DNA of 64,000 nt from Phycisphaeraceae bacterium. GTDB taxonomy: Bacteria > Planctomycetota > Phycisphaerae > Phycisphaerales > Phycisphaeraceae. Of this stretch, positions 1 to 64,000 are shown piece after piece (position 1 is the first letter of the stretch; each line of letters starts with the position of its first letter). Made by a program: the position numbers and the translations under genes. The stretch covers positions 1-64,000 of the forward strand of contig JANQSF010000099.1 of the NCBI GenBank assembly GCA_028284155.1, given 5' to 3'. The notes under the pieces were generated by a model, which was not told where the DNA came from, did no database searches, and was given only the letters and a program-made list of their open reading frames with translations.

Positions 1-1092
1 TCAGATCGCCGATTCATCGGGTGCGCGTTGGCCGCCACGTTGTGGCTTGGCGCAACGGTGGCTTCGGCCCAGTGCGAGAACCCGCCGACCGACCTGCCAG
101 CCAATCTGCTCAGCCATCAGGGCGCGCTCGACGCCGGCCAGAAGAACCAGATTGCCACGTATGTCTCTGGCTGGCTCGAATGCCTGATGGTCGATGACGC
201 CGCCAAGATCAGCACCGCGCGCCAGAAGATCCTTCAGCCGCTTCAGATCTCAAACTCGCCGACCTTCAAGGTTGAATACTCGGCTGCGCTAGCGGGCGAC
301 CTGCTCCCCGCGCTCGACGCGAAGATGTCGCTGCTGACGCGGCTCAACGCCATGATCATGGCCCGTGAGATCGCAAGCCCGACCGTGGTCGACCTGATTG
401 CCAAAGGCTCGACCGACGCGAACGCGGCTGTCCGATACTGGGCCGGCTCGTCGGTCTGCCCCGCGATGGCCAAGGCCGGCCTCGACCAGCGTCAGCCCGA
501 GCAGGACCGGCTGCTCAAAGCCCTCACCGCCGCGCTGCAGAAAGAAAAGCACCACGCCGTCGTCCAGGCGATGCTCGACGGCCTCTCCTGCCTGACTCAC
601 CCGAACGCGTTGCGTGAACTGCTCACGCTGCTGGACGGCCGAATCAGCAGCTTTATCGCCGAACCGGGTCAGACACCAGACGCCGAAGCCGCCGCCCTGC
701 GCCGCATTTTCACGACCGTGCTCCGCAACCCCGAGAAGGTCGACAACGCGACCAAGCGCAAACTGGCCGCCGTCGCCTGGCGATTCATGGCCGGCTCCGT
801 TCAGGTCATGGTTGGTAACAAGGCCCCCAAAAACCAGGGCGAGCAGGACGCGTATGCCAACGTCTTTCTCATGGCTGACGGCATCCTGATGTGGGTCGTG
901 CCCAATATCGACCCCAGCCTTAAAGCCCAACTCCCCGGCGCGTTGGGTATTCCAGGGACTAAGGTGCCTTGGGCTGCCATCGGGCAACCACGCGTCGATG
1001 CGTGGAAAGTGCTGCTCGACCGACTCGGCATTCCCGTGCAAGCGCCCAAGGCTAAGGAGGCTGAAAAGGGCGAGGCACAGGCCAGCAGTTGA
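1..1092 (+). CDS. HEAT-like secreted protein, 5' end cut by window
   Basis: The frame is open from base 1, so the true start lies upstream. The first visible in-frame alternative start is TTG at 28, inside what looks like the signal peptide. The visible N-terminus is a signal-peptide core ending ATVASAQ, so the protein is exported. The rest is alpha-helical, with repeated Leu/Ala-rich helical pairs (around residues 70-220) resembling HEAT/ARM repeats, which usually mediate protein binding. No catalytic motif is visible. The C-terminus is Lys/Glu-rich. The next gene starts 21 bp downstream on the same strand, suggesting an operon. Function unknown; the HEAT assignment is inference. Confidence 0.8.
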   Translation, partial: SDRRFIGCALAATLWLGATVASAQCENPPTDLPANLLSHQGALDAGQKNQIATYVSGWLECLMVDDAAKISTARQKILQPLQISNSPTFKVEYSAALAGDLLPALDAKMSLLTRLNAMIMAREIASPTVVDLIAKGSTDANAAVRYWAGSSVCPAMAKAGLDQRQPEQDRLLKALTAALQKEKHHAVVQAMLDGLSCLTHPNALRELLTLLDGRISSFIAEPGQTPDAEAAALRRIFTTVLRNPEKVDNATKRKLAAVAWRFMAGSVQVMVGNKAPKNQGEQDAYANVFLMADGILMWVVPNIDPSLKAQLPGALGIPGTKVPWAAIGQPRVDAWKVLLDRLGIPVQAPKAKEAEKGEAQASS

Positions 1093-1113
1093 TCGACACC
1101 GGCCGATTCCGGC

Positions 1114-1503
1114 ATGTTGCAAGAGACGCAAGCTATCAAGCAGATTGAGGGAGAGCCGCCAAGGCGGTGGTTTTTCGATGAGACGTTGGACCTGCTCGTC
1201 TGGTGCGACCCCGCCCTTGAGCCGATCGGCTTTCAACTGATCTACCCGACGCCCGACGGCCAACGCGTCCTGACCCGCTGGCCCACCGGGCAGGTCACCC
1301 ACAACAGCATCGACGAGGGCGCCAGCCACGGCGGCTACGGGCTGGGCATGACCCGCCTGCTCGCGCCCGACGGGGCATTTGACCTCGACCGCGTCCTGCC
1401 CGACTTTCAGGCTCGGGCGGAGCAGGTGGATGACCGGATCAAGGTGTTGGTCGTCGAAACGATGCGAGAGTTTGTGCGGCGCGCAGAGGACGTCGTCGAT
1501 TAG
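1114..1503 (+). CDS. Conserved-looking hypothetical protein, 129 aa
   Basis: A small soluble protein, with no signal peptide or membrane segment. It contains Trp/Phe-rich beta-type segments (RRWFFDETLDLLVW, GFQLIYPTPDGQRVLTRWP) and an Arg/Glu-rich helical C-terminus. It follows the truncated HEAT-like gene by 21 bp with no terminator between them, so it is probably co-transcribed. No strong Shine-Dalgarno is visible before ATG 1114. Codon use is GC-rich like its neighbours. I do not recognise the family and assign no function. Confidence 0.7.
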   Translation: MLQETQAIKQIEGEPPRRWFFDETLDLLVWCDPALEPIGFQLIYPTPDGQRVLTRWPTGQVTHNSIDEGASHGGYGLGMTRLLAPDGAFDLDRVLPDFQARAEQVDDRIKVLVVETMREFVRRAEDVVD

Positions 1504-1529
1504 TAGTGTGTCTGCGCTCCCCTTTTCAG

Positions 1530-1620
1530 GTGCCACACTTTGGCTTTGCAAAGTGTGTCGAAGGACAGACCGCACAAGCTGACACATTCCGCACACTTTG
1601 CCGAGCCAAAGTGGGCACCC
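1530..1620. repeat. Inverted hairpin pair, family H (copy 1 of 3)
   Basis: GTGCCA is followed by a hairpin with arms CACACTTTG and CAAAGTGTG (1534-1542 / 1549-1557). About 35 bp later comes an inverted partner ending CAAAGTGGGCACCC. The same unit recurs at 16887-16975 and 36990-37062. It is intergenic, between the convergent hypothetical gene and the YlbF gene. Confidence 0.85.
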
Positions 1621-1642
1621 CGAAATCTCCATAAAACCCTGG

Positions 1643-2047
1643 TCACGGCATGACCAGCGGCGATGCCCCGCCCGCTGCCGCGCCACCGTCGGTCGCGCCT
1701 TCCGGCGCCGGCGCGTCGTTGCCGCCGTTGATCGCCGCATCGACCTGGCGCATCAGGTCGAGGTAGTCCATCTGAGCCAACTGCAATTCGCCCAGCACCA
1801 TGTTCGTCGCCACCGCCCGCTGAAGCTCCTGGAGCTTGTGCTTATCCGCCACCTCGATCGGTTGGCCGGACGCCTCTTTCTGCATCAGCGTTTCCATGTG
1901 GCGCTGCTGGTCGGCCAGCAGTCGTTGTGCGTCGCGGTCCTGCTCCAGCTTCTTGAGGACGGTCTCGAAACGCTTGGCGACGTCGGTTTCACCAATCTGC
2001 TTGCCCAACTCCTGGGCGGCCTTGAGGATTTCATCAGTCGTGGCCAT
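1643..2047 (-). CDS. YlbF/YmcA family protein
   Basis: 134 aa, starting at ATG 2047 with an AAAGG Shine-Dalgarno about 9 nt upstream; the frame stays open further upstream but that part lacks homology-like character. The protein is almost wholly helical (ILKAAQELGKQIG, an Asp/Arg-rich middle, then LGELQLAQMDYLDLMRQVD), which is the pattern of the YlbF/YmcA (Com_YlbF) family. In Firmicutes these proteins form a complex that steers RNase Y-dependent mRNA maturation. The C-terminal 25 residues are Gly/Ala/Pro-rich and probably disordered. It is divergent from RNase R, so an RNA-processing link is attractive but only inferred. Confidence 0.8.
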   Translation of the reverse strand: MATTDEILKAAQELGKQIGETDVAKRFETVLKKLEQDRDAQRLLADQQRHMETLMQKEASGQPIEVADKHKLQELQRAVATNMVLGELQLAQMDYLDLMRQVDAAINGGNDAPAPEGATDGGAAAGGASPLVMP

Positions 2048-2220
2048 GCATGCCGCCTTTCGCGTGATTGGGCATATGATCGTGACAAACCGTGGCCGCA
2101 AGCATAGCACATCGCGCCCGTTTGCGCGGCCGAGCAGGTTGAGATTCAACAGGAAGCCATGAAGGCATGAAGCCACGAAGAAGCTATTGAGAAACGACGC
2201 CATCAGTCCACGCCGCGCCC

Positions 2221-2252
2221 GTTTAGCGGTCGGCCCGAAGGGCCACCTACTC
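2221..2252. repeat. Single REP-like hairpin with mixed feet
   Basis: GTTTAGC is followed by an imperfect hairpin (GGTCGGCCC-GAA-GGGCCACC) and then CTAC, so one side carries the GTTTAGC foot and the other a GTAG foot read on the minus strand. It sits in the 313-bp space between the YlbF gene and rnr. The rest of that space holds short-period tracts (ATGAAGGC-like at 2157-2186, CTTCCTGG-like at 2286-2320) and no gene. Confidence 0.6.
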
Positions 2253-2344
2253 ACGCGCACAGTCCAACCCCTCCCAACACCACCCCCTTCCTGGTCTCCT
2301 GCCTTCCTGGCCTCCTGCTAATCTCTAGCACGCCCAACGCAGAC

Positions 2345-2350
2345 TATTAG
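2345..2350 (+). promoter_or_regulatory. Candidate -10 box for rnr (near-leaderless)
   Basis: TATTAG ends 10 nt before the GTG start at 2361, and no Shine-Dalgarno is present. Transcription would begin within a few bases of the start codon. No clear -35 box is visible. Confidence 0.35.
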
Positions 2351-2360
2351 AAAGCCCCAA

Positions 2361-4751
2361 GTGCCCGACCGTTTCAACCAACGCATCCTTCACCACCTCA
2401 ACGACCGCCGGTACCGACCCAGTTCGGTGCGTGACCTGGCGGCACAGCTCGGCATTCAGTCCGACGATTACGACGACTTCGAACGGGCCGTGCACCAACT
2501 GACCGAGGCCGGGCAGGTCGTGCTCGGCTCGGCCGGCGCGGTCTCGCTGCCGCCGCCGGGCTCGTCGATGACCGGCTCGTTCCGACTCAACCCGCGTGGC
2601 TTCGGGTTTATCATGCCCGACTCACCCACCGCGCACGGCGACCTGTTCGTCCCCGCGCCGGCCACCGGCGGCGCGCTGACCGGCGACCGCGTGCGCGCCC
2701 GCGTCATCCACGACAAACGACGGGCCGGCGGCGACCGCTCGCCCTACACCGGCAAGGTCGTCGAAATCCTCCAACGGGCTGACCAGCAGTACGTCGGCAA
2801 CCTGTTCAAGCGCGGGTCGAACTGGTACGTGCAGGTCGACGGCCAGAAGTTGGCCGACCCCGTGCTCATCCGCGACCCGCACGCCAAGAACGCCAAGCCC
2901 GGCGATAAGGTCGCCATCGAGCTGACCAGCTATCCCGACGACGACCACCGCGGCGCGATCGCCGAGGGTGTGATCACCGACGTGCTCGGCGAACAGGGCG
3001 AGCCCGACGTCGAAACCATCGCCGTCATGCGCGCGTTCGGCCTGCCCGACGACTTCCCGCCGGAGGTCGTCGAAGACGCGCGCGAGGCCGCGCGTTCGTT
3101 CGACCCCGACGCGATCCCCCAAGATCGACTCGACCTGACCGACCTGTTCATCCTGACGATCGACCCGCCGGACGCCCGCGACTTCGACGACGCGATCAGT
3201 CTGGAACGACTCGACGAGGGTGCGGGCGGCGCGGCGTACGAATTGGGTGTCCATATCGCCGATGTCGCGCACTTCATCGAGCCCGGCGGCCCGCTCGACA
3301 CCGAGGCCAAGGCCCGCGGCAACAGCGTCTACCTGCCCCGCCGCGTTATCCCGATGCTGCCCGAATTGCTGAGCAACGGCGTGTGTTCGTTGCAGTCGGG
3401 CGTCAAGCGGCTGACCAAGAGCGCGTTCATCCAGTACGACAAGGCCGGCAACGTCGTCGGCGAACGGTTTGCCCGGACGGTCATTCACTCGGCCAAGCGG
3501 CTGACGTATCGCGAGGCGCAGGCGCTGATCGACGACGACATCCGCGAGGCTGTCAAACACACGCGCAGCGAACCGAGCTACCCCAAGCCGCTGATCCAGA
3601 AGCTCAAGCTGATGGACGAGCTGGCCAAGCTGATCCGCAAGCGGCGCTTCAAGCAGGGCATGATCGTGCTCGACCTGCCGGAGGTGGAGCTGATCTTCGA
3701 CGACTCCGGCCGCGTGGTCGACGCCGAGCCGGAGGACGACGCGTTCACGCACAAGATCATCGAGATGTTCATGGTCGAGGCGAATGAGGCGGCGGCCCGC
3801 CTGTTCAACACGCTCGACCTGCCGATGATCCGGCGGACACACCCCGACCCGCCGGGGCATGACCTGAGCGATCTGCGTGCGTTCGCGCGCGTCGCGGGTT
3901 TCAACATCCCCGCGCACCCAACGCGCGACGAGTTGCAACAGTTGCTTGACAAGGTCCGCGGCAAGCCCGCGCAGCACGCCGTGCACCTGGCCGTCTTGCA
4001 AACCTTGAGCAAGGCTGAGTACTCGCCCGCATTGATCGGCCATTTCGCGCTGGCCAGCGAGCACTACACGCACTTCACCAGCCCGATCCGCCGATACCCC
4101 GACCTGGTCGTGCACCGCGCGCTCGACGCCTACTGCGAGGCCTTCGACGACCACCGCAAACGACGCCTGCCCGGCGGCCGAGCGCTCAAGAAGCTTTCCA
4201 ATGATCTGGCCGCTGACGCGCGCTGCCCTGACTACGACAGTCTGTTAGACATGGGCAGGCATTGCTCGGGCACGGAACGAAACGCTGAGGCGGCTGAGCG
4301 CGAGCTGCGGACCTACCTCGTCCTGCAACTGCTCGAAGAGAATCACCTGGGCGACCACTTCGACGGCACGGTCACCGGCGTGACCGGCCAAGGCGTTTAC
4401 GTGCAGCTCGACCGGTTCCTGGTCGACGGTTTCATCCGCGCCACCGAGTTGGGCGGCGGCGAGCGGTGGCGGTACAACCGCACGACCGGCGCCCTCGTGG
4501 CCGACCGCAGCGGCAAGCAACTGACCATCGGCGACCGATTCCAGGTCTGCGTCGCCCGCGTCGATGCCGCGGCCAGACAACTCGACCTGGCGATCGTGCA
4601 GACCGGCGGCCCGCGCGTCGTGTTCAACAAGCGCAAACAACCCAAAGGCGCAGCCAAAAGCCACCGCCAGGTGCGCAACCTCAAGCAGTTAAGCGGGAAA
4701 GGCAAGCATGGGAAACCGAAGGCGGGGAAAGGACGACGTAAGCGGCGGTGA
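2361..4751 (+). CDS. rnr: Ribonuclease R (3'-5' exoribonuclease)
   Basis: 796 aa, starting at GTG 2361. The order of parts is an N-terminal winged-helix-like segment (about 1-65), OB/cold-shock-like segments beginning GSFRLNPRGFGFIMPD (about 70-230), the RNB catalytic domain with the Asp cluster DPPDARDFDDAISLE (about 265-285), a C-terminal S1 domain (FDGTVTGVTGQGVYVQL, about 670-750) and a Lys/Arg-rich tail. This is the full RNase R architecture; RNase II lacks the basic tail and is shorter. It degrades structured RNA processively to small oligonucleotides in the cytoplasm. The -10-like TATTAG lies only 10 nt upstream, so the message may be nearly leaderless. Confidence 0.96.
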   Translation: MPDRFNQRILHHLNDRRYRPSSVRDLAAQLGIQSDDYDDFERAVHQLTEAGQVVLGSAGAVSLPPPGSSMTGSFRLNPRGFGFIMPDSPTAHGDLFVPAPATGGALTGDRVRARVIHDKRRAGGDRSPYTGKVVEILQRADQQYVGNLFKRGSNWYVQVDGQKLADPVLIRDPHAKNAKPGDKVAIELTSYPDDDHRGAIAEGVITDVLGEQGEPDVETIAVMRAFGLPDDFPPEVVEDAREAARSFDPDAIPQDRLDLTDLFILTIDPPDARDFDDAISLERLDEGAGGAAYELGVHIADVAHFIEPGGPLDTEAKARGNSVYLPRRVIPMLPELLSNGVCSLQSGVKRLTKSAFIQYDKAGNVVGERFARTVIHSAKRLTYREAQALIDDDIREAVKHTRSEPSYPKPLIQKLKLMDELAKLIRKRRFKQGMIVLDLPEVELIFDDSGRVVDAEPEDDAFTHKIIEMFMVEANEAAARLFNTLDLPMIRRTHPDPPGHDLSDLRAFARVAGFNIPAHPTRDELQQLLDKVRGKPAQHAVHLAVLQTLSKAEYSPALIGHFALASEHYTHFTSPIRRYPDLVVHRALDAYCEAFDDHRKRRLPGGRALKKLSNDLAADARCPDYDSLLDMGRHCSGTERNAEAAERELRTYLVLQLLEENHLGDHFDGTVTGVTGQGVYVQLDRFLVDGFIRATELGGGERWRYNRTTGALVADRSGKQLTIGDRFQVCVARVDAAARQLDLAIVQTGGPRVVFNKRKQPKGAAKSHRQVRNLKQLSGKGKHGKPKAGKGRRKRR

Positions 4752-4760
4752 CGAACGGGG

Positions 4761-4896
4761 GAGAATGAAGAATGTCGAATCGCGAATGGCGAATGACGAA
4801 GGCGGAATGCCCTTCACCGCCAAGTCGGCCATAAACTGTTCGGCAATACGGACCGACTTCGCAAATCAACAATCGACATTCATCAATCGTCATTCC
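4761..4896. repeat. Short-period (about 7 nt) inverted block pair
   Basis: The left block (4761-4808) repeats GAATGNC/GAATCGC-like heptamers. The right block (4860-4896) carries their approximate reverse complement (CAATCGACATTCATCAATCG). The spacer holds its own AAGTCGG...CCGACTT pairing. It fills the whole rnr-lgt gap and runs up to the lgt start codon. Confidence 0.65.
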
Positions 4897-4898
4897 CC

Positions 4899-5981
4899 AT
4901 GTTTTCCCTCGCCGCATACGTCCACCAACTCGACCCCTACGCGATCAAGCTGTGGGAAGACGGCCCGATCCGCTGGTACGGGCTGTCGTACCTGGCCGGC
5001 TTCGTCATCGGGTTCTTTTTAATCCGACGTGTGGCGCGCGTCGGCGTGTCGACGTTGAAACCAGGCAACGTGATGGACCTGATCGTCGCGACGGCGATCG
5101 GTGTGGTCGTCGGCGGTCGGCTGGGCTACTGCCTGTTCTACAGGCCGGAACTGTTCATCACGTTCACGAGCGACGCACCGTGGTGGGGGGCGTTGGCGAT
5201 CAACGACGGCGGCATGGCCAGCCACGGCGGGTTCATCGGCGTGATCGGCGGGTGCATGTACTACGCCTGGCGGCACAAGCACAGCTTCGGCCACCTGCTT
5301 GACCTGACCATGTTCGCGTCGCCGATCGGTCTGGGGCTCGGACGCATCGCCAACTTCGTCAACGGCGAACTGCTGGGTCGGCCGTGCGACGAGGACTTTC
5401 CGCTGGCGGTCAAGTTTCCGCAAGAGATCGCGCAGTGGCGCGACCCGGACCAGCTTGACCAGCTTCGGCCGGCCATCGAACAAATGCAGCAGGTCAACGC
5501 AACGCCGGGCGGGCCGATCATCGATCCGCAAGCGCATGTCCACGACCTGCTGCACTTCATTCAGGAAGGCTCGGGCATCGCGCACGGCAAGGTGATCGAG
5601 CTGATCGAGCCGCTGTTGATCGCACGTCACCCGTCGCAGCTTTATCAAGGCGTTGCCGAGGGCGTCGTGCTCATGGGCGTGCTGCTGGTCTTCTGGCTCA
5701 AGCCGCGCAAGCCCGGCCTGGTGTTCAGCGTCACCGTCACGACGTACAGCGTGCTGCGCATGATCACAGAAATGTTCCGCGAGCCGGACGCGCACCTGCG
5801 CGGCGCGGAGTTCGCGCAGATCGGCCTGACACGCGGGCAGATGATCAGCATCGCGACTTTTCTTGTCGGCGCGGCCGCGATGTTCTGGTTCGCGCGGCGG
5901 AAGGTCGAACCGATGGGCGGGTGGCTGCCCGCGAAAGCAGGAAAACAAGAGAGCAGGGAAGCAGGAAATGAGGACGTGTAA
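4899..5981 (+). CDS. lgt: Prolipoprotein diacylglyceryl transferase
   Basis: 360 aa multi-pass inner-membrane enzyme that transfers diacylglycerol from phosphatidylglycerol to the lipobox cysteine of prolipoproteins. Visible family marks are IRWYGLSYLAGF near the N-terminus, the NDGGMASHGGFIG segment, the Lgt signature GRIANFVNGELLGRP (about residue 148) and ARHPSQLYQ (about 245). About 70 extra residues between the signature and ARHPSQLY (about 165-240) form a soluble insertion compared with the shorter proteobacterial enzymes. It supports the several lipobox proteins in this window (26 kb, 38 kb, 41 kb, 43 kb). The start ATG 4899 has no Shine-Dalgarno because a repeat block abuts it. Confidence 0.96.
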   Translation: MFSLAAYVHQLDPYAIKLWEDGPIRWYGLSYLAGFVIGFFLIRRVARVGVSTLKPGNVMDLIVATAIGVVVGGRLGYCLFYRPELFITFTSDAPWWGALAINDGGMASHGGFIGVIGGCMYYAWRHKHSFGHLLDLTMFASPIGLGLGRIANFVNGELLGRPCDEDFPLAVKFPQEIAQWRDPDQLDQLRPAIEQMQQVNATPGGPIIDPQAHVHDLLHFIQEGSGIAHGKVIELIEPLLIARHPSQLYQGVAEGVVLMGVLLVFWLKPRKPGLVFSVTVTTYSVLRMITEMFREPDAHLRGAEFAQIGLTRGQMISIATFLVGAAAMFWFARRKVEPMGGWLPAKAGKQESREAGNEDV

Positions 5982-5982
5982 T

Positions 5983-6007
5983 GTTTAACCGCGGGGCTTG
6001 CCCCGCC
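5983..6007. repeat. Single REP hairpin, family A
   Basis: The foot GTTTAACC precedes the hairpin CGCGGGGC-TT-GCCCCGCC. All 25 bases match, in reverse complement, the hairpin at 8783-8807 that bounds the RAYT element. It is a solo copy 2 kb from the transposase, just after the lgt stop. Confidence 0.9.
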
Positions 6008-6056
6008 TGATCGCCTGAGTACTGCGATCAAGATACCCCAACACCCGAGCACAACC

Positions 6057-6500
6057 ATGCCCCAGACCGTCGGTCCCGTCATCGGCCTCGCCCTCAAGAC
6101 CGGTAAACGTCAGCCGCTGCGCGCCGTTGATGAGGCAACAGCCATCGTTGGCGCAGGCGTGGAGGACGTGGTCACACCCAAGACGCGACGCGGCGTGACG
6201 TTCCTGTCGTCGCAACAATGGGCGCAGGTCATGGAAGAACTCGACGCCGACCTGCCGTGGACGACCCGACGTGCGAACGTCCTGGTCGATACCGGCGCGA
6301 TGGCCGACCTGATCGGTAAGACCGTCCGCGTGGGCGAGGCGAAGCTGGTCATCCACGACGAGACGAAGCCGTGCTGGCTGATGGACGAATACCACGACGG
6401 CCTGCAGGACGCGCTCGTGCCCGACTGCCGCGGCGGCGTGTTCGGCGAGGTCGTCGAGGGCGGGACGATCCGAGTGGGCGATGAGCTAACTGTTGAATAG
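6057..6500 (+). CDS. MOSC domain protein
   Basis: 147 aa, the size of a stand-alone MOSC domain. The C-terminal half has the family pattern: TRRANVLVDTGAMADLIGKTVRVGEAKLVI, then a Tyr/Asp-rich stretch, a Cys in VPDCRGGVFGEVVEGG and a final IRVGDELTV strand. MOSC domains are found in molybdenum cofactor sulfurases and in mARC/YiiM-like proteins and bind the pyranopterin cofactor or carry sulfur on a conserved cysteine, here probably the Cys of PDCRGG. It is a likely soluble cytoplasmic protein. A MoaD/ThiS-like gene lies 1.4 kb away on the other strand, which fits a sulfur/cofactor theme. Confidence 0.85.
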   Translation: MPQTVGPVIGLALKTGKRQPLRAVDEATAIVGAGVEDVVTPKTRRGVTFLSSQQWAQVMEELDADLPWTTRRANVLVDTGAMADLIGKTVRVGEAKLVIHDETKPCWLMDEYHDGLQDALVPDCRGGVFGEVVEGGTIRVGDELTVE

Positions 6501-6503
6501 ACC

Positions 6504-6575
6504 GTAGGCCGGGCACGTTGCCCGGCAATTCCTCCTCATTCGTCAGCCCATTGCCGGGCAACGTGCCCAGCCTAC
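6504..6575. repeat. REPIN-like inverted hairpin pair, family D (GTAG foot)
   Basis: GTAGG followed by CCGGGCA-CGT-TGCCCGG and CAAT on the left; the right half is its reverse complement with one stem change that keeps pairing (C to T, giving a G-U pair). GTAG directly 5' of a hairpin is the classical RAYT recognition layout. The right foot overlaps and supplies the TAG stop codon of the minus-strand beta-propeller gene. Confidence 0.85.
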
Positions 6576-7690
6576 GCAAATCGCACCGTATAGATCGGCG
6601 GCAGGTGGCTCGTCACACACCGCCATTGGTCGCCGGCGTTTTCGCTGACCCAGAGCGACCCGGTCGTGCTGCCGGTCGTGAGTCGTTCGCCGGTCGTGTC
6701 CACGTCGAGGCCGTGGCGGAAGACCAGGTCGTACGCGTGCTCGCCGGGCAGGCCGTCCGTGAGCGTGTCGAACGACTTGCCGCCGTCGCGCGTGCGCGTC
6801 ACGACGAATCGGCCGGCCACGGGCACACGGTGTTCGTCCTTGATGGCCGGGACGAACCAGGCGGTCTGGTCGTCGTGCGGGTGGGCGGCGACGGCGAAGC
6901 CGAAGCGTGACGGCGGGTCGTCGCTTTCGTTTTCCGTCCAGTTCGCGCCGCCGTCGGCCGTGCGGAAGATGCCGTTGTGGTGTTGCGCCCACATGACAGC
7001 GGGGTTGGCACGACACGCGGCGAGGCGGTGGACGTCCTGCGTCTGCGGGTCGTACGCGGTTTCGGGCGGGGCGTAGTCGGCGCGGATGCCCGTGCCCTCA
7101 CACTTCCACGACGCGCCGTCGTCCTCACTGATCCACACGCCGCCACACGACACGGCCGTGACGACGCGCTTGCTGTTACGCGGGTCGACAAACACCGAGT
7201 GCAGGCCGGGGAAGTCGAACCCGCCGCCCATCCACTTGGCCCGCGCGGGGTCGTCCCACAACGAGCGGACCAGTTCCCACGAGTCGCCGGCGTCGTCGCT
7301 TTTGAACAGGCCGCCGGGGATCGTGCCGCACCAGAGTCGGCCGGGCTGGTCGCCGCCGCCGACGGTCAATTCCCAGATGAGCTTGGTCGTCCACGGGATG
7401 GGGATCTGCCTCATCGGGCAGAGGTCGTCGGGACGGTCGGCCGGCTTCTCCGGGTAGGTCGGCGTGCCGACTTCGTCCCAGGTCGCGCCGCCGTCGCGCG
7501 AGCGGTGCATCTTGTCGCCAAAGTGCTCGTGATGGACCCCCGCGTAGAGCGCGCCGTCGCGCGGGTCGTGCACCGCCATGGGCACGTGGTCGCCGACGAA
7601 GTGCGCACTGTCGACCTTCCAATCGCCCGACGATTGGCGTGTGACGATGAACAAGCCTTTCCGTGTCGCGGCGAGGATGCGGTCGCTCAT
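6572..7690 (-). CDS. BNR/Asp-box sialidase-like beta-propeller protein
   Basis: 372 aa from ATG 7690. The protein has repeated Asp-box motifs (SRDGGATWDEVG, SDDAGDSWELV, SEDDGASWKCEG, TADGGANWTEN, TRDGGKSFDTL, SENAGDQWRCV), about one every 45-60 residues, giving a six-bladed WD40/YVTN/BNR-like propeller. There is no signal peptide, so it is probably cytoplasmic. Sialidase catalytic residues are not evident and no substrate can be assigned. The MoaD/ThiS-like gene lies upstream on the same strand, separated by a family F hairpin repeat that also makes a spurious N-terminal extension. The stop codon lies inside a REP foot. Confidence 0.85.
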   Translation of the reverse strand: MSDRILAATRKGLFIVTRQSSGDWKVDSAHFVGDHVPMAVHDPRDGALYAGVHHEHFGDKMHRSRDGGATWDEVGTPTYPEKPADRPDDLCPMRQIPIPWTTKLIWELTVGGGDQPGRLWCGTIPGGLFKSDDAGDSWELVRSLWDDPARAKWMGGGFDFPGLHSVFVDPRNSKRVVTAVSCGGVWISEDDGASWKCEGTGIRADYAPPETAYDPQTQDVHRLAACRANPAVMWAQHHNGIFRTADGGANWTENESDDPPSRFGFAVAAHPHDDQTAWFVPAIKDEHRVPVAGRFVVTRTRDGGKSFDTLTDGLPGEHAYDLVFRHGLDVDTTGERLTTGSTTGSLWVSENAGDQWRCVTSHLPPIYTVRFA

Positions 7691-7721
7691 GATTGGTGTC
7701 CAGATTCTGGTGGTTCGTTCT

Positions 7722-7793
7722 TGTGTCACGGCCGTGTCGGCCGTGTGGATCACCACTGATGCGCCGCACGGCCGACACGGCCGTGGCACGAAT
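7722..7793. repeat. Inverted hairpin pair, family F (copy 1 of 6)
   Basis: CACGGCCG-TGT-CGGCCGTG (7727-7745) and its reverse complement (7767-7785) lie about 21 bp apart, followed by GGCACGAATCAG. The unit recurs at 40061, 42228, 48939, 53398 and 57941. It lies between the MoaD-like and beta-propeller genes. Confidence 0.92.
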
Positions 7794-7849
7794 CAGGGAA
7801 CTCATCCAGCATATCCAACGATGGGTCGGGTTGCCCAGGGATGAACGGT

Positions 7850-8128
7850 TTAACCGCCCGACAGCGCCTGCATGACGTACACCTCGGACCCGTCGGGCGT
7901 CGCGTCAGTCAGGCCGACACGGTCGAGAATCGGCTCGTTGTCGATGAAGATGGTCATGTGCGTGCGGAGTTCGCCCTGGTCGTCCACGACGTAGCTGCGC
8001 AGTTTCGGGTAGTCGTTAAAGACTGTGTTCAGGGTGTCGCGCAGGGTCGCGTTCGTCTGCCCGTCGACCTCGACCTCCGGACAGGCGACGTGCCTTTGGA
8101 GATTCTGCGTGAAGCAGACGCGGATCAT
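7850..8128 (-). CDS. MoaD/ThiS family ubiquitin-like carrier
   Basis: 92 aa from ATG 8128, ending in Gly-Gly (VMQALSGG), which is the hallmark of MoaD/ThiS sulfur carriers whose C-terminal glycine is adenylated and thiocarboxylated. The length and pattern (TLRDTLNTVF after strand 2, then RTHMTIFIDNEPI and GSEVYVMQALSGG) fit the beta-grasp fold. No adenylating partner (MoeB/ThiF) is in the window. The neighbouring beta-propeller gene and the MOSC gene are the only contextual clues. It may serve molybdenum cofactor synthesis or a separate sulfur-transfer pathway; the sequence does not decide. Confidence 0.88.
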   Translation of the reverse strand: MIRVCFTQNLQRHVACPEVEVDGQTNATLRDTLNTVFNDYPKLRSYVVDDQGELRTHMTIFIDNEPILDRVGLTDATPDGSEVYVMQALSGG

Positions 8129-8148
8129 GATAGAAGCATCCCGTACTC

Positions 8149-8807
8149 GTTTAGCCGCGGGGCTTGCCCCGCCCTTCGTTCTCGACGACAAACGGCCAGT
8201 CCTGGCGCGGCCGTCCCTCGCGCAGCGGATTATCCTCGACATAGCGCACGGCGTTTTCGAACTGCCGTTCACTGTCAATGAAGACTTTCCACAGCCCGCG
8301 TGCCCAGACGGTCGGCACCGACCCATCTGGCTTGACGTGCGCTTCCATCGGGTGCAGTCCCTCCTTGCGTAATTGTTGAGACTCGCGGGCCTTGAGGTGC
8401 GACGCGATCTGTTCGATTGTCCGGCCGGTTCTCGCGACGACCAGGTGCGCGTGGTCGTCCATAATCGAGCAGGCGTGTACGGCGTACGGCGCTTCGTCGA
8501 TCGCGCGGGCGAACCCGCCGGCGACGGACTGAATCTGTTCACTATCCAATTCGACAGGCTGATACTTCAGCGCCTCCTTGGCGGCGGCGGCGCGCTTGAG
8601 GCGGCCGTGCGGGCGGTTGGCCAGTGACTGACGTGTGTTGACCTTGGTTGGGCCGCCGAAACGCAACAGTTCCCAACTGCGTACCCAGGTCGACCACGAC
8701 CCGCGCGGGTCGTTTGGGAGCCAGAACCCGTAGGCGGTCATGATCAGGTGGTAGGCGATGACCATGGGTGAGCGGGGCACAGGGCGGGGCAAGCCCCGCG
8801 GTTAAAC
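8149..8807 (-). mobile_element. RAYT element bounded by inverted REP hairpins
   Basis: A 659-bp unit whose ends are inverted copies of the family A hairpin: GTTTAGC with CGCGGGGC-TT-GCCCCGCC at 8149 onward, and the complement ending GTTAAAC at 8807. The only gene inside is a Y1 transposase, and its stop codon falls in the 8149 foot. The layout matches a REP/RAYT domesticated system or a minimal IS200/IS605-like unit. No target duplication is visible, as expected for HUH elements. It sits directly after oppB, where oppC would normally be found. Confidence 0.85.
8151..8765 (-). CDS. REP-associated tyrosine transposase (RAYT, Y1_Tnp)
   Basis: 204 aa from ATG 8765; a TTG at 8792 within the hairpin gives a longer form but is less likely. 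The N-terminus AYHLIMTAYGFWLPND is typical of RAYTs. The HUH metal motif is DDHAHLVV (His105, His107), and the catalytic tyrosine is Tyr175 in RYVEDNPLREG. Such enzymes cleave single-stranded REP hairpins through a 5'-phosphotyrosine link. The last residues (GRGKPRG) and the TAA stop are encoded by the REP hairpin itself. All catalytic residues are intact, so it may be active. It is the only transposase in the window and the natural candidate for spreading the hairpins. Confidence 0.93.
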   Translation of the reverse strand: MVIAYHLIMTAYGFWLPNDPRGSWSTWVRSWELLRFGGPTKVNTRQSLANRPHGRLKRAAAAKEALKYQPVELDSEQIQSVAGGFARAIDEAPYAVHACSIMDDHAHLVVARTGRTIEQIASHLKARESQQLRKEGLHPMEAHVKPDGSVPTVWARGLWKVFIDSERQFENAVRYVEDNPLREGRPRQDWPFVVENEGRGKPRG

Positions 8808-8819
8808 TGAGTTGACGTT

Positions 8820-9740
8820 TTACGTCAACTCGATCCGCGGATCGACGTAGGCGTAGGCGACGTCGACGACGAGATTGAACAGGACGAGGATCGTCGCGTA
8901 GGTGAGGACGAGGCCGAGGATCAGGAACTGGTCTTTGTTGAGCACGGCGTTGACGAAGTGGTCGCCCAGACCGGGGATGGCGAAGAGTTTTTCGACGACG
9001 AACGAACCGGTCAGCGCGGCCGCGGCGGCGGGGCCGAGGAAGCTGAGCACGGGCAGGAAGGCGACTTTGAGCGCGTGTCGGAAGAGCGCTTCGGAACGCG
9101 ACAGGCCTTTGGCCAGGGCGGTGCGGATGTAGTCGCTGCTCATGACGTCCGCCAGGCCGAGCCGGATGAGGCGGGCGATGTACGCGGCGGGGATAACGCT
9201 GAGCGTGAGCGCGGGCAGGAAGATGTGCCTCGGCTCGCCCCAGCCGCCGACGGGGAACAAGTTGACAATGCCCGCGAACAGGGCGAGCAGGATCGCGCCG
9301 GTGACGAAGATGGGCAGGCTGACACCGACGAGCGCGACGCTGAGCGTGGCGAAGTCGAGCGGCGAGCGTGGCCAAAGCGCGCCGGCGATCCCGGCCGCGA
9401 GGCCGATGTGCAACGCGATGAACAGCGCGGCCGCGCCGAGCAGCGCGCTGGTTGGCAGGCCGGTTGCGATGATGTCGTTGACCGACTGGTCTCGGTAGGT
9501 CAGACTGGGGCCGAGGCTGCCTTTCATCAATTCGGTGGCGTAGCTCTTGAGAAAGCGGGGTTGGCTGTCGAGGTTGTATTGTTTCGCCATGGCCATGCGA
9601 ACCTCGATCGGCGGCTGCTTGCCCTCGGAGCGTGACAGCGGGTCGCCGGGCAGCGACCACGCCAACAGGAACGTGATCATGAAGATCACGAACAGGATCA
9701 GGGGCAACTGCAGCAGGCGTCGGATGATGAGGCTGGCCAT
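8820..9740 (-). CDS. oppB: Oligopeptide/dipeptide ABC transporter permease (OppB/DppB type)
   Basis: 306 aa, the usual length. It has an N-terminal membrane segment (IIRRLLQLPLILFVIFMITF), the OppB PGDP motif (SLPGDPLSR), five further hydrophobic segments, the EAA-type loop around ALAKGLSRSEALFRHALK (about residue 215) and a FAIPGLGDHFVNAV segment. It forms half of the inner-membrane channel for imported peptides, partnered by OppC. oppA lies just upstream on the same strand (172 bp, filled by hairpins). No oppC, oppD or oppF follows; the RAYT element begins 13 bp after the stop. Confidence 0.95.
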   Translation of the reverse strand: MASLIIRRLLQLPLILFVIFMITFLLAWSLPGDPLSRSEGKQPPIEVRMAMAKQYNLDSQPRFLKSYATELMKGSLGPSLTYRDQSVNDIIATGLPTSALLGAAALFIALHIGLAAGIAGALWPRSPLDFATLSVALVGVSLPIFVTGAILLALFAGIVNLFPVGGWGEPRHIFLPALTLSVIPAAYIARLIRLGLADVMSSDYIRTALAKGLSRSEALFRHALKVAFLPVLSFLGPAAAAALTGSFVVEKLFAIPGLGDHFVNAVLNKDQFLILGLVLTYATILVLFNLVVDVAYAYVDPRIELT

Positions 9741-9782
9741 GGGGCGGGTCTAGGGACGGGTTGTGTTGATTGTTGGGGGAGC

Positions 9783-9904
9783 ACTAAGCCGCAAGCGGCG
9801 GGGGATTCGGTTTAGGCGGGGAACTTGTTCCGCGCGTTTGACGATACAGGATAGAGATCGTTCAAGGGGCGTACGGGACGGCGCCGCAAGCGGCGGCGCT
9901 AAAC
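9783..9904. repeat. Cluster of three variant family A-type hairpins
   Basis: It contains GCCGCAAGCGGC near 9788, GTTTAG with GCGGGGAAC-TT-GTTCCGCGC near 9810, and the complement of GTTTAGC with GCCGCCGC-TT-GCGGCG near 9882-9904. The foot and the central CTTG are kept while the stem arms differ. It lies between oppA and oppB. Confidence 0.75.
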
Positions 9905-9912
9905 AGGTCGTG

Positions 9913-12045
9913 CTACCGCACGACCTCCACGAACTCGAGTCGGCGGGAGTTCAGGTTGTTCAGGTTCATGTTCTTGACCTTGCCTGGGTCGTACAGGTGG
10001 AACCAGACGTAGTAGAGGATCGGCGCGACGGGCTGTTCTTTGAGGACGACGATCTCCGCTTCGCGCAACTTGGCCATGCGTTTGGCGGGGTCGACCTCCT
10101 TGGATGCCTCGGCGAACAGGCGGTCGACCTCCGGGTTGTTGTAGCCGGCGTCGTTGTGGTTGCTGCCGGACAGGAACAGGTCGAGGAACGTCACGGGGTC
10201 GGGGTAATCGCCGATCCACCCGCCGCGGGCGACGTCGTACTTCTGGCGTTTGCGTTCTTCCTGGAAGACAGGCCACTCCTGCGAGCGGAGGGTGACCTCG
10301 GCGTTCAGGACCTGTTGCCACTGGACCTGGATGAACTGCGCGGCGCCTTCGTGCCCGCCGGCGGAGTTGAAGAAGATCTCAATCGGCGGCAGGCCTTTCC
10401 CATCGGGGAAGCCCGCCTCGGCCAACAGCTTGCGTGCGCCTTCCGGATCGAAGCGGACGCCGTGCTCGACCGGCGGGTCGTAGCCCTTGCCCGCGCCAGG
10501 CGGCGTGAAGGAATAGGCGGGTACCTGCCCGACACCGTTGACCTTTTCGACAATGGTCTTGCGGTCGATGGCCATCGAGAACGCGCGGCGCACGCGCGGG
10601 TCGAGGAACGGGTTGGGGTGACCGCTGGGCAGCTCCTTGTCTTTGCAGTTGAAGTTGTAGTAGTAGGTGCCGATCGTCGTGGGCATGTGCACGTCGTTGC
10701 GCTTTCCTTTGGCCATCTCGCCGGCCAGGTCGCGGGCGATCGACGTGCTTGACGGGATGTCCGGCACCCAGTCCAGCCGGCCCTTGTTGTACATGGCCAA
10801 CTGCGTCTGCGGGTCTCCGACGATGATCTCGAGGATACTCGTGTTGCGCATGTTGGCCTTGTTCCAGTAGTGCGGGTTCTGCGTGAGCAGCACGTCGCGC
10901 TTGAAACGCCGGCGATTGAGGATGTACGGGCCGTTGGTGACGATCGTGCCCGGGCTGGTCCAGCGCGCGTCCTGAATGAGTCTGGCCGACTTGGTCGCGT
11001 CCGGTGCAAGTCCGACAAACTTCTCCACACTCGCTTCGTGCACCGGCGCATAGGTGATGAACGCGGCGAGGTAAAGGAAGTACGGCGTCGGCGAGGCGAG
11101 TGTCACGCGCAGCTTCTTGTCGTCGATCGCCTGCACACCGACGGTTTTGTTGAATCGGTCGAAGGCGATGTTGAGCCACTTGCGCGCCGTTTCCGGCGTG
11201 CGGTGCGAAGCGAATACTTCGGCGTCGTAGGTATCGATGACTTCCGCCGCCTTGGTCGCAAGCGTTTCGTACCGCTCGAGGTTGTCAGCCAGGTTCGCGT
11301 CGGTGAGCGACTTGACCAGTTCTTCCAATTGTTCAAGTGCGGCCTGCGCGGGTGCGAGCTGCTTCTTGGTGTCGTAGGGCTTGTGGTGAACAAGTTGGCT
11401 TTGCAGACCGGCGATCTTCTTCGCCTCCGACGCGGCGTCGAGAGGCGGGACATCATTCAGTTTCAGGTCACCGGCTGCGACCTTGCTCAGCCCATCCGCC
11501 CGGTTCTTCATCGCGTCGTAGACCGTCGTGAGCAGCACGTCGCGCGCCCCGGTGGGCAAGTAAGCGGAGAGCTGCTCCTGACGCCACTTGTAGAACTCCT
11601 CCGCGCCCTTGATCTTCCAGAGGATGTAGCTGTACTCGCTGTCGAAATCGGGCATCAGCGCGCGACGCCAAGCGTAGATGAAGTCGTGCGACGTCACGTC
11701 CTCGCCGTTGCTCCATTTGGCGTCGTCGCGGATGGTGAACGCGTAAATGACCGGCCGACCCTCGGCGTCATTGGTCACCTCGGGCAGCGCGGCGGCGGTG
11801 GCGGGCTCGGGCGGCAGGCCCGGCGCGTCGATCTTAATCCGCAGCAACGGCTCGAAAAGGTTCTCCGCCAAACGGATGTCGTTCGAGGCGGACAGCCGCT
11901 GCGGGTCGAGGAAGTTGTGGCCGCTGGACGAGGCGAAGACCAAATCGGCGTCGTCGGTCTCGCCGCCGCTGACGACCAGCCAGGCGATCACGACCACGTC
12001 GAACACGAGCAGGAGCATCAGCCATTTGAAGGGGCCACGTGTCAT
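9913..12045 (-). CDS. oppA: Oligopeptide ABC transporter substrate-binding protein with long insertion
   Basis: 710 aa from ATG 12045. An N-terminal hydrophobic anchor (WLMLLLVFDVVVIAWLVV) has no lipobox, so it may be held in the membrane by this segment. The SBP_bac_5 family pattern is clear: LDPQRLSASNDIRLAENLFEPLL, YAFTIRDDAKWSNGEDVTSHDF, NGPYILNRR, DPRVRRAFSMAIDR and ending in a peptide-binding lobe. Typical OppA proteins have about 540 residues. Here roughly 140 extra residues (about 145-290) form a charged helical, coiled-coil-like insertion before the segment KLRVTLASPTPYFL. It binds peptides for the OppB channel encoded downstream. Confidence 0.92.
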   Translation of the reverse strand: MTRGPFKWLMLLLVFDVVVIAWLVVSGGETDDADLVFASSSGHNFLDPQRLSASNDIRLAENLFEPLLRIKIDAPGLPPEPATAAALPEVTNDAEGRPVIYAFTIRDDAKWSNGEDVTSHDFIYAWRRALMPDFDSEYSYILWKIKGAEEFYKWRQEQLSAYLPTGARDVLLTTVYDAMKNRADGLSKVAAGDLKLNDVPPLDAASEAKKIAGLQSQLVHHKPYDTKKQLAPAQAALEQLEELVKSLTDANLADNLERYETLATKAAEVIDTYDAEVFASHRTPETARKWLNIAFDRFNKTVGVQAIDDKKLRVTLASPTPYFLYLAAFITYAPVHEASVEKFVGLAPDATKSARLIQDARWTSPGTIVTNGPYILNRRRFKRDVLLTQNPHYWNKANMRNTSILEIIVGDPQTQLAMYNKGRLDWVPDIPSSTSIARDLAGEMAKGKRNDVHMPTTIGTYYYNFNCKDKELPSGHPNPFLDPRVRRAFSMAIDRKTIVEKVNGVGQVPAYSFTPPGAGKGYDPPVEHGVRFDPEGARKLLAEAGFPDGKGLPPIEIFFNSAGGHEGAAQFIQVQWQQVLNAEVTLRSQEWPVFQEERKRQKYDVARGGWIGDYPDPVTFLDLFLSGSNHNDAGYNNPEVDRLFAEASKEVDPAKRMAKLREAEIVVLKEQPVAPILYYVWFHLYDPGKVKNMNLNNLNSRRLEFVEVVR

Positions 12046-12200
12046 AGGCAGACACTTTACACGACCCGGGCCGGGGCGTTTGGCGATCGGCGGGTGTGGC
12101 GTCCACACAACCCGCGCGACCGGCATCGGCCGCGGTCATGTTGCCCGGACGCGACATCGGCACTCAACCCCCGGTCGTGATGCGTCGATCAGACGCGAGG

Positions 12201-13019
12201 ATGTCGACCGACCGCGACAAATCGACCGCCTCGGGCTCGCCGACGGACGGCGACCCGGCCCGGCTGGCGCACGAGTTGGCGAACCTGCTGGACGGGAGCC
12301 TGCGCAATATCGGACTCGCCATCCGCACGCTGCGCGACGAGTCGGCCAGCCCGCCGGACACGCCCGTGTTGCGTCGGCTGGACACGGCCAACGACGGCCT
12401 GCACCAGATGGCGGCGCTCATCAAGGGTTGGCTGTCACCGCAGGCGGCCGACGACTGGGCCCGCGGCGACCGCGTGACGATCGGGCGAGCCATCGAACTG
12501 ACGCTGGCGATGCTCGGCCCGCGTGCCCAGGCCGCCGGCGCGACGATCCACGTCGACACCGACGGCGGCTGCGAGTCGCTGCCGGCCGGCCCGCTGCTGC
12601 GCGTGTTCGACAACCTGGTCCGCAACAGCCTCGACGCGCTGTCAACCGATGCCGGCCACGACGCGCCGGCCGTGGTCAACCTCTGCATCGCGCAGCGCGA
12701 CCGGCACCTGGACATCCGTGTGACCGACACCGGCCCGGGATTCGACCCGGCGTTGTTCGATGAAGACGACACGTTCCGGTTCGGCCGAACGACCAAGGCC
12801 GACGGCCACGGCATCGGCCTGACGTTGTGCGCCGACATCATCCACCGCCTCGGCGGCGCGATCGTGCTGTCTAATCAATCGCAGGGCGGCGCGAGCGTGC
12901 GCTGCGTCCTGCCCCTGGCTCGACTGACCCAGGAAGAAGCCGCGGCCGACCTGCCGCCGGGCCAACCGTCGTCTGACTCCCCCGCCGCCACCGACCCCGC
13001 CGGCGAGCCGACGCCTTGA
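12201..13019 (+). CDS. Sensor histidine kinase (soluble, NtrB-like)
   Basis: About 272 aa from ATG 12201; ATG 12180 is an alternative and neither has a well-placed Shine-Dalgarno. The phospho-acceptor region is ARLAHELANLLDGSL, followed by an N-box (VFDNLVRNSLDAL), G1 (VTDTGPGFD) and G2 (GHGIGLTLCADIIHRLGG). It has no transmembrane or recognisable sensor domain, so it is a cytoplasmic kinase. The C-terminal 35 residues are Pro/Ser-rich. It overlaps the next gene by four bases (TTGA), so the two are translationally coupled and are a cognate two-component pair. It is divergent from oppA. Confidence 0.9.
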   Translation: MSTDRDKSTASGSPTDGDPARLAHELANLLDGSLRNIGLAIRTLRDESASPPDTPVLRRLDTANDGLHQMAALIKGWLSPQAADDWARGDRVTIGRAIELTLAMLGPRAQAAGATIHVDTDGGCESLPAGPLLRVFDNLVRNSLDALSTDAGHDAPAVVNLCIAQRDRHLDIRVTDTGPGFDPALFDEDDTFRFGRTTKADGHGIGLTLCADIIHRLGGAIVLSNQSQGGASVRCVLPLARLTQEEAAADLPPGQPSSDSPAATDPAGEPTP

Positions 13020-14548
13020 TCCAATCGCACCCCCGCATCCTGATTGTCGATGACGACCCCGTCGTGGCGGACAGCTTCGCCGAGTTTCTGCGCAGCGAGG
13101 GCTACGCCACCGCCACGGCCTGCGACGCGCACGAGGCGATGACCCTGCTCGATGCCGGCGAGTCGCAACCGCCGCTCACGTACGACGCAACGGACTCGCC
13201 AATGGGCCCGTTCGGCGTGGTCGTCACCGACGTGAACATGCCGCGCTGCGACGGGCTGGAATTCCTGCGCATGGTGCGCAACAAGCACGACGCCGTCGTG
13301 CCGATCGTCGTGACGGGTTACGGCAAGATTCAGACGGCCGTCGAAGCGATCAAACTGGGCGCGGCCGACTTCCTGACCAAACCCGTCGTCGACGACGAGC
13401 TTCGGCTGGCGGTCGGCAAGGCGATGGGCCAACACGCGCTGGTCGCGGAGAACCACTCGCTGCGTGCGCAGCTCAGCCAACGGCACGGCTTGGCGAACAT
13501 GGTCGGCGGCGATTGGCGGATGCAGAAGGTCTACGAGCTGGTCGAAGCCGTGGCCGAGAGCAAGACCACCGTGATGATCGAAGGCGCCAGCGGCACGGGC
13601 AAGAGTATGATCGCCCGCGCGCTGCACACGCTCAGCCCGCGCGGCGGCAACGACGCCAAGGGCGGCGCGGCGGGCACGACCTCCGGAGGTGCCACTTCCG
13701 GGGGCGGAGGGCCGTTCGTCACGTTCAGTTGCGGCTCGATCCCCGAGACGCTGCTCGAAAGCGAGTTGTTCGGCCACGTGCGCGGCGCGTTCACCGGCGC
13801 CGACTACGACAAGGAAGGCAAGTTGCAGGCGGCCGACGGCGGCACGCTGTTCATCGACGAGATCAACAGCGCCACACCCGCGCTGCAACTCAAGCTGCTG
13901 CGCGTCCTGCAGGAAAAACAGTTTGAACCCGTCGGTTCGAACGACACGCTGTCCGTCGACGTGCGCTTCGTGCTGGCCACCAATCAGCCGCTCATGCCGC
14001 TGGTCGAACAAGGCTTGTTCCGCGAAGACCTGTACTACCGCATCAACGTCGTGAACATCGCCCTGCCCCCGCTTTGTGAACGCGTCGGCGACATCCCGCT
14101 GCTGGCTGACCATTTCCTCGACAAATACCGCAAAGAGGTCGGCAAGCAGGTCACCGGTTTCAGCGAGGCTGCGCTCGACGCGCTGCGGCGGTACCACTGG
14201 CCCGGCAATGTGCGCGAGTTGGAGAACGCCGTCGAGCGCGGCGTCGTGCTCAGCCGGCGCCCGTTGATCGACATCGCCGACCTGCCCGAGCACATTCAAG
14301 ACCCGGACGCCGCGCGCCCGCGAACGGCATCGTCGTCGGCTGACCCCGGCAGCGTCATCCCCGCCCTGCGCGACGGCTGGACACCCACGCCGCTGGAAGA
14401 CGCACTAAGAGAGCCGGAACGGCGCATCATCGAGGCGGCCCTCGAGGCCAACGGGTGGAACCGGCAGGAGACCGCCCGCCAACTCGATATCAACCGCACG
14501 ACGCTCTACAAGAAGATCAAGCAGTTCGGCCTCGAACCGCGGATGTGA
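13016..14548 (+). CDS. NtrC-family sigma-54-dependent response regulator
   Basis: 510 aa from TTG 13016, overlapping the kinase stop. The receiver domain (1-130) has DDD, the phospho-Asp in VVVTDVNMPRCDG and Lys in LTKPVVDD. The AAA+ domain has Walker A GASGTGKS (usual form GESGTGKE), the GAFTGA loop that contacts sigma-54, Walker B GGTLFIDEI and the Arg region FREDLYYRINV. The C-terminal Fis-type helix-turn-helix is WNRQETARQLDINRTTLYKKI. A Gly/Ser/Thr-rich insertion of about 25 residues (about 212-235) separates Walker A from the next strand. It activates sigma-54 promoters once phosphorylated. Targets are unknown. Confidence 0.95.
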   Translation: MIQSHPRILIVDDDPVVADSFAEFLRSEGYATATACDAHEAMTLLDAGESQPPLTYDATDSPMGPFGVVVTDVNMPRCDGLEFLRMVRNKHDAVVPIVVTGYGKIQTAVEAIKLGAADFLTKPVVDDELRLAVGKAMGQHALVAENHSLRAQLSQRHGLANMVGGDWRMQKVYELVEAVAESKTTVMIEGASGTGKSMIARALHTLSPRGGNDAKGGAAGTTSGGATSGGGGPFVTFSCGSIPETLLESELFGHVRGAFTGADYDKEGKLQAADGGTLFIDEINSATPALQLKLLRVLQEKQFEPVGSNDTLSVDVRFVLATNQPLMPLVEQGLFREDLYYRINVVNIALPPLCERVGDIPLLADHFLDKYRKEVGKQVTGFSEAALDALRRYHWPGNVRELENAVERGVVLSRRPLIDIADLPEHIQDPDAARPRTASSSADPGSVIPALRDGWTPTPLEDALREPERRIIEAALEANGWNRQETARQLDINRTTLYKKIKQFGLEPRM

Positions 14549-14625
14549 TCAAAACGCTCACTCCCCTTCAGCCCCAGATTACGCCCTCGTTGTTACACAC
14601 AAGTCAGACCGCATGGTGTAAAGAG

Positions 14626-14972
14626 GCGGTGCCCTGCCGGGCGGGCCTCTTCAATCGCCAGAGTGGCTCAGACCTTGCGCCCGATAGCAACCGTGCGTCG
14701 CCCGCGATAATCCGCCTTGCGCCGCACACATTTAAGACGCGGGCGATTGGGGCCTTCCACGGCCAGCCCCAAACCCCCGGCCGCCCCCGAAAGGTGTGGT
14801 CGTGGATGGGCGCTCGGCCGATGGCCCGACTTCCGCGGGGGAGCCTCGGGGGTTTGGGTGAGCGGCGGCGAGCGTCCCCTAACTCTTGTGGTCTTTACGG
14901 CGAAGCCGTTCCGTCAAAGCGCAGCGCCAAGCGGCTGCGGCGCTTGAGCAGGCCCGTCCGGCAGGACACCGC
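14626..14972 (+). ncRNA. Candidate large structured RNA (347 nt), family unknown
   Basis: A 720-bp space without a credible gene contains a 23-bp long-range helix: 14626-14648 pairs with 14950-14972, with one C.A mismatch and one G-U pair. Inside are further helices: 14699-14706 with 14738-14745 (8 bp), 14768-14779 with 14847-14858 (12 bp perfect), 14784-14789 with 14836-14841, and a hairpin 14897-14909 with a GAA loop. A CCGAAAGG tetraloop-like element supports the plus strand. A weak TTACAC-N17-TGTAAA promoter (14594-14622) would start transcription near 14629. I found no conserved core of RNase P RNA, tmRNA, SRP RNA or 6S RNA. No intrinsic terminator is evident. Confidence 0.5.
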
Positions 14973-15080
14973 ATCTCCGAATCCAATGACTCGACTTGTG
15001 TAGAGCAATAGGGGCATCGGCCAACAACCAAACGACTCTCGGATCAACCTGCCATTGGCAGTGTGATACATCCAACGCGG

Positions 15081-15107
15081 GTCCCCGGCCAAAGGCCGGG
15101 GCTGAAG
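15081..15107. repeat. Single REP hairpin, family E
   Basis: GT followed by CCCCGGCC-AAA-GGCCGGGG and CTGAAG; read on the minus strand this is the TTCAG-foot hairpin also found in pairs at 31601-31751 and 54471-54577. It lies between the candidate RNA and trxA. Confidence 0.85.
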
Positions 15108-15196
15108 TGGGGACGTCGCAATTCAGACGCCTTCCTGTCACGTCCGCAACCTATCGGCATCCAAGTGTGTGAGCGAACCCCGACCGGCCGGCTGGG

Positions 15197-15225
15197 TTTG
15201 CTGGCGTTGCGGGCCCGGCGTAGAA
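15197..15225 (+). promoter_or_regulatory. Sigma-70-type promoter for trxA
   Basis: TTGCTG, exactly 17 nt, then TAGAAT (15220-15225), giving a start near 15232 and a leader of about 38 nt that contains the Shine-Dalgarno. It is the best-matching promoter in the window. Confidence 0.6.
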
Positions 15226-15269
15226 TCGCCCCGCTTTTCCCTACAACTCTTGCCATGAGGAGCATCACC

Positions 15270-15602
15270 ATGGCTGCCGAAAACGTACACGAATTCACCG
15301 ACGACAACTTCGAATCTGAAGTGCTCGGTTCCGAGACACCCGTGCTGGTCGACTTCTGGGCTGAATGGTGCATGCCCTGCCGCATGCTCGCCCCGACCAT
15401 CGACGAGTTGGCTCAACAGTTCGACGGCAAGGTCAAGGTCGGCAAGCTCGACACCGACGCCAACCGCGACGTGGCCGTCAAGTACGCCATCACGTCGATC
15501 CCCACCATCCTCATCTTCCAGGGCGGCGAGGTCGCCGAGAAGTTCGTCGGCCTGACCAACAAAGACGCCTTGGCTGAGAAGCTCACCGCGATGGCGAGTT
15601 GA
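15270..15602 (+). CDS. trxA: Thioredoxin
   Basis: 110 aa, starting at ATG 15270 with AGGAG eight nt upstream; the longer upstream frame crosses the promoter and a repeat and is rejected. Thioredoxin landmarks are VLVDFWAEWCMPCRMLAPTIDELA (redox site Cys-Met-Pro-Cys, where most bacterial thioredoxins have Cys-Gly-Pro-Cys), the cis-Pro in ITSIPTILIFQGGE and a C-terminal helix ALAEKLTAM. It is a cytoplasmic dithiol reductant. The M16 protease gene follows after 29 bp and is probably in the same operon. Confidence 0.96.
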   Translation: MAAENVHEFTDDNFESEVLGSETPVLVDFWAEWCMPCRMLAPTIDELAQQFDGKVKVGKLDTDANRDVAVKYAITSIPTILIFQGGEVAEKFVGLTNKDALAEKLTAMAS

Positions 15603-15631
15603 TCGGCTGAACACTCGGCCGCGGACAACAC

Positions 15632-16861
15632 ATGGCCATAGCTTTTCATCACCACCAACTGCCCAACGGCCTGGACATCGTCGCTGAAACGAACGACGAT
15701 GCGCACACCGGCGCCGTTGGTTTTTTTGTCAAGACCGGAGCGCGCGACGAAGACACGCCGGTCATGGGCGTCAGCCACTTCCTCGAACACATGATGTTCA
15801 AGGGCACGGCCCGGCGGTCGGCCGACGATGTCAACCGCGAGTTCGACGAGATCGGCGCGAACTACAACGCCTGGACCAGCCACGAAAACACCGTCTATTA
15901 CGCGCACGTGCTGCCCGAGTTCCTGCCGCGGGCCGTCGACCTGCTGGGCGACATGCTCCGTCCCGCCCTGCGCGAAGACGACTTCGACATGGAGAAGAAC
16001 GTCATCCTCGAAGAGATCGGGATGTACGAAGACCGCCCGCAGTGGCGGGTGTACGACACGTTGTTCGAGACCTACTTTGGCAAGCACCCGCTCGGCTTCC
16101 GCGTGCTGGGCACGACCGACTCGATCAAGGCGCTGGGCGTCGATCAGATGCGCGGCTACTTCGCGCAGCGGTACAGCCCGGACAACATCACCGTCTCGGC
16201 CGCGGGGCGGATCGACTTCGACAAGTTCGTGGCCGACGTCGAAGCCATCGCGGGTCACTGGGAGCCGACCGGCGCGACCCGGCAGTACGACGCGCCGGCC
16301 GGCGAAGACCGCGTCGCCTCTATGAGCGACGCCAAACTGCATCGCCAATACATCGCCATGATGTGCCCCGGCCCCGGCGCGCAGGATGAACGCCGATACG
16401 CCGCCAAGGTCCTGGTCGACCTGCTCGGCGACGACGAAGGCTCGCGGCTCTACTGGGCGTTGGTCGATCCCGGCCTCGCGGACGAGGCCGCGTTCGAGAT
16501 GTACCCGCAGGACCAGGTCGGCAGTTTCTACGCCTGGGCAAGTTGCGACCCCGACCGGGCGGAGCAGGTCGAGAAGATTCTGCTCGACACGCTCGACGCC
16601 GCAGGCCCCCCGGAAGGCGACATCGCCGAAGACGAGATCGAACGAGCCAAGAACAAACTCGCCACCGACGCGACGCTCTCCGGCGAAAGCCCCAACGGCC
16701 GAATGCGGGCGCTCGGCCATCAGTGGCAGTACCGCGGCGAATACCGCACGCTTGAGCAAGAGATCAACCGCCTCATGGCCGTCACACGCGACGACGTGTT
16801 GGCCGTGCTCAACGACTTCCCCTTCCGGCCGCGCACCATCGTGCGACTCGGGCCGAAGTAG
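15632..16861 (+). CDS. M16 family zinc metallopeptidase
   Basis: 409 aa. The inverted zinc motif HxxEH is present as HFLEHMMFKG near residue 49, and the third zinc ligand Glu lies about 75 residues later in the segment MEKNVILEEIGMYEDRP. The layout (LPNGLDIVAE near the start, YNAWTSHENTVYYA, TVSAAGRIDFDKF) is that of the processing-protease (PqqL/YmxG) M16 group, as a single-chain half-clamp. No signal peptide is visible, so it is probably cytoplasmic. It follows trxA by 29 bp. Physiological substrates cannot be inferred. Confidence 0.95.
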   Translation: MAIAFHHHQLPNGLDIVAETNDDAHTGAVGFFVKTGARDEDTPVMGVSHFLEHMMFKGTARRSADDVNREFDEIGANYNAWTSHENTVYYAHVLPEFLPRAVDLLGDMLRPALREDDFDMEKNVILEEIGMYEDRPQWRVYDTLFETYFGKHPLGFRVLGTTDSIKALGVDQMRGYFAQRYSPDNITVSAAGRIDFDKFVADVEAIAGHWEPTGATRQYDAPAGEDRVASMSDAKLHRQYIAMMCPGPGAQDERRYAAKVLVDLLGDDEGSRLYWALVDPGLADEAAFEMYPQDQVGSFYAWASCDPDRAEQVEKILLDTLDAAGPPEGDIAEDEIERAKNKLATDATLSGESPNGRMRALGHQWQYRGEYRTLEQEINRLMAVTRDDVLAVLNDFPFRPRTIVRLGPK

Positions 16862-16886
16862 AGCACATGAAGTCCGTCTGTATCGG

Positions 16887-16975
16887 GTGCCACACTTTGG
16901 CATTGCAAAGTGTGTCGACAACCGAACACGGCAGGACGACTGAGTCACACTTTGCCGAGCCAAAGTGTGGCCCCC
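16887..16975. repeat. Inverted hairpin pair, family H (copy 2 of 3)
   Basis: It has GTGCCA, the CACACTTTG/CAAAGTGTG hairpin, about 30 bp, then the inverted partner ending CCAAAGTGTGGCC. It begins 25 bp after the M16 stop. Confidence 0.85.
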
Positions 16976-17528
16976 CAATCCGCGACGCCTGGATTGAGGA
17001 TGCTCCAGTCAAACGACCAAGGGTTTTACGAGACTTGAGTTGTGCGTTTGCCGTCAGGCTCGCACAATCCGTTCCACACGCCGCGCCAGCCACTGAACGT
17101 CAATACCCTGCTGCAAAGGGGTTTGCATCGAGGCGCGTCGCACGGGTGCGCCCGCATGCGAACGCACGCGCCAGCGCATGACGCGACTTTGGTCATCATG
17201 CGACCGTGACGAAGGCGTTGACCAGTGCGGGCCGACTTGGGCCAGAATCGGCGACCGTGGGGCACGTCCGCGCTGTCCGCGCGGGCACACGATCCTTGCT
17301 GACGATCCGTTTCGCAAGGGGCGGCCACCCGGCGGACAAAGCGGCGCATGCCACCTAACCGATGAATTAAGAAAATATTACGCACGAAACGGCAGCGCGG
17401 AGGGGAGGGGGGACGGTCGGCATCGGTGCGGCCGGCAGCGCGGGCGGATCGCAGTCGGCGTGTGCTGCGCGCGGTCGGCCTACGATCGGGCCGAACGGAC
17501 GACAGCGATCGACAAACCCACCTTTCCC
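16976..17528. other. Long intergenic region before ribBA, no gene seen
   Basis: About 550 bp with no credible coding frame. It holds GC-rich self-complementary stretches near 17150-17290 (for example GTGCGCCCGCATGCGAACGC) and an AT-rich patch GAATTAAGAAAATATTACGC at 17364-17383 that may be promoter material. I looked for the FMN riboswitch core expected before a riboflavin gene and did not find it. Confidence 0.4.
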
Positions 17529-18695
17529 ATGGCCCCAATCAACGACATCCTCAACGACCTGCGCAGTGGACGCGTTATTGTGCTGCTCGACGACGAGCGG
17601 CGGGAAAACGAGGGGGACCTGATTTGCGCAGCCGAGCACGTCACACCGGACGTGATCAACTTCATGTTGCGCGAGGGACGTGGGATGTTGTTCGTCGCGG
17701 TCGACGGTGCGACGTGCGATCGGCTGGACCTGCCCCCGGCCACGGCGGTGAACACGACGCAGCGCGGGACGGCTTACACGGTGAGCATCGACGCGGCGGC
17801 GAAGTTTGGGGTGACGACGGGTGTGTCGGCTGGCGACCGGGCGACGACGGTGGCGCGACTGGCCTCGGCCGACGCTCAGCCGAGCGACTTCGATCGGCCG
17901 GGCCACGTGCAACCGGTGCGGGCGCGGGACGGCGGCGTGCTCGTCCGAGCGGGGCATACCGAGGGCATCACCGACCTGTGCCGGTTGGCTGGCTTGCAGC
18001 CGGTCGGCGTCGGGATCGAGGTGATGAACGACGACGGCACGATGGCCCGCGGCGACGACCTGCGCCGGTTGTGTGACGAGCATGGCCTGAAGATGTGCTC
18101 GGTGGCGGACGTCATCCAGCACCGGCTCGAACGTGATCGGCTGATCACGCGGATCGACGACGCGCCGTTCCGCAACGCGCACGGCGATTGGCGGCTGATC
18201 GCCTATTCAAGTGTCGTGGACGACCTGCCGCACGTCGCGCTGGTGTGCGGCGATGTCGGCAAGCTGGACGCGGGCGGCAAACCCGTGGATATCGACGCGC
18301 CCGTGCTCGTGCGCATGCACAGCCAGAACCTGCTGGGCGACGTGTTCGGCGACGCGGCGAACCCTTCGGGGCGGACGCTCGACGCGTCGATGCGGGCGAT
18401 CCAGGAAGCCGGTCGCGGGGCGATCGTCTACCTGCGCCACGACAAGATGGGTGCGGGCCTGCTCAAACGGTTGCAGACCTTCAAACGACCTGACACCGAC
18501 GACAGCCCGGCGATCGGGCAGATGGACGGGCCGCCGTCGCACGACAACCCGCCGACGACCGGGGCGTACGGCATCGGCTGTCAGATCCTGCGCGACCTGG
18601 GGATTCGGCAGATCCGGTTGCTCACGAACCACCCGTTTCAACCGACGGCGTTGGACGCGTTCGGTTTACAGATCGCCGGGTTTGAGTCGTTGTGA
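17529..18695 (+). CDS. ribB: 3,4-dihydroxy-2-butanone 4-phosphate synthase with degenerate GTP cyclohydrolase II domain
   Basis: 388 aa from ATG 17529. The N-terminal RibB domain (1-205) is intact: [69 protein letters not shown] and ends GTMARGDDL. It converts ribulose 5-phosphate to the riboflavin four-carbon precursor. The C-terminal RibA-like domain (about 215-388) keeps the fold ([33 protein letters not shown]) but has lost the three zinc cysteines, and the catalytic YLRQEGRG-type segment reads YLRHDKMG. It should therefore lack cyclohydrolase activity, like the RibBX proteins described in other bacteria. A true RibA must be encoded elsewhere. Confidence 0.93.
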
Positions 18696-18773
18696 TGACG
18701 AATGCACGGCAAGCCTGAATGCATTACGCCAGAGTATGAATCCACAGATGAATCGTCCGAGCAAGCCGACGGA

Positions 18774-21686
18774 TCACTTTGATTCCAGAACGATCGACCC
18801 GTCGAACCTGTCGCCGGGCGGGTCGGTGATGTATTGCAGGTTGAGCCTGCGGTACAACTCGGTCAGGCGGGTCACGCCGACGTCGGTGTCCATGGCGTCG
18901 ATGGCGTCGAGGCTTTCCTGGAATCGGCCGGCCACGAACGCATCGACCACACCGTGCCAGAGTTCAGCCAGGTGCCGCTGGTCGTCGGTCGCCTCTTCGA
19001 TCGTGGCCAACGGCTCCCAGGTCATGACGCCTTCGGTCTTTCCCACGACCTGGAGTTTGGCAATCGGGCGGAGCAGAAACGTGTCGCGGACGAGTTCGGC
19101 GTTGCGGTCGTTGAGCATGATGAGCGTGCCCGTCGCCTTGTTCGCCGACTCGAGCCGGGCGCCGAGGTTGACCGTGTCGCCGAGCACGGTGTAGTCACTG
19201 GCGACGTCGCCGCGGTCGGCCGCGTGAATCGACCCCGCGTCGCCGACGACCATGTTCCCGCTGGCGATGCCGGCCCGCATCTGCACGCGCGGCAGGCCGC
19301 GCTCGTGCAAGGTCTCATTGAACCGATCGACCAACCCCTGCATCTCGAGCACGGTGTAAACGGCGCTGACCGCGTGCTTCTCGTTGTCCAGCGGCGCGCC
19401 GTAGAAGAACATGATGCCGTCGCCGAGGAACTTGTTGACGTAACCGTTCTGCTTTCGGATGGCCGGCACCATGAGGCTCATGTAGTCGTTGAGCAACGGC
19501 ACGGTGTCTTCGCCCAGCTTCTCCGAAAGCGACGTGAACCCCGCGAGGTCGGTGAACACGACCGTCAACTCACGCCGCTGACCATCCAGCCGGGCCTGCT
19601 TGGGGTTGTTGAGCACATACGACACCAACGCCGGGTCGACGTAGCTCTGGAAGCTGCGCGTCACACGGGCACGCTCGCGCCGCTCGGCGATAAAGCGCGT
19701 CAATGTACACCCGGACCAGACCACGGCCACCGCCGAGATCGGCCCGGCCGTGCCGACGATCAGGTTGCCGTAATCGAACAGGATGATGCCGTTGGTCAGG
19801 AAGTAACCCAGGCCGAGGAAACCCGCCGCAGCGAGGGCACGCGATGGGGAGAGCCATGCGGATACGGCGGTTGTGAGCAGGCCGATAACAAGTGTAAGAA
19901 TCAGTGCGACGCTGGCTGGGGTAGGCGTCCATGTATCTTCGGTCACGATGGCATTGAACAGCACACCGTGAGCCAGAACACCGGGGCATTCGTTGTGAAT
20001 ACTTGTGGTGACGATGTCAACATTTGCGGTCGCCGTCATACCAACCAGGATGCTTTTCCCTTCCACACGCTTCTTCAGTTCAGCTTCCTTCTCTCTTATC
20101 TGTACCTGAAGGATGTCGAGTTCCTTCTTGATGAGCGCAAATGTCCGGACGGCGAAGAACGACTGTCGGGCCGCCTGTGAGTCGGGATCTGTTCCGTCCA
20201 GACCGATTTCTTTGAAGTACGCCTTTATCGCCTCGGCGTTCTCTGGGACGGCCAGAAACTCGTCGTAGAGTTGCGCCTCTTTCATTTGTCGGACGACACT
20301 CTCAATCTCAGCGTACCGGGCCTCCACATCATCCAGAGGCGGGCGTGGTCGTTTACGAAACGCTTCCAGATCGGCGGGGTCCATTAGCGGGGCAAGTGCA
20401 TCGGCCACGGCCAAATCGATCAAGCCGCAGTTCTGTGCGACCTTTTCACGTCGGGTCGCAATCTCATATACGAACGCTGCCGGCATGTGACCTTTGACAT
20501 CGCCCTGTGACGTTCGGCCGTACATCTCCAGCCATGCGTCCGTGGGCCCAAACCAAGGCAAGTGGAAGAGGCACCCTACCCGCCGATTTAGCCGCGACAT
20601 ATAGGCCTTGTGGACAGGCAGTCGTCGTGTCCACCCTTCGATCGGATGCACAAGTGACACCGCGCCTTCTTCCACCACGACCTGTTTAGGATCGGCCGGA
20701 TCGATTCCAAGGTGCGCACACGCCAAGGCAAATCCGAGTTTGGGGAAGATCCGACCGTCATACTCCATCCAGAGCGGCACACTTCGAACAGTTCCGTCGG
20801 CTTCGGGAATGTAATCCACAAAGGCGGTCGCCGAGATCTGTTCGGCCAAGATTGGAATTGGCGGCAGCTCCGGCGTGGACGCCGGCAGATCAAGATCCTC
20901 AGTCGGCGCAGGCCGACCGTAACGCTGCACAGCGTAAAACCCTCGTGCTTTGGCGTACTGGTCGGCAAGGGTGACGCGCTGAACAGTGCCCTCGATCAGG
21001 ATGTCCACATCGGGAAGCAACTCACGGTGAAGTTGATTAATCGTCGTGTCTGGATTGGCCTCGATCTGTTCCAGCACACGCAAGTAAAACGCACGTCGTC
21101 GCGCGGGGTAAAACACGCTGTGCGAGAAACGGTCCCGATCCTCGATGATCCCTCGCGCGTCGAGCTGGTCCGCAACTTCGGCAACTGTCTGATCGAGGTC
21201 CGGAAGCAGGATCTCGACGGCCGTATCGAAGAGCTTGTCGGATCGTTCAATAGGTTTGAGTGAAACGGGCAGAATCACATTGCCGTGTCGTTTGATCGCT
21301 CGGGCGAATGCCGCGTCGTGGTCGACCTCTACCCAGTTGCCCTGGGCGTCCTTTTGGCCGACGGTCGCCTGCGGCTCGGAGAAGATGATGTCCAGCCCGA
21401 TCGCCTCTGCCCCCGCCCTGTCCAGCTCATCGACAATGCTCGCCATGACCGATCGAGGCCAGGGCCATCGCCCGATGGACTCCAACGACACGTCGTCGAT
21501 GTCGACGTGGACCAACTCATCCGTCGTCGGCGGCGTGAACCGCTGGTTGTCGCGTGCCCGCCGGTCGTAGAGCCAGCGTTCCATGGCGTCCAGCCCGCCA
21601 AACCCCGTGACGATGACCATCAGCACGGTCAGGCCGGCCCCGACACAGGCGTTGATCGTCAGCAGGCGTTTTTCCGTGGGCGTCAT
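18774..21686 (-). CDS. CHASE2-domain class III adenylate cyclase
   Basis: 970 aa from ATG 21686. An N-terminal membrane segment (about 8-28) precedes a large extracytoplasmic CHASE2 sensor (about 40-600, with VDIDDVSLESIGRWPWPRSVMA and AEAIGLDIIFSE). Three hydrophobic segments follow (about 610-690), then a class III nucleotide cyclase domain (about 735-920). The two metal Asp residues are in VVFTDLAGFTSL and FLGDGIMFFYG. The Lys of NKFLGDG and Asp of ASDYTVLGDTVN specify ATP, and Asn/Arg in TVNLGARLE complete the site, so it should make cAMP. About 130 extra residues in the sensor (about 390-560) are AT-richer and partly coiled-coil. The ligand is unknown. Confidence 0.94.
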   Translation of the reverse strand: MTPTEKRLLTINACVGAGLTVLMVIVTGFGGLDAMERWLYDRRARDNQRFTPPTTDELVHVDIDDVSLESIGRWPWPRSVMASIVDELDRAGAEAIGLDIIFSEPQATVGQKDAQGNWVEVDHDAAFARAIKRHGNVILPVSLKPIERSDKLFDTAVEILLPDLDQTVAEVADQLDARGIIEDRDRFSHSVFYPARRRAFYLRVLEQIEANPDTTINQLHRELLPDVDILIEGTVQRVTLADQYAKARGFYAVQRYGRPAPTEDLDLPASTPELPPIPILAEQISATAFVDYIPEADGTVRSVPLWMEYDGRIFPKLGFALACAHLGIDPADPKQVVVEEGAVSLVHPIEGWTRRLPVHKAYMSRLNRRVGCLFHLPWFGPTDAWLEMYGRTSQGDVKGHMPAAFVYEIATRREKVAQNCGLIDLAVADALAPLMDPADLEAFRKRPRPPLDDVEARYAEIESVVRQMKEAQLYDEFLAVPENAEAIKAYFKEIGLDGTDPDSQAARQSFFAVRTFALIKKELDILQVQIREKEAELKKRVEGKSILVGMTATANVDIVTTSIHNECPGVLAHGVLFNAIVTEDTWTPTPASVALILTLVIGLLTTAVSAWLSPSRALAAAGFLGLGYFLTNGIILFDYGNLIVGTAGPISAVAVVWSGCTLTRFIAERRERARVTRSFQSYVDPALVSYVLNNPKQARLDGQRRELTVVFTDLAGFTSLSEKLGEDTVPLLNDYMSLMVPAIRKQNGYVNKFLGDGIMFFYGAPLDNEKHAVSAVYTVLEMQGLVDRFNETLHERGLPRVQMRAGIASGNMVVGDAGSIHAADRGDVASDYTVLGDTVNLGARLESANKATGTLIMLNDRNAELVRDTFLLRPIAKLQVVGKTEGVMTWEPLATIEEATDDQRHLAELWHGVVDAFVAGRFQESLDAIDAMDTDVGVTRLTELYRRLNLQYITDPPGDRFDGSIVLESK

Positions 21687-22008
21687 GGGATCGGTCGTCT
21701 CTGGACGCTGTCGCAGGCTGTGCGGCGGTCTGGGAGGCGGCGGGCAGGGAATACCCGCTCGGTTCACCCTCGTTTTACGTGGAATTCTGGGCTGAACGTT
21801 CGCTTTCAGACTTGATCTGGTCAGTGAATCATGCCACTATATATCGTCAGGATCGCTGGCTAGGGTCAAGACCACTACCCCTGCCGCAAGACGCCGGGCG
21901 TGTTCCAGTCGTGTTCAAACGCCGCCCGCCTGGCAGGAGCCGGAACGGACGCCGCAAACAAGCTGAGCGTTGGGTGAAGCGAGGTCGAATGGCTATGGGA
22001 GTCAAGGT
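21687..22008. other. Divergent promoter region
   Basis: A 322-bp space between the cyclase (minus) and PEP-CTERM gene (plus). The AT-rich stretch at 21815-21850 (containing TTGATC and TATATAT) is the likely promoter zone. No gene or strong hairpin is visible. Confidence 0.4.
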
Positions 22009-23781
22009 ATGAGGTTCAATCGACGTGTCGGACGGGCATCACTGGTCCTGGCGATCGCCGCGCTGTGCGGCTGGCATGTGCAGGCAGGCCGAGCGGTCAC
22101 CACGCTGGATTCCGGATCGTCCACCGCCATCTTCACCCACACGCAACCCATCGACGGCGGCCCCGCGCTTCAGAGCGTGAGCGTGCTGGACATCGGCACG
22201 GGTGCCCTGACCGGCGGCGTGCTTTCCAGCGCCGACGACGTCACCGTCGGCGTGGCCGGCTCGAACCCGTTGCCGACCTACCCACTGGTGGGCCTGTCAA
22301 CGGGAACCAGCGTCACGCAAACCCGCGGGGCCGGTTCTTTCACCTCGGGTGAGCCGTCGATCGGCACCATCGACGTCGACGTCCGCTACGACATCGACAA
22401 CGCCCTGACGGCGAACACCTTTGCTTACTTCTACACGTTGGCCAACCTGGTCGTCGCCGGCCCGGCCGACGAAGCGTCCATCAATGTCGATCTGACTTAC
22501 ACGTTGACGAAAGCCGATGGTGGCGGAACTGAAAGCGTCAACATCATGACCGGCGACGACGCCTCGGGCACGAGCAAGTTCAACACGACTTTGTTTGGCT
22601 TCGGCCAAATCCCCAACGCCACAGCCCCCGCGCCTTCAAACGGGACGCACGTGCTGGAGGTGCAGGGCACGATCACGATGACGGCGCTCGACCCCGCGGC
22701 CGACGCCAAATCGAACGGCCTGCACAATCACCGCGTTGAATGGACGGCGATGGAAGACCCCGGTGACGCGACCGTCTGGTCACCGACCGGCGGCGGCACG
22801 GCGCAGTGGATCGGCCTGCCGGATGTTCAGCCCTCGAAAGTTCCCGTCAACCCCACGCAACGCGGGATCGACGAGACGTTCCGGTTCGGCCCCGGCGGTT
22901 TGCCGCCGGGCGGCTCATTGAGCCTGAGTCTTCAAGCCGAGGAGATGGCAAACGGGCAGGACATCACCGGTCAATCAGCCACGTTCGAGCTTTGGATTCG
23001 ACCGAACCCGGCGACCGTCAACATGCGCGAGCAGATCGTTGTGGAGTTTGGCGGGGCCGGCAACGGCATTTCGTTCTCGGTCGCGCCGTCGCCGGACACG
23101 CCGGACGCCGGCTTGCAACTGGCGATCTCCGGCCCCGACGCCGGCGCGATGTCCGTCACCCAGGGCTTATCCACCCTGATCCCCAACACCGTGCCAGCCA
23201 ACGGTTTCATCCAGGTGGTCGGGGTCGTGGACATGGAAAACGACCTGCTGGAGTTGTACGTGAACGACCCGCAGTCCCCCGCGACGCCGACACCGGATGT
23301 CGTTCCTCTCGGCGGTATTGTGGACTGGGCAGACGGCAGCTTGGCGGGACTTGCGGCCGGTTCGATCGATTCCGGCGGCGTCGGCGGCAGCACGTTGACG
23401 TTCTTCGGCAATCTCAATAACTACGAGAGCTTCGACGGTGACATCGCCGTGATCCGAATCTTTGACTTCGCGATGGACACCAAGGAAGTAGCCGGCCTGC
23501 TCGGGCTCGACCAGGACGCCTCGCGGATCGAAGACGAGATCCCCAGCCTGCTGCGTTCGGAACTGCTCCTGGCGGGCCTGACCAACTCACAGATCGACGA
23601 CTTCTTCGCCTCGCTGGACGCCATGGATGATGACATCCTGCGAACGCCCGGCGGTGGCCTGCTGATGCTGGACATTCAAGGCAACGGCGGCGGCGCAAGC
23701 GGCATTCCCGAGCCGACGTCGGCAGCGCTGGTCGTGCTGGCCGGCGCCGCGATGCTCCGCCGACGACGTGCCGCCAGTTGA
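22009..23781 (+). CDS. PEP-CTERM exported protein with LamG-like domain
   Basis: 590 aa from ATG 22009 with GGGAG about 6 nt upstream. The signal peptide (ASLVLAIAALCGWHVQAG) is followed by beta-rich repeats, then a LamG/concanavalin-like region (about 300-490: SATFELWIRPNPATVN, GFIQVVGVVDMENDLLELYVND, YESFDGDIAVIRIFDF). The C-terminus is a sorting tail: GIPEPTSAALVVLAGAAMLRRRR. Such tails are recognised by exosortase and used for envelope or matrix proteins. The neighbour on the opposite strand is a FecR-like gene. The exact ligand is unknown. Confidence 0.88.
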   Translation: MRFNRRVGRASLVLAIAALCGWHVQAGRAVTTLDSGSSTAIFTHTQPIDGGPALQSVSVLDIGTGALTGGVLSSADDVTVGVAGSNPLPTYPLVGLSTGTSVTQTRGAGSFTSGEPSIGTIDVDVRYDIDNALTANTFAYFYTLANLVVAGPADEASINVDLTYTLTKADGGGTESVNIMTGDDASGTSKFNTTLFGFGQIPNATAPAPSNGTHVLEVQGTITMTALDPAADAKSNGLHNHRVEWTAMEDPGDATVWSPTGGGTAQWIGLPDVQPSKVPVNPTQRGIDETFRFGPGGLPPGGSLSLSLQAEEMANGQDITGQSATFELWIRPNPATVNMREQIVVEFGGAGNGISFSVAPSPDTPDAGLQLAISGPDAGAMSVTQGLSTLIPNTVPANGFIQVVGVVDMENDLLELYVNDPQSPATPTPDVVPLGGIVDWADGSLAGLAAGSIDSGGVGGSTLTFFGNLNNYESFDGDIAVIRIFDFAMDTKEVAGLLGLDQDASRIEDEIPSLLRSELLLAGLTNSQIDDFFASLDAMDDDILRTPGGGLLMLDIQGNGGGASGIPEPTSAALVVLAGAAMLRRRRAAS

Positions 23782-23816
23782 TCCGTCTTACAGGTCAACC
23801 TTGACAACCCAACGAC

Positions 23817-25181
23817 TTACTGACCGATGCCCGATGGCACGGTCAGCGTTGTCGTGATGTTCGTCGTCACGCCGGGGATCAGTGTCACGCCACCATCGAC
23901 CGGGATGGCCGGATTCGCCTGGTCGTTCAGCAGCCGGGTGGGTTGACCCTGCACCGACTCGAGGAACTGGAAGACCGGCACGACGACCGGCCCGGCGTCT
24001 GCACTTCGCAGGTCGAGCGAGAAGGTCAGCGTCGTGGCGGACAGGCCGGTCAGGTCGATGGCGATGACCTCGCTCCCGCTGCCGTCGATGCCGGCGATAC
24101 CGTCCAGCGGGCTGGCCGTCAGCGTCGCCCGGCCGTTGCTCGACACGGGGTTGTCGATCGACACGGCGAAGGCGGGCGGTGAGGTGATCGACAGATCGAC
24201 ATTGGTGAAGCCGGGTTGACCGACGAAGATGGCCGTCGCGCCGACGTTGGCGGGGATGGTCACGCCGGCGTTAAAGAAGATCGAGTCGCGACGCAGGTCG
24301 CGTAATTCGCGCAGGTCTTCGCCGCCAACGCTCGGCGCTTCGTCGACGCGCGTGTCTTCGTCGCCGGTCCGCGCGGCGAAACCGCCCTTCGGGTCGGCCG
24401 TGGCGTCATCGCGCGCGACACCGGCCGCGGGCTGCTGCGGCGTGACCGTGGTCGGCTCCGTCCCGCCGCCAAACGACCGAGCGGTGCGCTGGATGTCCTT
24501 GATGACCAGTTGCAAACGTCCTTGGCCGTACGCGATCGCGCCCAGCGCGTCGTCCTGGTAAGTCACGTCCGACCCGCGCACGGCCAGCGTCGTGCTCGGC
24601 GCACGGATGGTCGACTCGTGCTGCGTGCCGGCCGGGGCGATCTTGTAGCGTGCTCGGCCGTACGGCATGCCGACATCGGTCTTGATCTTCTTCTCGCCCG
24701 CCTGCTCCTGAATGGCCCGCAGCACTTTGATCGTACCGAGCCGGTCGAGTGTGATCGTCTGGTTGGCGCCGATGCGCAGCATGACCGCGCTGCGCAGGCC
24801 GGTGCGGACCTCCGCGCCCTGCGGCAATTCCATGCCGACCTTCGGCATGACCCACGGCTGATCGGCCGCCGTGCGGACCCGCGCCAACCGTCCCTTCACA
24901 GCCACGACCACGATGCGCAACGGCGCGGCCGGCACCGCGGGCTTGGCGTCGGCCGCATCGCCGTTCGCGGGCGGCGCGTCCGGCGGGGCATCCGGGGGGG
25001 CAACGGGCGGCTGGGCCGGCGGGTTGTCCGGGGCGTTATCAGGGGGGTCCGGCTTGGGCTGAACCTCGTCCTGGTTAAGCAGGTTGAAAAAGCCGGAAAT
25101 CGGATCGCGGGCGTGCGTCTCTGACACGGCCGCCGACAAGACCCCGACAATGAGTGCGATCGTGAGTGTGACCCTGACCAT
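23817..25181 (-). CDS. FecR-like secreted protein
   Basis: 454 aa. The start ATG 25181 is chosen because GGAGG lies 8 nt upstream; ATG 25196 overlaps that site. Signal peptide TLTIALIVGVLSAAVSETHA, then a Pro/Asp-rich linker (about 40-85). A FecR-type strand pattern follows: VKGRLARVRTAADQPW, VGMELPQGAEVRTGLRSAVMLRIGANQTITLDRLGTI (written here as pattern only; about 100-165) and ESTIRAPSTTLAVRGSDV. This is the signature of periplasmic FecR-domain proteins. The C-terminal 170 residues are beta-rich, with no PEP tail. It converges with the PEP-CTERM gene (35 bp apart). A role in the envelope is inferred. Confidence 0.75.
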   Translation of the reverse strand: MVRVTLTIALIVGVLSAAVSETHARDPISGFFNLLNQDEVQPKPDPPDNAPDNPPAQPPVAPPDAPPDAPPANGDAADAKPAVPAAPLRIVVVAVKGRLARVRTAADQPWVMPKVGMELPQGAEVRTGLRSAVMLRIGANQTITLDRLGTIKVLRAIQEQAGEKKIKTDVGMPYGRARYKIAPAGTQHESTIRAPSTTLAVRGSDVTYQDDALGAIAYGQGRLQLVIKDIQRTARSFGGGTEPTTVTPQQPAAGVARDDATADPKGGFAARTGDEDTRVDEAPSVGGEDLRELRDLRRDSIFFNAGVTIPANVGATAIFVGQPGFTNVDLSITSPPAFAVSIDNPVSSNGRATLTASPLDGIAGIDGSGSEVIAIDLTGLSATTLTFSLDLRSADAGPVVVPVFQFLESVQGQPTRLLNDQANPAIPVDGGVTLIPGVTTNITTTLTVPSGIGQ

Positions 25182-25270
25182 GAGCTTGACCTCCATCCCA
25201 TTCATTCTAGCAGGCGTCGCCATAGGTCATCCGACTCTTCGCAAGACGTCATTCAGCGCCTGTTGCACCG

Positions 25271-25573
25271 CTAAGCGTCCTCGAACTTGATGTCGGCCGC
25301 CTCCAACAAACCAAAAAGAAAGTACAAATTCGCCACTTCTTCGTGCTGGTCGATCTCAAAACCGTCAAGCCATGTGTTGACTTTGGAAAAATCACCGTTC
25401 AGCCGAACCCGCTCAGCGACCGCGGCGAGTTCGGATAATTCAGCATCGCCCGCACGAGCCAAGAACAGGTCGATGTCCTTGTCGAATCGATGAATTCCGT
25501 ACCGCTGCGCAGGCTCAGCCAGGTAAGCAAGCTCAGGCGGCAGTTCACGAAGGATGCCATGTTTTGTTGACAT
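25271..25573 (-). CDS. Hypothetical protein, 100 aa
   Basis: A small acidic, helical cytoplasmic protein (ELPPELAYLAEPAQRYG..., ending LYFLFGLLEAADIKFEDA) with GGAAG about 7 nt before ATG 25573. Its composition is noticeably less GC-rich than its neighbours, which may indicate acquisition. I do not recognise the family. Its position between two envelope genes is not informative. Confidence 0.7.
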   Translation of the reverse strand: MSTKHGILRELPPELAYLAEPAQRYGIHRFDKDIDLFLARAGDAELSELAAVAERVRLNGDFSKVNTWLDGFEIDQHEEVANLYFLFGLLEAADIKFEDA

Positions 25574-25670
25574 GACTGCTTCCCGCGCGACGACCGGGCA
25601 AACACCAGCATGTGGGCAGACCTGGCACGCGGCGTCTCGGGTCGACCGAGGTGAGGTCAGATGATCTCAG

Positions 25671-26333
25671 CTACACCTGACCGTCATCCGCCGCCTCGTC
25701 GGCCGGCGGTTCGTTCTCGTCGAGTTGTTCGGTCGAGGGTGTGACCTCTTGCAGGCGTTGATAGTCTTCGACCCGGCCCATGATGGCCAGGAACTGCGCG
25801 CCGGTGAAGACCTGCAAGTCGCTCGAAGCGGGGTACACGCCGACGTACTGCAACTCGCGCGTCGCGTACCGCGGCAGCGGGCCGAGGATGCGTATGGTCA
25901 AACCACCCTTGATGTCGAGGATCTTGACGATCGCGACAGCCAGCGTGCCGCGCGAGATCGCCTCGTTCGCCTCGCCGTCGAAGCCGTTCGGCAACATCCC
26001 GCGCTTGCGCAACTCGGCGACGCGGCCGGCGTAGTCGTCGGCCGGGTCCTGCCCGTCGATGAACAGCAGCAGCGCGTGGAACGCGTCGTCGTGACTCGCG
26101 ACCGGCTGCTCGTTCAACCCGTGCCAGAACTCGACCTGCGAATCGTCGTCGTTGCCGCCGACCGTCGCGGTGAGCGGTTGCTCGACGGTGGCGGTGGTGC
26201 AGGCGGGGAGAAGGCAAAATGCAAAATGCAAAATGCAAAATGCGAAGAAGAGGTACAAACGACGGCTGATGCGCTGCGCGCATCCGTCATTTTGCATTTT
26301 GCATTTTGCATTTTGCATTGAATCAGAACGCAT
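25671..26333 (-). CDS. Lipoprotein whose signal peptide is encoded by a heptamer repeat
   Basis: 220 aa from ATG 26333, which overlaps the end of the upstream porin gene by 11 bp, so translation is probably coupled. The signal has an RR n-region, a Phe/Cys-rich hydrophobic core (LYLFFAFCILHFAFC) and a lipobox LLPAC (Cys45). Both the start region and the hydrophobic core are translations of the inverted GCAAAAT heptamer repeats at 26214-26319. The mature part is soluble, mixed alpha/beta, with an acidic tail (EQLDENEPPADEAADDG), and no known domain. As the repeat unit is 7 nt, gain or loss of a unit would break the frame. It forms an operon with the porin. Confidence 0.75.
   Translation of the reverse strand: MRSDSMQNAKCKMQNDGCAQRISRRLYLFFAFCILHFAFCLLPACTTATVEQPLTATVGGNDDDSQVEFWHGLNEQPVASHDDAFHALLLFIDGQDPADDYAGRVAELRKRGMLPNGFDGEANEAISRGTLAVAIVKILDIKGGLTIRILGPLPRYATRELQYVGVYPASSDLQVFTGAQFLAIMGRVEDYQRLQEVTPSTEQLDENEPPADEAADDGQV
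26214..26319. repeat. Inverted pair of GCAAAAT heptamer tracts
   Basis: Four units of GCAAAAT at 26214-26243 and the reverse complement (GCATTTT units) at 26288-26319, about 44 bp apart. They could pair as a stem of about 30 bp. Both blocks lie in the 5' coding part of the lipoprotein gene and include its alternative start codons. Confidence 0.92.
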
Positions 26334-27795
26334 AAGTCACCCCCGTGAAGAAGAAGTGCCTTGCGTCGTGATCGGTCTCGATCGCCTGGCCGGGGAAGAA
26401 GACGCCGTACCGCACAGCCAGCGACACGTCGCTGGTGACCTGCCAGTTGGCGTAGAAGTCGACCTCGAAGCCGAGGTAGCTGTCGTCGCTGGTCGCCTCG
26501 TCGATCGGCGCGTCGCTGTCCAGCTTGTTGAAAAGGAACAGATTCGTTCCGACCTGTAGCCGTTTGAACATACTTACGCCCGGCAGCGGGACGGTCGAGG
26601 CCCCGACGCGGACCATCGCCAGATTCGACACGTTCGGCGCGAACGCCAGGCCGGTGTTGATCAGGCCGAACGCGTTGAACGCGTCGTCGTCCGTGCCGGT
26701 CGTGTTGCCACCGAAGGTGTTGGTCGTGTGCTCGCGGTCGTCGTCGCCGGTGGCGAAGAGCAACTCAAGCGACAGGCGGGTGTGGTGCTCGTCCTGCAGG
26801 AGATAGTCGAGGCGAATGTCCGCGGCGAAGGCGCCAATGTCGTCGCGTGTCTGATCGATCGACGTGGCGGTCAGCGGGTCGAAACTGTTCGAGAACGTCT
26901 CGCCGCCCTGGTACACCAGCTCAACCGTGTAAAGGATGTTGTCGCCGAGGTTGCCGCTGGAGCCAAAGCCGACATAGAAACTGTCGTAGTGGTACCGCGT
27001 CGGCAGGACGGGCAGGCCCGGGTCGTCGACGCGTAGCGACGCGAGCGGGTCTTCGTTGAAGTCCATGTCGTTCGCGTCTTTCTGCACCAGGCCGTACACG
27101 AACGGCCGATGCTCCGGAACGACCTGCCAGGCGAGCATGCCGCCGACGAAGTCGCGCTTCGTGTCGCCGTCGAAACCGGGACGCGAGCTGTCGATATCGA
27201 CCGTGCTCTCGCGCGTGCGACCTGCCACTACGTCGAGGATCCACTTCTCGATTTCGAAGCGGCCGGTGACGCCGTCGATCTCCTGGCTGAATGTCAGGCC
27301 GTTCGCCCAGTGGACGAGCTGTCGGCCGCCCTTGAACTGGATGTTCCAGTCCATCGGCGTGTCGCGGTACGCGGCCATGTACCGCTGCAGGTCGAACTTG
27401 TAGTAAGCACGGTCGAGTGTCGGCTCGGTCCAGTCGTCGCCGTGGCCGTCGAAGTCGTCGCCGGTGTTCCAATCGCGGTAGCTTGTGCGAGCACGAACGA
27501 AGAACTCGTGCACGTTGTCGATGTTCAGGCGGGCGTAGGCGTTGAGGTCGGACTGACGGAGGATATGGGTCTCCTGGTCCGGGTCGTCGATGGCCAGGAA
27601 GTTGAACGAGAAGAAGCCACCGATGTCGAGCAAAGCCCGCTGCTCGGTCGGGATGGACTGGTCGGCCCGCAGGCGCGTGTCACGCTGGATCTGCTCAAGC
27701 TGGCGCTCGAACCGCTCCAGATCGACCTGGGCATAGGCTGGCTGAGCCGCAAGCAGCAACGCCGCCAAGACCAGGCCCGTCATGGTGGTTTTCAT
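26323..27795 (-). CDS. Alginate-export-type outer-membrane beta-barrel protein
   Basis: 490 aa from ATG 27795 (a TTG nine bases upstream is possible). Signal peptide TGLVLAALLLAAQPAYAQ, then a short coiled-coil stretch, then a large barrel with alternating aromatic strands: LNAYARLNIDNVHEFFVRAR, PTLDRAYYKFDL, GRQLVHWANGL, GGMLAWQVV, ending in HFFFTGVTYAF with the C-terminal Phe needed for barrel assembly. The arrangement matches the AlgE-like alginate export family, found widely in planctomycetes as anion or glycan porins. The substrate is not predictable. The lipoprotein gene overlaps its 3' end. Confidence 0.85.
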   Translation of the reverse strand: MKTTMTGLVLAALLLAAQPAYAQVDLERFERQLEQIQRDTRLRADQSIPTEQRALLDIGGFFSFNFLAIDDPDQETHILRQSDLNAYARLNIDNVHEFFVRARTSYRDWNTGDDFDGHGDDWTEPTLDRAYYKFDLQRYMAAYRDTPMDWNIQFKGGRQLVHWANGLTFSQEIDGVTGRFEIEKWILDVVAGRTRESTVDIDSSRPGFDGDTKRDFVGGMLAWQVVPEHRPFVYGLVQKDANDMDFNEDPLASLRVDDPGLPVLPTRYHYDSFYVGFGSSGNLGDNILYTVELVYQGGETFSNSFDPLTATSIDQTRDDIGAFAADIRLDYLLQDEHHTRLSLELLFATGDDDREHTTNTFGGNTTGTDDDAFNAFGLINTGLAFAPNVSNLAMVRVGASTVPLPGVSMFKRLQVGTNLFLFNKLDSDAPIDEATSDDSYLGFEVDFYANWQVTSDVSLAVRYGVFFPGQAIETDHDARHFFFTGVTYAF

Positions 27796-27881
27796 GAGAT
27801 TCAAGGCTTATTCCCCACTTCGACCAGATAGGCCCGCATTGTAGCGGATCGGGGGCTGGGATACCAACGTCCCGAGGTCGG

Positions 27882-27916
27882 CCCCAAAAACACAGCCCCG
27901 GCACGTGGCCGGGGCT
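27882..27916 (-). terminator. Intrinsic terminator after the 27.9-kb PEP-CTERM gene
   Basis: The 9-bp stem AGCCCCGGC / GCCGGGGCT (27894-27916) is followed on the minus strand by GTGTTTTTGG. The stem resembles REP family E hairpins, so this may be a hairpin repeat serving as terminator. Confidence 0.65.
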
Positions 27917-27942
27917 GGAAGGAGTCTGGTTTGGGCTTGAAC

Positions 27943-28716
27943 TCAAGCCGCTCGGTGGCGTCGGCGGGCGACCAACACGCCGAGGCCCATCAAGCCGAGC
28001 GTGGCGGTCATGGGCTCGGGAACAATCGGCTCGTCGCCGAAGGCAACAAGGTCGATCGCCAAGTCGCCGCCATCGGGCGTTGTGATCATGATGTTGATGT
28101 TCTCAACCAAGGCACCGGTGTACATCGGAGCGAAGTCTTCAAAGGGAATGAAGACGTACGGGGCGGGGTGCGTGAAACTCGGGAACGTGCCGACGTAATC
28201 CACCGCGCTGTCGTCGGTCAGTGTGACCTTGAAGCTCGTGCCGGTCGCCGACGGGTCAGACGATACAAACGCGAGGAAGCCATCGTTCGTGCCGCCGTCG
28301 GTCAGATCGACGCCCGCGATACCCGCATAATCGACCACCACCATCGCGGCATGGTTTTCGTCGGTCGTGATACTCAGCGCATCGCTTTGCAACCCAATAT
28401 TGAAGGCGGTCTGCACGAGCACGATGCGCCCGTCAGGCATTCCCATGGCACCTGGCGTCACTGACAAGGTCGCGGTACGTGTACCGATCAACTCATTGGT
28501 GACGGTGGGTGTGTCAGGCCCATCCACCAGCTTCAAGATCGGGATGCCAGGCACGTCGCCCATCTTGACGTTCTCATTGGACTCGCCGTCGACAAACGTT
28601 CCCAAGTCATCATTGAATGGGTCGAGGACAATCGTCGTGGCCGAGACGGTTTGACCAACCATCGCGATCACAGCGACAATCGCCATGCACAGGTACGAAG
28701 ATCTCACTCTTAGCAT
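27943..28716 (-). CDS. PEP-CTERM exported protein
   Basis: 257 aa from ATG 28716, with AGGGAG about 9 nt upstream; the longer frame upstream crosses the promoter. The signal peptide is SYLCMAIVAVIAMVGQTVSA. The body is a beta-sandwich-like domain with many Asp/Gly loops. The sorting tail is VPEPMTATLGLMGLGVLVARRRH. It is likely a secreted, exosortase-processed envelope protein. No catalytic residues are seen. It has its own terminator and probably its own promoter. Confidence 0.88.
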   Translation of the reverse strand: MLRVRSSYLCMAIVAVIAMVGQTVSATTIVLDPFNDDLGTFVDGESNENVKMGDVPGIPILKLVDGPDTPTVTNELIGTRTATLSVTPGAMGMPDGRIVLVQTAFNIGLQSDALSITTDENHAAMVVVDYAGIAGVDLTDGGTNDGFLAFVSSDPSATGTSFKVTLTDDSAVDYVGTFPSFTHPAPYVFIPFEDFAPMYTGALVENINIMITTPDGGDLAIDLVAFGDEPIVPEPMTATLGLMGLGVLVARRRHRAA

Positions 28717-29125
28717 TTCCGATGACTCCCTACGTTTTCCCGGTACATCTTTCATTCCCTGCCCGCCTTTCCACTCCAAACTTGAAGCGAAGTGACCCGC
28801 AGGCCTATCTCGATCCAACACGATCTTACCAGCATACACAGCCCTTTGCAAGACATTCCGAAGCCTGTTCGGCTTTTTTTGCAGCTTCTACCGAAACTTT
28901 ACAGTGCTGTCTCGCCCAAGGCCCTGTTTTTCATGCACTTGCGCCCAATTGTACCGATTAACACGACCGTCTTAAGCTTGGTAATCTGGGCAAACTACAT
29001 CGCTCAATTCGCCGCCGAATCCTTTGTCACAGCCTTGTCACGAAGAGGAACCGATCGGCCTGCGACACGTCTATTGAAGACAGTTGGCCACGATCAGGAA
29101 CCGCCACCCGAACCGGAGTTCGCCC
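28717..29125. other. Divergent promoter region with a terminator-like hairpin
   Basis: A 409-bp space, AT-richer than average. On the minus strand TTGCAA-N17-TAAGAT (about 28820-28857) could drive the PEP-CTERM gene. On the plus strand AAGCC-TGTTC-GGCTT followed by a T-run (about 28861-28880) looks like a small intrinsic terminator with no obvious gene before it, so a short transcript is possible. No coding frame is convincing. Confidence 0.4.
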
Positions 29126-31552
29126 ATGTCCGCCCTTCGCGTCCCCTTCGTCATCCTGTTGGCGCTCTTCATGCTCACTTCGCCCGCGTTGGCTGACGGG
29201 TTGATCGTCATCACCAAACGCCACCCGCATCCGCACCCGCACCCTGTCCCGCCCCGGCCGCACCCGCGACCGATGCCACGCTACTCATTCGCCCCGCTGG
29301 CGGTCGAGTACCACCACGTCAATGTCACGATCAAAGACCAGGTCGCCACCACCGAGGTCGACCAGGTCTTCTACAACCCGAACAACGCCCGGCTCGAGGG
29401 GCACTACATCTTCCCCATCCCCGTGGGCGCGCAGATCGACAAGTTCGAGATGGACATCAATGGCAAGATGCAGCAGGCCGAGCTGCTCGACGCACATAAG
29501 GCCCGCAAGATCTACGAAGACATCGTCCGCAAGATGAAAGACCCGGCCCTGATGGAGTACGCCGGCCAGGGCATGTTCAAAGTCCGCATCTTCCCGATCG
29601 AGCCGCACAGCAAGAAACGCGTCAAGATCAAATACACGCAGGTGCTCAACTCCGACACCGGCCTGGTCGAATACGTCTACCCGCTGAACACCGAGAAGTT
29701 TTCCAGCGACCTGATCAAGAGCGTGAGCGTCAAGTGCACGCTCGAGACGACTCGGCCGATCAAGTCGATCTACTCGCCCAGCCACGACATCGAGATCAAG
29801 CGTAAGGGCGGCAAGCACGCGGTTGTCGGCTTCGAGGCCAAGAACGTTCGGCCGGACACCGACTTCAAGCTGTTCTTCAACACGCCGACCAAGAAGGGCG
29901 ACATCGGCCTGAACCTGCTGACCTACAACAGCAAGGACGACGGCGAGAAGGCCGGCTACTTCATGCTGCTCGCGTCGCCGGGCGTTGATGTGGACGAGAG
30001 CAAGATCGTCAAGAAAGACGTGGTCGTCGTGCTCGATACGTCCGGCTCGATGGCGGGCAAGAAGCTCGACCAGGCGAAGAAGGCGCTCAACTTTGTCATC
30101 GCCAACCTTAATAAGGGCGACCGGTTCGAGGTCATCCGCTTCTCGACCGAGGCCGAGCTGCTGTTCGGCGACCTCGTCGATACCGGCAAGGGCAACCGCG
30201 ACAAGGCGACACAGTTCGTAGCTGACCTCCGCCCCATCGGCGGCACGGCCATCCACGACGCGTTGACACAGGCCTCGACGTTGGTCAACAACCGCAAGGG
30301 CAACGACGCCAAACGCCCCGGCTTGATCATCTTCCTGACCGACGGCCGACCCACCATTGGCCCGACGGGCGAAAACGATATCGTCAAGGCCGTCGAGTCG
30401 AAGACCAAGGGCAAGAGCGTCCGCGTGTTCAGCTTCGGCATCGGCAACGACATCAACACCCACCTGCTCGACAAGATCACCGAAACGACCCGTGCGGTCA
30501 GCGCCTACGTCCTGCCCGAAGAGGACATCGAGCTGAAGGTTTCAAACTTCTACAGCAAGATCAATCACCCGGTCATGGCCGACGTGAAGCTCAAGATCAA
30601 CGGCATCAAGACCAGCGCCGTGTACCCCAACCCGATGCCCGACCTGTTCAAGGGCGACCAGCTCATCGCGTTCGGCCGATACACCGGCGACGGCGATGCG
30701 GCGATCATTCTCGAAGGCAACGTCAACGGCAAGCCGACCAAGGTCGTGTTTGAACGCTCCTTCCCCGGCGCGTCGCAACCGAACGCCGATCAGCACGACT
30801 TCGTCCCCCGCCTGTGGGCGACACGGCGTGTGGGTTACCTGCTGGACGAGATCCGCCTGCGCGGCGAGTCGACCGAACTGAAGAACGAAGTGACCCGCCT
30901 CGCCCGGCAGTACGGCATCGTCACGCCTTACACCGCCTACCTGATCGTCGAGGACGAGCGTCGCCGCAACATCCCGGCCGTGTCGCAGACGCTGCGCGAC
31001 CTGGGTTCGGACGGCGCGGCCCGACGCGAGTTGGCCAAGAGCTACGACGACCTGGCCCGCAAGACGGGCGCCGAGTCGGTCGGCAACGCGCGTTCGGGGC
31101 TCGCGCTCAAGAGCGCCCAGAACGCGCAAGAGTTGTTCCGCGCCGACGCCGAATCGCGTCAGGGTCAGGCCGCCGCCAAGCCGGCGCCAACGACCGCGCC
31201 GCGCGCTCCCGTCGCCGACGCGGCCGACGCGCAACGTGCCCGCGGCAACCGCTACTACGCCGGCGCCAAGCGCGACCTGGACGGCCGAACCGTCGCCGGC
31301 AAGGACGCCAACGAAGCGACGAACGACGTCCGCTACGTCAAGGGGCGGTCGTTCTACCGCAACGGCAAGCAGTGGGTCGACAGCAACGTGCAGTCGCTCG
31401 CTGACAAGAAGGCCAAGCTCGTCCGCGTGCAGTTCAACACCGAAGCGTACTTCGAGCTGCTCAAGAAGCATAAGAACGCGCACGAGTGGCTGAGCCAGAG
31501 CCGCAACGTTCAGCTCGCGCTGGGCGACACGATCTATGAGGTGTACGAGTAA
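29126..31552 (+). CDS. VIT and von Willebrand A domain secreted protein
   Basis: 808 aa from ATG 29126 with GGAG seven nt upstream. After the signal peptide (PFVILLALFMLTSPALA) comes a His/Pro-rich segment (RHPHPHPHPVPPRPHPRP), then a VIT domain (about 55-185: TTEVDQVFYNPNNARLEG, LEGHYIFPIPVGAQID, AHKARKIYEDIVRK). A vWA domain follows (about 300-470) with the MIDAS motif DTSGSMAGK, Thr in PIGGTAIHDAL and Asp in IFLTDGRP, all intact. The C-terminal 330 residues are Ala/Arg/Lys-rich. VIT-vWA proteins in planctomycetes are usually envelope proteins of unknown role. The His-rich tract may bind metal. Confidence 0.9.
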   Translation: MSALRVPFVILLALFMLTSPALADGLIVITKRHPHPHPHPVPPRPHPRPMPRYSFAPLAVEYHHVNVTIKDQVATTEVDQVFYNPNNARLEGHYIFPIPVGAQIDKFEMDINGKMQQAELLDAHKARKIYEDIVRKMKDPALMEYAGQGMFKVRIFPIEPHSKKRVKIKYTQVLNSDTGLVEYVYPLNTEKFSSDLIKSVSVKCTLETTRPIKSIYSPSHDIEIKRKGGKHAVVGFEAKNVRPDTDFKLFFNTPTKKGDIGLNLLTYNSKDDGEKAGYFMLLASPGVDVDESKIVKKDVVVVLDTSGSMAGKKLDQAKKALNFVIANLNKGDRFEVIRFSTEAELLFGDLVDTGKGNRDKATQFVADLRPIGGTAIHDALTQASTLVNNRKGNDAKRPGLIIFLTDGRPTIGPTGENDIVKAVESKTKGKSVRVFSFGIGNDINTHLLDKITETTRAVSAYVLPEEDIELKVSNFYSKINHPVMADVKLKINGIKTSAVYPNPMPDLFKGDQLIAFGRYTGDGDAAIILEGNVNGKPTKVVFERSFPGASQPNADQHDFVPRLWATRRVGYLLDEIRLRGESTELKNEVTRLARQYGIVTPYTAYLIVEDERRRNIPAVSQTLRDLGSDGAARRELAKSYDDLARKTGAESVGNARSGLALKSAQNAQELFRADAESRQGQAAAKPAPTTAPRAPVADAADAQRARGNRYYAGAKRDLDGRTVAGKDANEATNDVRYVKGRSFYRNGKQWVDSNVQSLADKKAKLVRVQFNTEAYFELLKKHKNAHEWLSQSRNVQLALGDTIYEVYE

Positions 31553-31564
31553 TCTGAATTGAGA

Positions 31565-31591
31565 CCCTCCCCGGTCGCAGGACCGGGGAGG
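31565..31591 (+). terminator. Strong hairpin after the VIT-vWA gene
   Basis: The arms CCCTCCCCGGTC and GACCGGGGAGGG with a short loop begin 12 bp after the stop codon. There is no T-run, so it may act as a Rho-assisted terminator or mRNA 3' stabiliser. Confidence 0.5.
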
Positions 31592-31600
31592 GCGTGTCCC

Positions 31601-31751
31601 TTCAGCCCCGGCCTCCGGCCGGGGACCGGATACGGACGGCGTGCGCCGTGCAATCTTGACGACCGACTAACACCGAACGCCGCCCGGCACGTGCCCGCCG
31701 TGATGTTGCCGAACGCTGCACGTTTGTCCCCGGCCAGAGGCCGGGGCTGAA
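31601..31751. repeat. REPIN-like inverted pair, family E
   Basis: TTCAG with CCCCGGCC-TCC-GGCCGGGG and AC at 31601; the inverted partner at 31726-31751 has the loop changed (complement of CTC). It lies between the VIT-vWA gene and the next secreted protein gene. Confidence 0.85.
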
Positions 31752-31789
31752 GGGGGGGGTCGGACGGGGTCGCGTTACAGGAGTCCGCG

Positions 31790-32938
31790 ATGCATACTCG
31801 AACGACACTCGCCGCCGTACTGATCCTCGGAACACTCCTCACCACCGCGTCGACGGTCCACGCCGAAGGCGCGTCGCTGGCGGCGTTGGTGAAAGCGCCG
31901 CCACACCCTCCAACGCTCATCTCGAAGGGTGACGGATTCGAACTCTGGCTCGAAGCGGGGACCGTGCAGGGCGACCGGATCGAAACCGTGATCCGCGCGG
32001 GCTACACCCTGTCGCGCAAGTCGACAAAAGAAGACGGCCGAACGATCCACTTCTCGACAGGCCTAATCCGGACGGGCCACCGGCGACCCACGTACTTCGA
32101 CGGCCGCATCGTCGGCATCGCGCAGGACAAGGAGCGGCTGTACGTCGTTCTGTATCAACAACAATTCCACGGCGCACGACCTGTCGGCAATGAAGACCCA
32201 CGCCTGATGAGCACGGGCAAGCAGTATCGCCTCTATGTGTACGGCCACGCCGACGGCAAACTGTGGGCGATGCACAGCTTTAGCAACGCCCCGCGCATCC
32301 CGCCCCGCGTGCTCGGCGAGGTTACCACGCCCGGCGTGATCAAGAACCCGCCGAGCAAGGGCGTCGTCATCGCGTTCGGCCAAAAGCTGACGTTCGAGGG
32401 CAAGAAGCTGGCCAAGGTCGAACCCGAGTCGCCCGGCGTCGATCCGAAGGTGTATGCCGCCAAGGCCGAGAACGCGAAGTGGCAATGGGAAGACGCCAAG
32501 TCGAGCACGGAGCAGTCGGCCAAGCGCTACAAGGGCGATTACAAGGTAACGGCCGAACGCGAAAGCGTTGACGCCCCCCCGTGGGCGGAATTGACCGTCC
32601 GCGTCAAGAAAGGCGACGACCTGCGCTTCGAGCAGAAGGCCCATCACCAGACACCGTTTCACATCGTCGGCGACGTGCTGTACTACGTCGACTACCACCT
32701 GCACGCCAACGGCACACGCTTCGTCGCGTACGACCTGAAACAGAAGCGCCGTATCTACCACGTCATGCTCAAGGGCGTCGGCTCGGTCCCGCACTTCCGT
32801 TACAACAACCGTGTCACGTTCGACACCGACGGCAAGGTCGCGGTGATCTACGGCCGAGAGTCGGTCGGGCGGTACGTCGAGTTCGTTGACCTGAAAACCG
32901 GCGCGACGGTTGGGCATAAACGGTTCAACGACAAGTAA
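31790..32938 (+). CDS. Secreted hypothetical protein, 382 aa
   Basis: Starts at ATG 31790 with AGGAG about 7 nt upstream. Signal peptide LAAVLILGTLLTTASTVHA. The mature part has beta-propeller-like strands (YFDGRIVGIAQDKERLYVVLYQQQ, GDVLYYVDYHLHANGTRFVAYDLKQK) and a charged middle. No catalytic motif or known domain is clear. It is followed after 60 bp by another secreted protein gene on the same strand, so the two may be co-expressed. Function unknown. Confidence 0.85.
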   Translation: MHTRTTLAAVLILGTLLTTASTVHAEGASLAALVKAPPHPPTLISKGDGFELWLEAGTVQGDRIETVIRAGYTLSRKSTKEDGRTIHFSTGLIRTGHRRPTYFDGRIVGIAQDKERLYVVLYQQQFHGARPVGNEDPRLMSTGKQYRLYVYGHADGKLWAMHSFSNAPRIPPRVLGEVTTPGVIKNPPSKGVVIAFGQKLTFEGKKLAKVEPESPGVDPKVYAAKAENAKWQWEDAKSSTEQSAKRYKGDYKVTAERESVDAPPWAELTVRVKKGDDLRFEQKAHHQTPFHIVGDVLYYVDYHLHANGTRFVAYDLKQKRRIYHVMLKGVGSVPHFRYNNRVTFDTDGKVAVIYGRESVGRYVEFVDLKTGATVGHKRFNDK

Positions 32939-32998
32939 CACGGCCCTGTGAGCAGCTCCGCAGGCCGCTGACCACACCACAGCTTGGAGGTCGCCTTT

Positions 32999-33931
32999 AT
33001 GGTGTACATCCCCCTATACCACGTGACGGTGATCGCCGCGACCGCCGTTTTGATCTGCGCGGTCACACTGAACGCTCAGGACAAGTCCGACCGCAAGGCG
33101 GACAACGATCTCGCCGCACTCAAGAAGCAGAACGCCGAGTTGCGCGCCATGGTCGACCTGCTTTCCGAGCAACTGGAAGGCACAGCCCGACCGATCAACC
33201 TCGGCAGAACGTCGTTTGCGGCCGTCAACGCGTCGGGTGTCAACGGCGGGCGTGGATTGGCCAACAAGTTCTACGGCGTCGTCAATGCTTTCGACGACGG
33301 CGAGAACGTTCACAACAACATCAACTACACCTACTGGCTGAGCGGGGGCAACATCGGCAACTGGATCGACGTCAATTTCGACGTGCCGGTCACGGTCAAG
33401 TCCATCCACGTCGAGGGCGCGCCTCCGTTCGTCGCCAAGCTGACGTTCCAAAAAGGCGGCGAACACATCACCGACAAGTCGGACGGCAGGGTCAAGTTCG
33501 ACGATGCGCAACGCGGTGTGACGTCCATCCGGCTGACGTTCCAGATGCCGCAGGGCAACTGCAAAGTTCACGAGGTGCGCGTGATGGGCTACGCGCCGAT
33601 CGGCATCAAGTACGCCGTCGGCCGACCACGCGTCGCGTTTGATCAGTCGGCCGCGCTCGTGGAGGCAAATGAAGCGTTCCGCGAGTGGGCGGCGCAGTTG
33701 ACGCGATCGACGCCACGGGTCGAAAAGGATGGGATGGATTTTGTGGTCACTTACTCGCGGGAAGGATTGGACCTGTGCCAAGTACTGGTCACACGTGAGG
33801 GCAAGGTTACGCTGATGCCGCGCGTCGAACTCAAGCCACTGCGTCAGGCCGTTCGCGCAGCCACGGAATCGCCGCCGATAGACGCGAGCCAGCCGGGTAC
33901 GGCTCCCGCTCCCGAACCCGGCACTCCGTGA
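32999..33931 (+). CDS. Secreted/anchored protein with discoidin-like domain
   Basis: 310 aa. Start ATG 32999 is set by GGAGG 8 nt upstream; the TTG at 32984 overlaps that site. A hydrophobic N-terminus (YHVTVIAATAVLICAVTL) is followed by a short coiled coil (LAALKKQNAELRAMVDLLSEQ) and then a beta-sandwich (about 65-205) with NIGNWIDVNFDVPVTVKSIHVEG, which recalls the galactose-binding/F5-8 type C (discoidin) fold. The C-terminus is Pro-rich. It may bind glycans; this rests on pattern only. Confidence 0.75.
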   Translation: MVYIPLYHVTVIAATAVLICAVTLNAQDKSDRKADNDLAALKKQNAELRAMVDLLSEQLEGTARPINLGRTSFAAVNASGVNGGRGLANKFYGVVNAFDDGENVHNNINYTYWLSGGNIGNWIDVNFDVPVTVKSIHVEGAPPFVAKLTFQKGGEHITDKSDGRVKFDDAQRGVTSIRLTFQMPQGNCKVHEVRVMGYAPIGIKYAVGRPRVAFDQSAALVEANEAFREWAAQLTRSTPRVEKDGMDFVVTYSREGLDLCQVLVTREGKVTLMPRVELKPLRQAVRAATESPPIDASQPGTAPAPEPGTP

Positions 33932-33963
33932 TCGGCAATGCAGCCCGGTCGACCGGCGTGGAT

Positions 33964-34977
33964 TCAAGCCAAGAATCGATCGCGCCCCTGCACGAGCGAC
34001 GCGATCTTTCGATCCGCGACGCTGCGTTTGAGCATCCAGAACCCGCAGTCGGGATGGACCCACCTCACTCGGCCCGCGCCGAGCACGCGTTCGGCGGCCT
34101 CGATCGACCGCGCGATCTCGTCGGGCGTTTCGACGTGGTTGACCTTGATGTCGACGACGCCGATGCCGACCGCGATCTCGGGTTTGATGTCTTTCAGCGC
34201 ATTCAGGTCGTCAGCCGGGCGGTGCGCCAGTTCGAGCACGAGGTGGTCGCAGTGCAGTGCGTTGAGGAAGTCGATCAGCTTTGACCATTCGCCGGTCTGG
34301 ATTGTCTGACCGCCGTAGTTGCCGAAGCAGAAGTGCACAGCCCGTTCCGTTCCATCGTCGATCGCGTCAAGGACGATGTTCATTGCCTGCGCGGCCAGCG
34401 GGCCGTCGTCCGGGTTGCCGGGGATGTTGGCCTCGTCGACCTGCACACAGGCGCACGGCAGGCCACGCACCTGGTCGGCGATGACGCGCGCCACGGCCAA
34501 CGTGAGCTGCGCGAAGTCGTTGTAGTGCGTGTCGTGCAGCGTGCGCGAAAGCATGTACGGGCTGGTGACCGTGAACTTCAGTGGGCCGTTGGCGACACCC
34601 GTCGCCCGCTGACAATCCGACAGCAGGTCGAGCGCGCCCTCGCCGAGCGGGCCTTCCACGACGGCCGCCGGCTTGGCGCGGAAGGCCATCGACTGCTTCC
34701 GCCGGTACGCCTCGATCTCGCTGCGGCCGAGGTCGGCCCGGCAGCCCGACATCGGCCGAACGAAGTAGTCGATCATGCCGTTCGTGTCGGGGTGGTTCAC
34801 GTCGAACCGGTAGAGCTCGCCGTCGGTCGGCAGGTCGATGCCGGCCTGCCGCTGCGCGTCGATCACGACGCGCGTCGCGTCGACGACCGCCTGCTCGCTG
34901 GGCAGCGCGGCGAGCCAATCGGGCACGGGGTAGGAGCCGACGGTCGTGGTACGGATCGCTGGGGTGGAATCGCTCAT
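33964..34977 (-). CDS. Core MetE-type (cobalamin-independent methionine synthase-like) methyltransferase
   Basis: 337 aa, equal to the MetE C-terminal catalytic domain alone. The TTTVGSYPVPDWL N-terminus and Zn ligands HxC (HFCFGNYGG), Glu (VLELAHRP) and Cys (VHPDCGFWML) are intact. The AIGIGVVDIK-type strand (VGIGVVDIKVNHVETPDEI) is typical. Lacking the folate-binding N-terminal half, it belongs with core-MetE proteins that use other methyl donors. It acts in the cytoplasm, probably in methionine synthesis or methyl transfer. TACAAT lies nine nt before ATG 34977, suggesting a leaderless message. Confidence 0.85.
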   Translation of the reverse strand: MSDSTPAIRTTTVGSYPVPDWLAALPSEQAVVDATRVVIDAQRQAGIDLPTDGELYRFDVNHPDTNGMIDYFVRPMSGCRADLGRSEIEAYRRKQSMAFRAKPAAVVEGPLGEGALDLLSDCQRATGVANGPLKFTVTSPYMLSRTLHDTHYNDFAQLTLAVARVIADQVRGLPCACVQVDEANIPGNPDDGPLAAQAMNIVLDAIDDGTERAVHFCFGNYGGQTIQTGEWSKLIDFLNALHCDHLVLELAHRPADDLNALKDIKPEIAVGIGVVDIKVNHVETPDEIARSIEAAERVLGAGRVRWVHPDCGFWMLKRSVADRKIASLVQGRDRFLA

Positions 34978-34986
34978 GGGGCGGGG

Positions 34987-34992
34987 ATTGTA
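34987..34992 (-). promoter_or_regulatory. -10 box giving a leaderless mRNA for the core MetE gene
   Basis: On the minus strand TACAAT, then CCCCGCCCC (9 nt), then ATG. No Shine-Dalgarno is present. No good -35 box is found. Confidence 0.5.
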
Positions 34993-35020
34993 AGGCAGAC
35001 GTGCGCGAGGTGCGCGCGGA

Positions 35021-35213
35021 TGAAACCACCGAGGTCACCGAGAGCACCGAGGTAGGCGGATGAGGATGGTTAAGGGAGAAAGAGTTGGGCCCGATACTCG
35101 CTCGACCATCTCGGCAAGGTTGAAGATACAGATGTCGTTGGTATGTCCGACACAGTCGAACTCAAGCCCGATCTCATTCCCATCTCTGTGTCCTCGGTGA
35201 CCTCTGTGGTTCA
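35021..35213. repeat. Short-period inverted block pair (ACCGAGGTC type)
   Basis: The left block AACCACCGAGGTCACCGAGA (35024 on) and the right block ending GGTGACCTCTGTGGTT (to 35212) are near-complements, both built of 7-8 nt units. They enclose about 130 bp with no gene, between the MetE-like gene and the exporter. Confidence 0.75.
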
Positions 35214-35218
35214 TTCTC

Positions 35219-36001
35219 TTACGAAGACGCGCTCGTGTAGAAGCGCAGCGCGAACCGCCACCAGAGTCGGCTCACAATGAAGAGTCCCACGGCGAGCATG
35301 GCGGCGATGGCGAACCAGTCGCCGCCCGCTTTGCCGAGAATCAATTGCGCGGGAACGGTCGTCATGAACGCGACGGGGATCACGAACGTGAGCACGACGC
35401 GGTAGGCGTGCGGGAAGGCGGACATCGGGTACTTGCCCGCTTCCATGAAGCTCTGCAAGACGTGGGTGACGTTGTAGACCTTGACGAACCAGATGGTGAT
35501 CGAGGCGAGCATGAACCACAGGCTGTAGACGACCGCCATCGCCAACGCAACGGCCAACGCAGCGATGCCGAAGGCCGACGGCGGCAAGTCGAGTTTGACG
35601 ACGCAGTACGAAATCACACCCAGCCCGAACAGGATGTTCGGCAACCCCCACGGCGACAGGTTGCGCGTCGAAAGGTAATACTGGCTGTCGATCGGCTTGA
35701 GCAGCACGTAGTCGAGCGTGCCCTGCTGAACGAAGTGCACGATTCGGCTGAGGTTCGGCACGAGCAGCGCATCGCTGACACCCGACAGCAGCGTGAAGAT
35801 GCCCATGACTAAAAGGGCCTGCGTCATCGACCAGCCGCCCAGGTCATCACGACCGGTGAAAAACAGCCAGATCGTGAACACGCCGCCGACCAGGTTGAGT
35901 ACGCTCACGACCGTGGCGACGACGAAGTTGGCGCGGTATTCCATCTCGGCCGAGAACGACGCGGACCAGAAACGACGGAGTGTGCGGAGGTAGCGGGTCA
36001 T
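35219..36001 (-). CDS. ABC-2 type exporter permease (PF06182-like), second
   Basis: 260 aa from ATG 36001; the upstream frame is encoded by a repeat and is rejected. Six hydrophobic segments, N-terminus YLRTLRRFWSASFSAEMEYRANFV, and LLKPIDSQYYLSTRNLSP after the second segment. This is the pattern of the DUF990/ABC2_membrane_6 family, whose members pair with a sister permease and one ATPase. The exported substrate is unknown. It is last in a three-gene cluster (ATPase, permease, permease) read leftward. Confidence 0.9.
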   Translation of the reverse strand: MTRYLRTLRRFWSASFSAEMEYRANFVVATVVSVLNLVGGVFTIWLFFTGRDDLGGWSMTQALLVMGIFTLLSGVSDALLVPNLSRIVHFVQQGTLDYVLLKPIDSQYYLSTRNLSPWGLPNILFGLGVISYCVVKLDLPPSAFGIAALAVALAMAVVYSLWFMLASITIWFVKVYNVTHVLQSFMEAGKYPMSAFPHAYRVVLTFVIPVAFMTTVPAQLILGKAGGDWFAIAAMLAVGLFIVSRLWWRFALRFYTSASS

Positions 36002-36002
36002 T

Positions 36003-36125
36003 TTCGATTTGCGATTGCCAATTGCCGATGTTTGTAGCTGCGGAGTCTTTGGTGTTGACGTTGCCACTTTGGCGACTATCCGACTTCGACAATCGAGAAT
36101 CGTCAATCGAAAATCGGCAATCGTC
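36003..36125. repeat. Short-period inverted block pair (AATCGTC type)
   Basis: The left block TCGATTTGCGATTGCCAATTG (36003-36025) and the right block CAATCGAGAATCGTCAATCG... (36088-36125) are degenerate 7-nt repeats in inverted order. It lies between the two permease genes and is translated in part as a false N-terminal extension of the second. Confidence 0.75.
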
Positions 36126-36131
36126 AATGTT

Positions 36132-36935
36132 TTACGCCCCCATCGCCGAGTAGTGTTTCAGCCCCATCCGCCAGAGCCAGCGGTTGAGCAGTGTGAACAC
36201 GACCAGCCAACCGGTCAAAACGGCGAAGCCGCGGGCGATGTCCAAGCCGCCTGCGGCTGCGCCGGCTGAGTCGACCAGCAGTGTTGATGGAAAGTAGACG
36301 AGGTACGGAAACGGCGTCCACATCGCGATCTCACGGACGGACGGCGGAAAGATCTCCAGCGGCGCGACCATGCCGGACAGGAACATGTACAGCGCGAACG
36401 TCATCGCCTCCATGCCGCTGGCGCGTTCGACCCAGAAGCAGCCCATCGCCATCGTGTACTGCATCATGAAGCGCAACAGGAATGCGAGTACGACGGCCAG
36501 GACGCACAGCCCGACATCACGCAGCGCGGGCACCCACCACGCGTCGGGGTAGAGCACAAAGAACAGCACGAGCAGCACGAGCACGAACGGCCCGCGTGCG
36601 CCGCGCTCGGCCACATGGCCGGCGATGAACCGCCAGACGGGGTCCATCGGTTGCAACAGGTACGGCGACAGCCGCCCCTCGACGACGTGCCACTCGAAAT
36701 CCCAGATGACCCAGATCATCGTCAACTGCCGAACGATGAACATGGCGATGAAGTAGCGGGCGAATTCGAGCGGCCCCAGCGCATAGTTGGCCGACTCGTC
36801 CGAGCTGGCGGACACCCACAGCCCCATCATGATGAACGGCATGACGCTGGCGAGCATCCAGAGGAACAACTCAGCCCGGTATTCGAGCATGTGCGCGAAT
36901 GAGACACTCAGCAGTGTGCGTGTGCGTCGGAGCAT
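36132..36935 (-). CDS. ABC-2 type exporter permease, first
   Basis: 267 aa from ATG 36935 (TTG 36962 is the alternative). It has six hydrophobic segments and the paired motif LLQPMDPVWRFIAGHVAER matching LLKPIDSQYYL in its sister. N-terminus RRTRTLLSVSFAHMLEYRAELFLWML. The domain is like PF06182 (ABC2_membrane_6). Together with the next gene it forms the membrane part of an exporter energised by the ATPase at 37072-38049. Confidence 0.9.
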   Translation of the reverse strand: MLRRTRTLLSVSFAHMLEYRAELFLWMLASVMPFIMMGLWVSASSDESANYALGPLEFARYFIAMFIVRQLTMIWVIWDFEWHVVEGRLSPYLLQPMDPVWRFIAGHVAERGARGPFVLVLLVLFFVLYPDAWWVPALRDVGLCVLAVVLAFLLRFMMQYTMAMGCFWVERASGMEAMTFALYMFLSGMVAPLEIFPPSVREIAMWTPFPYLVYFPSTLLVDSAGAAAGGLDIARGFAVLTGWLVVFTLLNRWLWRMGLKHYSAMGA

Positions 36936-36989
36936 CAGTCCGTCCCAATCGAATCGATCCAACCGTTTGCATTTCGACCGCCCTGTTTG

Positions 36990-37062
36990 GGTGCCACACT
37001 TTGGCTTTGCAAAGTGTGTCGGTCGCCGTCAGCACACTTTGCAAAGCCAAAGTGTGGCACCC
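36990..37062. repeat. Inverted hairpin pair, family H (copy 3 of 3, perfect)
   Basis: GGGTGCCA with the CACACTTTG/CAAAGTGTG hairpin; the partner, 12 bp beyond, is an exact reverse complement over about 30 bp. It lies inside the exporter operon, between the ATPase and first permease genes. Confidence 0.92.
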
Positions 37063-37071
37063 GCTTGCGCA

Positions 37072-38049
37072 TCAGTCGGCCACCCCGTCGGTGAAGACTC
37101 GGCCGATCACCTCCTCGATCGGCGGGTCGGTCACGGTCATGTCGCAGACGTCGCGCTCCGCGAGCAGTCGATCGACCGTCCGCGTCAGCGCGTCGCGCTG
37201 CACGATCAGGCGGGCGACTCGTCCGTCGATCGACTGCACCTCGCCGTACGTATCCATCTGGCCGTTGGTGATCGGCTCAGCCAATTCGACCTTTACCTCG
37301 CGGTAGGGCGCGAATTGGTTGAGGATGCCGTCGAGGCTGCCGTCGTAGATCAGCGAGCCCTTGTGGATGAGCATGACGCGCTCGCACAGGGCGGTGATAT
37401 CGGCCATGTAGTGACTGGTCAGCAGCACGGTCGCTTCGTGTTCCTTGTTGTAGTCGCGCAGGAACTGACGCACCGTCGCCTGCGCGTTGACGTCAAGCCC
37501 CAACGTCGGCTCGTCGAGGAACAGCACTTTCGGGTTGTGCAGCAGCGCGGCGAGCAACTCGCACTTCATGCGCTCGCCCAGCGAGAGCTTGCGTACCGGC
37601 TTGGTCAATTCTTCGTCCAGGCTGAGCATCTCGGCAAGCGTATCGATGCGTCGCTTGGCTTCGGTGTCGTCGATGTCGTAGATCGCCGCGTTGATGCGCA
37701 ACGACTCGGACGCTGGCAGGTCCCACAGCAACTGCTGCTTCTGGCCCATCACGAGCGTGATCTGTTTCAAGAACGCCGCCTTGCGCGCAAACGGCCGGTG
37801 GCCCGCAACCGACACCGAACCGTCCGTCGGATGGATCAACCCTGTAAGCATCTTGAGCGCCGTCGTCTTGCCCGCACCGTTCGGCCCGAGAAAGCCGACG
37901 ACCTCGCCCGGCTCGATGTTGAATGAAACCGACTTGACCGCCTCGACGGTCTTGTGTTTACGCCGAAAGAAGTGGCGCAGCGTGCCCATCAGCCCGGGCT
38001 GCTTGTCGGCCACGCGATACGACTTGCTGAGGTTGTCCGCTTCGATCAT
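37072..38049 (-). CDS. ABC exporter ATP-binding protein
   Basis: 325 aa from ATG 38049. Walker A GPNGAGKTT, Q-loop near VMGQKQQL, ABC signature LSLGERMKCELL, Walker B KVLFLDEPTLGLD and H-loop TSHYMADI are all intact. The insertion GLMGTLRHFFRRKHKTVEAVKSVSF near the N-terminus is typical of the subgroup that partners DUF990 permeases. It powers export of an unidentified substrate. The three-gene cluster has no other cargo gene nearby. A TACAAT -10-like box ends 13 nt before the start. Confidence 0.95.
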   Translation of the reverse strand: MIEADNLSKSYRVADKQPGLMGTLRHFFRRKHKTVEAVKSVSFNIEPGEVVGFLGPNGAGKTTALKMLTGLIHPTDGSVSVAGHRPFARKAAFLKQITLVMGQKQQLLWDLPASESLRINAAIYDIDDTEAKRRIDTLAEMLSLDEELTKPVRKLSLGERMKCELLAALLHNPKVLFLDEPTLGLDVNAQATVRQFLRDYNKEHEATVLLTSHYMADITALCERVMLIHKGSLIYDGSLDGILNQFAPYREVKVELAEPITNGQMDTYGEVQSIDGRVARLIVQRDALTRTVDRLLAERDVCDMTVTDPPIEEVIGRVFTDGVAD

Positions 38050-38062
38050 CGGCACGAACGGG

Positions 38063-38068
38063 ATTGTA
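38063..38068 (-). promoter_or_regulatory. -10 box for the ABC exporter operon
   Basis: On the minus strand TACAAT ends 13 nt before ATG 38049, leaving a leader of only about 6 nt. Confidence 0.4.
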
Positions 38069-38109
38069 ACGGTGTCGAGCGGTCCACGACACACGCGTGC
38101 AGGACTTGC

Positions 38110-38137
38110 TTGCATGTGGGCAAGGAGCCTTTACAAT
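38110..38137 (+). promoter_or_regulatory. Sigma-70-type promoter for the SYLF gene
   Basis: TTGCAT, 16 nt, TACAAT (38132-38137). Same architecture as the tRNA-Met promoter. Leader of about 55 nt with Shine-Dalgarno AGGAG. Confidence 0.55.
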
Positions 38138-38198
38138 CGTTGTCGAGACGCGACCGACGGTTGCGCAGGTTCCTTTCACTTCGATCAGGAGATGTTCC

Positions 38199-38744
38199 AT
38201 GAAAACCCGATTCCGACTCGTCGCATTGACGCTGGTTGCGCTGTCGATGCTGGCGACAAACGCGTGCACATCGGAAACCGCCAGCGAACGGGCTGATCTG
38301 CACGACCAGGTGATGGCCACGATCGCCCGATTCAAGCAGGTCGACCCCGGCATGGCCCACTACTTCGAGTCGGCGTACGGCTACGCGGTGTTCCCGACCG
38401 TCGCGAAGGGCGGCCTTGTGGTCGGCGGCGCGCACGGCGAGGGCGAAGCCTTCGAGCAGGGCAAGAAGATCGGCCGAGTCGAACTGACCCAGGCGACGGT
38501 CGGCGCGCAGATCGGCGGCCAGGGCTACAGCGAGGTCATCTTCTTCGAGAACAAGGCCGCGTTCCTCGACTTCGCCGACGGCCAATACGCGTTGGCGGCG
38601 CAGGTCTCGGCCGTGGCCGCCAAGGCCGGCGCGTCGGACGACGCCGATTACGCCGACGGCGTGCTCGTCTTCACGCACTCAAAGGGCGGCCTGATGGCTG
38701 AGGCGTCGGTCGGCGGGCAGAACTTCAAGATTCATAAGAAGTGA
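38199..38744 (+). CDS. SYLF (Ysc84) domain lipoprotein
   Basis: 181 aa from ATG 38199 with AGGAG about 7 nt upstream. The signal peptide (LVALTLVALSMLATNAC) ends in a lipobox-like cysteine. The mature part is a complete SYLF domain: SAYGYAVFPTVAKGGLVVGGAHGEGE..., GRVELTQATVGAQIGGQ and EVIFFENKAAFLDFADG. SYLF domains bind phosphoinositide-like or acidic lipids in eukaryotes; bacterial members are outer-membrane or periplasmic lipoproteins of unclear role. It ends before a strong bidirectional terminator. Confidence 0.92.
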   Translation: MKTRFRLVALTLVALSMLATNACTSETASERADLHDQVMATIARFKQVDPGMAHYFESAYGYAVFPTVAKGGLVVGGAHGEGEAFEQGKKIGRVELTQATVGAQIGGQGYSEVIFFENKAAFLDFADGQYALAAQVSAVAAKAGASDDADYADGVLVFTHSKGGLMAEASVGGQNFKIHKK

Positions 38745-38816
38745 GTGAAGAAAGCGAAGATCGACGAGCCACAAGGGCGTGGCGTTGCTCGATGAGTTGG
38801 TGAATTGAGACACAAG

Positions 38817-38848
38817 AAAAGCCCGCCGACGGCCGTCGGCGGGCTTTC
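38817..38848. terminator. Bidirectional intrinsic terminator
   Basis: AAAA, the palindrome GCCCGCCGAC/GTCGGCGGGC around GGCC, then TTT. It separates two convergent genes. A longer inverted repeat (AGCCACAAGGGC at 38766 and its complement near 38868) surrounds it. Confidence 0.8.
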
Positions 38849-38901
38849 TGTTTGGTCTGCTCATTGCCCTTGTGGCTTGTCGCTCGTCCCTCTTCACTCT
38901 C

Positions 38902-39816
38902 TTATTCCGCATACATCCAGTAGTCGTGCAGGATGGTGGGGCCGGGCTCTTCGCCGCCGAGCGTCCAAGTCTTGGCCTTGCCGCCGACGGTGACCTTCAG
39001 GTCGATCAGGTAGTCGGTCACGTTGCGGACGGGCTCGTCCTTGCCGGCCACCTTGATCTTCTCGGTTTCGAGCAGCTTGATGCGGACAACGTCTTCATCG
39101 TCGTTCGTCGGGCCGAGTTGGTGCTCGTACCACTGGCCGTTCGGGTCCTGGTACAGGACGTTTTCGCGGGTGTACTTGATCTTGGCGTACTGCTTGACGC
39201 CGATGCCGTAGTGCTCGCCGAATGCCAGGCCGGCCACGTCGACGCGCTTGCGGACCTTGCCGCCGTCGTTGTACACGAGGATGTTGAACGAGCCGTTGTA
39301 GTGATCGGTCTTCAACTCCCGGCTGAAGACTTTCTTGATGCCCGAGGCGAGCTTGTTGTGCGACTTGTTGCTGGCCTTGACCAGTTCCTTGGCCCCGTCG
39401 CGGTCGAGGCTCTTGGCGGCCTTGGCCGGCCCGACGACCTCCGCCAACTTCGCGCGGTAGGCCTTGGCCTGCGCTTCGGTGAGCGTCTTGCCCTGCATGA
39501 CCGTGACGTTCAGGAACACGAACTGACCTTCAGCCAAGTCGCCCGACCAGACCGTGACCGGCTTCTTGTCGGTTACGGGCGGCGTCTTGGGGCTGGCCTT
39601 CCACGTCTTGCCCTCGGGGATTCGGCTGGCAACTTCTTTGCCCTGCGCCACGCCGGTGACCAGCAGGTACGCGTCATCCGTCTGGTTCTCACCGACGGCG
39701 AACGTCTGGATCGCGCGGACATAAGGGATCTCGATCGAGACCTTCTCAGCCCGCGCGACGCCCGCGATCAGCAGGGTCAGGGCCAGGGCGGCGGCGGATA
39801 CATGGCGAAGCATCAT
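38902..39816 (-). CDS. Secreted hypothetical protein, 304 aa
   Basis: Starts at ATG 39816 with GGAG six nt upstream. Signal peptide LRHVSAAALALTLLIAGVARA. The mature protein is mixed: VSIEIPYVRAIQTFAVGENQTDDAYLLVTGVAQ, a Lys/Ala-rich helix (TLTEAQAKAYRAKLAEVVG) and beta strands such as HYNGSFNILVYNDGG. It ends in LHDYWMYAE. No known domain, no cysteines and no catalytic motif are visible. It is monocistronic, convergent with the SYLF gene. Function unknown. Confidence 0.85.
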   Translation of the reverse strand: MMLRHVSAAALALTLLIAGVARAEKVSIEIPYVRAIQTFAVGENQTDDAYLLVTGVAQGKEVASRIPEGKTWKASPKTPPVTDKKPVTVWSGDLAEGQFVFLNVTVMQGKTLTEAQAKAYRAKLAEVVGPAKAAKSLDRDGAKELVKASNKSHNKLASGIKKVFSRELKTDHYNGSFNILVYNDGGKVRKRVDVAGLAFGEHYGIGVKQYAKIKYTRENVLYQDPNGQWYEHQLGPTNDDEDVVRIKLLETEKIKVAGKDEPVRNVTDYLIDLKVTVGGKAKTWTLGGEEPGPTILHDYWMYAE

Positions 39817-40060
39817 TGTCGTCTCCAAAAACAGTGTCGTGGGTTCTAATCTGAACGAAGGTCGACCCACCGGCGGTGTTTGCCCGCGAAGGGCGAGCCG
39901 AAAAAGGGCCGAGCCTTAAGGGTAGCCCCTGAGATTGACCGGTCAAGCGATTTCGTTACATCCTTCGCAGGCGGGGCTTGCGCCGTTCAAACGCGTGCAA
40001 ATGGTGCATCGGTCGGTTAGACGGGACAGGCGACGGACCGGTCCGATTGGAGAATCAGAT

Positions 40061-40133
40061 TCGTTCCACGGCCGTGTCGGCCGTGAGGTACATCACAGGC
40101 CAATCGCACGGCCGACACGGCCGTGGCACGAGA
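40061..40133. repeat. Inverted hairpin pair, family F (copy 2 of 6)
   Basis: The CACGGCCG-TGT-CGGCCGTG hairpin and its inverted partner, followed by GGCACGAGACAGGCGC. It lies in a 357-bp space between two divergently oriented secreted/lipid genes; the rest of that space holds no gene. Confidence 0.92.
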
Positions 40134-40173
40134 CAGGCGCCTCAAACAGGGCGAAACACGTCCCGGTTAACAC

Positions 40174-41052
40174 TCAGCTTGCCGGCACCACGATCGGCAC
40201 GGTCGCGGGCTGAACGGTGATCTTCGCTGGCGTCGGCGCGTGGTCGTCGCCGTCGACCTCGACCGGCACGGGCTCATCGGACTCGATGTGGATCGATCGG
40301 CCGGTGACATATGTCACGTCGCGCAACTTCGACACGCGCTTCCGCCACGCGGCCCAGGCGTAACGGATCAGGTGTTCGTACTTGCCGTGGGGGAACACGC
40401 AGATGTCCAACTCGCCCGACGCGCAGTCGGCCCGATCGGCGATCGAGAAGAACCCAGCGTAATTGCGGATGTTGCTGACAACGACCAGCGCACCGGTGAC
40501 CGGACTCTGATCGTCCACGGTGACGCGCAGCGTGGGCACGCGGTAGCGGCGCAGCGTCCGCATGATCGGCCCGGCGTACCCGCGCAGGCCGAGCCTTCCC
40601 GTCCGCTGGCGGGCGATGTCGTAAACCACCATCGCGTCGAAGCCGGCGCTGGCGACCAGCAGGAACCGCCGGCCGTCGATCATGCCCATATCAATGCGAC
40701 GCGGCTCGCCGCGCTCGACCAGGTCTACGACCTGCTCCGGCGAACGGCGAGGCAGACGCAGCTCGCGGGCCAGGATGTTGGCTGTGCCCATCGCCCACGG
40801 CGCGATCGGGATCAAAGACGGGTCTGCCAACCCGTTGACCGTTTCATTGAGCGTCCCGTCGCCGCCGGCCACGACGATGCGGTCGGTCTCGCCGTTGAGC
40901 GACGCGGCGAAGGCGCGCGCGTCGCCGCCCTTCTGTGTGAGCATCAGGAGAACGTCGTGCCCGCGATCGCGCAACAGTTGCGACAACGCCTCGACCCGCG
41001 CCTCCGCTCGGCCGCGCCCCGCGATCGGGTTGCCGATGATTGCGATCCGCAT
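40174..41052 (-). CDS. Diacylglycerol kinase family lipid kinase (YegS/BmrU-like)
   Basis: 292 aa from ATG 41052. IIGNPIAGRGRA near the N-terminus, the nucleotide motif VVAGGDGTLNETVNGL (about residue 60), PWAMGTANILARELRLP, and the C-terminal beta-sandwich with SAGFDAMVVYDI and DGELD-like ASGELDICVFP. This is the DAGK_cat/YegS layout. It phosphorylates diacylglycerol or related lipids in the cytoplasm at the membrane. It lies alone, with no lipid-synthesis neighbours. Confidence 0.93.
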   Translation of the reverse strand: MRIAIIGNPIAGRGRAEARVEALSQLLRDRGHDVLLMLTQKGGDARAFAASLNGETDRIVVAGGDGTLNETVNGLADPSLIPIAPWAMGTANILARELRLPRRSPEQVVDLVERGEPRRIDMGMIDGRRFLLVASAGFDAMVVYDIARQRTGRLGLRGYAGPIMRTLRRYRVPTLRVTVDDQSPVTGALVVVSNIRNYAGFFSIADRADCASGELDICVFPHGKYEHLIRYAWAAWRKRVSKLRDVTYVTGRSIHIESDEPVPVEVDGDDHAPTPAKITVQPATVPIVVPAS

Positions 41053-41086
41053 GGGTGGGTCCGGGGTGGGTCGGGGGTGGCAGGGA

Positions 41087-41315
41087 GCGAAGGCACGGAG
41101 GCACGAAGGCACGGAGGGGTTGTCGACCGGATCACAGAGGGTCTGAGGACGTGCATGTTTAGCGGCGCGCCCACACGGCCGCCAAGGCTCGCAGCATAGA
41201 CGACACGCCGCCCATCGGGCACGACTCTACGCAGTGCCGCAATGTCACAACCCTTCGTGCCTAAGTGCCTCCGTGCCTGCGTGCCTTTCCCCCACGTGCC
41301 TTCGTGCCTCTCGCC
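41087..41315. repeat. Short-period inverted block pair (GGCACGAA type)
   Basis: The left block of GGCACGGA/GGCACGAA units (41087-41118) and a right block of CGTGCCTA/CGTGCCTC units (41251-41315) are in inverted order. Most of the 306-bp space before the tRNA is this element and no gene is present. Confidence 0.8.
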
Positions 41316-41317
41316 CC

Positions 41318-41345
41318 TTGCACTCCCCCGCGCCCAGCCTACAAT
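41318..41345 (+). promoter_or_regulatory. Promoter of tRNA-Met
   Basis: TTGCAC, 16 nt, TACAAT (41340-41345), ending 13 nt before the tRNA. Confidence 0.55.
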
Positions 41346-41358
41346 CCCCCCTCACCAA

Positions 41359-41432
41359 GGCGGCGTAGCTCAGTTGGTTAGAGCGAGGGATTCATAAGCC
41401 CTAGGTCACTGGTTCGAATCCAGTCGCCGCCA
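41359..41432 (+). tRNA. tRNA-Met (CAT), elongator type
   Basis: 74 nt. Acceptor GGCGGCG/CGCCGCC, D arm GCTC...GAGC, anticodon loop TTCATAA (anticodon CAT), T arm ACTGG-TTCGAAT-CCAGT. CCA is not encoded. One A.G mismatch closes the anticodon stem. The TTCATAA loop fits elongator Met; a lysidine-modified tRNA-Ile(CAT) cannot be fully excluded. Confidence 0.95.
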
Positions 41433-41535
41433 TTGCCTCCCGTCTCACAAACGCCCCGCTGCCCCCGTGGCTCAATCAGCTCCCCTGCCGCTTGTGGCTT
41501 AGCGCGGGCATCTCACACCCCCAGTGATACCCACC

Positions 41536-42180
41536 ATGCCCACACCCCCCATGAGCCGCGTTGCGCTCGCACTCGCGGTTGCCCTGAGCCTGACCCTCTC
41601 ACTCACCGGCTGCTCCGACGACAAGAATCCGCCCCCAGCCGACAAAGACGAAAAACAGTCCGCCAACACGCCCCAACCGACGCCCACCCCCGACAACACC
41701 AAGGCCGACCCGGACAACAACAAGCCCCAAAACACGTCGAGCGGCAAGGCGGACGACGCGAAGCAACCCACACCCACACCCACGCCCGCCCCTCAACCCG
41801 CCGCGACAGATCAGGTTTTCCAGGTCGTCGAACAGATGCCGCGATTCCCGGGCTGCGAGGACGCCGACCGTTCCGACGCGGAGAGGAAGCGGTGTGCTGA
41901 CAAGAAGATGCTTGAGTTCATCTATGCGAACCTCAAGTACCCCGCGATCGCCCAGGAGAATGGTGTCGAAGGCATCGTCGTGGTCACCTTTGTCGTCGGG
42001 AGAGATGGGGCGATTTCCGACCCGAAGGTCGTGCGCGACATCGGTGCCCAATGCGGGCAGGAAGCGCTGCGCGTCGTGAATCTGATGAACTCGCAGAGCA
42101 ACAAGTGGACACCGGGCCGACACCGCGGCCAACCGGTGCGCGTGCAGATCAATCTGCCCGTGAAGTTCAAACTCCAATAA
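41536..42180 (+). CDS. TonB C-terminal domain lipoprotein
   Basis: 214 aa from ATG 41536. The signal ends in a lipobox (LTGC), so the protein is a lipoprotein rather than anchored by the usual TonB membrane helix. A Pro/Thr/Asp-rich linker (about 30-95) leads to a TonB C-terminal domain: FQVVEQMPRFPGCED, a CADKK cysteine pair, FIYANLKYPAIAQENGVEGIVVVTFVVGRDGAI, CGQEALRVV, PVRVQINLPVKF. The Cys-bracketed loop after FPGCE is a feature I associate with Bacteroidota TonB-like proteins. Which receptor it serves is unknown; no TonB-dependent receptor is in the window. Confidence 0.88.
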   Translation: MPTPPMSRVALALAVALSLTLSLTGCSDDKNPPPADKDEKQSANTPQPTPTPDNTKADPDNNKPQNTSSGKADDAKQPTPTPTPAPQPAATDQVFQVVEQMPRFPGCEDADRSDAERKRCADKKMLEFIYANLKYPAIAQENGVEGIVVVTFVVGRDGAISDPKVVRDIGAQCGQEALRVVNLMNSQSNKWTPGRHRGQPVRVQINLPVKFKLQ

Positions 42181-42227
42181 GCACAATCGACCGGGTCAGA
42201 CAGTGGTGCACTTTGGCACGTCGAATT

Positions 42228-42298
42228 CGTGCCACGGCCGTGTCGGCCGTGTGGAACACCCTTGAGTAACCGCACGGCCGACACGGCCGCGGCACGAG
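42228..42298. repeat. Inverted hairpin pair, family F (copy 3 of 6)
   Basis: Hairpin arms at 42233-42251 and the complement at 42273-42291, spacer GTGGAACACCCTTGAGTAAC, then GGCACGAGACAGGCGCTCAG. The spacer and 3' flank are closely shared with copy 4. Confidence 0.93.
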
Positions 42299-42372
42299 AC
42301 AGGCGCTCAGCTCAATGTATCCCACGATCTGGGTCAAAGAACATCGACCGCGGATCACATAAACTGCGGGCC

Positions 42373-42813
42373 ATGAAACCCGAACCCGCACCCGTCAATC
42401 CCGACGACGTCGCCGACCTGGCGCTGGCGACGATCGCCGAGGCCAAGTTCCCGACCCTCGCCACGATCGACGGCGATCAGCCCCGCCTGCGGCCCGTCTC
42501 GCCTGTCCGCACCGACGGGTTCACCGTCTGGGTCGCGTCGCTGCGGTCGAGCCACAAGACCGGCGAGATCGAGGCGAACGCGAACGTCGAACTCTGCTAC
42601 ATGACGCAGGGCCACGACCAAGTCCGCATCACCGGCGTCGCCGACACGATCGAAGACATGGCGATCAAGCAGGACATATGGGACGAGAACCCGCTGCTGC
42701 GCATGTTCCTGGGCAGCGTCGATAACCCCGAGTTTGTCCTTTATAAGGTCGTGCCAAACCGTGTGCGCTTCATGCGCGAATGGGCGCTGGATTACTTCGA
42801 CGTGGAGTTGTAA
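42373..42813 (+). CDS. Pyridoxamine 5'-phosphate oxidase family flavoprotein
   Basis: 146 aa from ATG 42373. It has a split-barrel pattern: PTLATIDGDQPRLRPVSPV, FTVWVASLRSSHKTGEIEANANVELCYMT, then a C-terminal WALDYFDVEL. This is the small PPOX/general-stress FMN-binding type rather than true PdxH. It probably binds FMN or F420 and acts as a soluble reductase or oxidase. The last 24 bases before its stop are duplicated 459 bp downstream. Confidence 0.85.
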   Translation: MKPEPAPVNPDDVADLALATIAEAKFPTLATIDGDQPRLRPVSPVRTDGFTVWVASLRSSHKTGEIEANANVELCYMTQGHDQVRITGVADTIEDMAIKQDIWDENPLLRMFLGSVDNPEFVLYKVVPNRVRFMREWALDYFDVEL

Positions 42814-43275
42814 ACCTGTGAGTCAGCCGCAGAAGGCTATTTGGATTCCTGCCTGGTACGAACTCGACCAATCGATTTCAGTCGGGCAGTTGGATCGATT
42901 CTATTTCTTCCGTGAAACTCCTGTTGACTTACGGGAACATGGTTGCCTTGTGTTTTTCTGTGGTATTTGGCGGGAGGAGGCTGCCATATTACTTCAAGGC
43001 AAGATTCTATCAATTGAGAATAGTCACTTTGGAGCGATTCAGGGAATCGACACAAGAGGTTTGGACTACACCCTGACGCTTCTAGATGGACGGGAACAAA
43101 AAGTGGAAGCTGAGCAGTCACCAGGGCTCGTGTACGGCTGGCCTGAACCAATCACAGATTGGCAATTCCATGTCGAGCTTGAATTGCCCAGCTAGTTTGT
43201 TGAAAGAGTGGACAAGAGTGCGTCGCAAGTATTGCGAGCTTGGGCGCTGGATTACTTCGACGTGCCGCTGTGAAG
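42781..43275. repeat. Duplicated PPOX 3' end flanking a low-GC gene
   Basis: A 24-bp direct repeat at 42781-42804 and 43240-43263 encodes WALDYFDV in both places. The second copy continues to PL and a stop but has no PPOX body before it, only about 20 unrelated codons. The enclosed segment is markedly AT-richer than its surroundings. Confidence 0.8.
42818..43195 (+). CDS. Hypothetical protein, low-GC insert
   Basis: About 125 aa from GTG 42818, four bases after the PPOX stop. It is a soluble, aromatic-rich protein (IPAWYELDQSISVGQLDRFYFF, GCLVFFCGIWREEAAILLQG, ending WPEPITDWQFHVELELPS). Base composition is near 50% G+C, unlike the surrounding two-thirds, and codon use is different, suggesting acquisition. 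I do not recognise a family. It lies between the two copies of the PPOX 3' end. Confidence 0.7.
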   Translation: MSQPQKAIWIPAWYELDQSISVGQLDRFYFFRETPVDLREHGCLVFFCGIWREEAAILLQGKILSIENSHFGAIQGIDTRGLDYTLTLLDGREQKVEAEQSPGLVYGWPEPITDWQFHVELELPS

Positions 43276-43282
43276 TATCGAC

Positions 43283-43873
43283 ATGCCTGACGCCTCGGAC
43301 GACCATCTTAAAAGAACGCCGAACCGTTGCGCGTCATACGCGATGGTGTGCCTATTGCTCGCAGCAGTGACATGCGTGCTATCCGCCTGTGACAACAGCG
43401 CGGGTGACGCCCCGATCGCAGGCGACCCCATCCACGGCACGGTCGAGCAATCGCTTGACGAACAGATCGCGGCCGTCCAAGCGGGCGACGCGACGACGAT
43501 CCGCGTGACTCAAGTATCGATCACAGACGACGACCTGCAGCGTATCGCGGGCCTCGACGGGCTGACACGGCTTGTCGCGGTGAACGCCGACGCCACAGCC
43601 GCCGGAGTGTCCAAACTGACCGGGCTGACCGCGCTCGAAAACGTGCGGATCGGCGGGCGGAACATCGACGACAACGCCCTGGCGGAACTGGCGAAGCTGC
43701 CCGCGTTGCGCTTTCTGATCATCGAAGACGCACCGATTACCGACTCGGGGTTGAAGCACCTGCACGGATTGGACGGGTTGGAGTCGCTGTACCTGAACGG
43801 CACACGCGTCACGGAAAACGGCCTGTCGTCGTTGAAGTCAGCGCTGCCGACACTACACCTTCACGTCAAGTAA
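43283..43873 (+). CDS. Leucine-rich repeat lipoprotein
   Basis: 196 aa. The signal peptide (MVCLLLAAVTCVLSAC) ends in a lipobox. It has about five LRR units of the planctomycete type: LQRIAGLDGLTRLVAV, VSKLTGLTALENVRIGG, LAELAKLPALRFLIIED, LKHLHGLDGLESLYLNG, LSSLKSALPTLHLHV. It is likely an envelope-attached protein involved in protein-protein contacts. It starts only 20 bp after the PPOX remnant. The stop is 34 bp from the convergent propeller gene. Confidence 0.88.
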   Translation: MPDASDDHLKRTPNRCASYAMVCLLLAAVTCVLSACDNSAGDAPIAGDPIHGTVEQSLDEQIAAVQAGDATTIRVTQVSITDDDLQRIAGLDGLTRLVAVNADATAAGVSKLTGLTALENVRIGGRNIDDNALAELAKLPALRFLIIEDAPITDSGLKHLHGLDGLESLYLNGTRVTENGLSSLKSALPTLHLHVK

Positions 43874-43906
43874 GCGCGACACGAACCGCACGACGAAATC
43901 AGATCG

Positions 43907-45778
43907 TCAGTTCGATGCCGCTCTCCTCGCGATGAATTGGCGCAGCCGTTTCAGTTCCGGAGCGACCTTCGTCGCCAACTTCAGCCCGCGGGCACGATCG
44001 GCCCCGACCATCGGCTCGATCGCGTACCAGTACATGATCTCCAGGTTGTGGTCCTTGGCGTCGTCGCCGTGCGCCACCAGCGCCTCGGCGATCGGCCAAC
44101 GCTGCTCGATCGGCAGCCGCTGCAAGGCCGAGGCGAGAAACAGCCGAACGACCGGCGACGGGTCGTTCTTCGCCAGTTCCGCGTACTTCGTCAACGCGGC
44201 CTCGGGGGCCTTGCGGTCTTCACACTCGAGCTGGATCGCCCAGCAGCGCACATGCTCGTCGTCGTGGCCGAGCAGACGTGTGCGTGTCGCCTCGTCCAGC
44301 CCGTTGGTCACGTGCAACGCCCACAGGGCGTTCAGGCGCAGCGGTGTCGTATCCGCCTTGGCAAACAGCCCACGTAGATCAGCGATCGTCGCCGTCATGT
44401 CCTTGCCGTTGGCGGTGCGCTCAGCCAACATCCGCCGCGCGGTACGCGACCAGTATGCGTTCGCGTGCGACAGCAAGCGGATCAGGTCGGCGTCCGGCAC
44501 GGTCCCCAGGTCAAACCGGTCGACCTGACGTTTCGCCCCGCGCTTCTGATCGTCGTAGGTGATCTTGTAGACCCGCCCCGTCTTCCGGCCGATCGTCTGG
44601 TCGTGTGGGCGCAACTGGTGGCAGGGCAACTGGTCGTACCAGTCGTTCAGGTACAGCCCGCCGTCGGGCGCCAGCCGCAGCGACAGACCGCGCACCCACT
44701 TGTCGGCGTTGTTGACAAAGCCCGTACCGCGCGCCTCGTGCGGCGCGATTTTGCGGGCGCCGGTCAGGGCCTTGTCGTGCGGGCCGAGCTTGCCGACATA
44801 GCCCGAACCCTTCGCTTCCAGCAGGTCGACGTGCACCTTGCTCGCGTGGATGTTGTTAAAGAAGAGTTGGTTGCGATACCGCTGCGGGAACTGGTCGCCC
44901 AGGTAGATCGTCGCGCCGGCGAACGCCGCGGCGAAGTGGCTGTGCGTGCGGATCGTTTTCAGGTCAGCGTACGTGTGCGGGTTGACGTGCTGCCCGCCCT
45001 GCCGATGATAACGGCCGCCCTGCACGATGTGAAACAGGTGTGGGATGACGCAGGCCGTCATGAACGCGTGACCGTGATCGTTGAAATCAACGCCCCACTG
45101 GTTCGACCCGCCCTCGGCGAACCGCTCGAAGACGTGCTTCGTCGGGTGGTACCGCCAGATCGCCGCGTTAATCACGACTCGTTTGTCGTTTGGCGTGCCG
45201 GGTTTGCCCACCTTGCTGTGCGTGAAAACGCCCTGGCATCCATACAGCCAGCCGTCCGGACCCCACGTGAACGTGTTCAGCGTCTCGTGCGTGTCGTGAT
45301 GGCCCCAGCCGTCTAATAGAACGATAGGCTCGCCGTCCGGCTTGTCGTCGCGGTTCTTGTCGGGGATGAATAGCAGGTTCGGCGGGCTGCCGACCCACAC
45401 ACCGCCGTAGCCCACAGCCAACCCCGTGGCGAAGTTGCCCTTGTCCCAGAAAACCGTCCGCTTGTCGTGCACGCCGTCGCCGTCGGTGTCTTCCAGGATT
45501 ACGACCTTGTCGTTGCCCGTCGCCTTCCAGTTCGGGTACGAGTAGTTCTCGATGATCCAAACCCGCCCGCGCTCGTCGACGCTCATGGCGATCGGTTGAG
45601 CGATCTCCGGCTCGCCGGCAAAGACGTGGGCCTTGAACCCCTCGGGCAGCGTCATGTTCGCGGCGGTCTGCTGCGGCGTCTGGTACTCGCCCGGCGCGGG
45701 TGTGCGGTTGAGTGGCTGGGCCAACGCGGCCGCGCTGATCGAACAAACAAGCAGGACGACAAGAGTGCGTGAGAGCAA
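43907..45778 (-). CDS. PVC-type membrane-bound dehydrogenase-like beta-propeller protein
   Basis: 623 aa. The start TTG 45778 is supported by GGAG seven nt upstream. Signal peptide LVVLLVCSISAAALA. LPEGFKAHVFAGEPEIAQPIAM and DERGRVWIIENYSYP start a propeller domain (about 45-420), with many His/Asn loops (GGWGHHDTHETLNTFTWGPDGWLYG). The C-terminal 200 residues are HEAT-like helices. The family is abundant in planctomycetes, usually with a terminal CxxCH heme motif. Here no CxxCH is present, so it is a heme-less member. Substrate unknown. The upstream PQQ-like gene is on the same strand. Confidence 0.9.
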   Translation of the reverse strand: MLSRTLVVLLVCSISAAALAQPLNRTPAPGEYQTPQQTAANMTLPEGFKAHVFAGEPEIAQPIAMSVDERGRVWIIENYSYPNWKATGNDKVVILEDTDGDGVHDKRTVFWDKGNFATGLAVGYGGVWVGSPPNLLFIPDKNRDDKPDGEPIVLLDGWGHHDTHETLNTFTWGPDGWLYGCQGVFTHSKVGKPGTPNDKRVVINAAIWRYHPTKHVFERFAEGGSNQWGVDFNDHGHAFMTACVIPHLFHIVQGGRYHRQGGQHVNPHTYADLKTIRTHSHFAAAFAGATIYLGDQFPQRYRNQLFFNNIHASKVHVDLLEAKGSGYVGKLGPHDKALTGARKIAPHEARGTGFVNNADKWVRGLSLRLAPDGGLYLNDWYDQLPCHQLRPHDQTIGRKTGRVYKITYDDQKRGAKRQVDRFDLGTVPDADLIRLLSHANAYWSRTARRMLAERTANGKDMTATIADLRGLFAKADTTPLRLNALWALHVTNGLDEATRTRLLGHDDEHVRCWAIQLECEDRKAPEAALTKYAELAKNDPSPVVRLFLASALQRLPIEQRWPIAEALVAHGDDAKDHNLEIMYWYAIEPMVGADRARGLKLATKVAPELKRLRQFIARRAASN

Positions 45779-45835
45779 AAGGGATCTCCTGATATGAGTC
45801 TCGTGTCGAGTATCTCCCGACGAACTGCGGGTTAT

Positions 45836-45904
45836 TCAGCCGCGATCCGGGTGTGCGACGCGCTGACGATTGATCGGGCAGACGCGCGGAGCAAGCTCCG
45901 CGGC
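45836..45904. repeat. Hairpin pair, families B/C (one half degenerate)
   Basis: The right half (about 45883-45904) is the family B hairpin GCGCGGAGC-AA-GCTCCGCG with GCTAAT foot. The left half TTCAGCCGCGATCCGGG... is a decayed family C-type copy. Confidence 0.6.
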
Positions 45905-45908
45905 TAAT

Positions 45909-45937
45909 CCAAGTGAGCCGCATGGCGGCTCACTTGG
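45909..45937 (-). terminator. 13-bp perfect hairpin spanning the PQQ gene stop
   Basis: CCAAGTGAGCCGC-ATG-GCGGCTCACTTGG; the TGA stop of the minus-strand gene lies in it. No T-run follows, so termination may need help. Confidence 0.55.
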
Positions 45938-47180
45938 TCCCGATGCAGTACAGCGTTTCCTTCCGACCCGGGCCGCGGCCGTCCGCAACGCGCAGGAAGA
46001 TCTGGCCGTCGACGATGACCGGCGAGGCGAACGACTCGTCCCCCATCTCGATCTCTTCGACGAGGTCGAACTCTTCGGGGTCGGCCTTGATGACATAGAA
46101 CGTGCCGCGTTCGTTGGCGGTGTACAAGTGCCCGCCCGCGAGGGTGAACGACGCGCTGACGGGTCCGCGCAGCCGTTCGCTCCACATCTCTTCACCATCG
46201 GATACACGCCAGCAACGGGCGATACCGCGGTCGTCGAAGGCGTAGAGGTAGCCCTTGTGCGCGAGCATCGATTGCTCGTAGCACTTCTCGCTGTTCCGCC
46301 AAACGACCTTGCCGGAGCCGTCGGCCTTGACCGCGACGGTTTCCTTGGTCGGGTAGCCGCCGGAGCCGAACACAACGTCGCCGTCCCAGACGACCGTGCC
46401 GCAGGTCGCCGGCGCGATGGCGTTGACAGACCACAGCGGCTTGCCGTTGGCCGGGTCGTACGCGGCGAGTTGGCCGAGCCCGGTGATGAGCAACTGCTCG
46501 CGGCCGGCCACCTTTGCGACGATCGGCGATGAGTAGCTGACCGACTTCGGCCGGGGCGACAGCCAGACACGCTTGCCGCTGTTGGCGTCGAACGCGGCGA
46601 GGTAGCTGTCGTTTTCCGTCTCGGCCGCGACGATGATTTTGCCGTCGTGCAACAGCGGCGACGGCGCGTAGCCGAACTGGTATTTGCTCGGCCGATACGC
46701 GCCGGCCTTGACCTGCCAGAGTTGTTCGCCGTCCAGCGACAGCGCGGTCAGTTGCACGCTGTCGTGGTTGTTGAACACGGCGAAGACCCGCTTGCCGTCC
46801 GACGCGGGCGTGGGCGACGCGTGCGTGTTCTTCTTGTGGATTTTCGACGGGAAGCCGCCGCGGTTGACGTCCGTCTTCCAAAGCTGCTTGCCGGTCGCGC
46901 GGTCGAAGGCGACGACCGACTGCACCTGCGCGCGGTCGTCGGCCGTGGTGAGGATCACGCGATTGCCCACGATGATGGGCGACGAGTGGCCGCGGCCGGG
47001 CACGTCGGCTTTCCAAATGACGTTCTTGTTCGGGCCGAAGCTCGTCGGCGGGGCCGGGCCGTCGGCCACGGCGTTGCCGCTGGGGCCACGCCACGCGTGC
47101 CAATCGCCGGCGTGCAGCGGCGTCGCCGCGAACAGGGTCAACACGGATGTGAGGCAGAACAGCGCGGGCAGTCGTTTCAT
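45930..47180 (-). CDS. PQQ-type beta-propeller repeat secreted protein
   Basis: 416 aa from ATG 47180. Signal peptide ALFCLTSVLTLFAATPLHA. It has repeated PQQ-like blades of the pattern VVAFDRATGKQLWKT, LTALSLDGEQLWQVKAG, LAAFDANSGKRVWLS, LAAYDPANGKPLWSV. The family (PQQ_2/outer-membrane PQQ-like) is common in planctomycetes as a periplasmic protein whose catalytic activity is uncertain. Lacking an obvious PQQ pocket motif, it is most safely called a propeller repeat protein. The downstream gene, another propeller protein, is on the same strand 150 bp away. Confidence 0.92.
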   Translation of the reverse strand: MKRLPALFCLTSVLTLFAATPLHAGDWHAWRGPSGNAVADGPAPPTSFGPNKNVIWKADVPGRGHSSPIIVGNRVILTTADDRAQVQSVVAFDRATGKQLWKTDVNRGGFPSKIHKKNTHASPTPASDGKRVFAVFNNHDSVQLTALSLDGEQLWQVKAGAYRPSKYQFGYAPSPLLHDGKIIVAAETENDSYLAAFDANSGKRVWLSPRPKSVSYSSPIVAKVAGREQLLITGLGQLAAYDPANGKPLWSVNAIAPATCGTVVWDGDVVFGSGGYPTKETVAVKADGSGKVVWRNSEKCYEQSMLAHKGYLYAFDDRGIARCWRVSDGEEMWSERLRGPVSASFTLAGGHLYTANERGTFYVIKADPEEFDLVEEIEMGDESFASPVIVDGQIFLRVADGRGPGRKETLYCIGTK

Positions 47181-47249
47181 GGGGTCGTTCTCGATCGTTG
47201 GGTTGGATGGCGCAAGCGCGAGGGGGCACGGTGAGTACATCATAACGGG

Positions 47250-47386
47250 TGATCCGGGTCTTCGGAAAGACCCGGCTTGGTGTGCGACGTGCGTTCAAGG
47301 CGTCACGCGTGGGGCTTCAAGTCCCCACGCCTCGACCACTGTCCGCGACCCCCCGTCTCCCGTCTCCTGTCCCCCGTCTCGTCTCC
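47250..47386. repeat. Hairpins and CCCGTCT short-period tract
   Basis: Two hairpins (GGGTCTT-CGGA-AAGACCC near 47257, GCGTGGGG...CCCCACGC near 47310-47333) and then GTCTCCC/GTCTCCT heptamers (47348-47383), reaching the phoR stop. Confidence 0.6.
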
Positions 47387-48790
47387 TCACGCGGCCGGCA
47401 GGTGGATTCGGAACGTGCTGCCCTGTCCCGGCGCCGAGTCGACGCTGACTTTCCCGCCGTGCGACTGCGCGACGTGCTTGACGATCGACAGGCCCAGCCC
47501 CGTGCCGCCGACGGCCCGGCTGCGGGCCTTGTCCGTCCGGTAGAACCGCTCGAACAAACGGGGCAGGTGCTCAGCCTCGATCCCGTGGCCGTGGTCTTCA
47601 ACCGTGATGACCACCTCGCCGTTGTCGCGCGTCGCGCGGACTTGGACGGCCTGCCGCGGCGGGCTGAACTTGATCGCGTTGTCCAGCAGGTTGACGATCG
47701 CCTGCTCCAGCAGCGCGGAGCTGATCGTCGCCCGCAACGCGTCGTCGCCCTCGACCTCCAACTCGATCCCGCGCTGGCCGGCCGACGCGAGGCAGGTCTC
47801 GACCGCGCCGCGCAGGACGGGCAGGATCGGACCAGGCGCGAGGGTAATCTGACCTGCGTTCTCGTCCTGCTCGATCCGGGCCAGCATCAGCAGGTCTTCC
47901 ACGATCGCGTGCAGGCGATCAGCCTGCCGAGTGATCAACGGCAGGAAGCGGTCGGCCGAGGCCTGCGACATCTCGTCGGTCTCGAGTGTTTCGACGGCCG
48001 CCTTGATCGCCGAGATAGGTGTCTTCAACTCGTGTGACACGTTGGCGACGAACTGCTGTCGGACCTGCTCTAACTGACGCAGACGTGTCACGTCGTTGAA
48101 CACGATGACCGCGCCGTGCGCCCGCGCGTCGTCCGGGTCGCGCAACGGCGTGCCGTGCACCTGCAAGGCGTGCTCAGCCTCGCCGACGCGCAGCGTGACT
48201 TCGGTCTCGACCGTTCCATCGCTTTCCAGTGCGCGCTCGACACAGCGTTGCAGATCGATGTTGCGAACGGTCTCGTAGATACTGCGACCGGTGACGTGAT
48301 CGCGCTCGACACCGAGCAAGCGGGCCGCTGCGCCGTTGACGGTGATCACCCGCGCCTCGCCGTCAACGGCCATCACGCCCTCAGCCATGCTGGCGACCAC
48401 GGCCTGCCGCTCGTTCGCTTCGCGGGTGATCGCCCGCACGCGCTCGCCCAGTCGATCCGCCATGTCACGCAACGACTCAGCCAACGGCGCGAAGTCGTAC
48501 CCGCCCGCGCGCACGGCCGAACTCTGCAATTGGCCGTCGCCGATCCTTTCGACGGCGCGGCGCAACTGCGACAGCGGCTCGGTGACCGCACGCCGCCAAA
48601 GCAGGGCAAGCCAGGCCGCACACACGCCACCGACAACGAGCCCGCCAACCGCCACACCGCGCGCCGCGGCTGAGCGTTCAGCCTCGTCCTCGATCGCGCC
48701 CGACGCCAGCCCGCCGACGATCGACGTCCCGGCGGCGACCAGCACGAAGCCGGCCAACGGGACCAACCAGATCAAACGACGCCGGGTCAT
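47387..48790 (-). CDS. phoR: PhoR-like membrane sensor histidine kinase
   Basis: 467 aa. Two N-terminal membrane segments (about 7-27, 45-67), a HAMP-like linker, a PAS domain (about 125-235) and a kinase core: FVANVSHELKTPISAIKAAV (phospho-His near 258), N-box LLDNAIKFSP, G1 VEDHGHGIE, F-box ERFYRTDKARS and G2 GGTGLGLSIVKHVAQSHGG. The RSRAVGGTGLGLSIVKH context is typical of PhoR. It sits downstream of a PhoB-like regulator, and a phosphate-type porin follows the pair, so a phosphate-starvation role is likely. A family F repeat lies in the 329-bp gap between the two genes. Confidence 0.9.
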   Translation of the reverse strand: MTRRRLIWLVPLAGFVLVAAGTSIVGGLASGAIEDEAERSAAARGVAVGGLVVGGVCAAWLALLWRRAVTEPLSQLRRAVERIGDGQLQSSAVRAGGYDFAPLAESLRDMADRLGERVRAITREANERQAVVASMAEGVMAVDGEARVITVNGAAARLLGVERDHVTGRSIYETVRNIDLQRCVERALESDGTVETEVTLRVGEAEHALQVHGTPLRDPDDARAHGAVIVFNDVTRLRQLEQVRQQFVANVSHELKTPISAIKAAVETLETDEMSQASADRFLPLITRQADRLHAIVEDLLMLARIEQDENAGQITLAPGPILPVLRGAVETCLASAGQRGIELEVEGDDALRATISSALLEQAIVNLLDNAIKFSPPRQAVQVRATRDNGEVVITVEDHGHGIEAEHLPRLFERFYRTDKARSRAVGGTGLGLSIVKHVAQSHGGKVSVDSAPGQGSTFRIHLPAA

Positions 48791-48938
48791 GGCGGGGTCA
48801 ACTCCGCGCAGGTCGTGCGTTGGACACGGACCTGACAGGTATCAAGGCTATCCAAGTGTATGCGTATGGAGACGGACCATGACCGACATGCAACGCCATG
48901 CAACGCCAGGTGGAGGCCCACTTTGGGTTGTACGGTTG

Positions 48939-49010
48939 TCGTGCCACGGCCGTGTCGGCCGTGTGAGGCACCCTTGAGACACCGCACGGCCGACACGGCC
49001 GTGGCACGAG
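48939..49010. repeat. Inverted hairpin pair, family F (copy 4 of 6)
   Basis: Hairpin 48945-48963 and its complement 48985-49003, spacer TGAGGCACCCTTGAGACAC. Spacer and 3' flank resemble copy 3. It lies in the 329-bp phoB-phoR gap, which has no gene. Confidence 0.93.
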
Positions 49011-49119
49011 AAGGCCGCTCAGATCAAAGTATCTCACGACCCAACGCCAAAGCACACCGCCTCCGCCCCGTCCGTCTCAATGACGTCTTCAACAATCAGG
49101 TCGACGAACTCATCCGTAA

Positions 49120-49863
49120 TCAGGCTTCGGTCTCTTCCAACCGGTAGCCCACCCCGCGGACGGTCTGGATGTACTTGCCCACCGCGCCGAGTTTGCGCCG
49201 CAGCGAGACGATGTGAACGTCCACGGAACGATCGGTCACCGCCACCAGGTCGCCTTGCGCGCCCTGGACGATCTGCGCCCGCGTAAAGACCCGGCCGGGC
49301 CGTCGGCCCATGAGTTGCAGGATGAGGAATTCGGTCCGCGTGAGGCTGACCGATTCGCCCGCGACGCGCACTTCGTGTCGGTCCGGGTCAATCGTCAGGT
49401 CGCCGATGATCAACGCCGTCGTCTCGTCCTGTGTGACGGTGTCACTCAACGACGCGCGTCGGAGCACGGCCTTGATCCGGGCCAACAGCACACGCGGGCT
49501 GAACGGCTTGGTCACGTAGTCGTCCGCCCCGAGTTCGAGGCCGGCGACGATGTCCGCCTCTTCGCCCTTGGCGGTCAGCATGACGACCAGGATGTCCGAC
49601 GTCGCCTCGTCGCTCTTGAGCTTGCGGCAGACCTCCAGCCCGTCCATCCCCGGCAGCATCAGGTCGAGCAGGATGAGTCGCGGTTGCTGTTGGCGAACGG
49701 CCTTGATCGCGTCCTCGCCCGTGCCGACGCTGCGGACACTGAACCCGTCGCGCGACAGGTTGTATTGCAACAACTCCTGCAGGTCGAGTTCGTCTTCAAC
49801 GACCAACAGATCGGCCTTGACGGCTGCGTTCGGCTGCTTCCGAGTGGCTTTCATGGCCTGCAT
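49120..49863 (-). CDS. phoB: PhoB-family response regulator
   Basis: About 247 aa from ATG 49863; GTG 49896 and ATG 49854 are alternatives. Receiver domain: LLVVEDELDL acidic pocket, phospho-Asp in LILLDLMLPGMDG, Lys in DYVTKPFSPRVLLARI. The C-terminal winged-helix (about 155-245) has RTEFLILQLMGRRPGRVFTRAQIV and VDVHIVSLRRKLGAVGKYIQTVRGVGYRL, the OmpR/PhoB DNA-binding signature. Usual length is about 229, so the N-terminus has a short extension. It probably activates phosphate-starvation genes with the PhoR-like kinase. No recognisable Pho box was found upstream. Confidence 0.93.
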   Translation of the reverse strand: MQAMKATRKQPNAAVKADLLVVEDELDLQELLQYNLSRDGFSVRSVGTGEDAIKAVRQQQPRLILLDLMLPGMDGLEVCRKLKSDEATSDILVVMLTAKGEEADIVAGLELGADDYVTKPFSPRVLLARIKAVLRRASLSDTVTQDETTALIIGDLTIDPDRHEVRVAGESVSLTRTEFLILQLMGRRPGRVFTRAQIVQGAQGDLVAVTDRSVDVHIVSLRRKLGAVGKYIQTVRGVGYRLEETEA

Positions 49864-50025
49864 GGCGTTGTGTTCCGTTCGAGTCGAATCCGTCACGGCT
49901 GACGACCCGGATCATGCCCGCTGGTCAGTTTAGGTGTACCAACTTCCCTCTGTCGGGCGTTCAGCCAAATGCTAACCGTATGGTCACAATTGCCGCCCAG
50001 TCCCTCCCGACCACCCCGTGCGGGT

Positions 50026-50065
50026 AGAGAAAAGGCGGGCCAGCGGGTGACCACTGGCCCGCCTT
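50026..50065 (-). terminator. Intrinsic terminator of the phosphate-type porin
   Basis: Stem GGCGGGCCAG/CTGGCCCGCC (50034-50043, 50054-50063), followed on the minus strand by TTTTCTC. Confidence 0.85.
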
Positions 50066-50145
50066 GGAGATTCAGTCCGGTCCGGTCCCGGAGCGGCGGT
50101 CCAGACCGCTGCGGGGAGGTGAGGGACCAAGACTTGCACAGCGGA

Positions 50146-51624
50146 TCAGAACAACAACTGGAATTGCGCGCGGATGGCGATCTGGTCTTCCTCGTCGCCG
50201 CTGTCCGAACGCAGACCCAGACCGCTCGAGGCCGAGCTGGAGCCGAACGGTCCCTTCGAATCGGCGCTGTCCAGCACCAGCGGGTCGAGCGCCCAGACCA
50301 CGTCAACCGTCAGCTTTGCGTTGTGCTTGTTGAAGTAGTAGTTGGCGCCAAAGGTCAGCAGGATGGCCGACTCGTCGGACGAGTCGTCAACACCGTCGCC
50401 GTCCACGTCGCCGACCGACAGGGCATCGACTTCGATCCACTCGAAGCGACCAAAGATCTCGAGCTTGTTAGGCACGACGTGCACGCCGGCCTGCACAACC
50501 GCGCCGAAGTTGTCAAAGTCTTCTTCGCTGGTCGTCAGCGCCAGCGGGTCGAAGAAGCGGGCGTCCTGCACGTGTGAGCCGATAAACGCCGCGTAGATGT
50601 TGAATGGATACAGGTCGAGCGAGCCGTCGATCGTCCAGGCGAACTGGTCAGGATCGTTGACCGCGGCTGAGTCGCCCGCTTCGCCGGCCTCGTAGTGAAT
50701 CGCACCACCGACGATCAGCGCAAACGGGTCACCTTCCCACGCGGTGAAGTCCTTGGCCGCCGACAGGCTGCCGGCCAGCGCCACATCGATACGGGCGGTG
50801 ATCGACGGCGCTTCGGTGCGGTCGGTGTGGAAGTCGCTCGGGCTGGCGTTGCCGCCGTCGCTCAGTGCGGCCGTGATCTTGACGTTCTCCGCGACGTCCC
50901 ACTTCAACCAAACGCCTTCTGAGCGGTTGAGCGTGAAGAACTCGTTGACGCTCGACCGGTCCACCGCGAGCTGCCGCTTCGAGCTGGTCAGTTCTTCCCG
51001 CGTGAACGGGAGCTTCTGTCGGCCGGCCTCGATCTTCAAGCCGTCGGCCAACTTGTAGCCCACCACGACGTCTTCGACGAAAACATCGCCGCTGCTGCGG
51101 CTGGTCGCCAGCACGACCTTGTAAGTCATCTTCGGATTGCCGATGTGACCCGAGAAGCCAAGCTTGACCCGGCGGATCTGGAAGCCGGCTTCGTACTCGT
51201 CGATGTCGGGAAAGTCGGGGACGCCATCCAGGTCGAGGTCGCTGTCGTCTTGCTCACGCGAGTTGAAGATGTAGCGGACCTGGATTTGGCCTTCGATGTT
51301 CATCGAGAACGAGCCGTCCTCAGACACAAGGAAGAACTTCTTGCCGTTGTGCCCGGCGTGCATGCCGTGGCTTTCGAGGCTGGCGCGTGTGTCGGCGTCC
51401 TGCAGCACTTCTTGAACCAACGACTTCACTTCTTCGCGGCGGCGCTCGTTCAGCCAGTTGCTCTGGTCGCTGTCCTGCATCCGGGCCACTTCGGCGCGGA
51501 GGCGATGGACCTCGCGGACCAGGGCGTCGATTTCTTCATTTGACTCGGCCTTGACCGGCGAGACCAGGCAGCAGATCGCCGCCATCGCGACAGTCAGTCC
51601 CCACAGTTGATTGGTCAAACGCAC
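50146..51624 (-). CDS. OprO/OprP-like phosphate-selective porin
   Basis: 492 aa from GTG 51624 with AAGGAG about 8 nt upstream. Signal peptide LWGLTVAMAAICCLVSPVKA, then a coiled-coil segment (IDALVREVHRLRAEVARMQD), then a beta-barrel with GFQIRRVKLGFSGHIGNPKMTYKVVLA, GYKLADGLKIEAGRQKLPF, and C-terminal Phe in IAIRAQFQLLF. The coiled-coil plus barrel matches the OprO/OprP (Porin_O_P) family, which passes phosphate or polyphosphate. Calcium-like Asp loops (DSDLDLDGVPDFPDIDEYE, VGDVDGDGVDDSSDES) lie in extracellular turns. It is near PhoB/PhoR, transcribed in the same direction. Confidence 0.9.
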   Translation of the reverse strand: MRLTNQLWGLTVAMAAICCLVSPVKAESNEEIDALVREVHRLRAEVARMQDSDQSNWLNERRREEVKSLVQEVLQDADTRASLESHGMHAGHNGKKFFLVSEDGSFSMNIEGQIQVRYIFNSREQDDSDLDLDGVPDFPDIDEYEAGFQIRRVKLGFSGHIGNPKMTYKVVLATSRSSGDVFVEDVVVGYKLADGLKIEAGRQKLPFTREELTSSKRQLAVDRSSVNEFFTLNRSEGVWLKWDVAENVKITAALSDGGNASPSDFHTDRTEAPSITARIDVALAGSLSAAKDFTAWEGDPFALIVGGAIHYEAGEAGDSAAVNDPDQFAWTIDGSLDLYPFNIYAAFIGSHVQDARFFDPLALTTSEEDFDNFGAVVQAGVHVVPNKLEIFGRFEWIEVDALSVGDVDGDGVDDSSDESAILLTFGANYYFNKHNAKLTVDVVWALDPLVLDSADSKGPFGSSSASSGLGLRSDSGDEEDQIAIRAQFQLLF

Positions 51625-51799
51625 GTCTGGACTCCTTGGATTGAGTGTGAACCTTGGCCCGGGACGAAGGGCCCATCAAAGACGGCGGCACAATACGACC
51701 ACGCACCGCCGCGTGGGTTAGCCCGGTGTCAAAGCTTGATGAGTATCCCGTGAGCGCGCCGCGGGACCGTTCGACCCGCCTGCGATAACATGGCGACCT

Positions 51800-52468
51800 G
51801 TGGGCCACGTCAACCAGTTCAACTTCGTCCGCGACCGCCGGGCCGACCTGGCCGGGCCGATCCTCGAAGTCGGCTCGCACGACTACGGCAACACGCAGAA
51901 CGTGCGCGAGCTGTTCGACGGTCAGACCTACGTCGGGCTGGACATGATCGACGGCCCGGGCGTTGACATCGCACTCGACCTGACAAGACCGTTCGACGAG
52001 ATCGACGCCGCGCTGGACGGCCGGCGTTTCGGCACGATCCTCTGCTTCAGCGTCATGGAGCACTGCGACCAGCCGTTCGCCATGGCGGAAAACATGACCC
52101 GCCTGCTGGCCGACGACGGCGTGCTCGTCCTCAGCGTGCCGTTCGCCTGGAAGTTCCACGGCTACCCCAGCGACTACTGGCGGTTCACGCACGAGGGCAT
52201 CAAGAAGCTCTTCCCCAACCTGCACTTTGACGACAACGAGGGCATCGTCTTCCACACGTTCGAAGGCGACGTCGGCCCGATCGACAAGGACCTGGGCCGC
52301 GTCCATCTGAGCGGCAAACGTCAACGCAAAGCAGGCCACCCGATGCGCGGGCTGACGCTCTCCGTCCTGAAATTGCTGGGGCCGTTAAACCCGATGCGGT
52401 GGCTGACCAAGCATCAATACGTCATGGCGGCGACGAGCATCATCATGATCGGGCGCAAGCGCGCATGA
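51800..52468 (+). CDS. SAM-dependent methyltransferase
   Basis: 222 aa from GTG 51800. Rossmann-type methyltransferase: motif I PILEVGSHDYGN, acidic end of strand 2 YVGLDMIDGPGVD, motif IV-like FGTILCFSVMEHCDQPF, then ENMTRLLADDGVLVLSVPFAWKFHG. The length is typical of glycan- or lipid-modifying small methyltransferases. Its neighbours are a sulfotransferase and a second methyltransferase. The target is unknown. There is no signal peptide, so it is cytoplasmic. Confidence 0.9.
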   Translation: MGHVNQFNFVRDRRADLAGPILEVGSHDYGNTQNVRELFDGQTYVGLDMIDGPGVDIALDLTRPFDEIDAALDGRRFGTILCFSVMEHCDQPFAMAENMTRLLADDGVLVLSVPFAWKFHGYPSDYWRFTHEGIKKLFPNLHFDDNEGIVFHTFEGDVGPIDKDLGRVHLSGKRQRKAGHPMRGLTLSVLKLLGPLNPMRWLTKHQYVMAATSIIMIGRKRA

Positions 52469-52470
52469 CC

Positions 52471-52547
52471 GTTTAGCCGCGGAGCTTGCTCCGCGCGTTC
52501 GGCGTCAAGTTAGTCCGCGACGCGCGGAGCAAGCTCCGCGGCTAAAC
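52471..52547. repeat. REPIN-like inverted pair, family B
   Basis: GTTTAGC with CGCGGAGC-TT-GCTCCGCG and the full reverse complement ending GCTAAAC, about 35 bp apart. The stem differs from family A at two paired positions. Confidence 0.93.
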
Positions 52548-52548
52548 G

Positions 52549-53379
52549 TCAAACGTATCCGTATTTTTTATTGAGTCGCCCCGCCACCCACGCAAACACG
52601 CGCAACTGCTTCGCGCTCAACTCCCGCCGCCAGCGTTCATCGACGAACTTGGCCGGGTCGGCGTTCTCGTAGTGCTTCAGGTCCCACTCCGGGGCCTTGT
52701 CGCCTTCGTACCGCTTGCGCACGTCGATCGGGTCGTCCTTACCCGCCTTGCGCGTCATGCCGAACAGCGTGCCCTTGTTCCCGCCGAGGTAGTGATGATC
52801 CGTATTCCAGAACTCGACCATACCCGGGTCGAACGCAACACCAAGCCAATCGCAGAACCGTTCCAACTCGCCCGGCGTGTCGGCCTTGACCTTCTCGTAG
52901 ATCATCTCGTAACAATCGCCCTTGGGCTGACGGTTGATCAGACGCTCGTTGCGCTTCACGTCGTGCTTCCACAACCGCGACGCCTTCCAGATCGACCGAT
53001 CCGTGTACTTGCGCATCATGCTCGCCGCCACGGCCCGCCCGTCGCGCACGAGATGAATGTACTTGACCCGCGCCCCGCCGTCGTACTGCATCTGCATGAA
53101 CTTTCGGCCGTTGTTCAGGACGAGCACCGTCTTGCCGGTCAGCGTTTCGATCTGCCGGAACCAGTTCACGTCACTCGTCGCGTCGAACTTCGACCAGACG
53201 GGGCATGCCTCGTCGTGCAGCACGCAGACGGCCTTGTTGAGTTTGCGCACGTCGCGCATCTCGCCGATGGAAAAGCCCTGCGGGTGCGACCCGAGCAACA
53301 GGTTGATCCACGTGCTGCCGGACAGGCCCGTCGAAATGATGTTGACGACGGTCAGCGGGGTGTCGGGTGACTCGGACAT
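52549..53379 (-). CDS. Sulfotransferase
   Basis: 276 aa from ATG 53379; longer frames run into a family F repeat and are rejected. The PAPS 5'-phosphosulfate loop is IISTGLSGSTWINLLLGSHP and the 3'-phosphate motif is VKYIHLVRDGRAVAASMM, both intact. The C-terminal Trp/Lys-rich RWRRELSAKQLRVFAWVAGRL is also family-like. It transfers sulfate to a hydroxyl or amine of an unknown acceptor, perhaps envelope polysaccharide given the methyltransferase neighbours. Confidence 0.92.
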   Translation of the reverse strand: MSESPDTPLTVVNIISTGLSGSTWINLLLGSHPQGFSIGEMRDVRKLNKAVCVLHDEACPVWSKFDATSDVNWFRQIETLTGKTVLVLNNGRKFMQMQYDGGARVKYIHLVRDGRAVAASMMRKYTDRSIWKASRLWKHDVKRNERLINRQPKGDCYEMIYEKVKADTPGELERFCDWLGVAFDPGMVEFWNTDHHYLGGNKGTLFGMTRKAGKDDPIDVRKRYEGDKAPEWDLKHYENADPAKFVDERWRRELSAKQLRVFAWVAGRLNKKYGYV

Positions 53380-53397
53380 GACATTGACCGAACTGTC

Positions 53398-53468
53398 TCG
53401 TGCCTCGGCCGTGTCGGCCGTGCGGAGCGCCAATGTCCGATGGCACGGCCGACACGGCCGTGGCACGA
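53398..53468. repeat. Inverted hairpin pair, family F (copy 5 of 6)
   Basis: Left arm CTCGGCCGTGTCGGCCGTG with one changed base, right arm CACGGCCGACACGGCCGTG. It lies between the divergent sulfotransferase and methyltransferase genes. Confidence 0.9.
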
Positions 53469-53522
53469 AACATGGACACGCATCGTGATAAGCGTCGAGT
53501 ATAGACGCCCTTGCGCCGCCCG

Positions 53523-53528
53523 TATAAT
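53523..53528 (+). promoter_or_regulatory. Perfect -10 box giving a leaderless mRNA
   Basis: TATAAT, then CGCCCC (6 nt), then ATG at 53535. Transcription starting 7 nt after the box would begin on the A of the start codon. No Shine-Dalgarno and no clear -35 box. Confidence 0.6.
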
Positions 53529-53534
53529 CGCCCC

Positions 53535-54437
53535 ATGAAGGACCCCCCGGACCTCCCCGGCCCAAGCTTCCCGCGCGTCATGCGCCGCGTTTGGCGCGTC
53601 AGCGACCCCGCGACGCGCTGCAACCGGGTGTGCGATGCGCTGGGCGAGCCGACGCCGCACCAGCGGTTCGAAACACACACCGGTCCTTACTGGGTCTGCT
53701 CGCAAACCGGCCAGCTCACCCGCGACGCATTCCCCACACCGACCGACCTCGTCGAACATTACGACGACCGGTGGACCGGCCGAATCGACCCCGATCAACA
53801 AGCCAAAGACGACGCGGCCGTGGCGCGCTGGGCCCGCTGGCTCAAGAAGTTCGACCCGTGGCGCGGCGAAGGCCGTCTCTTCGAAGTCGGCTCCGGCAAG
53901 GGCGAACTGCTCAAGGCCGCGGTCGACCAGGGCTGGTCGGCAGAGGGCAACGAACTGTCGCCCGTCGCCGCCCAGCACGCCGAGTCGTTTGCGGGCGCGC
54001 CCGTCCACGTCGGCCCGATCGAGGACATCACACTCGACGCGCAGCGCTACGACGTCGTCCTGCTCAACAACGTTTTCGAACACCTGCGCCGTCCCAGCGA
54101 CGTCATGCACAACCTGGCGCAATCGCTTCGGCCCGGCGGCGTCCTGTTCGTCCAGACGCTCTGCGCACAGAGCTTGAGTTTGAAAGTCAACCCAAACGGT
54201 TGGTCATACTTCGGGACAGGTCACTTGTTTGTCCCGACGCTGGTGAGCATGGAAGCGTACTGCGAACGTGTTGGCCTCAACCCGATCGAGATCAAGACGC
54301 ACGGCTTCCGCAGCGCCGCCGGCGGCGTGCATCACGGCAGCAAGGGACTGCGTCGGCGATACGACAAACTGCTCGCGTCAATCGCCGGCCGAACCAACCG
54401 CGGCCACCGCGTGGAAGCTGTGTTGCAACGGGTGTAA
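53535..54437 (+). CDS. SAM-dependent methyltransferase (class I)
   Basis: 300 aa from ATG 53535. After an 80-residue N-terminal region with paired Cys and His residues (TRCNRVCDAL, YWVCSQTGQLT), the Rossmann core has motif I LFEVGSGKGELLKAA, NELSPVAAQHAESF, DVVLLNNVFEHLRRP and GGVLFVQTLCAQS. This is the layout of hypothetical methyltransferases in polysaccharide clusters. A perfect TATAAT six nt before the ATG suggests a leaderless message. It is divergent from the sulfotransferase. Confidence 0.9.
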   Translation: MKDPPDLPGPSFPRVMRRVWRVSDPATRCNRVCDALGEPTPHQRFETHTGPYWVCSQTGQLTRDAFPTPTDLVEHYDDRWTGRIDPDQQAKDDAAVARWARWLKKFDPWRGEGRLFEVGSGKGELLKAAVDQGWSAEGNELSPVAAQHAESFAGAPVHVGPIEDITLDAQRYDVVLLNNVFEHLRRPSDVMHNLAQSLRPGGVLFVQTLCAQSLSLKVNPNGWSYFGTGHLFVPTLVSMEAYCERVGLNPIEIKTHGFRSAAGGVHHGSKGLRRRYDKLLASIAGRTNRGHRVEAVLQRV

Positions 54438-54470
54438 ACGATCCCACAGTAATCAAGTGTCACCCACCCA

Positions 54471-54577
54471 TTCAGCCCCGGGCTTTGCCCGGGGACCAGC
54501 AACAACAACGCGCCCCGTCCCTCATTCAAAAAAACCTTCACCGTCCGAGGAGTCCCCGGCCGGAGGCCGGGGCTGAA
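54471..54577. repeat. REPIN-like inverted pair, family E with different stems
   Basis: Left: TTCAG with CCCCGGGC-TTT-GCCCGGGG and AC. Right (reverse complement): TTCAG with CCCCGGCC-TCC-GGCCGGGG and AC. Feet are identical, one stem pair and the loop differ. Confidence 0.92.
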
Positions 54578-54606
54578 GAGGGCGGGCGACATCAACCAGT
54601 GCCGTG

Positions 54607-56493
54607 TCAGCCCAACCGCTGAATCGCCAGGTCGTGCGCTTCCTGGTATTGGTCGAACAGGTTGTTCCAATCGAAGTGCGCGGCGAAGCCCTCAACCGCG
54701 TTGCGCAGGCTGATCCGGCCGCGGCGGTCGAGCTTGCAGAACTCGTGCATTCGCCAGGCGATTTCGTCGGCCGCCATGTGCCACGTCTTGCCTCGCCGGT
54801 GGATGACGTACAGCCCGTGTTCCGGCGCTTTGGGCAAGAGCTTCTGCACGTACGATCCGAACCCCGACAGGTCGCTGCAGATGGCCGGCACACCGAGCGC
54901 GGCCGACTCGACCGGCGTGTAACCCCACGGCTCGTAGTAGCTGGGGAACACGCCCATGTGGCAACCGCGCACGAACTGGTCGTAGTCCATGCCGAACAAC
55001 GGGCTGGTCGGGGTGACGAAGTCGGGGTGATAGACGATCTTGACGCGGTCGTGTTCCTCGTTCCAAAGGCGACACGTGCGCAACTGGTTGAGCACTTCGT
55101 CCTTCTCGTCGTCGATCAGGTCGTGCGTGACGATCGGCGGCGGCATGATGCGCTTCCAGGCCTGAATCCCGCGGCGCATCCGCAGCTTCCAGTACTCGTC
55201 GGCCAATGTGTTCAGGTCGGGCTCCTGCCCGCGGGCGATCTTCTCGAACAGCCGTTCGCCAACCTGTTTCTTGATCGCCTCAACGATCGTCTCGAACTCG
55301 GTGAGCATGGCCTGCGATTGCAGCGCATTAACGTTGATCGATTTGTATGGCCGTCTCGTGATGATGAACGCCACGACCGTTTTCTTGCTGCCCTCGTCCT
55401 TGAGCTTGTGGTTCAGCCGGGCCAGCGCCTCGATCGTCAGGTCCATGCCCTTGTTCTTGTACTCGTAACGACCCGACGTGAAGAAGTAGAGCGTCTCTTC
55501 CAGGTCGAACGTGTAGCTGGGGAAGAAGTGGCCGATCGTGAACCGGTGGATGCGCTCCTTGAACTGGCGGTGCATGATCTGAAGCTGGTGCAGACGCTCG
55601 AAACGTTTGATGTTCAGCCCGTTCACGGTCACGGGCTCGGGCGCTCGGCCGAGCAGGTGGCGGCATTCCTCCGCGGTGACGTCGGACACCGTCGTAAAGA
55701 CGTGCGCGCTGTGCGTCGCCGCGCGTTCGAGCTGGAAGATCGGCTCGCAGTTGAACCGCTTGGCCTCCGCAAACGGGTCGTAGAACGGCAAGTGGTCGTA
55801 GTACGTCTCCGAGTTCATCGCCAGGTATCGGCCGAGCAACGTCGCGTGGGTCGTGAAGACGGTCGCGCCGGGCCAACGCTCGTACCGCAGCATCGGGATC
55901 GACACACCGGCCATCCACTCGTGGAAGTGCGCGACGATCTGCCGACGACCCGCGGCCAGTTGACCGAGCGCCGTCAGCAATTGACGCACCGCCTCGCCGA
56001 ACGCGACGCACTTGTCGATCAGCACATCGCCGCCGGGCAGTTCGATCTGGTGCTGTTCCCAGAGGTGGTACTTGATCTGATCCAGCCGACCCATCAGGTC
56101 GCGGTAGTCGAGCAGCACGACGTTCGGCTTACCCGTCACGACCCATCGGCCGTAATGGGCATTGATCCCCGCGTCGCGAAGCTGCTTGATCGCCTGCCCC
56201 AGGTCGCCTGACGGCGGGGCCGACTCGAACTCGACCGACGCGGTCGCCGGCTCGTACGGGCCGATCAAGCAGTACCGGCTCTTCCACTTCTTGACCATGG
56301 CCGGCACTTTGGACCGCAGGACCGTGTAGATCCCGCCGACCTGGTTGCACACCTCCCACGCGACCTCGAACAGCAGCGGTTGCTTACGCCGCGTTCGACT
56401 CGGCTTCGATTCCGAACGCGGCGCGTCGTCAGCCGAGGCGGCTTGTGAATCCGTGGGCAGGTCAGCCATCGTCCCGTCACTCCGTCGGGTCAT
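54607..56493 (-). CDS. Eukaryotic-type (GT3) glycogen synthase
   Basis: 628 aa from ATG 56493 (ATG 56469 is the alternative, with GGAG 10 nt upstream). The GT3 hallmarks are LLFEVAWEVCNQVGGIYTVLRSKVP near the N-terminus, HFHEWMAGVSIP, FTTHATLLGRYLA, LYFFTSGRYEYKNKGMD and VFPSYYEPWGYTPVESAALGVP with its catalytic Glu, all intact. This is the family of animal and fungal GYS rather than the bacterial GT5 GlgA. It uses UDP-glucose to extend alpha-1,4-glucan. The long charged helical region (about 400-480) typical of GT3 is present. The regulatory phosphorylation tails of animal GYS are missing. Confidence 0.94.
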   Translation of the reverse strand: MTRRSDGTMADLPTDSQAASADDAPRSESKPSRTRRKQPLLFEVAWEVCNQVGGIYTVLRSKVPAMVKKWKSRYCLIGPYEPATASVEFESAPPSGDLGQAIKQLRDAGINAHYGRWVVTGKPNVVLLDYRDLMGRLDQIKYHLWEQHQIELPGGDVLIDKCVAFGEAVRQLLTALGQLAAGRRQIVAHFHEWMAGVSIPMLRYERWPGATVFTTHATLLGRYLAMNSETYYDHLPFYDPFAEAKRFNCEPIFQLERAATHSAHVFTTVSDVTAEECRHLLGRAPEPVTVNGLNIKRFERLHQLQIMHRQFKERIHRFTIGHFFPSYTFDLEETLYFFTSGRYEYKNKGMDLTIEALARLNHKLKDEGSKKTVVAFIITRRPYKSINVNALQSQAMLTEFETIVEAIKKQVGERLFEKIARGQEPDLNTLADEYWKLRMRRGIQAWKRIMPPPIVTHDLIDDEKDEVLNQLRTCRLWNEEHDRVKIVYHPDFVTPTSPLFGMDYDQFVRGCHMGVFPSYYEPWGYTPVESAALGVPAICSDLSGFGSYVQKLLPKAPEHGLYVIHRRGKTWHMAADEIAWRMHEFCKLDRRGRISLRNAVEGFAAHFDWNNLFDQYQEAHDLAIQRLG

Positions 56494-56503
56494 ACCGGCG
56501 GCG

Positions 56504-56509
56504 ATTGTA
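56504..56509 (-). promoter_or_regulatory. -10 box giving a near-leaderless mRNA for glycogen synthase
   Basis: On the minus strand TACAAT, then 10 nt, then ATG 56493. No -35 box is evident. Confidence 0.4.
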
Positions 56510-56536
56510 TCGGCCTTGGCATGTTCGTGCAGAAAA

Positions 56537-56610
56537 GTAGGGTGCGCTTCAGCGCACCACCAGAATCGGACATCTTCCTTGCGGACGTGGTGCGCTGAAG
56601 CGCACCCTAC
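56537..56610. repeat. REPIN-like inverted pair, family G (GTAG foot)
   Basis: GTAG followed by GGTGCGCT-TC-AGCGCACC; the exact complement ends CCTAC at 56610. Spacer about 35 bp. The GTAG tetranucleotide matches known RAYT target sites. Confidence 0.92.
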
Positions 56611-56636
56611 GTGTGACTTGCAGGGCGCGTCGCCGG

Positions 56637-56642
56637 TAACAT
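56637..56642 (+). promoter_or_regulatory. -10 box giving a near-leaderless mRNA for the M20 gene
   Basis: TAACAT, 9 nt, then ATG 56652. No Shine-Dalgarno present. Confidence 0.35.
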
Positions 56643-56651
56643 GCTTTCGTC

Positions 56652-57869
56652 ATGGACGCGCCAGCCGACGTACTCACGTGGATCGACTCGCAACACGACC
56701 GCGTGGTCGAACTCGTTTGCCGGTGGGCGTCGATCAACTCACACACCGACAACCTGCCCGGCTTGGCGCGTATGGCTGACGTGTTGCAAGACGCGTTCGC
56801 GCCACTGGGGGGAACTCTTAAAAGACACGCGCTGCCGCCGCGCGAGGTCGTCGATCGTCATGGGAACGTCGCGCGTCAACCGGTTGGCCAAGCGCTGTCG
56901 ATCGTGAAACGACCTGACGCAACACGCCGTGTGTTGCTGTGCATCCATATGGACACGGTTTACCCGGCCGACAGCCCGTTTCAGGAGGTGACGTGGATCG
57001 ACAACGACACGCTGCGCGGCCCGGGCGTGGCCGACGCGAAGGGCGGCATCGCGGTGATCCTGCTCGCGCTCGAAGCGTTCGAGCGGTCGGACGTCGCCGA
57101 AGGCCTCGGCTGGGAAGTGCTGCTCAATCCCGACGAAGAGATCGGCTCGCCGAGTTCAATCGACCTGCTGCAACAGGCCGCGCGGCGGAACCACGTCGGG
57201 CTGGTGTACGAGCCGACGCTACCGGACGGCACACTCATTGGGCAGCGCAAGGGCTCGGGCAACTTCACGCTCGTCGTGCGCGGCCGATCAGCCCATGCGG
57301 GTCGCGCGGTCGACGAAGGCCGCAACGCGATCCACCTGCTGGCCGAGTTGATCGGCCAAGTCGCCGCGCTGCACGGCGCTCGGCCGGGCCTGACCGTCAA
57401 CGTCGGCATCGTCGAAGGGGGCAGCGCGGTCAACCGTGTGCCCGACATGGCGATCGCACACCTGAACGTGCGCGTCGAACACGCCGAAGACCCGGCGCTG
57501 TTCGTGTCGCAACTCGATTCGATTGTCGCCGAGGCGAATGCGCGCGACGGCTTTCACGTCGAGCGTCACGGCGCATTCTTCTCGCCACCCAAGCCGCTCG
57601 ACCCGCCGACGCAACGCCTGCTCGAAACGATCGCCGACTGCGGGCGCGGCCTCGGCTTGGACATCAAGTGGCAGTCCAGCGGCGGCGTATGCGACGGCAA
57701 TAAACTCGCCGCGGCCGGCCTGCCCAACGTCGACACGCTCGGCCCGCGCGGCGGCGACATCCACAGCCCGCGCGAATACCTGATCGTGCCCAGCCTATGC
57801 GAGCGCGCGAAGCTGACCGCGTCGTTGTTGATGCGCTGGGCACGGGGGGATGATTGGGTGACGGGGTGA
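56652..57869 (+). CDS. M20 family metallopeptidase (carboxypeptidase G2-like)
   Basis: 405 aa from ATG 56652. Zinc-site pattern: His/Asp in CIHMDTVY, Asp in LRGPGVADAKGG, Glu-Glu in LLNPDEEIGSP, a Glu in LVYEPTL and a C-terminal His in GGDIHSPREYLIVPS. The dimerisation domain (about 190-300) carries GSGNFTLVVRGRSAHAG. It hydrolyses an amide bond in the cytoplasm; candidates are N-acyl amino acids or small peptides. The following gene is an ornithine-type aminotransferase, so an amino-acid or arginine catabolic role is possible, but not proven. Confidence 0.92.
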   Translation: MDAPADVLTWIDSQHDRVVELVCRWASINSHTDNLPGLARMADVLQDAFAPLGGTLKRHALPPREVVDRHGNVARQPVGQALSIVKRPDATRRVLLCIHMDTVYPADSPFQEVTWIDNDTLRGPGVADAKGGIAVILLALEAFERSDVAEGLGWEVLLNPDEEIGSPSSIDLLQQAARRNHVGLVYEPTLPDGTLIGQRKGSGNFTLVVRGRSAHAGRAVDEGRNAIHLLAELIGQVAALHGARPGLTVNVGIVEGGSAVNRVPDMAIAHLNVRVEHAEDPALFVSQLDSIVAEANARDGFHVERHGAFFSPPKPLDPPTQRLLETIADCGRGLGLDIKWQSSGGVCDGNKLAAAGLPNVDTLGPRGGDIHSPREYLIVPSLCERAKLTASLLMRWARGDDWVTG

Positions 57870-58105
57870 ATGGGTGAGTGGGTGAGAGGGTGTGTCGAAC
57901 CATGCGAACGCCGGGTAGTGGTTCACTGTGATGTCAAGATTCGTGCCACGGCCGTGTCGGCCGTGCGGTCCATCGAATGTGTTTCACACGGCCGACACGG
58001 CCGTGGCACGAGACAAGCGCTCGTCCCAAGGTGAACCACGACCGAATGCCGCGCCGCAACGATCCAATTCACCAACACCCACTCACCCCGTCACCACCTC
58101 ATCCG
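57855..58105. repeat. Short-period inverted pair (GGGTGA type) enclosing a family F copy
   Basis: The left block of GGGTGAC/GGGTGAG units (57855-57893) and the right block CACCCACTCACCCCGTCACC (58076-58098) are inverted, with the family F element between them. Confidence 0.75.
57941..58012. repeat. Inverted hairpin pair, family F (copy 6 of 6)
   Basis: TCGTGC then CACGGCCG-TGT-CGGCCGTG, about 22 bp, the complement, then GGCACGAGACAAGCGCTCG. It lies inside the GGGTGA-type inverted pair. Confidence 0.93.
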
Positions 58106-58116
58106 TAAACTTCCCC

Positions 58117-59499
58117 ATGCCCGACCTCATCGCCGACCAATTCTTCAACGACCCGCGCGTGGCTGACGCCAAACGGCTCGTGCTCGACGCGCTGCGTGAG
58201 CACCAATCGCAACTGACCGGCCCGCGCCCGCCGCGCGACGACCTGGCGCAGTCGTATGACGACGCGCTGGCCGCGTTCAGCGACGTGCGCGGCGGGGCGT
58301 TGTATTACCGCTACCTCGGCAGCGGACTGGGCAACGGCGCGTTGGTCGAACTGGCCGACGGCAGCGTCAAGTACGACATGATCACGGGCATCGGCGTGCA
58401 CGGGTTCGGTCACTCGCACGCGTCGATCGTCTCGGCCGGCCTCGACGCCGCCATCCGCGACACGGTGATGCAGGGCAACTTGCAACAGGGGGCTGAGTCG
58501 TTTGCGCTTGGCCGATTGCTGCTCGATAAGGCCAACGAAAGCGGTGCAAGCTTGGCGCACTGTTTCCTGAGCACGAGCGGCGCGACGGCCAACGAGAACG
58601 CGCTGAAGATCGCATTCCAGAAACACCACCCGGCCGACCGTGTGCTTGCGTTCACCGACTGTTTCGCGGGTCGAACGGTCGCCTTGGCGCAGATGACCGA
58701 TCGCCCGAAGTACCGCGACGGCCTGCCGACGGCGATGGCCGTCGACTACGTCCCGTTCTTCAATCACGAAGACCCCGAAGCCAGCACACGTCACGCGGTG
58801 CGCGTGCTGGAGCGACACCTGTCGCGATACCCCAATCAACACGCGGCCATGTGCTTCGAGTTGATCCAGGGCGAGGGCGGGTATTGGCCAGGCGATCGCA
58901 ACTTCTTCGCCGCGCTGATCGACGTGCTCAAACGCGCCGACGTCGCCGTCTGGATGGACGAGGTGCAGACGTTCGGCCGAACGACTCGGCCGTTCGCATT
59001 CCAGCACTTCGACCTCGACGAACACGTCGACCTGGTCACGATCGGCAAGATCACACAGGTTTGCGCGACGCTCTATCGCGACGACTACAAGCCGCGACCG
59101 GGTCTGGTCAGTCAGACATTCACCGGCGCGACGTCATCGATCTTCGCCGCGCAGGCGATCGTCGAGGGCTTGATCAACGGCAACCACTTCGGCGAGGCAG
59201 GTCGCAACGCGCAGGTGCACGAACGATTCGCCAATCACTTGCAACGCATCGCCGACGCCCACCCCGGCTCGGTCGCCGGCCCGTTCGGCCAGGGCGGCAT
59301 GATCGCGTTCACACCGGCCGACGGCTCGCCCGACGCCGCCAAGCGCGTCGCGCACGCGCTGTTCGACGCCGGCGTGATCGGCTTCATCACGGGCAGCAAC
59401 CCTGCACGCGTGCGGTTCCTCCCGCCGCTGGGTGTCGTGACCGACGACGACATCGACGCGGTCTGCGCGATCGTGGAGCAGGTCGTCACAACGACCTGA
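58117..59499 (+). CDS. Class III PLP-dependent aminotransferase
   Basis: 460 aa from ATG 58117; the frame upstream is repeat. Family marks: GIGVHGFGHSHASIVSA, the PLP phosphate-binding SGATANENALKIA, CFAGRTVALAQMTD, CFELIQGEGGYW, the cofactor-binding Asp in VAVWMDEVQTFGRT and the Schiff-base Lys in LVTIGKITQVC. It is soluble and homodimeric. Typical members use ornithine, acetylornithine, GABA or diamines as amino donors. Substrate cannot be read from sequence here. The start lacks a Shine-Dalgarno. A M20 peptidase gene precedes it. Confidence 0.93.
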   Translation: MPDLIADQFFNDPRVADAKRLVLDALREHQSQLTGPRPPRDDLAQSYDDALAAFSDVRGGALYYRYLGSGLGNGALVELADGSVKYDMITGIGVHGFGHSHASIVSAGLDAAIRDTVMQGNLQQGAESFALGRLLLDKANESGASLAHCFLSTSGATANENALKIAFQKHHPADRVLAFTDCFAGRTVALAQMTDRPKYRDGLPTAMAVDYVPFFNHEDPEASTRHAVRVLERHLSRYPNQHAAMCFELIQGEGGYWPGDRNFFAALIDVLKRADVAVWMDEVQTFGRTTRPFAFQHFDLDEHVDLVTIGKITQVCATLYRDDYKPRPGLVSQTFTGATSSIFAAQAIVEGLINGNHFGEAGRNAQVHERFANHLQRIADAHPGSVAGPFGQGGMIAFTPADGSPDAAKRVAHALFDAGVIGFITGSNPARVRFLPPLGVVTDDDIDAVCAIVEQVVTTT

Positions 59500-59508
59500 C
59501 ACCCTCTC

Positions 59509-59627
59509 GTTTAGCCGCGCCGCTGGGATCGCGCATTTAGCCGCGTCGCTTGCGACGCGCTGCGTCGTGAATGGATTTTGACACGCATGACCCACGCCCG
59601 ATCGTGTCGCAAGCGACGCGGCTAAAT
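59509..59627. repeat. Hairpin cluster, family C
   Basis: GTTTAGCCGCGCCGCTGGG (partial), then TTTAGC with CGCGTCGC-TT-GCGACGCG, about 45 bp, and the complement ending GCTAAAT. CTTG centre and GTTTAGC-type foot as in families A and B, with a different stem. Confidence 0.88.
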
Positions 59628-59645
59628 GGCGCGCTACCATTGGGC

Positions 59646-60110
59646 ATGACACCCGACGATCAAAAAGCCGACGCGAACACGCCCATCGAATTGCCCACGC
59701 AATCGACGCCACAATCGCCCCCCGACTCGCCCCCGAACGCGTCCAACACCAGCGAGACGGATGCCGCGTCGGACGACGATGGTGTCAAGGTCGAAGGCTC
59801 GACCGACGACCCGCTGTTCGAACCGGTCGTCAACGCGATCCAGCAGGTGTACGACCCGGAGATCCCGGTCAATATCTACGAGCTTGGCCTGATCTACCGC
59901 GTCGACATCGACGGCGAGAACAACGTGCACGTCATCATGACGTTGACCAGCCCGGCCTGCCCGTCGGCGCAGGAGTTGCCGTTGCAGGTCCGCGGCGGCG
60001 TGGCGGTCGTGCCGGGCGTGAAAGATGTTGAAGTCGACGTCACGTTCGACCCGCCGTGGGGCCCGGACAAGATGTCGGAGGTCGCGCGGGTGACGTTGGG
60101 GATGATGTGA
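59646..60110 (+). CDS. MIP18/SufT-type Fe-S assembly factor (DUF59)
   Basis: 154 aa from ATG 59646. A disordered Ser/Pro/Asp-rich N-terminus (about 1-55) precedes a DUF59 domain: VYDPEIPVNIYELGLIYRVDI, MTLTSPACPSAQELPLQV with its conserved cysteine, and VEVDVTFDPPWGPDKMSEVAR. SufT/PaaD-like proteins help load iron-sulfur clusters into target proteins. No suf operon is in the window. TACCAT ends 5 nt before the ATG, so the message may be leaderless. Confidence 0.93.
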   Translation: MTPDDQKADANTPIELPTQSTPQSPPDSPPNASNTSETDAASDDDGVKVEGSTDDPLFEPVVNAIQQVYDPEIPVNIYELGLIYRVDIDGENNVHVIMTLTSPACPSAQELPLQVRGGVAVVPGVKDVEVDVTFDPPWGPDKMSEVARVTLGMM

Positions 60111-60233
60111 GGTTGGCCGGCGGTTCAGGGGAATTGCACATCGTGAAGCAGCCGCGCTAAGTCGCAACCGGCTTGGGAGGGAAGCAACCCCAAAAACGGT
60201 TACGATGTTCGGGCCAACGCCCGGAGTCTTGTC

Positions 60234-61085
60234 ATGCCCGAAACAACATACACCGGCCCGCTGACCGACGACCAGATCAAACAGTTCGACGACGACGGCT
60301 ACCTCGTTTGGCCGAGCATGCTCGACGGCGAAGAGACGGCCATGATCCTCGACGCCGCCAAGCAGGACCACGGGATGGTCGATCACGCGTTCAGCGTCGA
60401 TGACGCCGGCGGGCGCAAGACGCGGCTTTCCCTTTGGAACCACCCGGGCGACGATATCTACGGGATGCTCTGCCGATGCCGACGCGTCGTCGACTCGTGC
60501 GAGCAGCTCATGCGCGACGAAGTGTATCACTACCACAGCAAGATGATGCTCAAGGAGCCGCGCGTCGGCGGCGCGTGGCACTGGCATCAGGACTACGGCT
60601 ACTGGTACCAGAACAACTGTCTCTTCCCCGACATGATCAGCGTGCTCATCGCGCTGGACCCGATGACGAAGGCCAACGGTTGTCTGCAGGTCCTGCGCGG
60701 GTCGCACAAGCTCGGCCGACTCGACCACGGCCGGTTCGGCAAGCAGACCGGCGCCGACCCCGACCGTGTCAAGCACTGCATCGATCGGCTCGACCTCGAA
60801 TACTGCGTCATGCAGCCGGGTGACGCGCTGTTCTTCCACGGGCTGACATTGCACGCGTCGGACGCCAACGACTCGGACGACCCGCGCTGGTCGATCATCT
60901 GCTGTTACAACACGAAGCACAACGACCCGTACGCCGAGGCGCACCACCCGTCGTACACGCCGCTCGACAAGGTCGAGGACTCGGCGATCAAGGCGACCGG
61001 TATCAAGGTGTCGTCGTCTGCCCAGACGTCGTGGCTTGACCCGGCGAAGGACGAGACAACAGGGGCGGACGACTACGACGCGTGA
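60234..61085 (+). CDS. Phytanoyl-CoA dioxygenase (PhyH) family oxygenase
   Basis: 283 aa from ATG 60234. Fe(II)/2-oxoglutarate pattern: LTDDQIKQFDDDGYLVWPSML near the N-terminus, the metal HxD as WHWHQDYGYW (about residue 106), distal His in FFHGLTLHASDAN, and Arg/Ser of RWSIICCYN for 2-oxoglutarate. It hydroxylates a small substrate, such as an ectoine-like or lipid compound; planctomycetes carry many paralogues. No cofactor or substrate gene adjoins it. Confidence 0.93.
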   Translation: MPETTYTGPLTDDQIKQFDDDGYLVWPSMLDGEETAMILDAAKQDHGMVDHAFSVDDAGGRKTRLSLWNHPGDDIYGMLCRCRRVVDSCEQLMRDEVYHYHSKMMLKEPRVGGAWHWHQDYGYWYQNNCLFPDMISVLIALDPMTKANGCLQVLRGSHKLGRLDHGRFGKQTGADPDRVKHCIDRLDLEYCVMQPGDALFFHGLTLHASDANDSDDPRWSIICCYNTKHNDPYAEAHHPSYTPLDKVEDSAIKATGIKVSSSAQTSWLDPAKDETTGADDYDA

Positions 61086-61285
61086 CGCAAGCGGGCCGCG
61101 GAAACGACCGGCCGTCGTGTTGAGTGCCGGAACAGAGTCGATTCCGCCGCATTGCCCAGTTTAACTTGCAAATCCGGGCTGATTCGGATAGGCTTCCTTG
61201 CATCCGAATAGACCTGTATGCGCGGGTCTCGCTGTGCGGAGAAGGTCCGTTTAGCTGTTGATTCTGAATAGGAAAGGGTGACATC

Positions 61286-62824
61286 ATGTCGAACCGTCTG
61301 ACGCTCTTAGTCGTTTGCGCCGTCGCGGCACCGCTGTTTCTGATCTCGGCCTCGGCCGATGCCGCGCTGATCGGGCACTACCCGCTCGACAGTATTGCCG
61401 GGGGTACGACGCCTGATTCAACCGGCTTGAATGGCGACGGCGCGCTCAACGGCGGCACGATCACGCAGGCGCCCGGCGTCGTCGGTGGCTCGTTCGACTT
61501 CGCCGGAGGTGGGCCGGAGTTCGTCGGCATCACCGACGCGGCGTTCGGCCAAAGCAACTTCACCGCGTCGGTCTGGTTCAACCCCGACTCGCTTGGCAAC
61601 CAGGGGCCATTAGCCAACTGGACAAACGCGGGGCCGTCCCCGCGATCGCACCTGTTCCGCACAGCCGGCACGACCTTGCAGACGTTTGTCCGTTCCGGCG
61701 GCGCGCAAATCGGAGGCAGCGCAACGTTCCCGTCCGAAGTGTTAACGACGGCTGGATTCAACCACGCGGTCATTACTTACGACGGTCAAACAATGCGCAC
61801 CTATCTGAACGGCGAGGAAAGTACGAATCCGTTCAGTTTCGGCGCCGCGAGTGTCCTTGGCGAAGGCGTGCAGGGCACGGCGGCGATCGGCGGGCGTGGA
61901 GCCGGCCTTTCCGAAAGAGACATGACCGGCTTGGTTGACGACGTCGCCTATTGGGACCAGACGCTCACCGGCGGCCAGGTCGCGGCGTTGCACAATGTCG
62001 CATCGGAGCCCGGACTCAACTATGACGCCAGCCAAACGAACCAGTTATTCGATGCGTTCGACGGCACGACGCCGATCGCCATCGTTGACGGCAAGGCGTG
62101 GGTCCGAGTGCCCGTAACACCAGGCGCGGCCGGCGAGGTGACCGACCGCGGCGACGGTAACTTCTTCGTCAACCTCGACGGCTCGTCGGGGGTCGCGACG
62201 GCGGAGTTCAAGATCGACATTGACAGCATGTCGCTGGGCGGCGGCAACAACACCGGCCCGATCACGACGGCTGCGGGCTTCGTCTCGCTCGACGCGACCG
62301 AGCCCAGCGAGAACGACAGCGTAAGCGTGGGAGGGATCAACTTCCGCGTAGGAAGCACGGATGGCTCGCGCGTCCGCTTGGCCAGCGGTGTGCCAACGCC
62401 GAACCCGCTCACGGCCGACTTCGTCTTTGATGACGGCGCGGGGCAGGCGGTCATTCTGTTCTTCGGCGGCGCGGGCGACCTGCCGGCTGGCGAGTGGGAG
62501 GTCGAGGTTTATGCATTCGAGAACGCTCAGAACCCGGTTGGCGATCTGATTGTCGGCCTTCGTACCAACAACGCGGAGACGATCATCGGAAACGACTTCC
62601 TGATCGACCCCAACGATCCGATCGTGAGGTTCACCTTTGAAAGTGACGGCGTTTCGGCGTACGACGTGTTCGTGCGTGAGAACAACCCGCAAAACCGCGC
62701 TCGGCTCAGCGCTGTCGTGCTGCGGGCGGTTGTGCCCGCAGCGCCGGTGCCTGAGCCCGCCACGGCAACGCTCGGCCTGCTCGGTCTGGCCGCGTTGGCG
62801 GCACGTCGTCGCCGGCGGGCGTGA
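61286..62824 (+). CDS. PEP-CTERM exported protein with LamG domain
   Basis: 512 aa from ATG 61286 with AAGGGTG about 6 nt upstream. The signal peptide is LLVVCAVAAPLFLISASADA. It has a LamG/concanavalin-like domain (about 28-230: HYPLDSIAGGTTPDSTG, FTASVWFNPDSLGNQG, MRTYLNGEE, VDDVAYWDQTLTGGQVAALHN), then a beta-rich second half. The tail is VPEPATATLGLLGLAALAARRRR. It is probably an exosortase-processed secreted protein. The prepilin-like gene follows on the same strand 120 bp downstream. Confidence 0.9.
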   Translation: MSNRLTLLVVCAVAAPLFLISASADAALIGHYPLDSIAGGTTPDSTGLNGDGALNGGTITQAPGVVGGSFDFAGGGPEFVGITDAAFGQSNFTASVWFNPDSLGNQGPLANWTNAGPSPRSHLFRTAGTTLQTFVRSGGAQIGGSATFPSEVLTTAGFNHAVITYDGQTMRTYLNGEESTNPFSFGAASVLGEGVQGTAAIGGRGAGLSERDMTGLVDDVAYWDQTLTGGQVAALHNVASEPGLNYDASQTNQLFDAFDGTTPIAIVDGKAWVRVPVTPGAAGEVTDRGDGNFFVNLDGSSGVATAEFKIDIDSMSLGGGNNTGPITTAAGFVSLDATEPSENDSVSVGGINFRVGSTDGSRVRLASGVPTPNPLTADFVFDDGAGQAVILFFGGAGDLPAGEWEVEVYAFENAQNPVGDLIVGLRTNNAETIIGNDFLIDPNDPIVRFTFESDGVSAYDVFVRENNPQNRARLSAVVLRAVVPAAPVPEPATATLGLLGLAALAARRRRRA

Positions 62825-62945
62825 AGTCGGCGGTGAGATCAGGCCATTCGATCACCGCAACATTTGACGCTATCATGCCAACAGGTCAAACGGGTAGCCG
62901 TTGGCCTGTTGTGCCTTTCTTGTCTCGTGTAGGAGCCTTTGTGCG

Positions 62946-63677
62946 GTGCGCGGCCGACATGGTTTCACGTTAATCGAATTGCTCGTCGTGGTCAGCCTGA
63001 TTGTGTTGCTGATCGCGCTGTTGTTACCGGCGCTCGGCCAGACGCGCGAGGTCGGTCGACGCACGTCGTGCGCTTCCAACCTCAAGCAGATCAGCAACAC
63101 GGCGACCGCGTACGCGACGGATAACCACGGCACTGTGCTCAGCGCGCGGTTTCGCACGGTGCAGATTGCGTTCAACGGCTACCGCGGCGCGGCGACCGGT
63201 GACGACGCCGTCGACTGGGTCGACGCGTGGGGGCCGCTTGGGCTGACCAACGACGACATCCCCAGCCCGGTGTGGGATTGCCCGTCGCGCGACTTCAAGA
63301 GTCAGTGGGAGCCGTCGTTCCCGCAGTTGATCATCGGCTACCAGTACTTCGGCGGCATCCGCACGTGGATGAACGACTCGGGCACGTTCAAGTCGGCCAG
63401 CCCGGTGACCGCGTCGACAGCCAACCCGTCGTGGGCGATCGCGGCCGACGCGGTCATGCGTGTCGACGGTCAATGGGGCGGCGGGCGCGGCACGGCGTTC
63501 GGCGGCATGCCGGCGCACCAGGAGCCGGACGGCACGCCCATCGGTGGGAATCAGGCGACCTGGGGCGGACAGGTGTATTGGAAGCCGTTCGAGGAGATGA
63601 CGTTCAATCACTCGTGGAACGTCGCCGCGCGGCAGGGCTACTGGCACCAGGAAGACCTGGGCGAGTTCAGCCCGTAG
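62946..63677 (+). CDS. Type II prepilin-like protein (N-methylation motif)
   Basis: 243 aa, starting at GTG 62946 with AGGAG about 10 nt upstream; the upstream TTG 62901 is less likely. The leader RGRHG precedes the cleavage/methylation motif FTLIELLVV and a hydrophobic helix, followed by [22 protein letters not shown], the usual planctomycete prepilin-like layout. The C-terminal domain is rich in Trp/Gly, with [20 protein letters not shown]. It is likely a pseudopilin-like envelope protein. It is near the PEP-CTERM gene but not clearly in an operon. Confidence 0.92.
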
Positions 63678-63704
63678 GCGCGTCCGTTCCCACACCGCGC
63701 CACC

Positions 63705-63820
63705 AAAGCCCACCCCTCCGGGGTGGGATCGCATGCACACCGACGCCCGGCAATCTTTGCGTCGGCGGCGCGCCACACATCTTCTGTTCGTCCGATCCCC
63801 CGGCAGAGCCGGGGGCTTTG
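63705..63820. repeat. REPIN-like inverted pair, family K (fully different stems)
   Basis: Left: AAAGC with a CCACCCC-TCC-GGGGTGG-type hairpin and GATCG. Right, read on the minus strand: AAAGC with CCCCGGC-TCT-GCCGGGG and GATCG. Both feet and the overall size match, but most stem positions differ and pair. Confidence 0.88.
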
Positions 63821-63866
63821 GAGCCACATTCGATCGACAAACAGTGGTCTAGCCGATGAACGATCC

Positions 63867-64000
63867 ATGGCCCTTGCCCGCAACTCTGTTCTGAACCGTC
63901 CCGCCCAAGTGCAGCCCGCCGAGCGCGTCGCGCCCACGGGCGAGGTCGAACTGGTGGTCGATGCCGAGCACTTCAAACGCGTCGTGGTCAACGGCATCCT
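63867..64000 (+). CDS. Unknown protein, 3' end cut by window
   Basis: The frame from ATG 63867 is open to the end of the window. The visible start has an Arg/Pro/Gln-rich segment, then a beta-strand-like GEVELVVDAEHFKRVVVNG. There is no signal peptide. Another ATG at 63856 stops after 12 codons. Too short to identify. Confidence 0.55.
   Translation, partial: MALARNSVLNRPAQVQPAERVAPTGEVELVVDAEHFKRVVVNGI

Follow-up and report, generated by a model that had tools for sequence, protein, structure and literature searches.

REPIN and BIME elements are inverted pairs of REP palindromes mobilised by RAYT (TnpA-REP) proteins, which are Y1 HUH enzymes. A single REP spans 20–40 bp and bears the tag GTAG or CGTC (PMC3733652). 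In Planctomycetes, Y1 enzymes whose flanking structures are atypical have been described (PMC6006769). Intergenic stretches that are highly structured are frequently put forward as new RNAs, and the compensatory changes found in them can belong to a dispersed DNA element. The two are told apart by asking how many copies exist, whether both strands behave alike, whether pairing is local or long-range, and whether orthologous loci lack the sequence.

We examined such a stretch in 64,000 nucleotides of a Phycisphaeraceae genome (the window). A gap of 721 bp without predicted genes separates a sigma-54 (NtrC-type) regulator with response-regulator, AAA+ and Fis domains from a thioredoxin gene (trxA), in agreement with the gene-free space of about 720 bp described in the first-pass annotation. 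That annotation had placed a candidate undescribed structured RNA of 347 nt in the gap. The strong fold that it reported was reproduced on the plus strand, with a z score of −4.5 against dinucleotide shuffles and none of 100 shuffles folding as well. The Rfam search that it had proposed gave no match at the gathering score. Permissive thresholds (E up to 10) returned nothing relevant, and in particular no large bacterial RNA family such as HEARO. The element resembles HEARO and other large bacterial RNAs of Rfam in being about 350 nt long, GC-rich and multi-helical, but has no Rfam match.

The sequence proved to be one copy of a dispersed repeat. An own-genome blastn search with positions 14560–15040 as query returned 75 matches in the 7.2-Mb genome, the best other copy having 85% identity (E = 1e-111); the copy numbers given here come from sequence searches of this genome in 161 contigs. 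About 40 places were fetched with their flanks and aligned, and the alignment of 28 copies delimited a unit of 353 bp at 14623–14975 on the plus strand. The structure annotated at 14626–14972 is thus present, with its true ends at about 14623 and 14975. Near-complete copies number about 27 in the genome, and 39 left and 37 right halves were matched by the respective covariance models (our count of full-scoring matches). The conserved part starts with GAGGCGGTGC (14623) and stops with GCACCGCCTC, which reads CACCGCATC in the trxA copy (14975). These ends are sharp, the flanks outside being unrelated between copies. No extension of the helix into the flanks was detected, as own flanks paired no better than swapped flanks, except for the trxA copy and locus L012, which have some outer sequence in common. 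Pairwise identity between copies averaged 76% and never exceeded 86%, a pattern that would fit either amplification long ago or several master copies that were themselves evolving.

The ends of the element are imperfect inverted repeats of about 55 bp, each held by one of two halves that also occur alone; the extra places fetched were such solo halves. The left half (module M5, about 126 nt, 14623–14748, plus strand; left-half model R1 matching at 14622–14751) carries the terminal hairpin GCCC-TGCC-GGGC (14631–14642), followed by the conserved spacer GGGCCTCTTCAATCGCC (14643–14659) and a second small hairpin, GCC-AGAGT-GGC (14657–14667). The spacer has 34 genome matches at up to 3 mismatches, and a further search found 33 places; the control gave 0 in both cases. 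The right half (module M3, about 146 nt, 14830–14975, plus strand; right-half model R2 matching at 14828–14977) carries the spacer GGCGCTTGAGCAGGCCC (14939–14955) and the terminal hairpin GTCC-GGCA-GGAC (14956–14967); on the minus strand, its end matches that of the left half. In the trxA copy, the right-half model matched the left half end to end on the opposite strand with 61.7 bits, most of the score coming from the shared end. By these matches, the element seems to consist of two units that face each other and have diverged.

A central stem (14768–14858, plus strand) surrounds a variable loop. Its arms, recovered by a repeat search at 14768–14779 and 14847–14858, form the perfect 12-bp helix that had been reported. 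The loop contains up to about 170 nt of extra hairpins in other copies. A palindromic insert of about 10 nt (CCCCCGGGGG or ACCCCCGGAT/ATCCGGGGGT) was seen at several places within eleven copies (L016, L018, L019, L022, L027, L031, L034, L035, L039, L041 and L044); both arms of a stem carry it in L019 and L035, making that stem longer by about 10 pairs.

Conservation of the fold was assessed in alignments of 32 left and 34 right halves. Cells changed on both sides of a pair numbered 15 in the left half versus 3.9 in shuffled alignments, and 58 versus 19.6 in the right half. None of 500 shuffles reached either value, in a test inflated by kinship among the copies, and both values were far above slid controls. 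That pair types are so varied, with G-C, C-G and U-A all seen at a single pair for example, speaks for genuine conservation. Within the family, covariation is best in the hairpin GGGTGAGC..GCGTCCCCT (14856–14880, plus strand), where four pairs have double changes (G-C/A-U in 12 cells, A-U/G-C in 16, G-C/C-G/U-A in 15 and C-G/U-A in 5). The left-half stem TCGCCCGCG / CGCGGGCGA (14698–14746, plus strand) has a C-G to G-C double change at one pair in 6 copies, and two of its inner pairs are broken in 11 copies. The second small hairpin is paired in 99% of cells, with nearly invariant pairs that carry no covariation evidence of their own. The hairpin ACGGC-GAA-GCCGT (14897–14909, plus strand) is paired in 93% of cells, without double changes; its loop varies among GAA, GCA, GTA and GGA in other copies, so that the GAA loop noted earlier is not a conserved feature.

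Both terminal hairpins vary in a compensatory manner, the types GCCC/GGGC, GCAC/GTGC and GTCC/GGAC being found at either end. When their eight base pairs were paired locally, 195 of 200 cells were Watson-Crick (25 copies), whereas pairing the same bases from the left end to the right end gave 149 of 200 Watson-Crick, 10 G-T and 41 mismatched. Judged by this comparison, the conserved pairing is that of small local hairpins and not that of a long-range helix. The first-pass annotation had closed its RNA with a 23-bp long-range helix. Pairing does exist there in the trxA copy, with one C·A mismatch and one G·U, and since the hairpin reads GCCC-TGCC-GGGC at the left end and GTCC-GGCA-GGAC at the right, these two flaws are exactly one compensatory pair within the right terminal hairpin. 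The covariation it had called for was found in the local hairpins. Hairpins kept in copies this old could alternatively mean selection in place.

Nearly all copies are extragenic: with genes called by a simple dicodon finder (coding density 79%), 40 of 42 examined lie between genes, and the other two overlap open reading frames near their start side, possibly through the start-site call. The 27 complete, non-overlapping copies occupied 8 convergent, 6 divergent and 13 tandem contexts, which did not differ clearly from the background of intergenic gaps (p = 0.07). At the orthologous locus, adjacency of trxA and an M16 peptidase gene is kept in 23 of 29 relatives, and the element was absent from the trxA locus in all 29. 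The left-half model detected weaker relatives in the Phycisphaeraceae MAG PL25a_bin.150 (G018), one weaker relative in a second genome (G024) and a marginal match in a third (G033). It found nothing in the other genomes of Phycisphaeraceae and about 390 Planctomycetota, the large scan having scored the best few candidates per genome. As scored by this model, the distribution is patchy, with weaker relatives in two Phycisphaeraceae genomes and none in nearly all Planctomycetota searched. Phage, plasmid and viral collections gave no match to the element. We found no description of this family in literature on repeats of Planctomycetes, Phycisphaera or Streptomyces, which does not prove novelty; the family is apparently undescribed in the sources at hand. 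Of the annotated "undescribed structured RNA", then, the undescribed structured element stands, with a conserved fold and no Rfam family, and the structured RNA belonging to the NtrC–trxA space falls.

The window contains other repeats. A Y1 (IS200-like/RAYT) transposase gene (8150–8765, minus strand) is flanked at 8149–8175 and 8781–8807 by an inverted pair of the palindrome GTTTAGCCGCGGGGCTTGCCCCGCCC, an arrangement like that of a REPtron. The GTTTAGCCGCG motif occurs 13 times in the 64-kb window versus 1.7 expected. A second family of inverted pairs, CGTGCCACGGCCGTGTCGGCCGTG ... CACGGCCGACACGGCCGTGGCACGA, has six copies in the 64 kb (7723–7789, 40061–40131, 42227–42297, 48936–49012, 53394–53472 and 57941–58011), and further palindromic repeats in inverted pairs (CACACTTTGGCTTTGCAAAGTGTG, GTGCGCTTCAGCGCAC, CCCTTCAGCCCCGGCC and others) lie at 36989–37062, 16885–16975, 6503–6576, 56537–56610, 31598–31754, 52470–52548 and 59534–59628. 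This genome seems to hold unusually many REPIN-like families. On either side of the element itself, at 14563–14575 and 15098–15110, and likewise at L012 around 2570–3080, lie half-palindromes of the CCCCTTCAGCCCC family; those around the element are 522 nt apart, as against about 99 nt at 31598–31754. At the trxA locus and L012 the element possibly sits inside another repeat pair of this family.

The element shares with REPINs and BIMEs its many extragenic copies, its composition of two inverted units, each with its own hairpin (here with compensatory changes), and the existence of single units, in a host genome that holds other such pairs and Y1_Tnp genes. It differs from them in its units of about 125–150 bp, as compared with 20–40 bp for a REP (PMC3733652), in the lack of an invariant GTAG or CGTC tag at the ends of 26 copies on inspection, and in having no cognate RAYT/TnpA-REP gene flanked by its repeat. 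With MITEs it has in common that it is short, protein-free and dispersed, with inverted terminal repeats. It departs from them in showing no target-site duplication, which may have decayed, and in ends that contain self-complementary hairpins; no parent insertion sequence was found among the places matched in the 161-contig assembly. Since it lacks three defining features of REPs (unit length, tag and cognate transposase) and one of MITEs (target duplication), we have filed it under neither.

We consider it likely that the trxA-side sequence is one copy of a non-autonomous REPIN/MITE-like element that codes for no protein, is dispersed in extragenic copies, has the unusual length of about 350 bp and is mobilised in trans. 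Many copies with sharp ends and inverted repeats, extragenic sites and solo halves were observed, as were compensatory changes in local hairpins, a patchy distribution and absence at the orthologous trxA locus. A transposase-like enzyme supplied in trans would recognise the end hairpins and so multiply the element. The hairpins would probably be read as single-stranded DNA, as HUH/Y1 enzymes do, or alternatively as a cruciform or as double-stranded ends. The present copies would be old, and any effects on neighbouring transcripts secondary. Among 26 copies, no k-mer duplication at any offset was clearly beyond chance, a result easier to reconcile with single-strand transposition of the HUH/Y1 type than with most DDE elements, decay being possible. 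No copy carrying an open reading frame was noticed among the places found in the 161-contig assembly that could be an autonomous partner with these ends. Because no pair of copies exceeds 86% identity, no recent jump is apparent and it is from distribution alone that mobility is argued. The genome has three Y1_Tnp genes, including the one at 8150–8765 in the window, and none is near the element. Two of them, full-length, adjoin the different palindrome GTTTAGCCGCG; a RAYT was considered as mobiliser and rejected, as the Y1 genes have other palindromes beside them.

A sub-case of the same explanation with another enzyme, in which the element is a classical MITE belonging to a DDE insertion sequence, its target duplications having decayed, is possible though rather doubtful. 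The inverted repeats, the length of about 350 bp and, on inspection, the absence of an open reading frame conserved between copies would suit it; the 26 copies, however, bear no trace of target duplications, and it is local hairpins that are kept rather than mutual complementarity of the ends, which hairpin recognition explains better than plain double-stranded terminal repeats.

The end motif has a counterpart in another phylum. A REP-like repeat of Streptomyces (GCCCTGCCGGGCGGGCCTCCTCAANCGCCGGAGGGGCTC) has the same hairpin, spacer and second hairpin over about 38 nt, at 85–92% identity, and often occurs in inverted pairs; it does not, however, share the inner ~250 bp of the element. It is very common, with 411 and 439 matches in two genomes. 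Its core matched the end motif at eleven Streptomyces loci (L092–L095, L097, L099, L101, L102 and L104–L106). Homology of the two end motifs is a lead only, the search having been seeded with part of the motif. We regard it as unlikely, but worth stating, that the element represents a new class of mobile element. Its ends (hairpin GCCC-TGCC-GGGC, spacer GGGCCTCCTCAANCGCC and second hairpin) would be read by a type of enzyme common to Streptomyces, where the REP-like copies run into hundreds, and Planctomycetota, which have the 350-bp structured form; known RAYT enzymes would not be the movers.

That the copies are instead a family of structured non-coding RNAs, or RNA 3′-end elements such as bidirectional terminators or mRNA stabilisers acting at many loci, appears quite improbable. 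Strong fold energy, compensatory changes in hairpins and the closeness of copies to gene ends are what such RNAs would show. Against this, the strands fold equally well: the minus strand of the trxA copy had a z score of −3.0, other shuffles gave −5.2 and −4.5 for the two strands, and fold energies were equally extreme on both strands in ten copies, so that the plus-strand assignment made earlier is not upheld. In RNA helices, G-T should outnumber A-C, and does not: 11 versus 12 cells, or 11 versus 6, still not significant, without six A-C cells that all come from a single pair judged misaligned. From this test, small in numbers, nothing appears to mark the element as RNA, and the indication is weak. 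Copies show no orientation preference towards neighbouring genes, and halves exist solo. At the trxA copy, no sigma-70-like promoter was found where a weak, correctly placed one had been annotated, and the plus strand showed no T-tract terminator.

A single-locus structured RNA, or leader of trxA or of the NtrC-type regulator, as first annotated from the position in the gap, is very improbable, since about 40 copies are dispersed elsewhere in mixed contexts and orientations, which refutes a function exclusive to trxA or NtrC, and the homologues sought upstream of trxA are missing in 29 of 29 relatives, leaving a trxA/NtrC-linked function unsupported.

The structure beside trxA is real and its reading changes, from a dedicated RNA gene to a copy of a dispersed, hairpin-ended and probably mobile DNA repeat. 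Members of the family exceed ordinary REPINs in size and have an end motif like one that abounds in Streptomyces, which raises the question of the enzyme that moves them.
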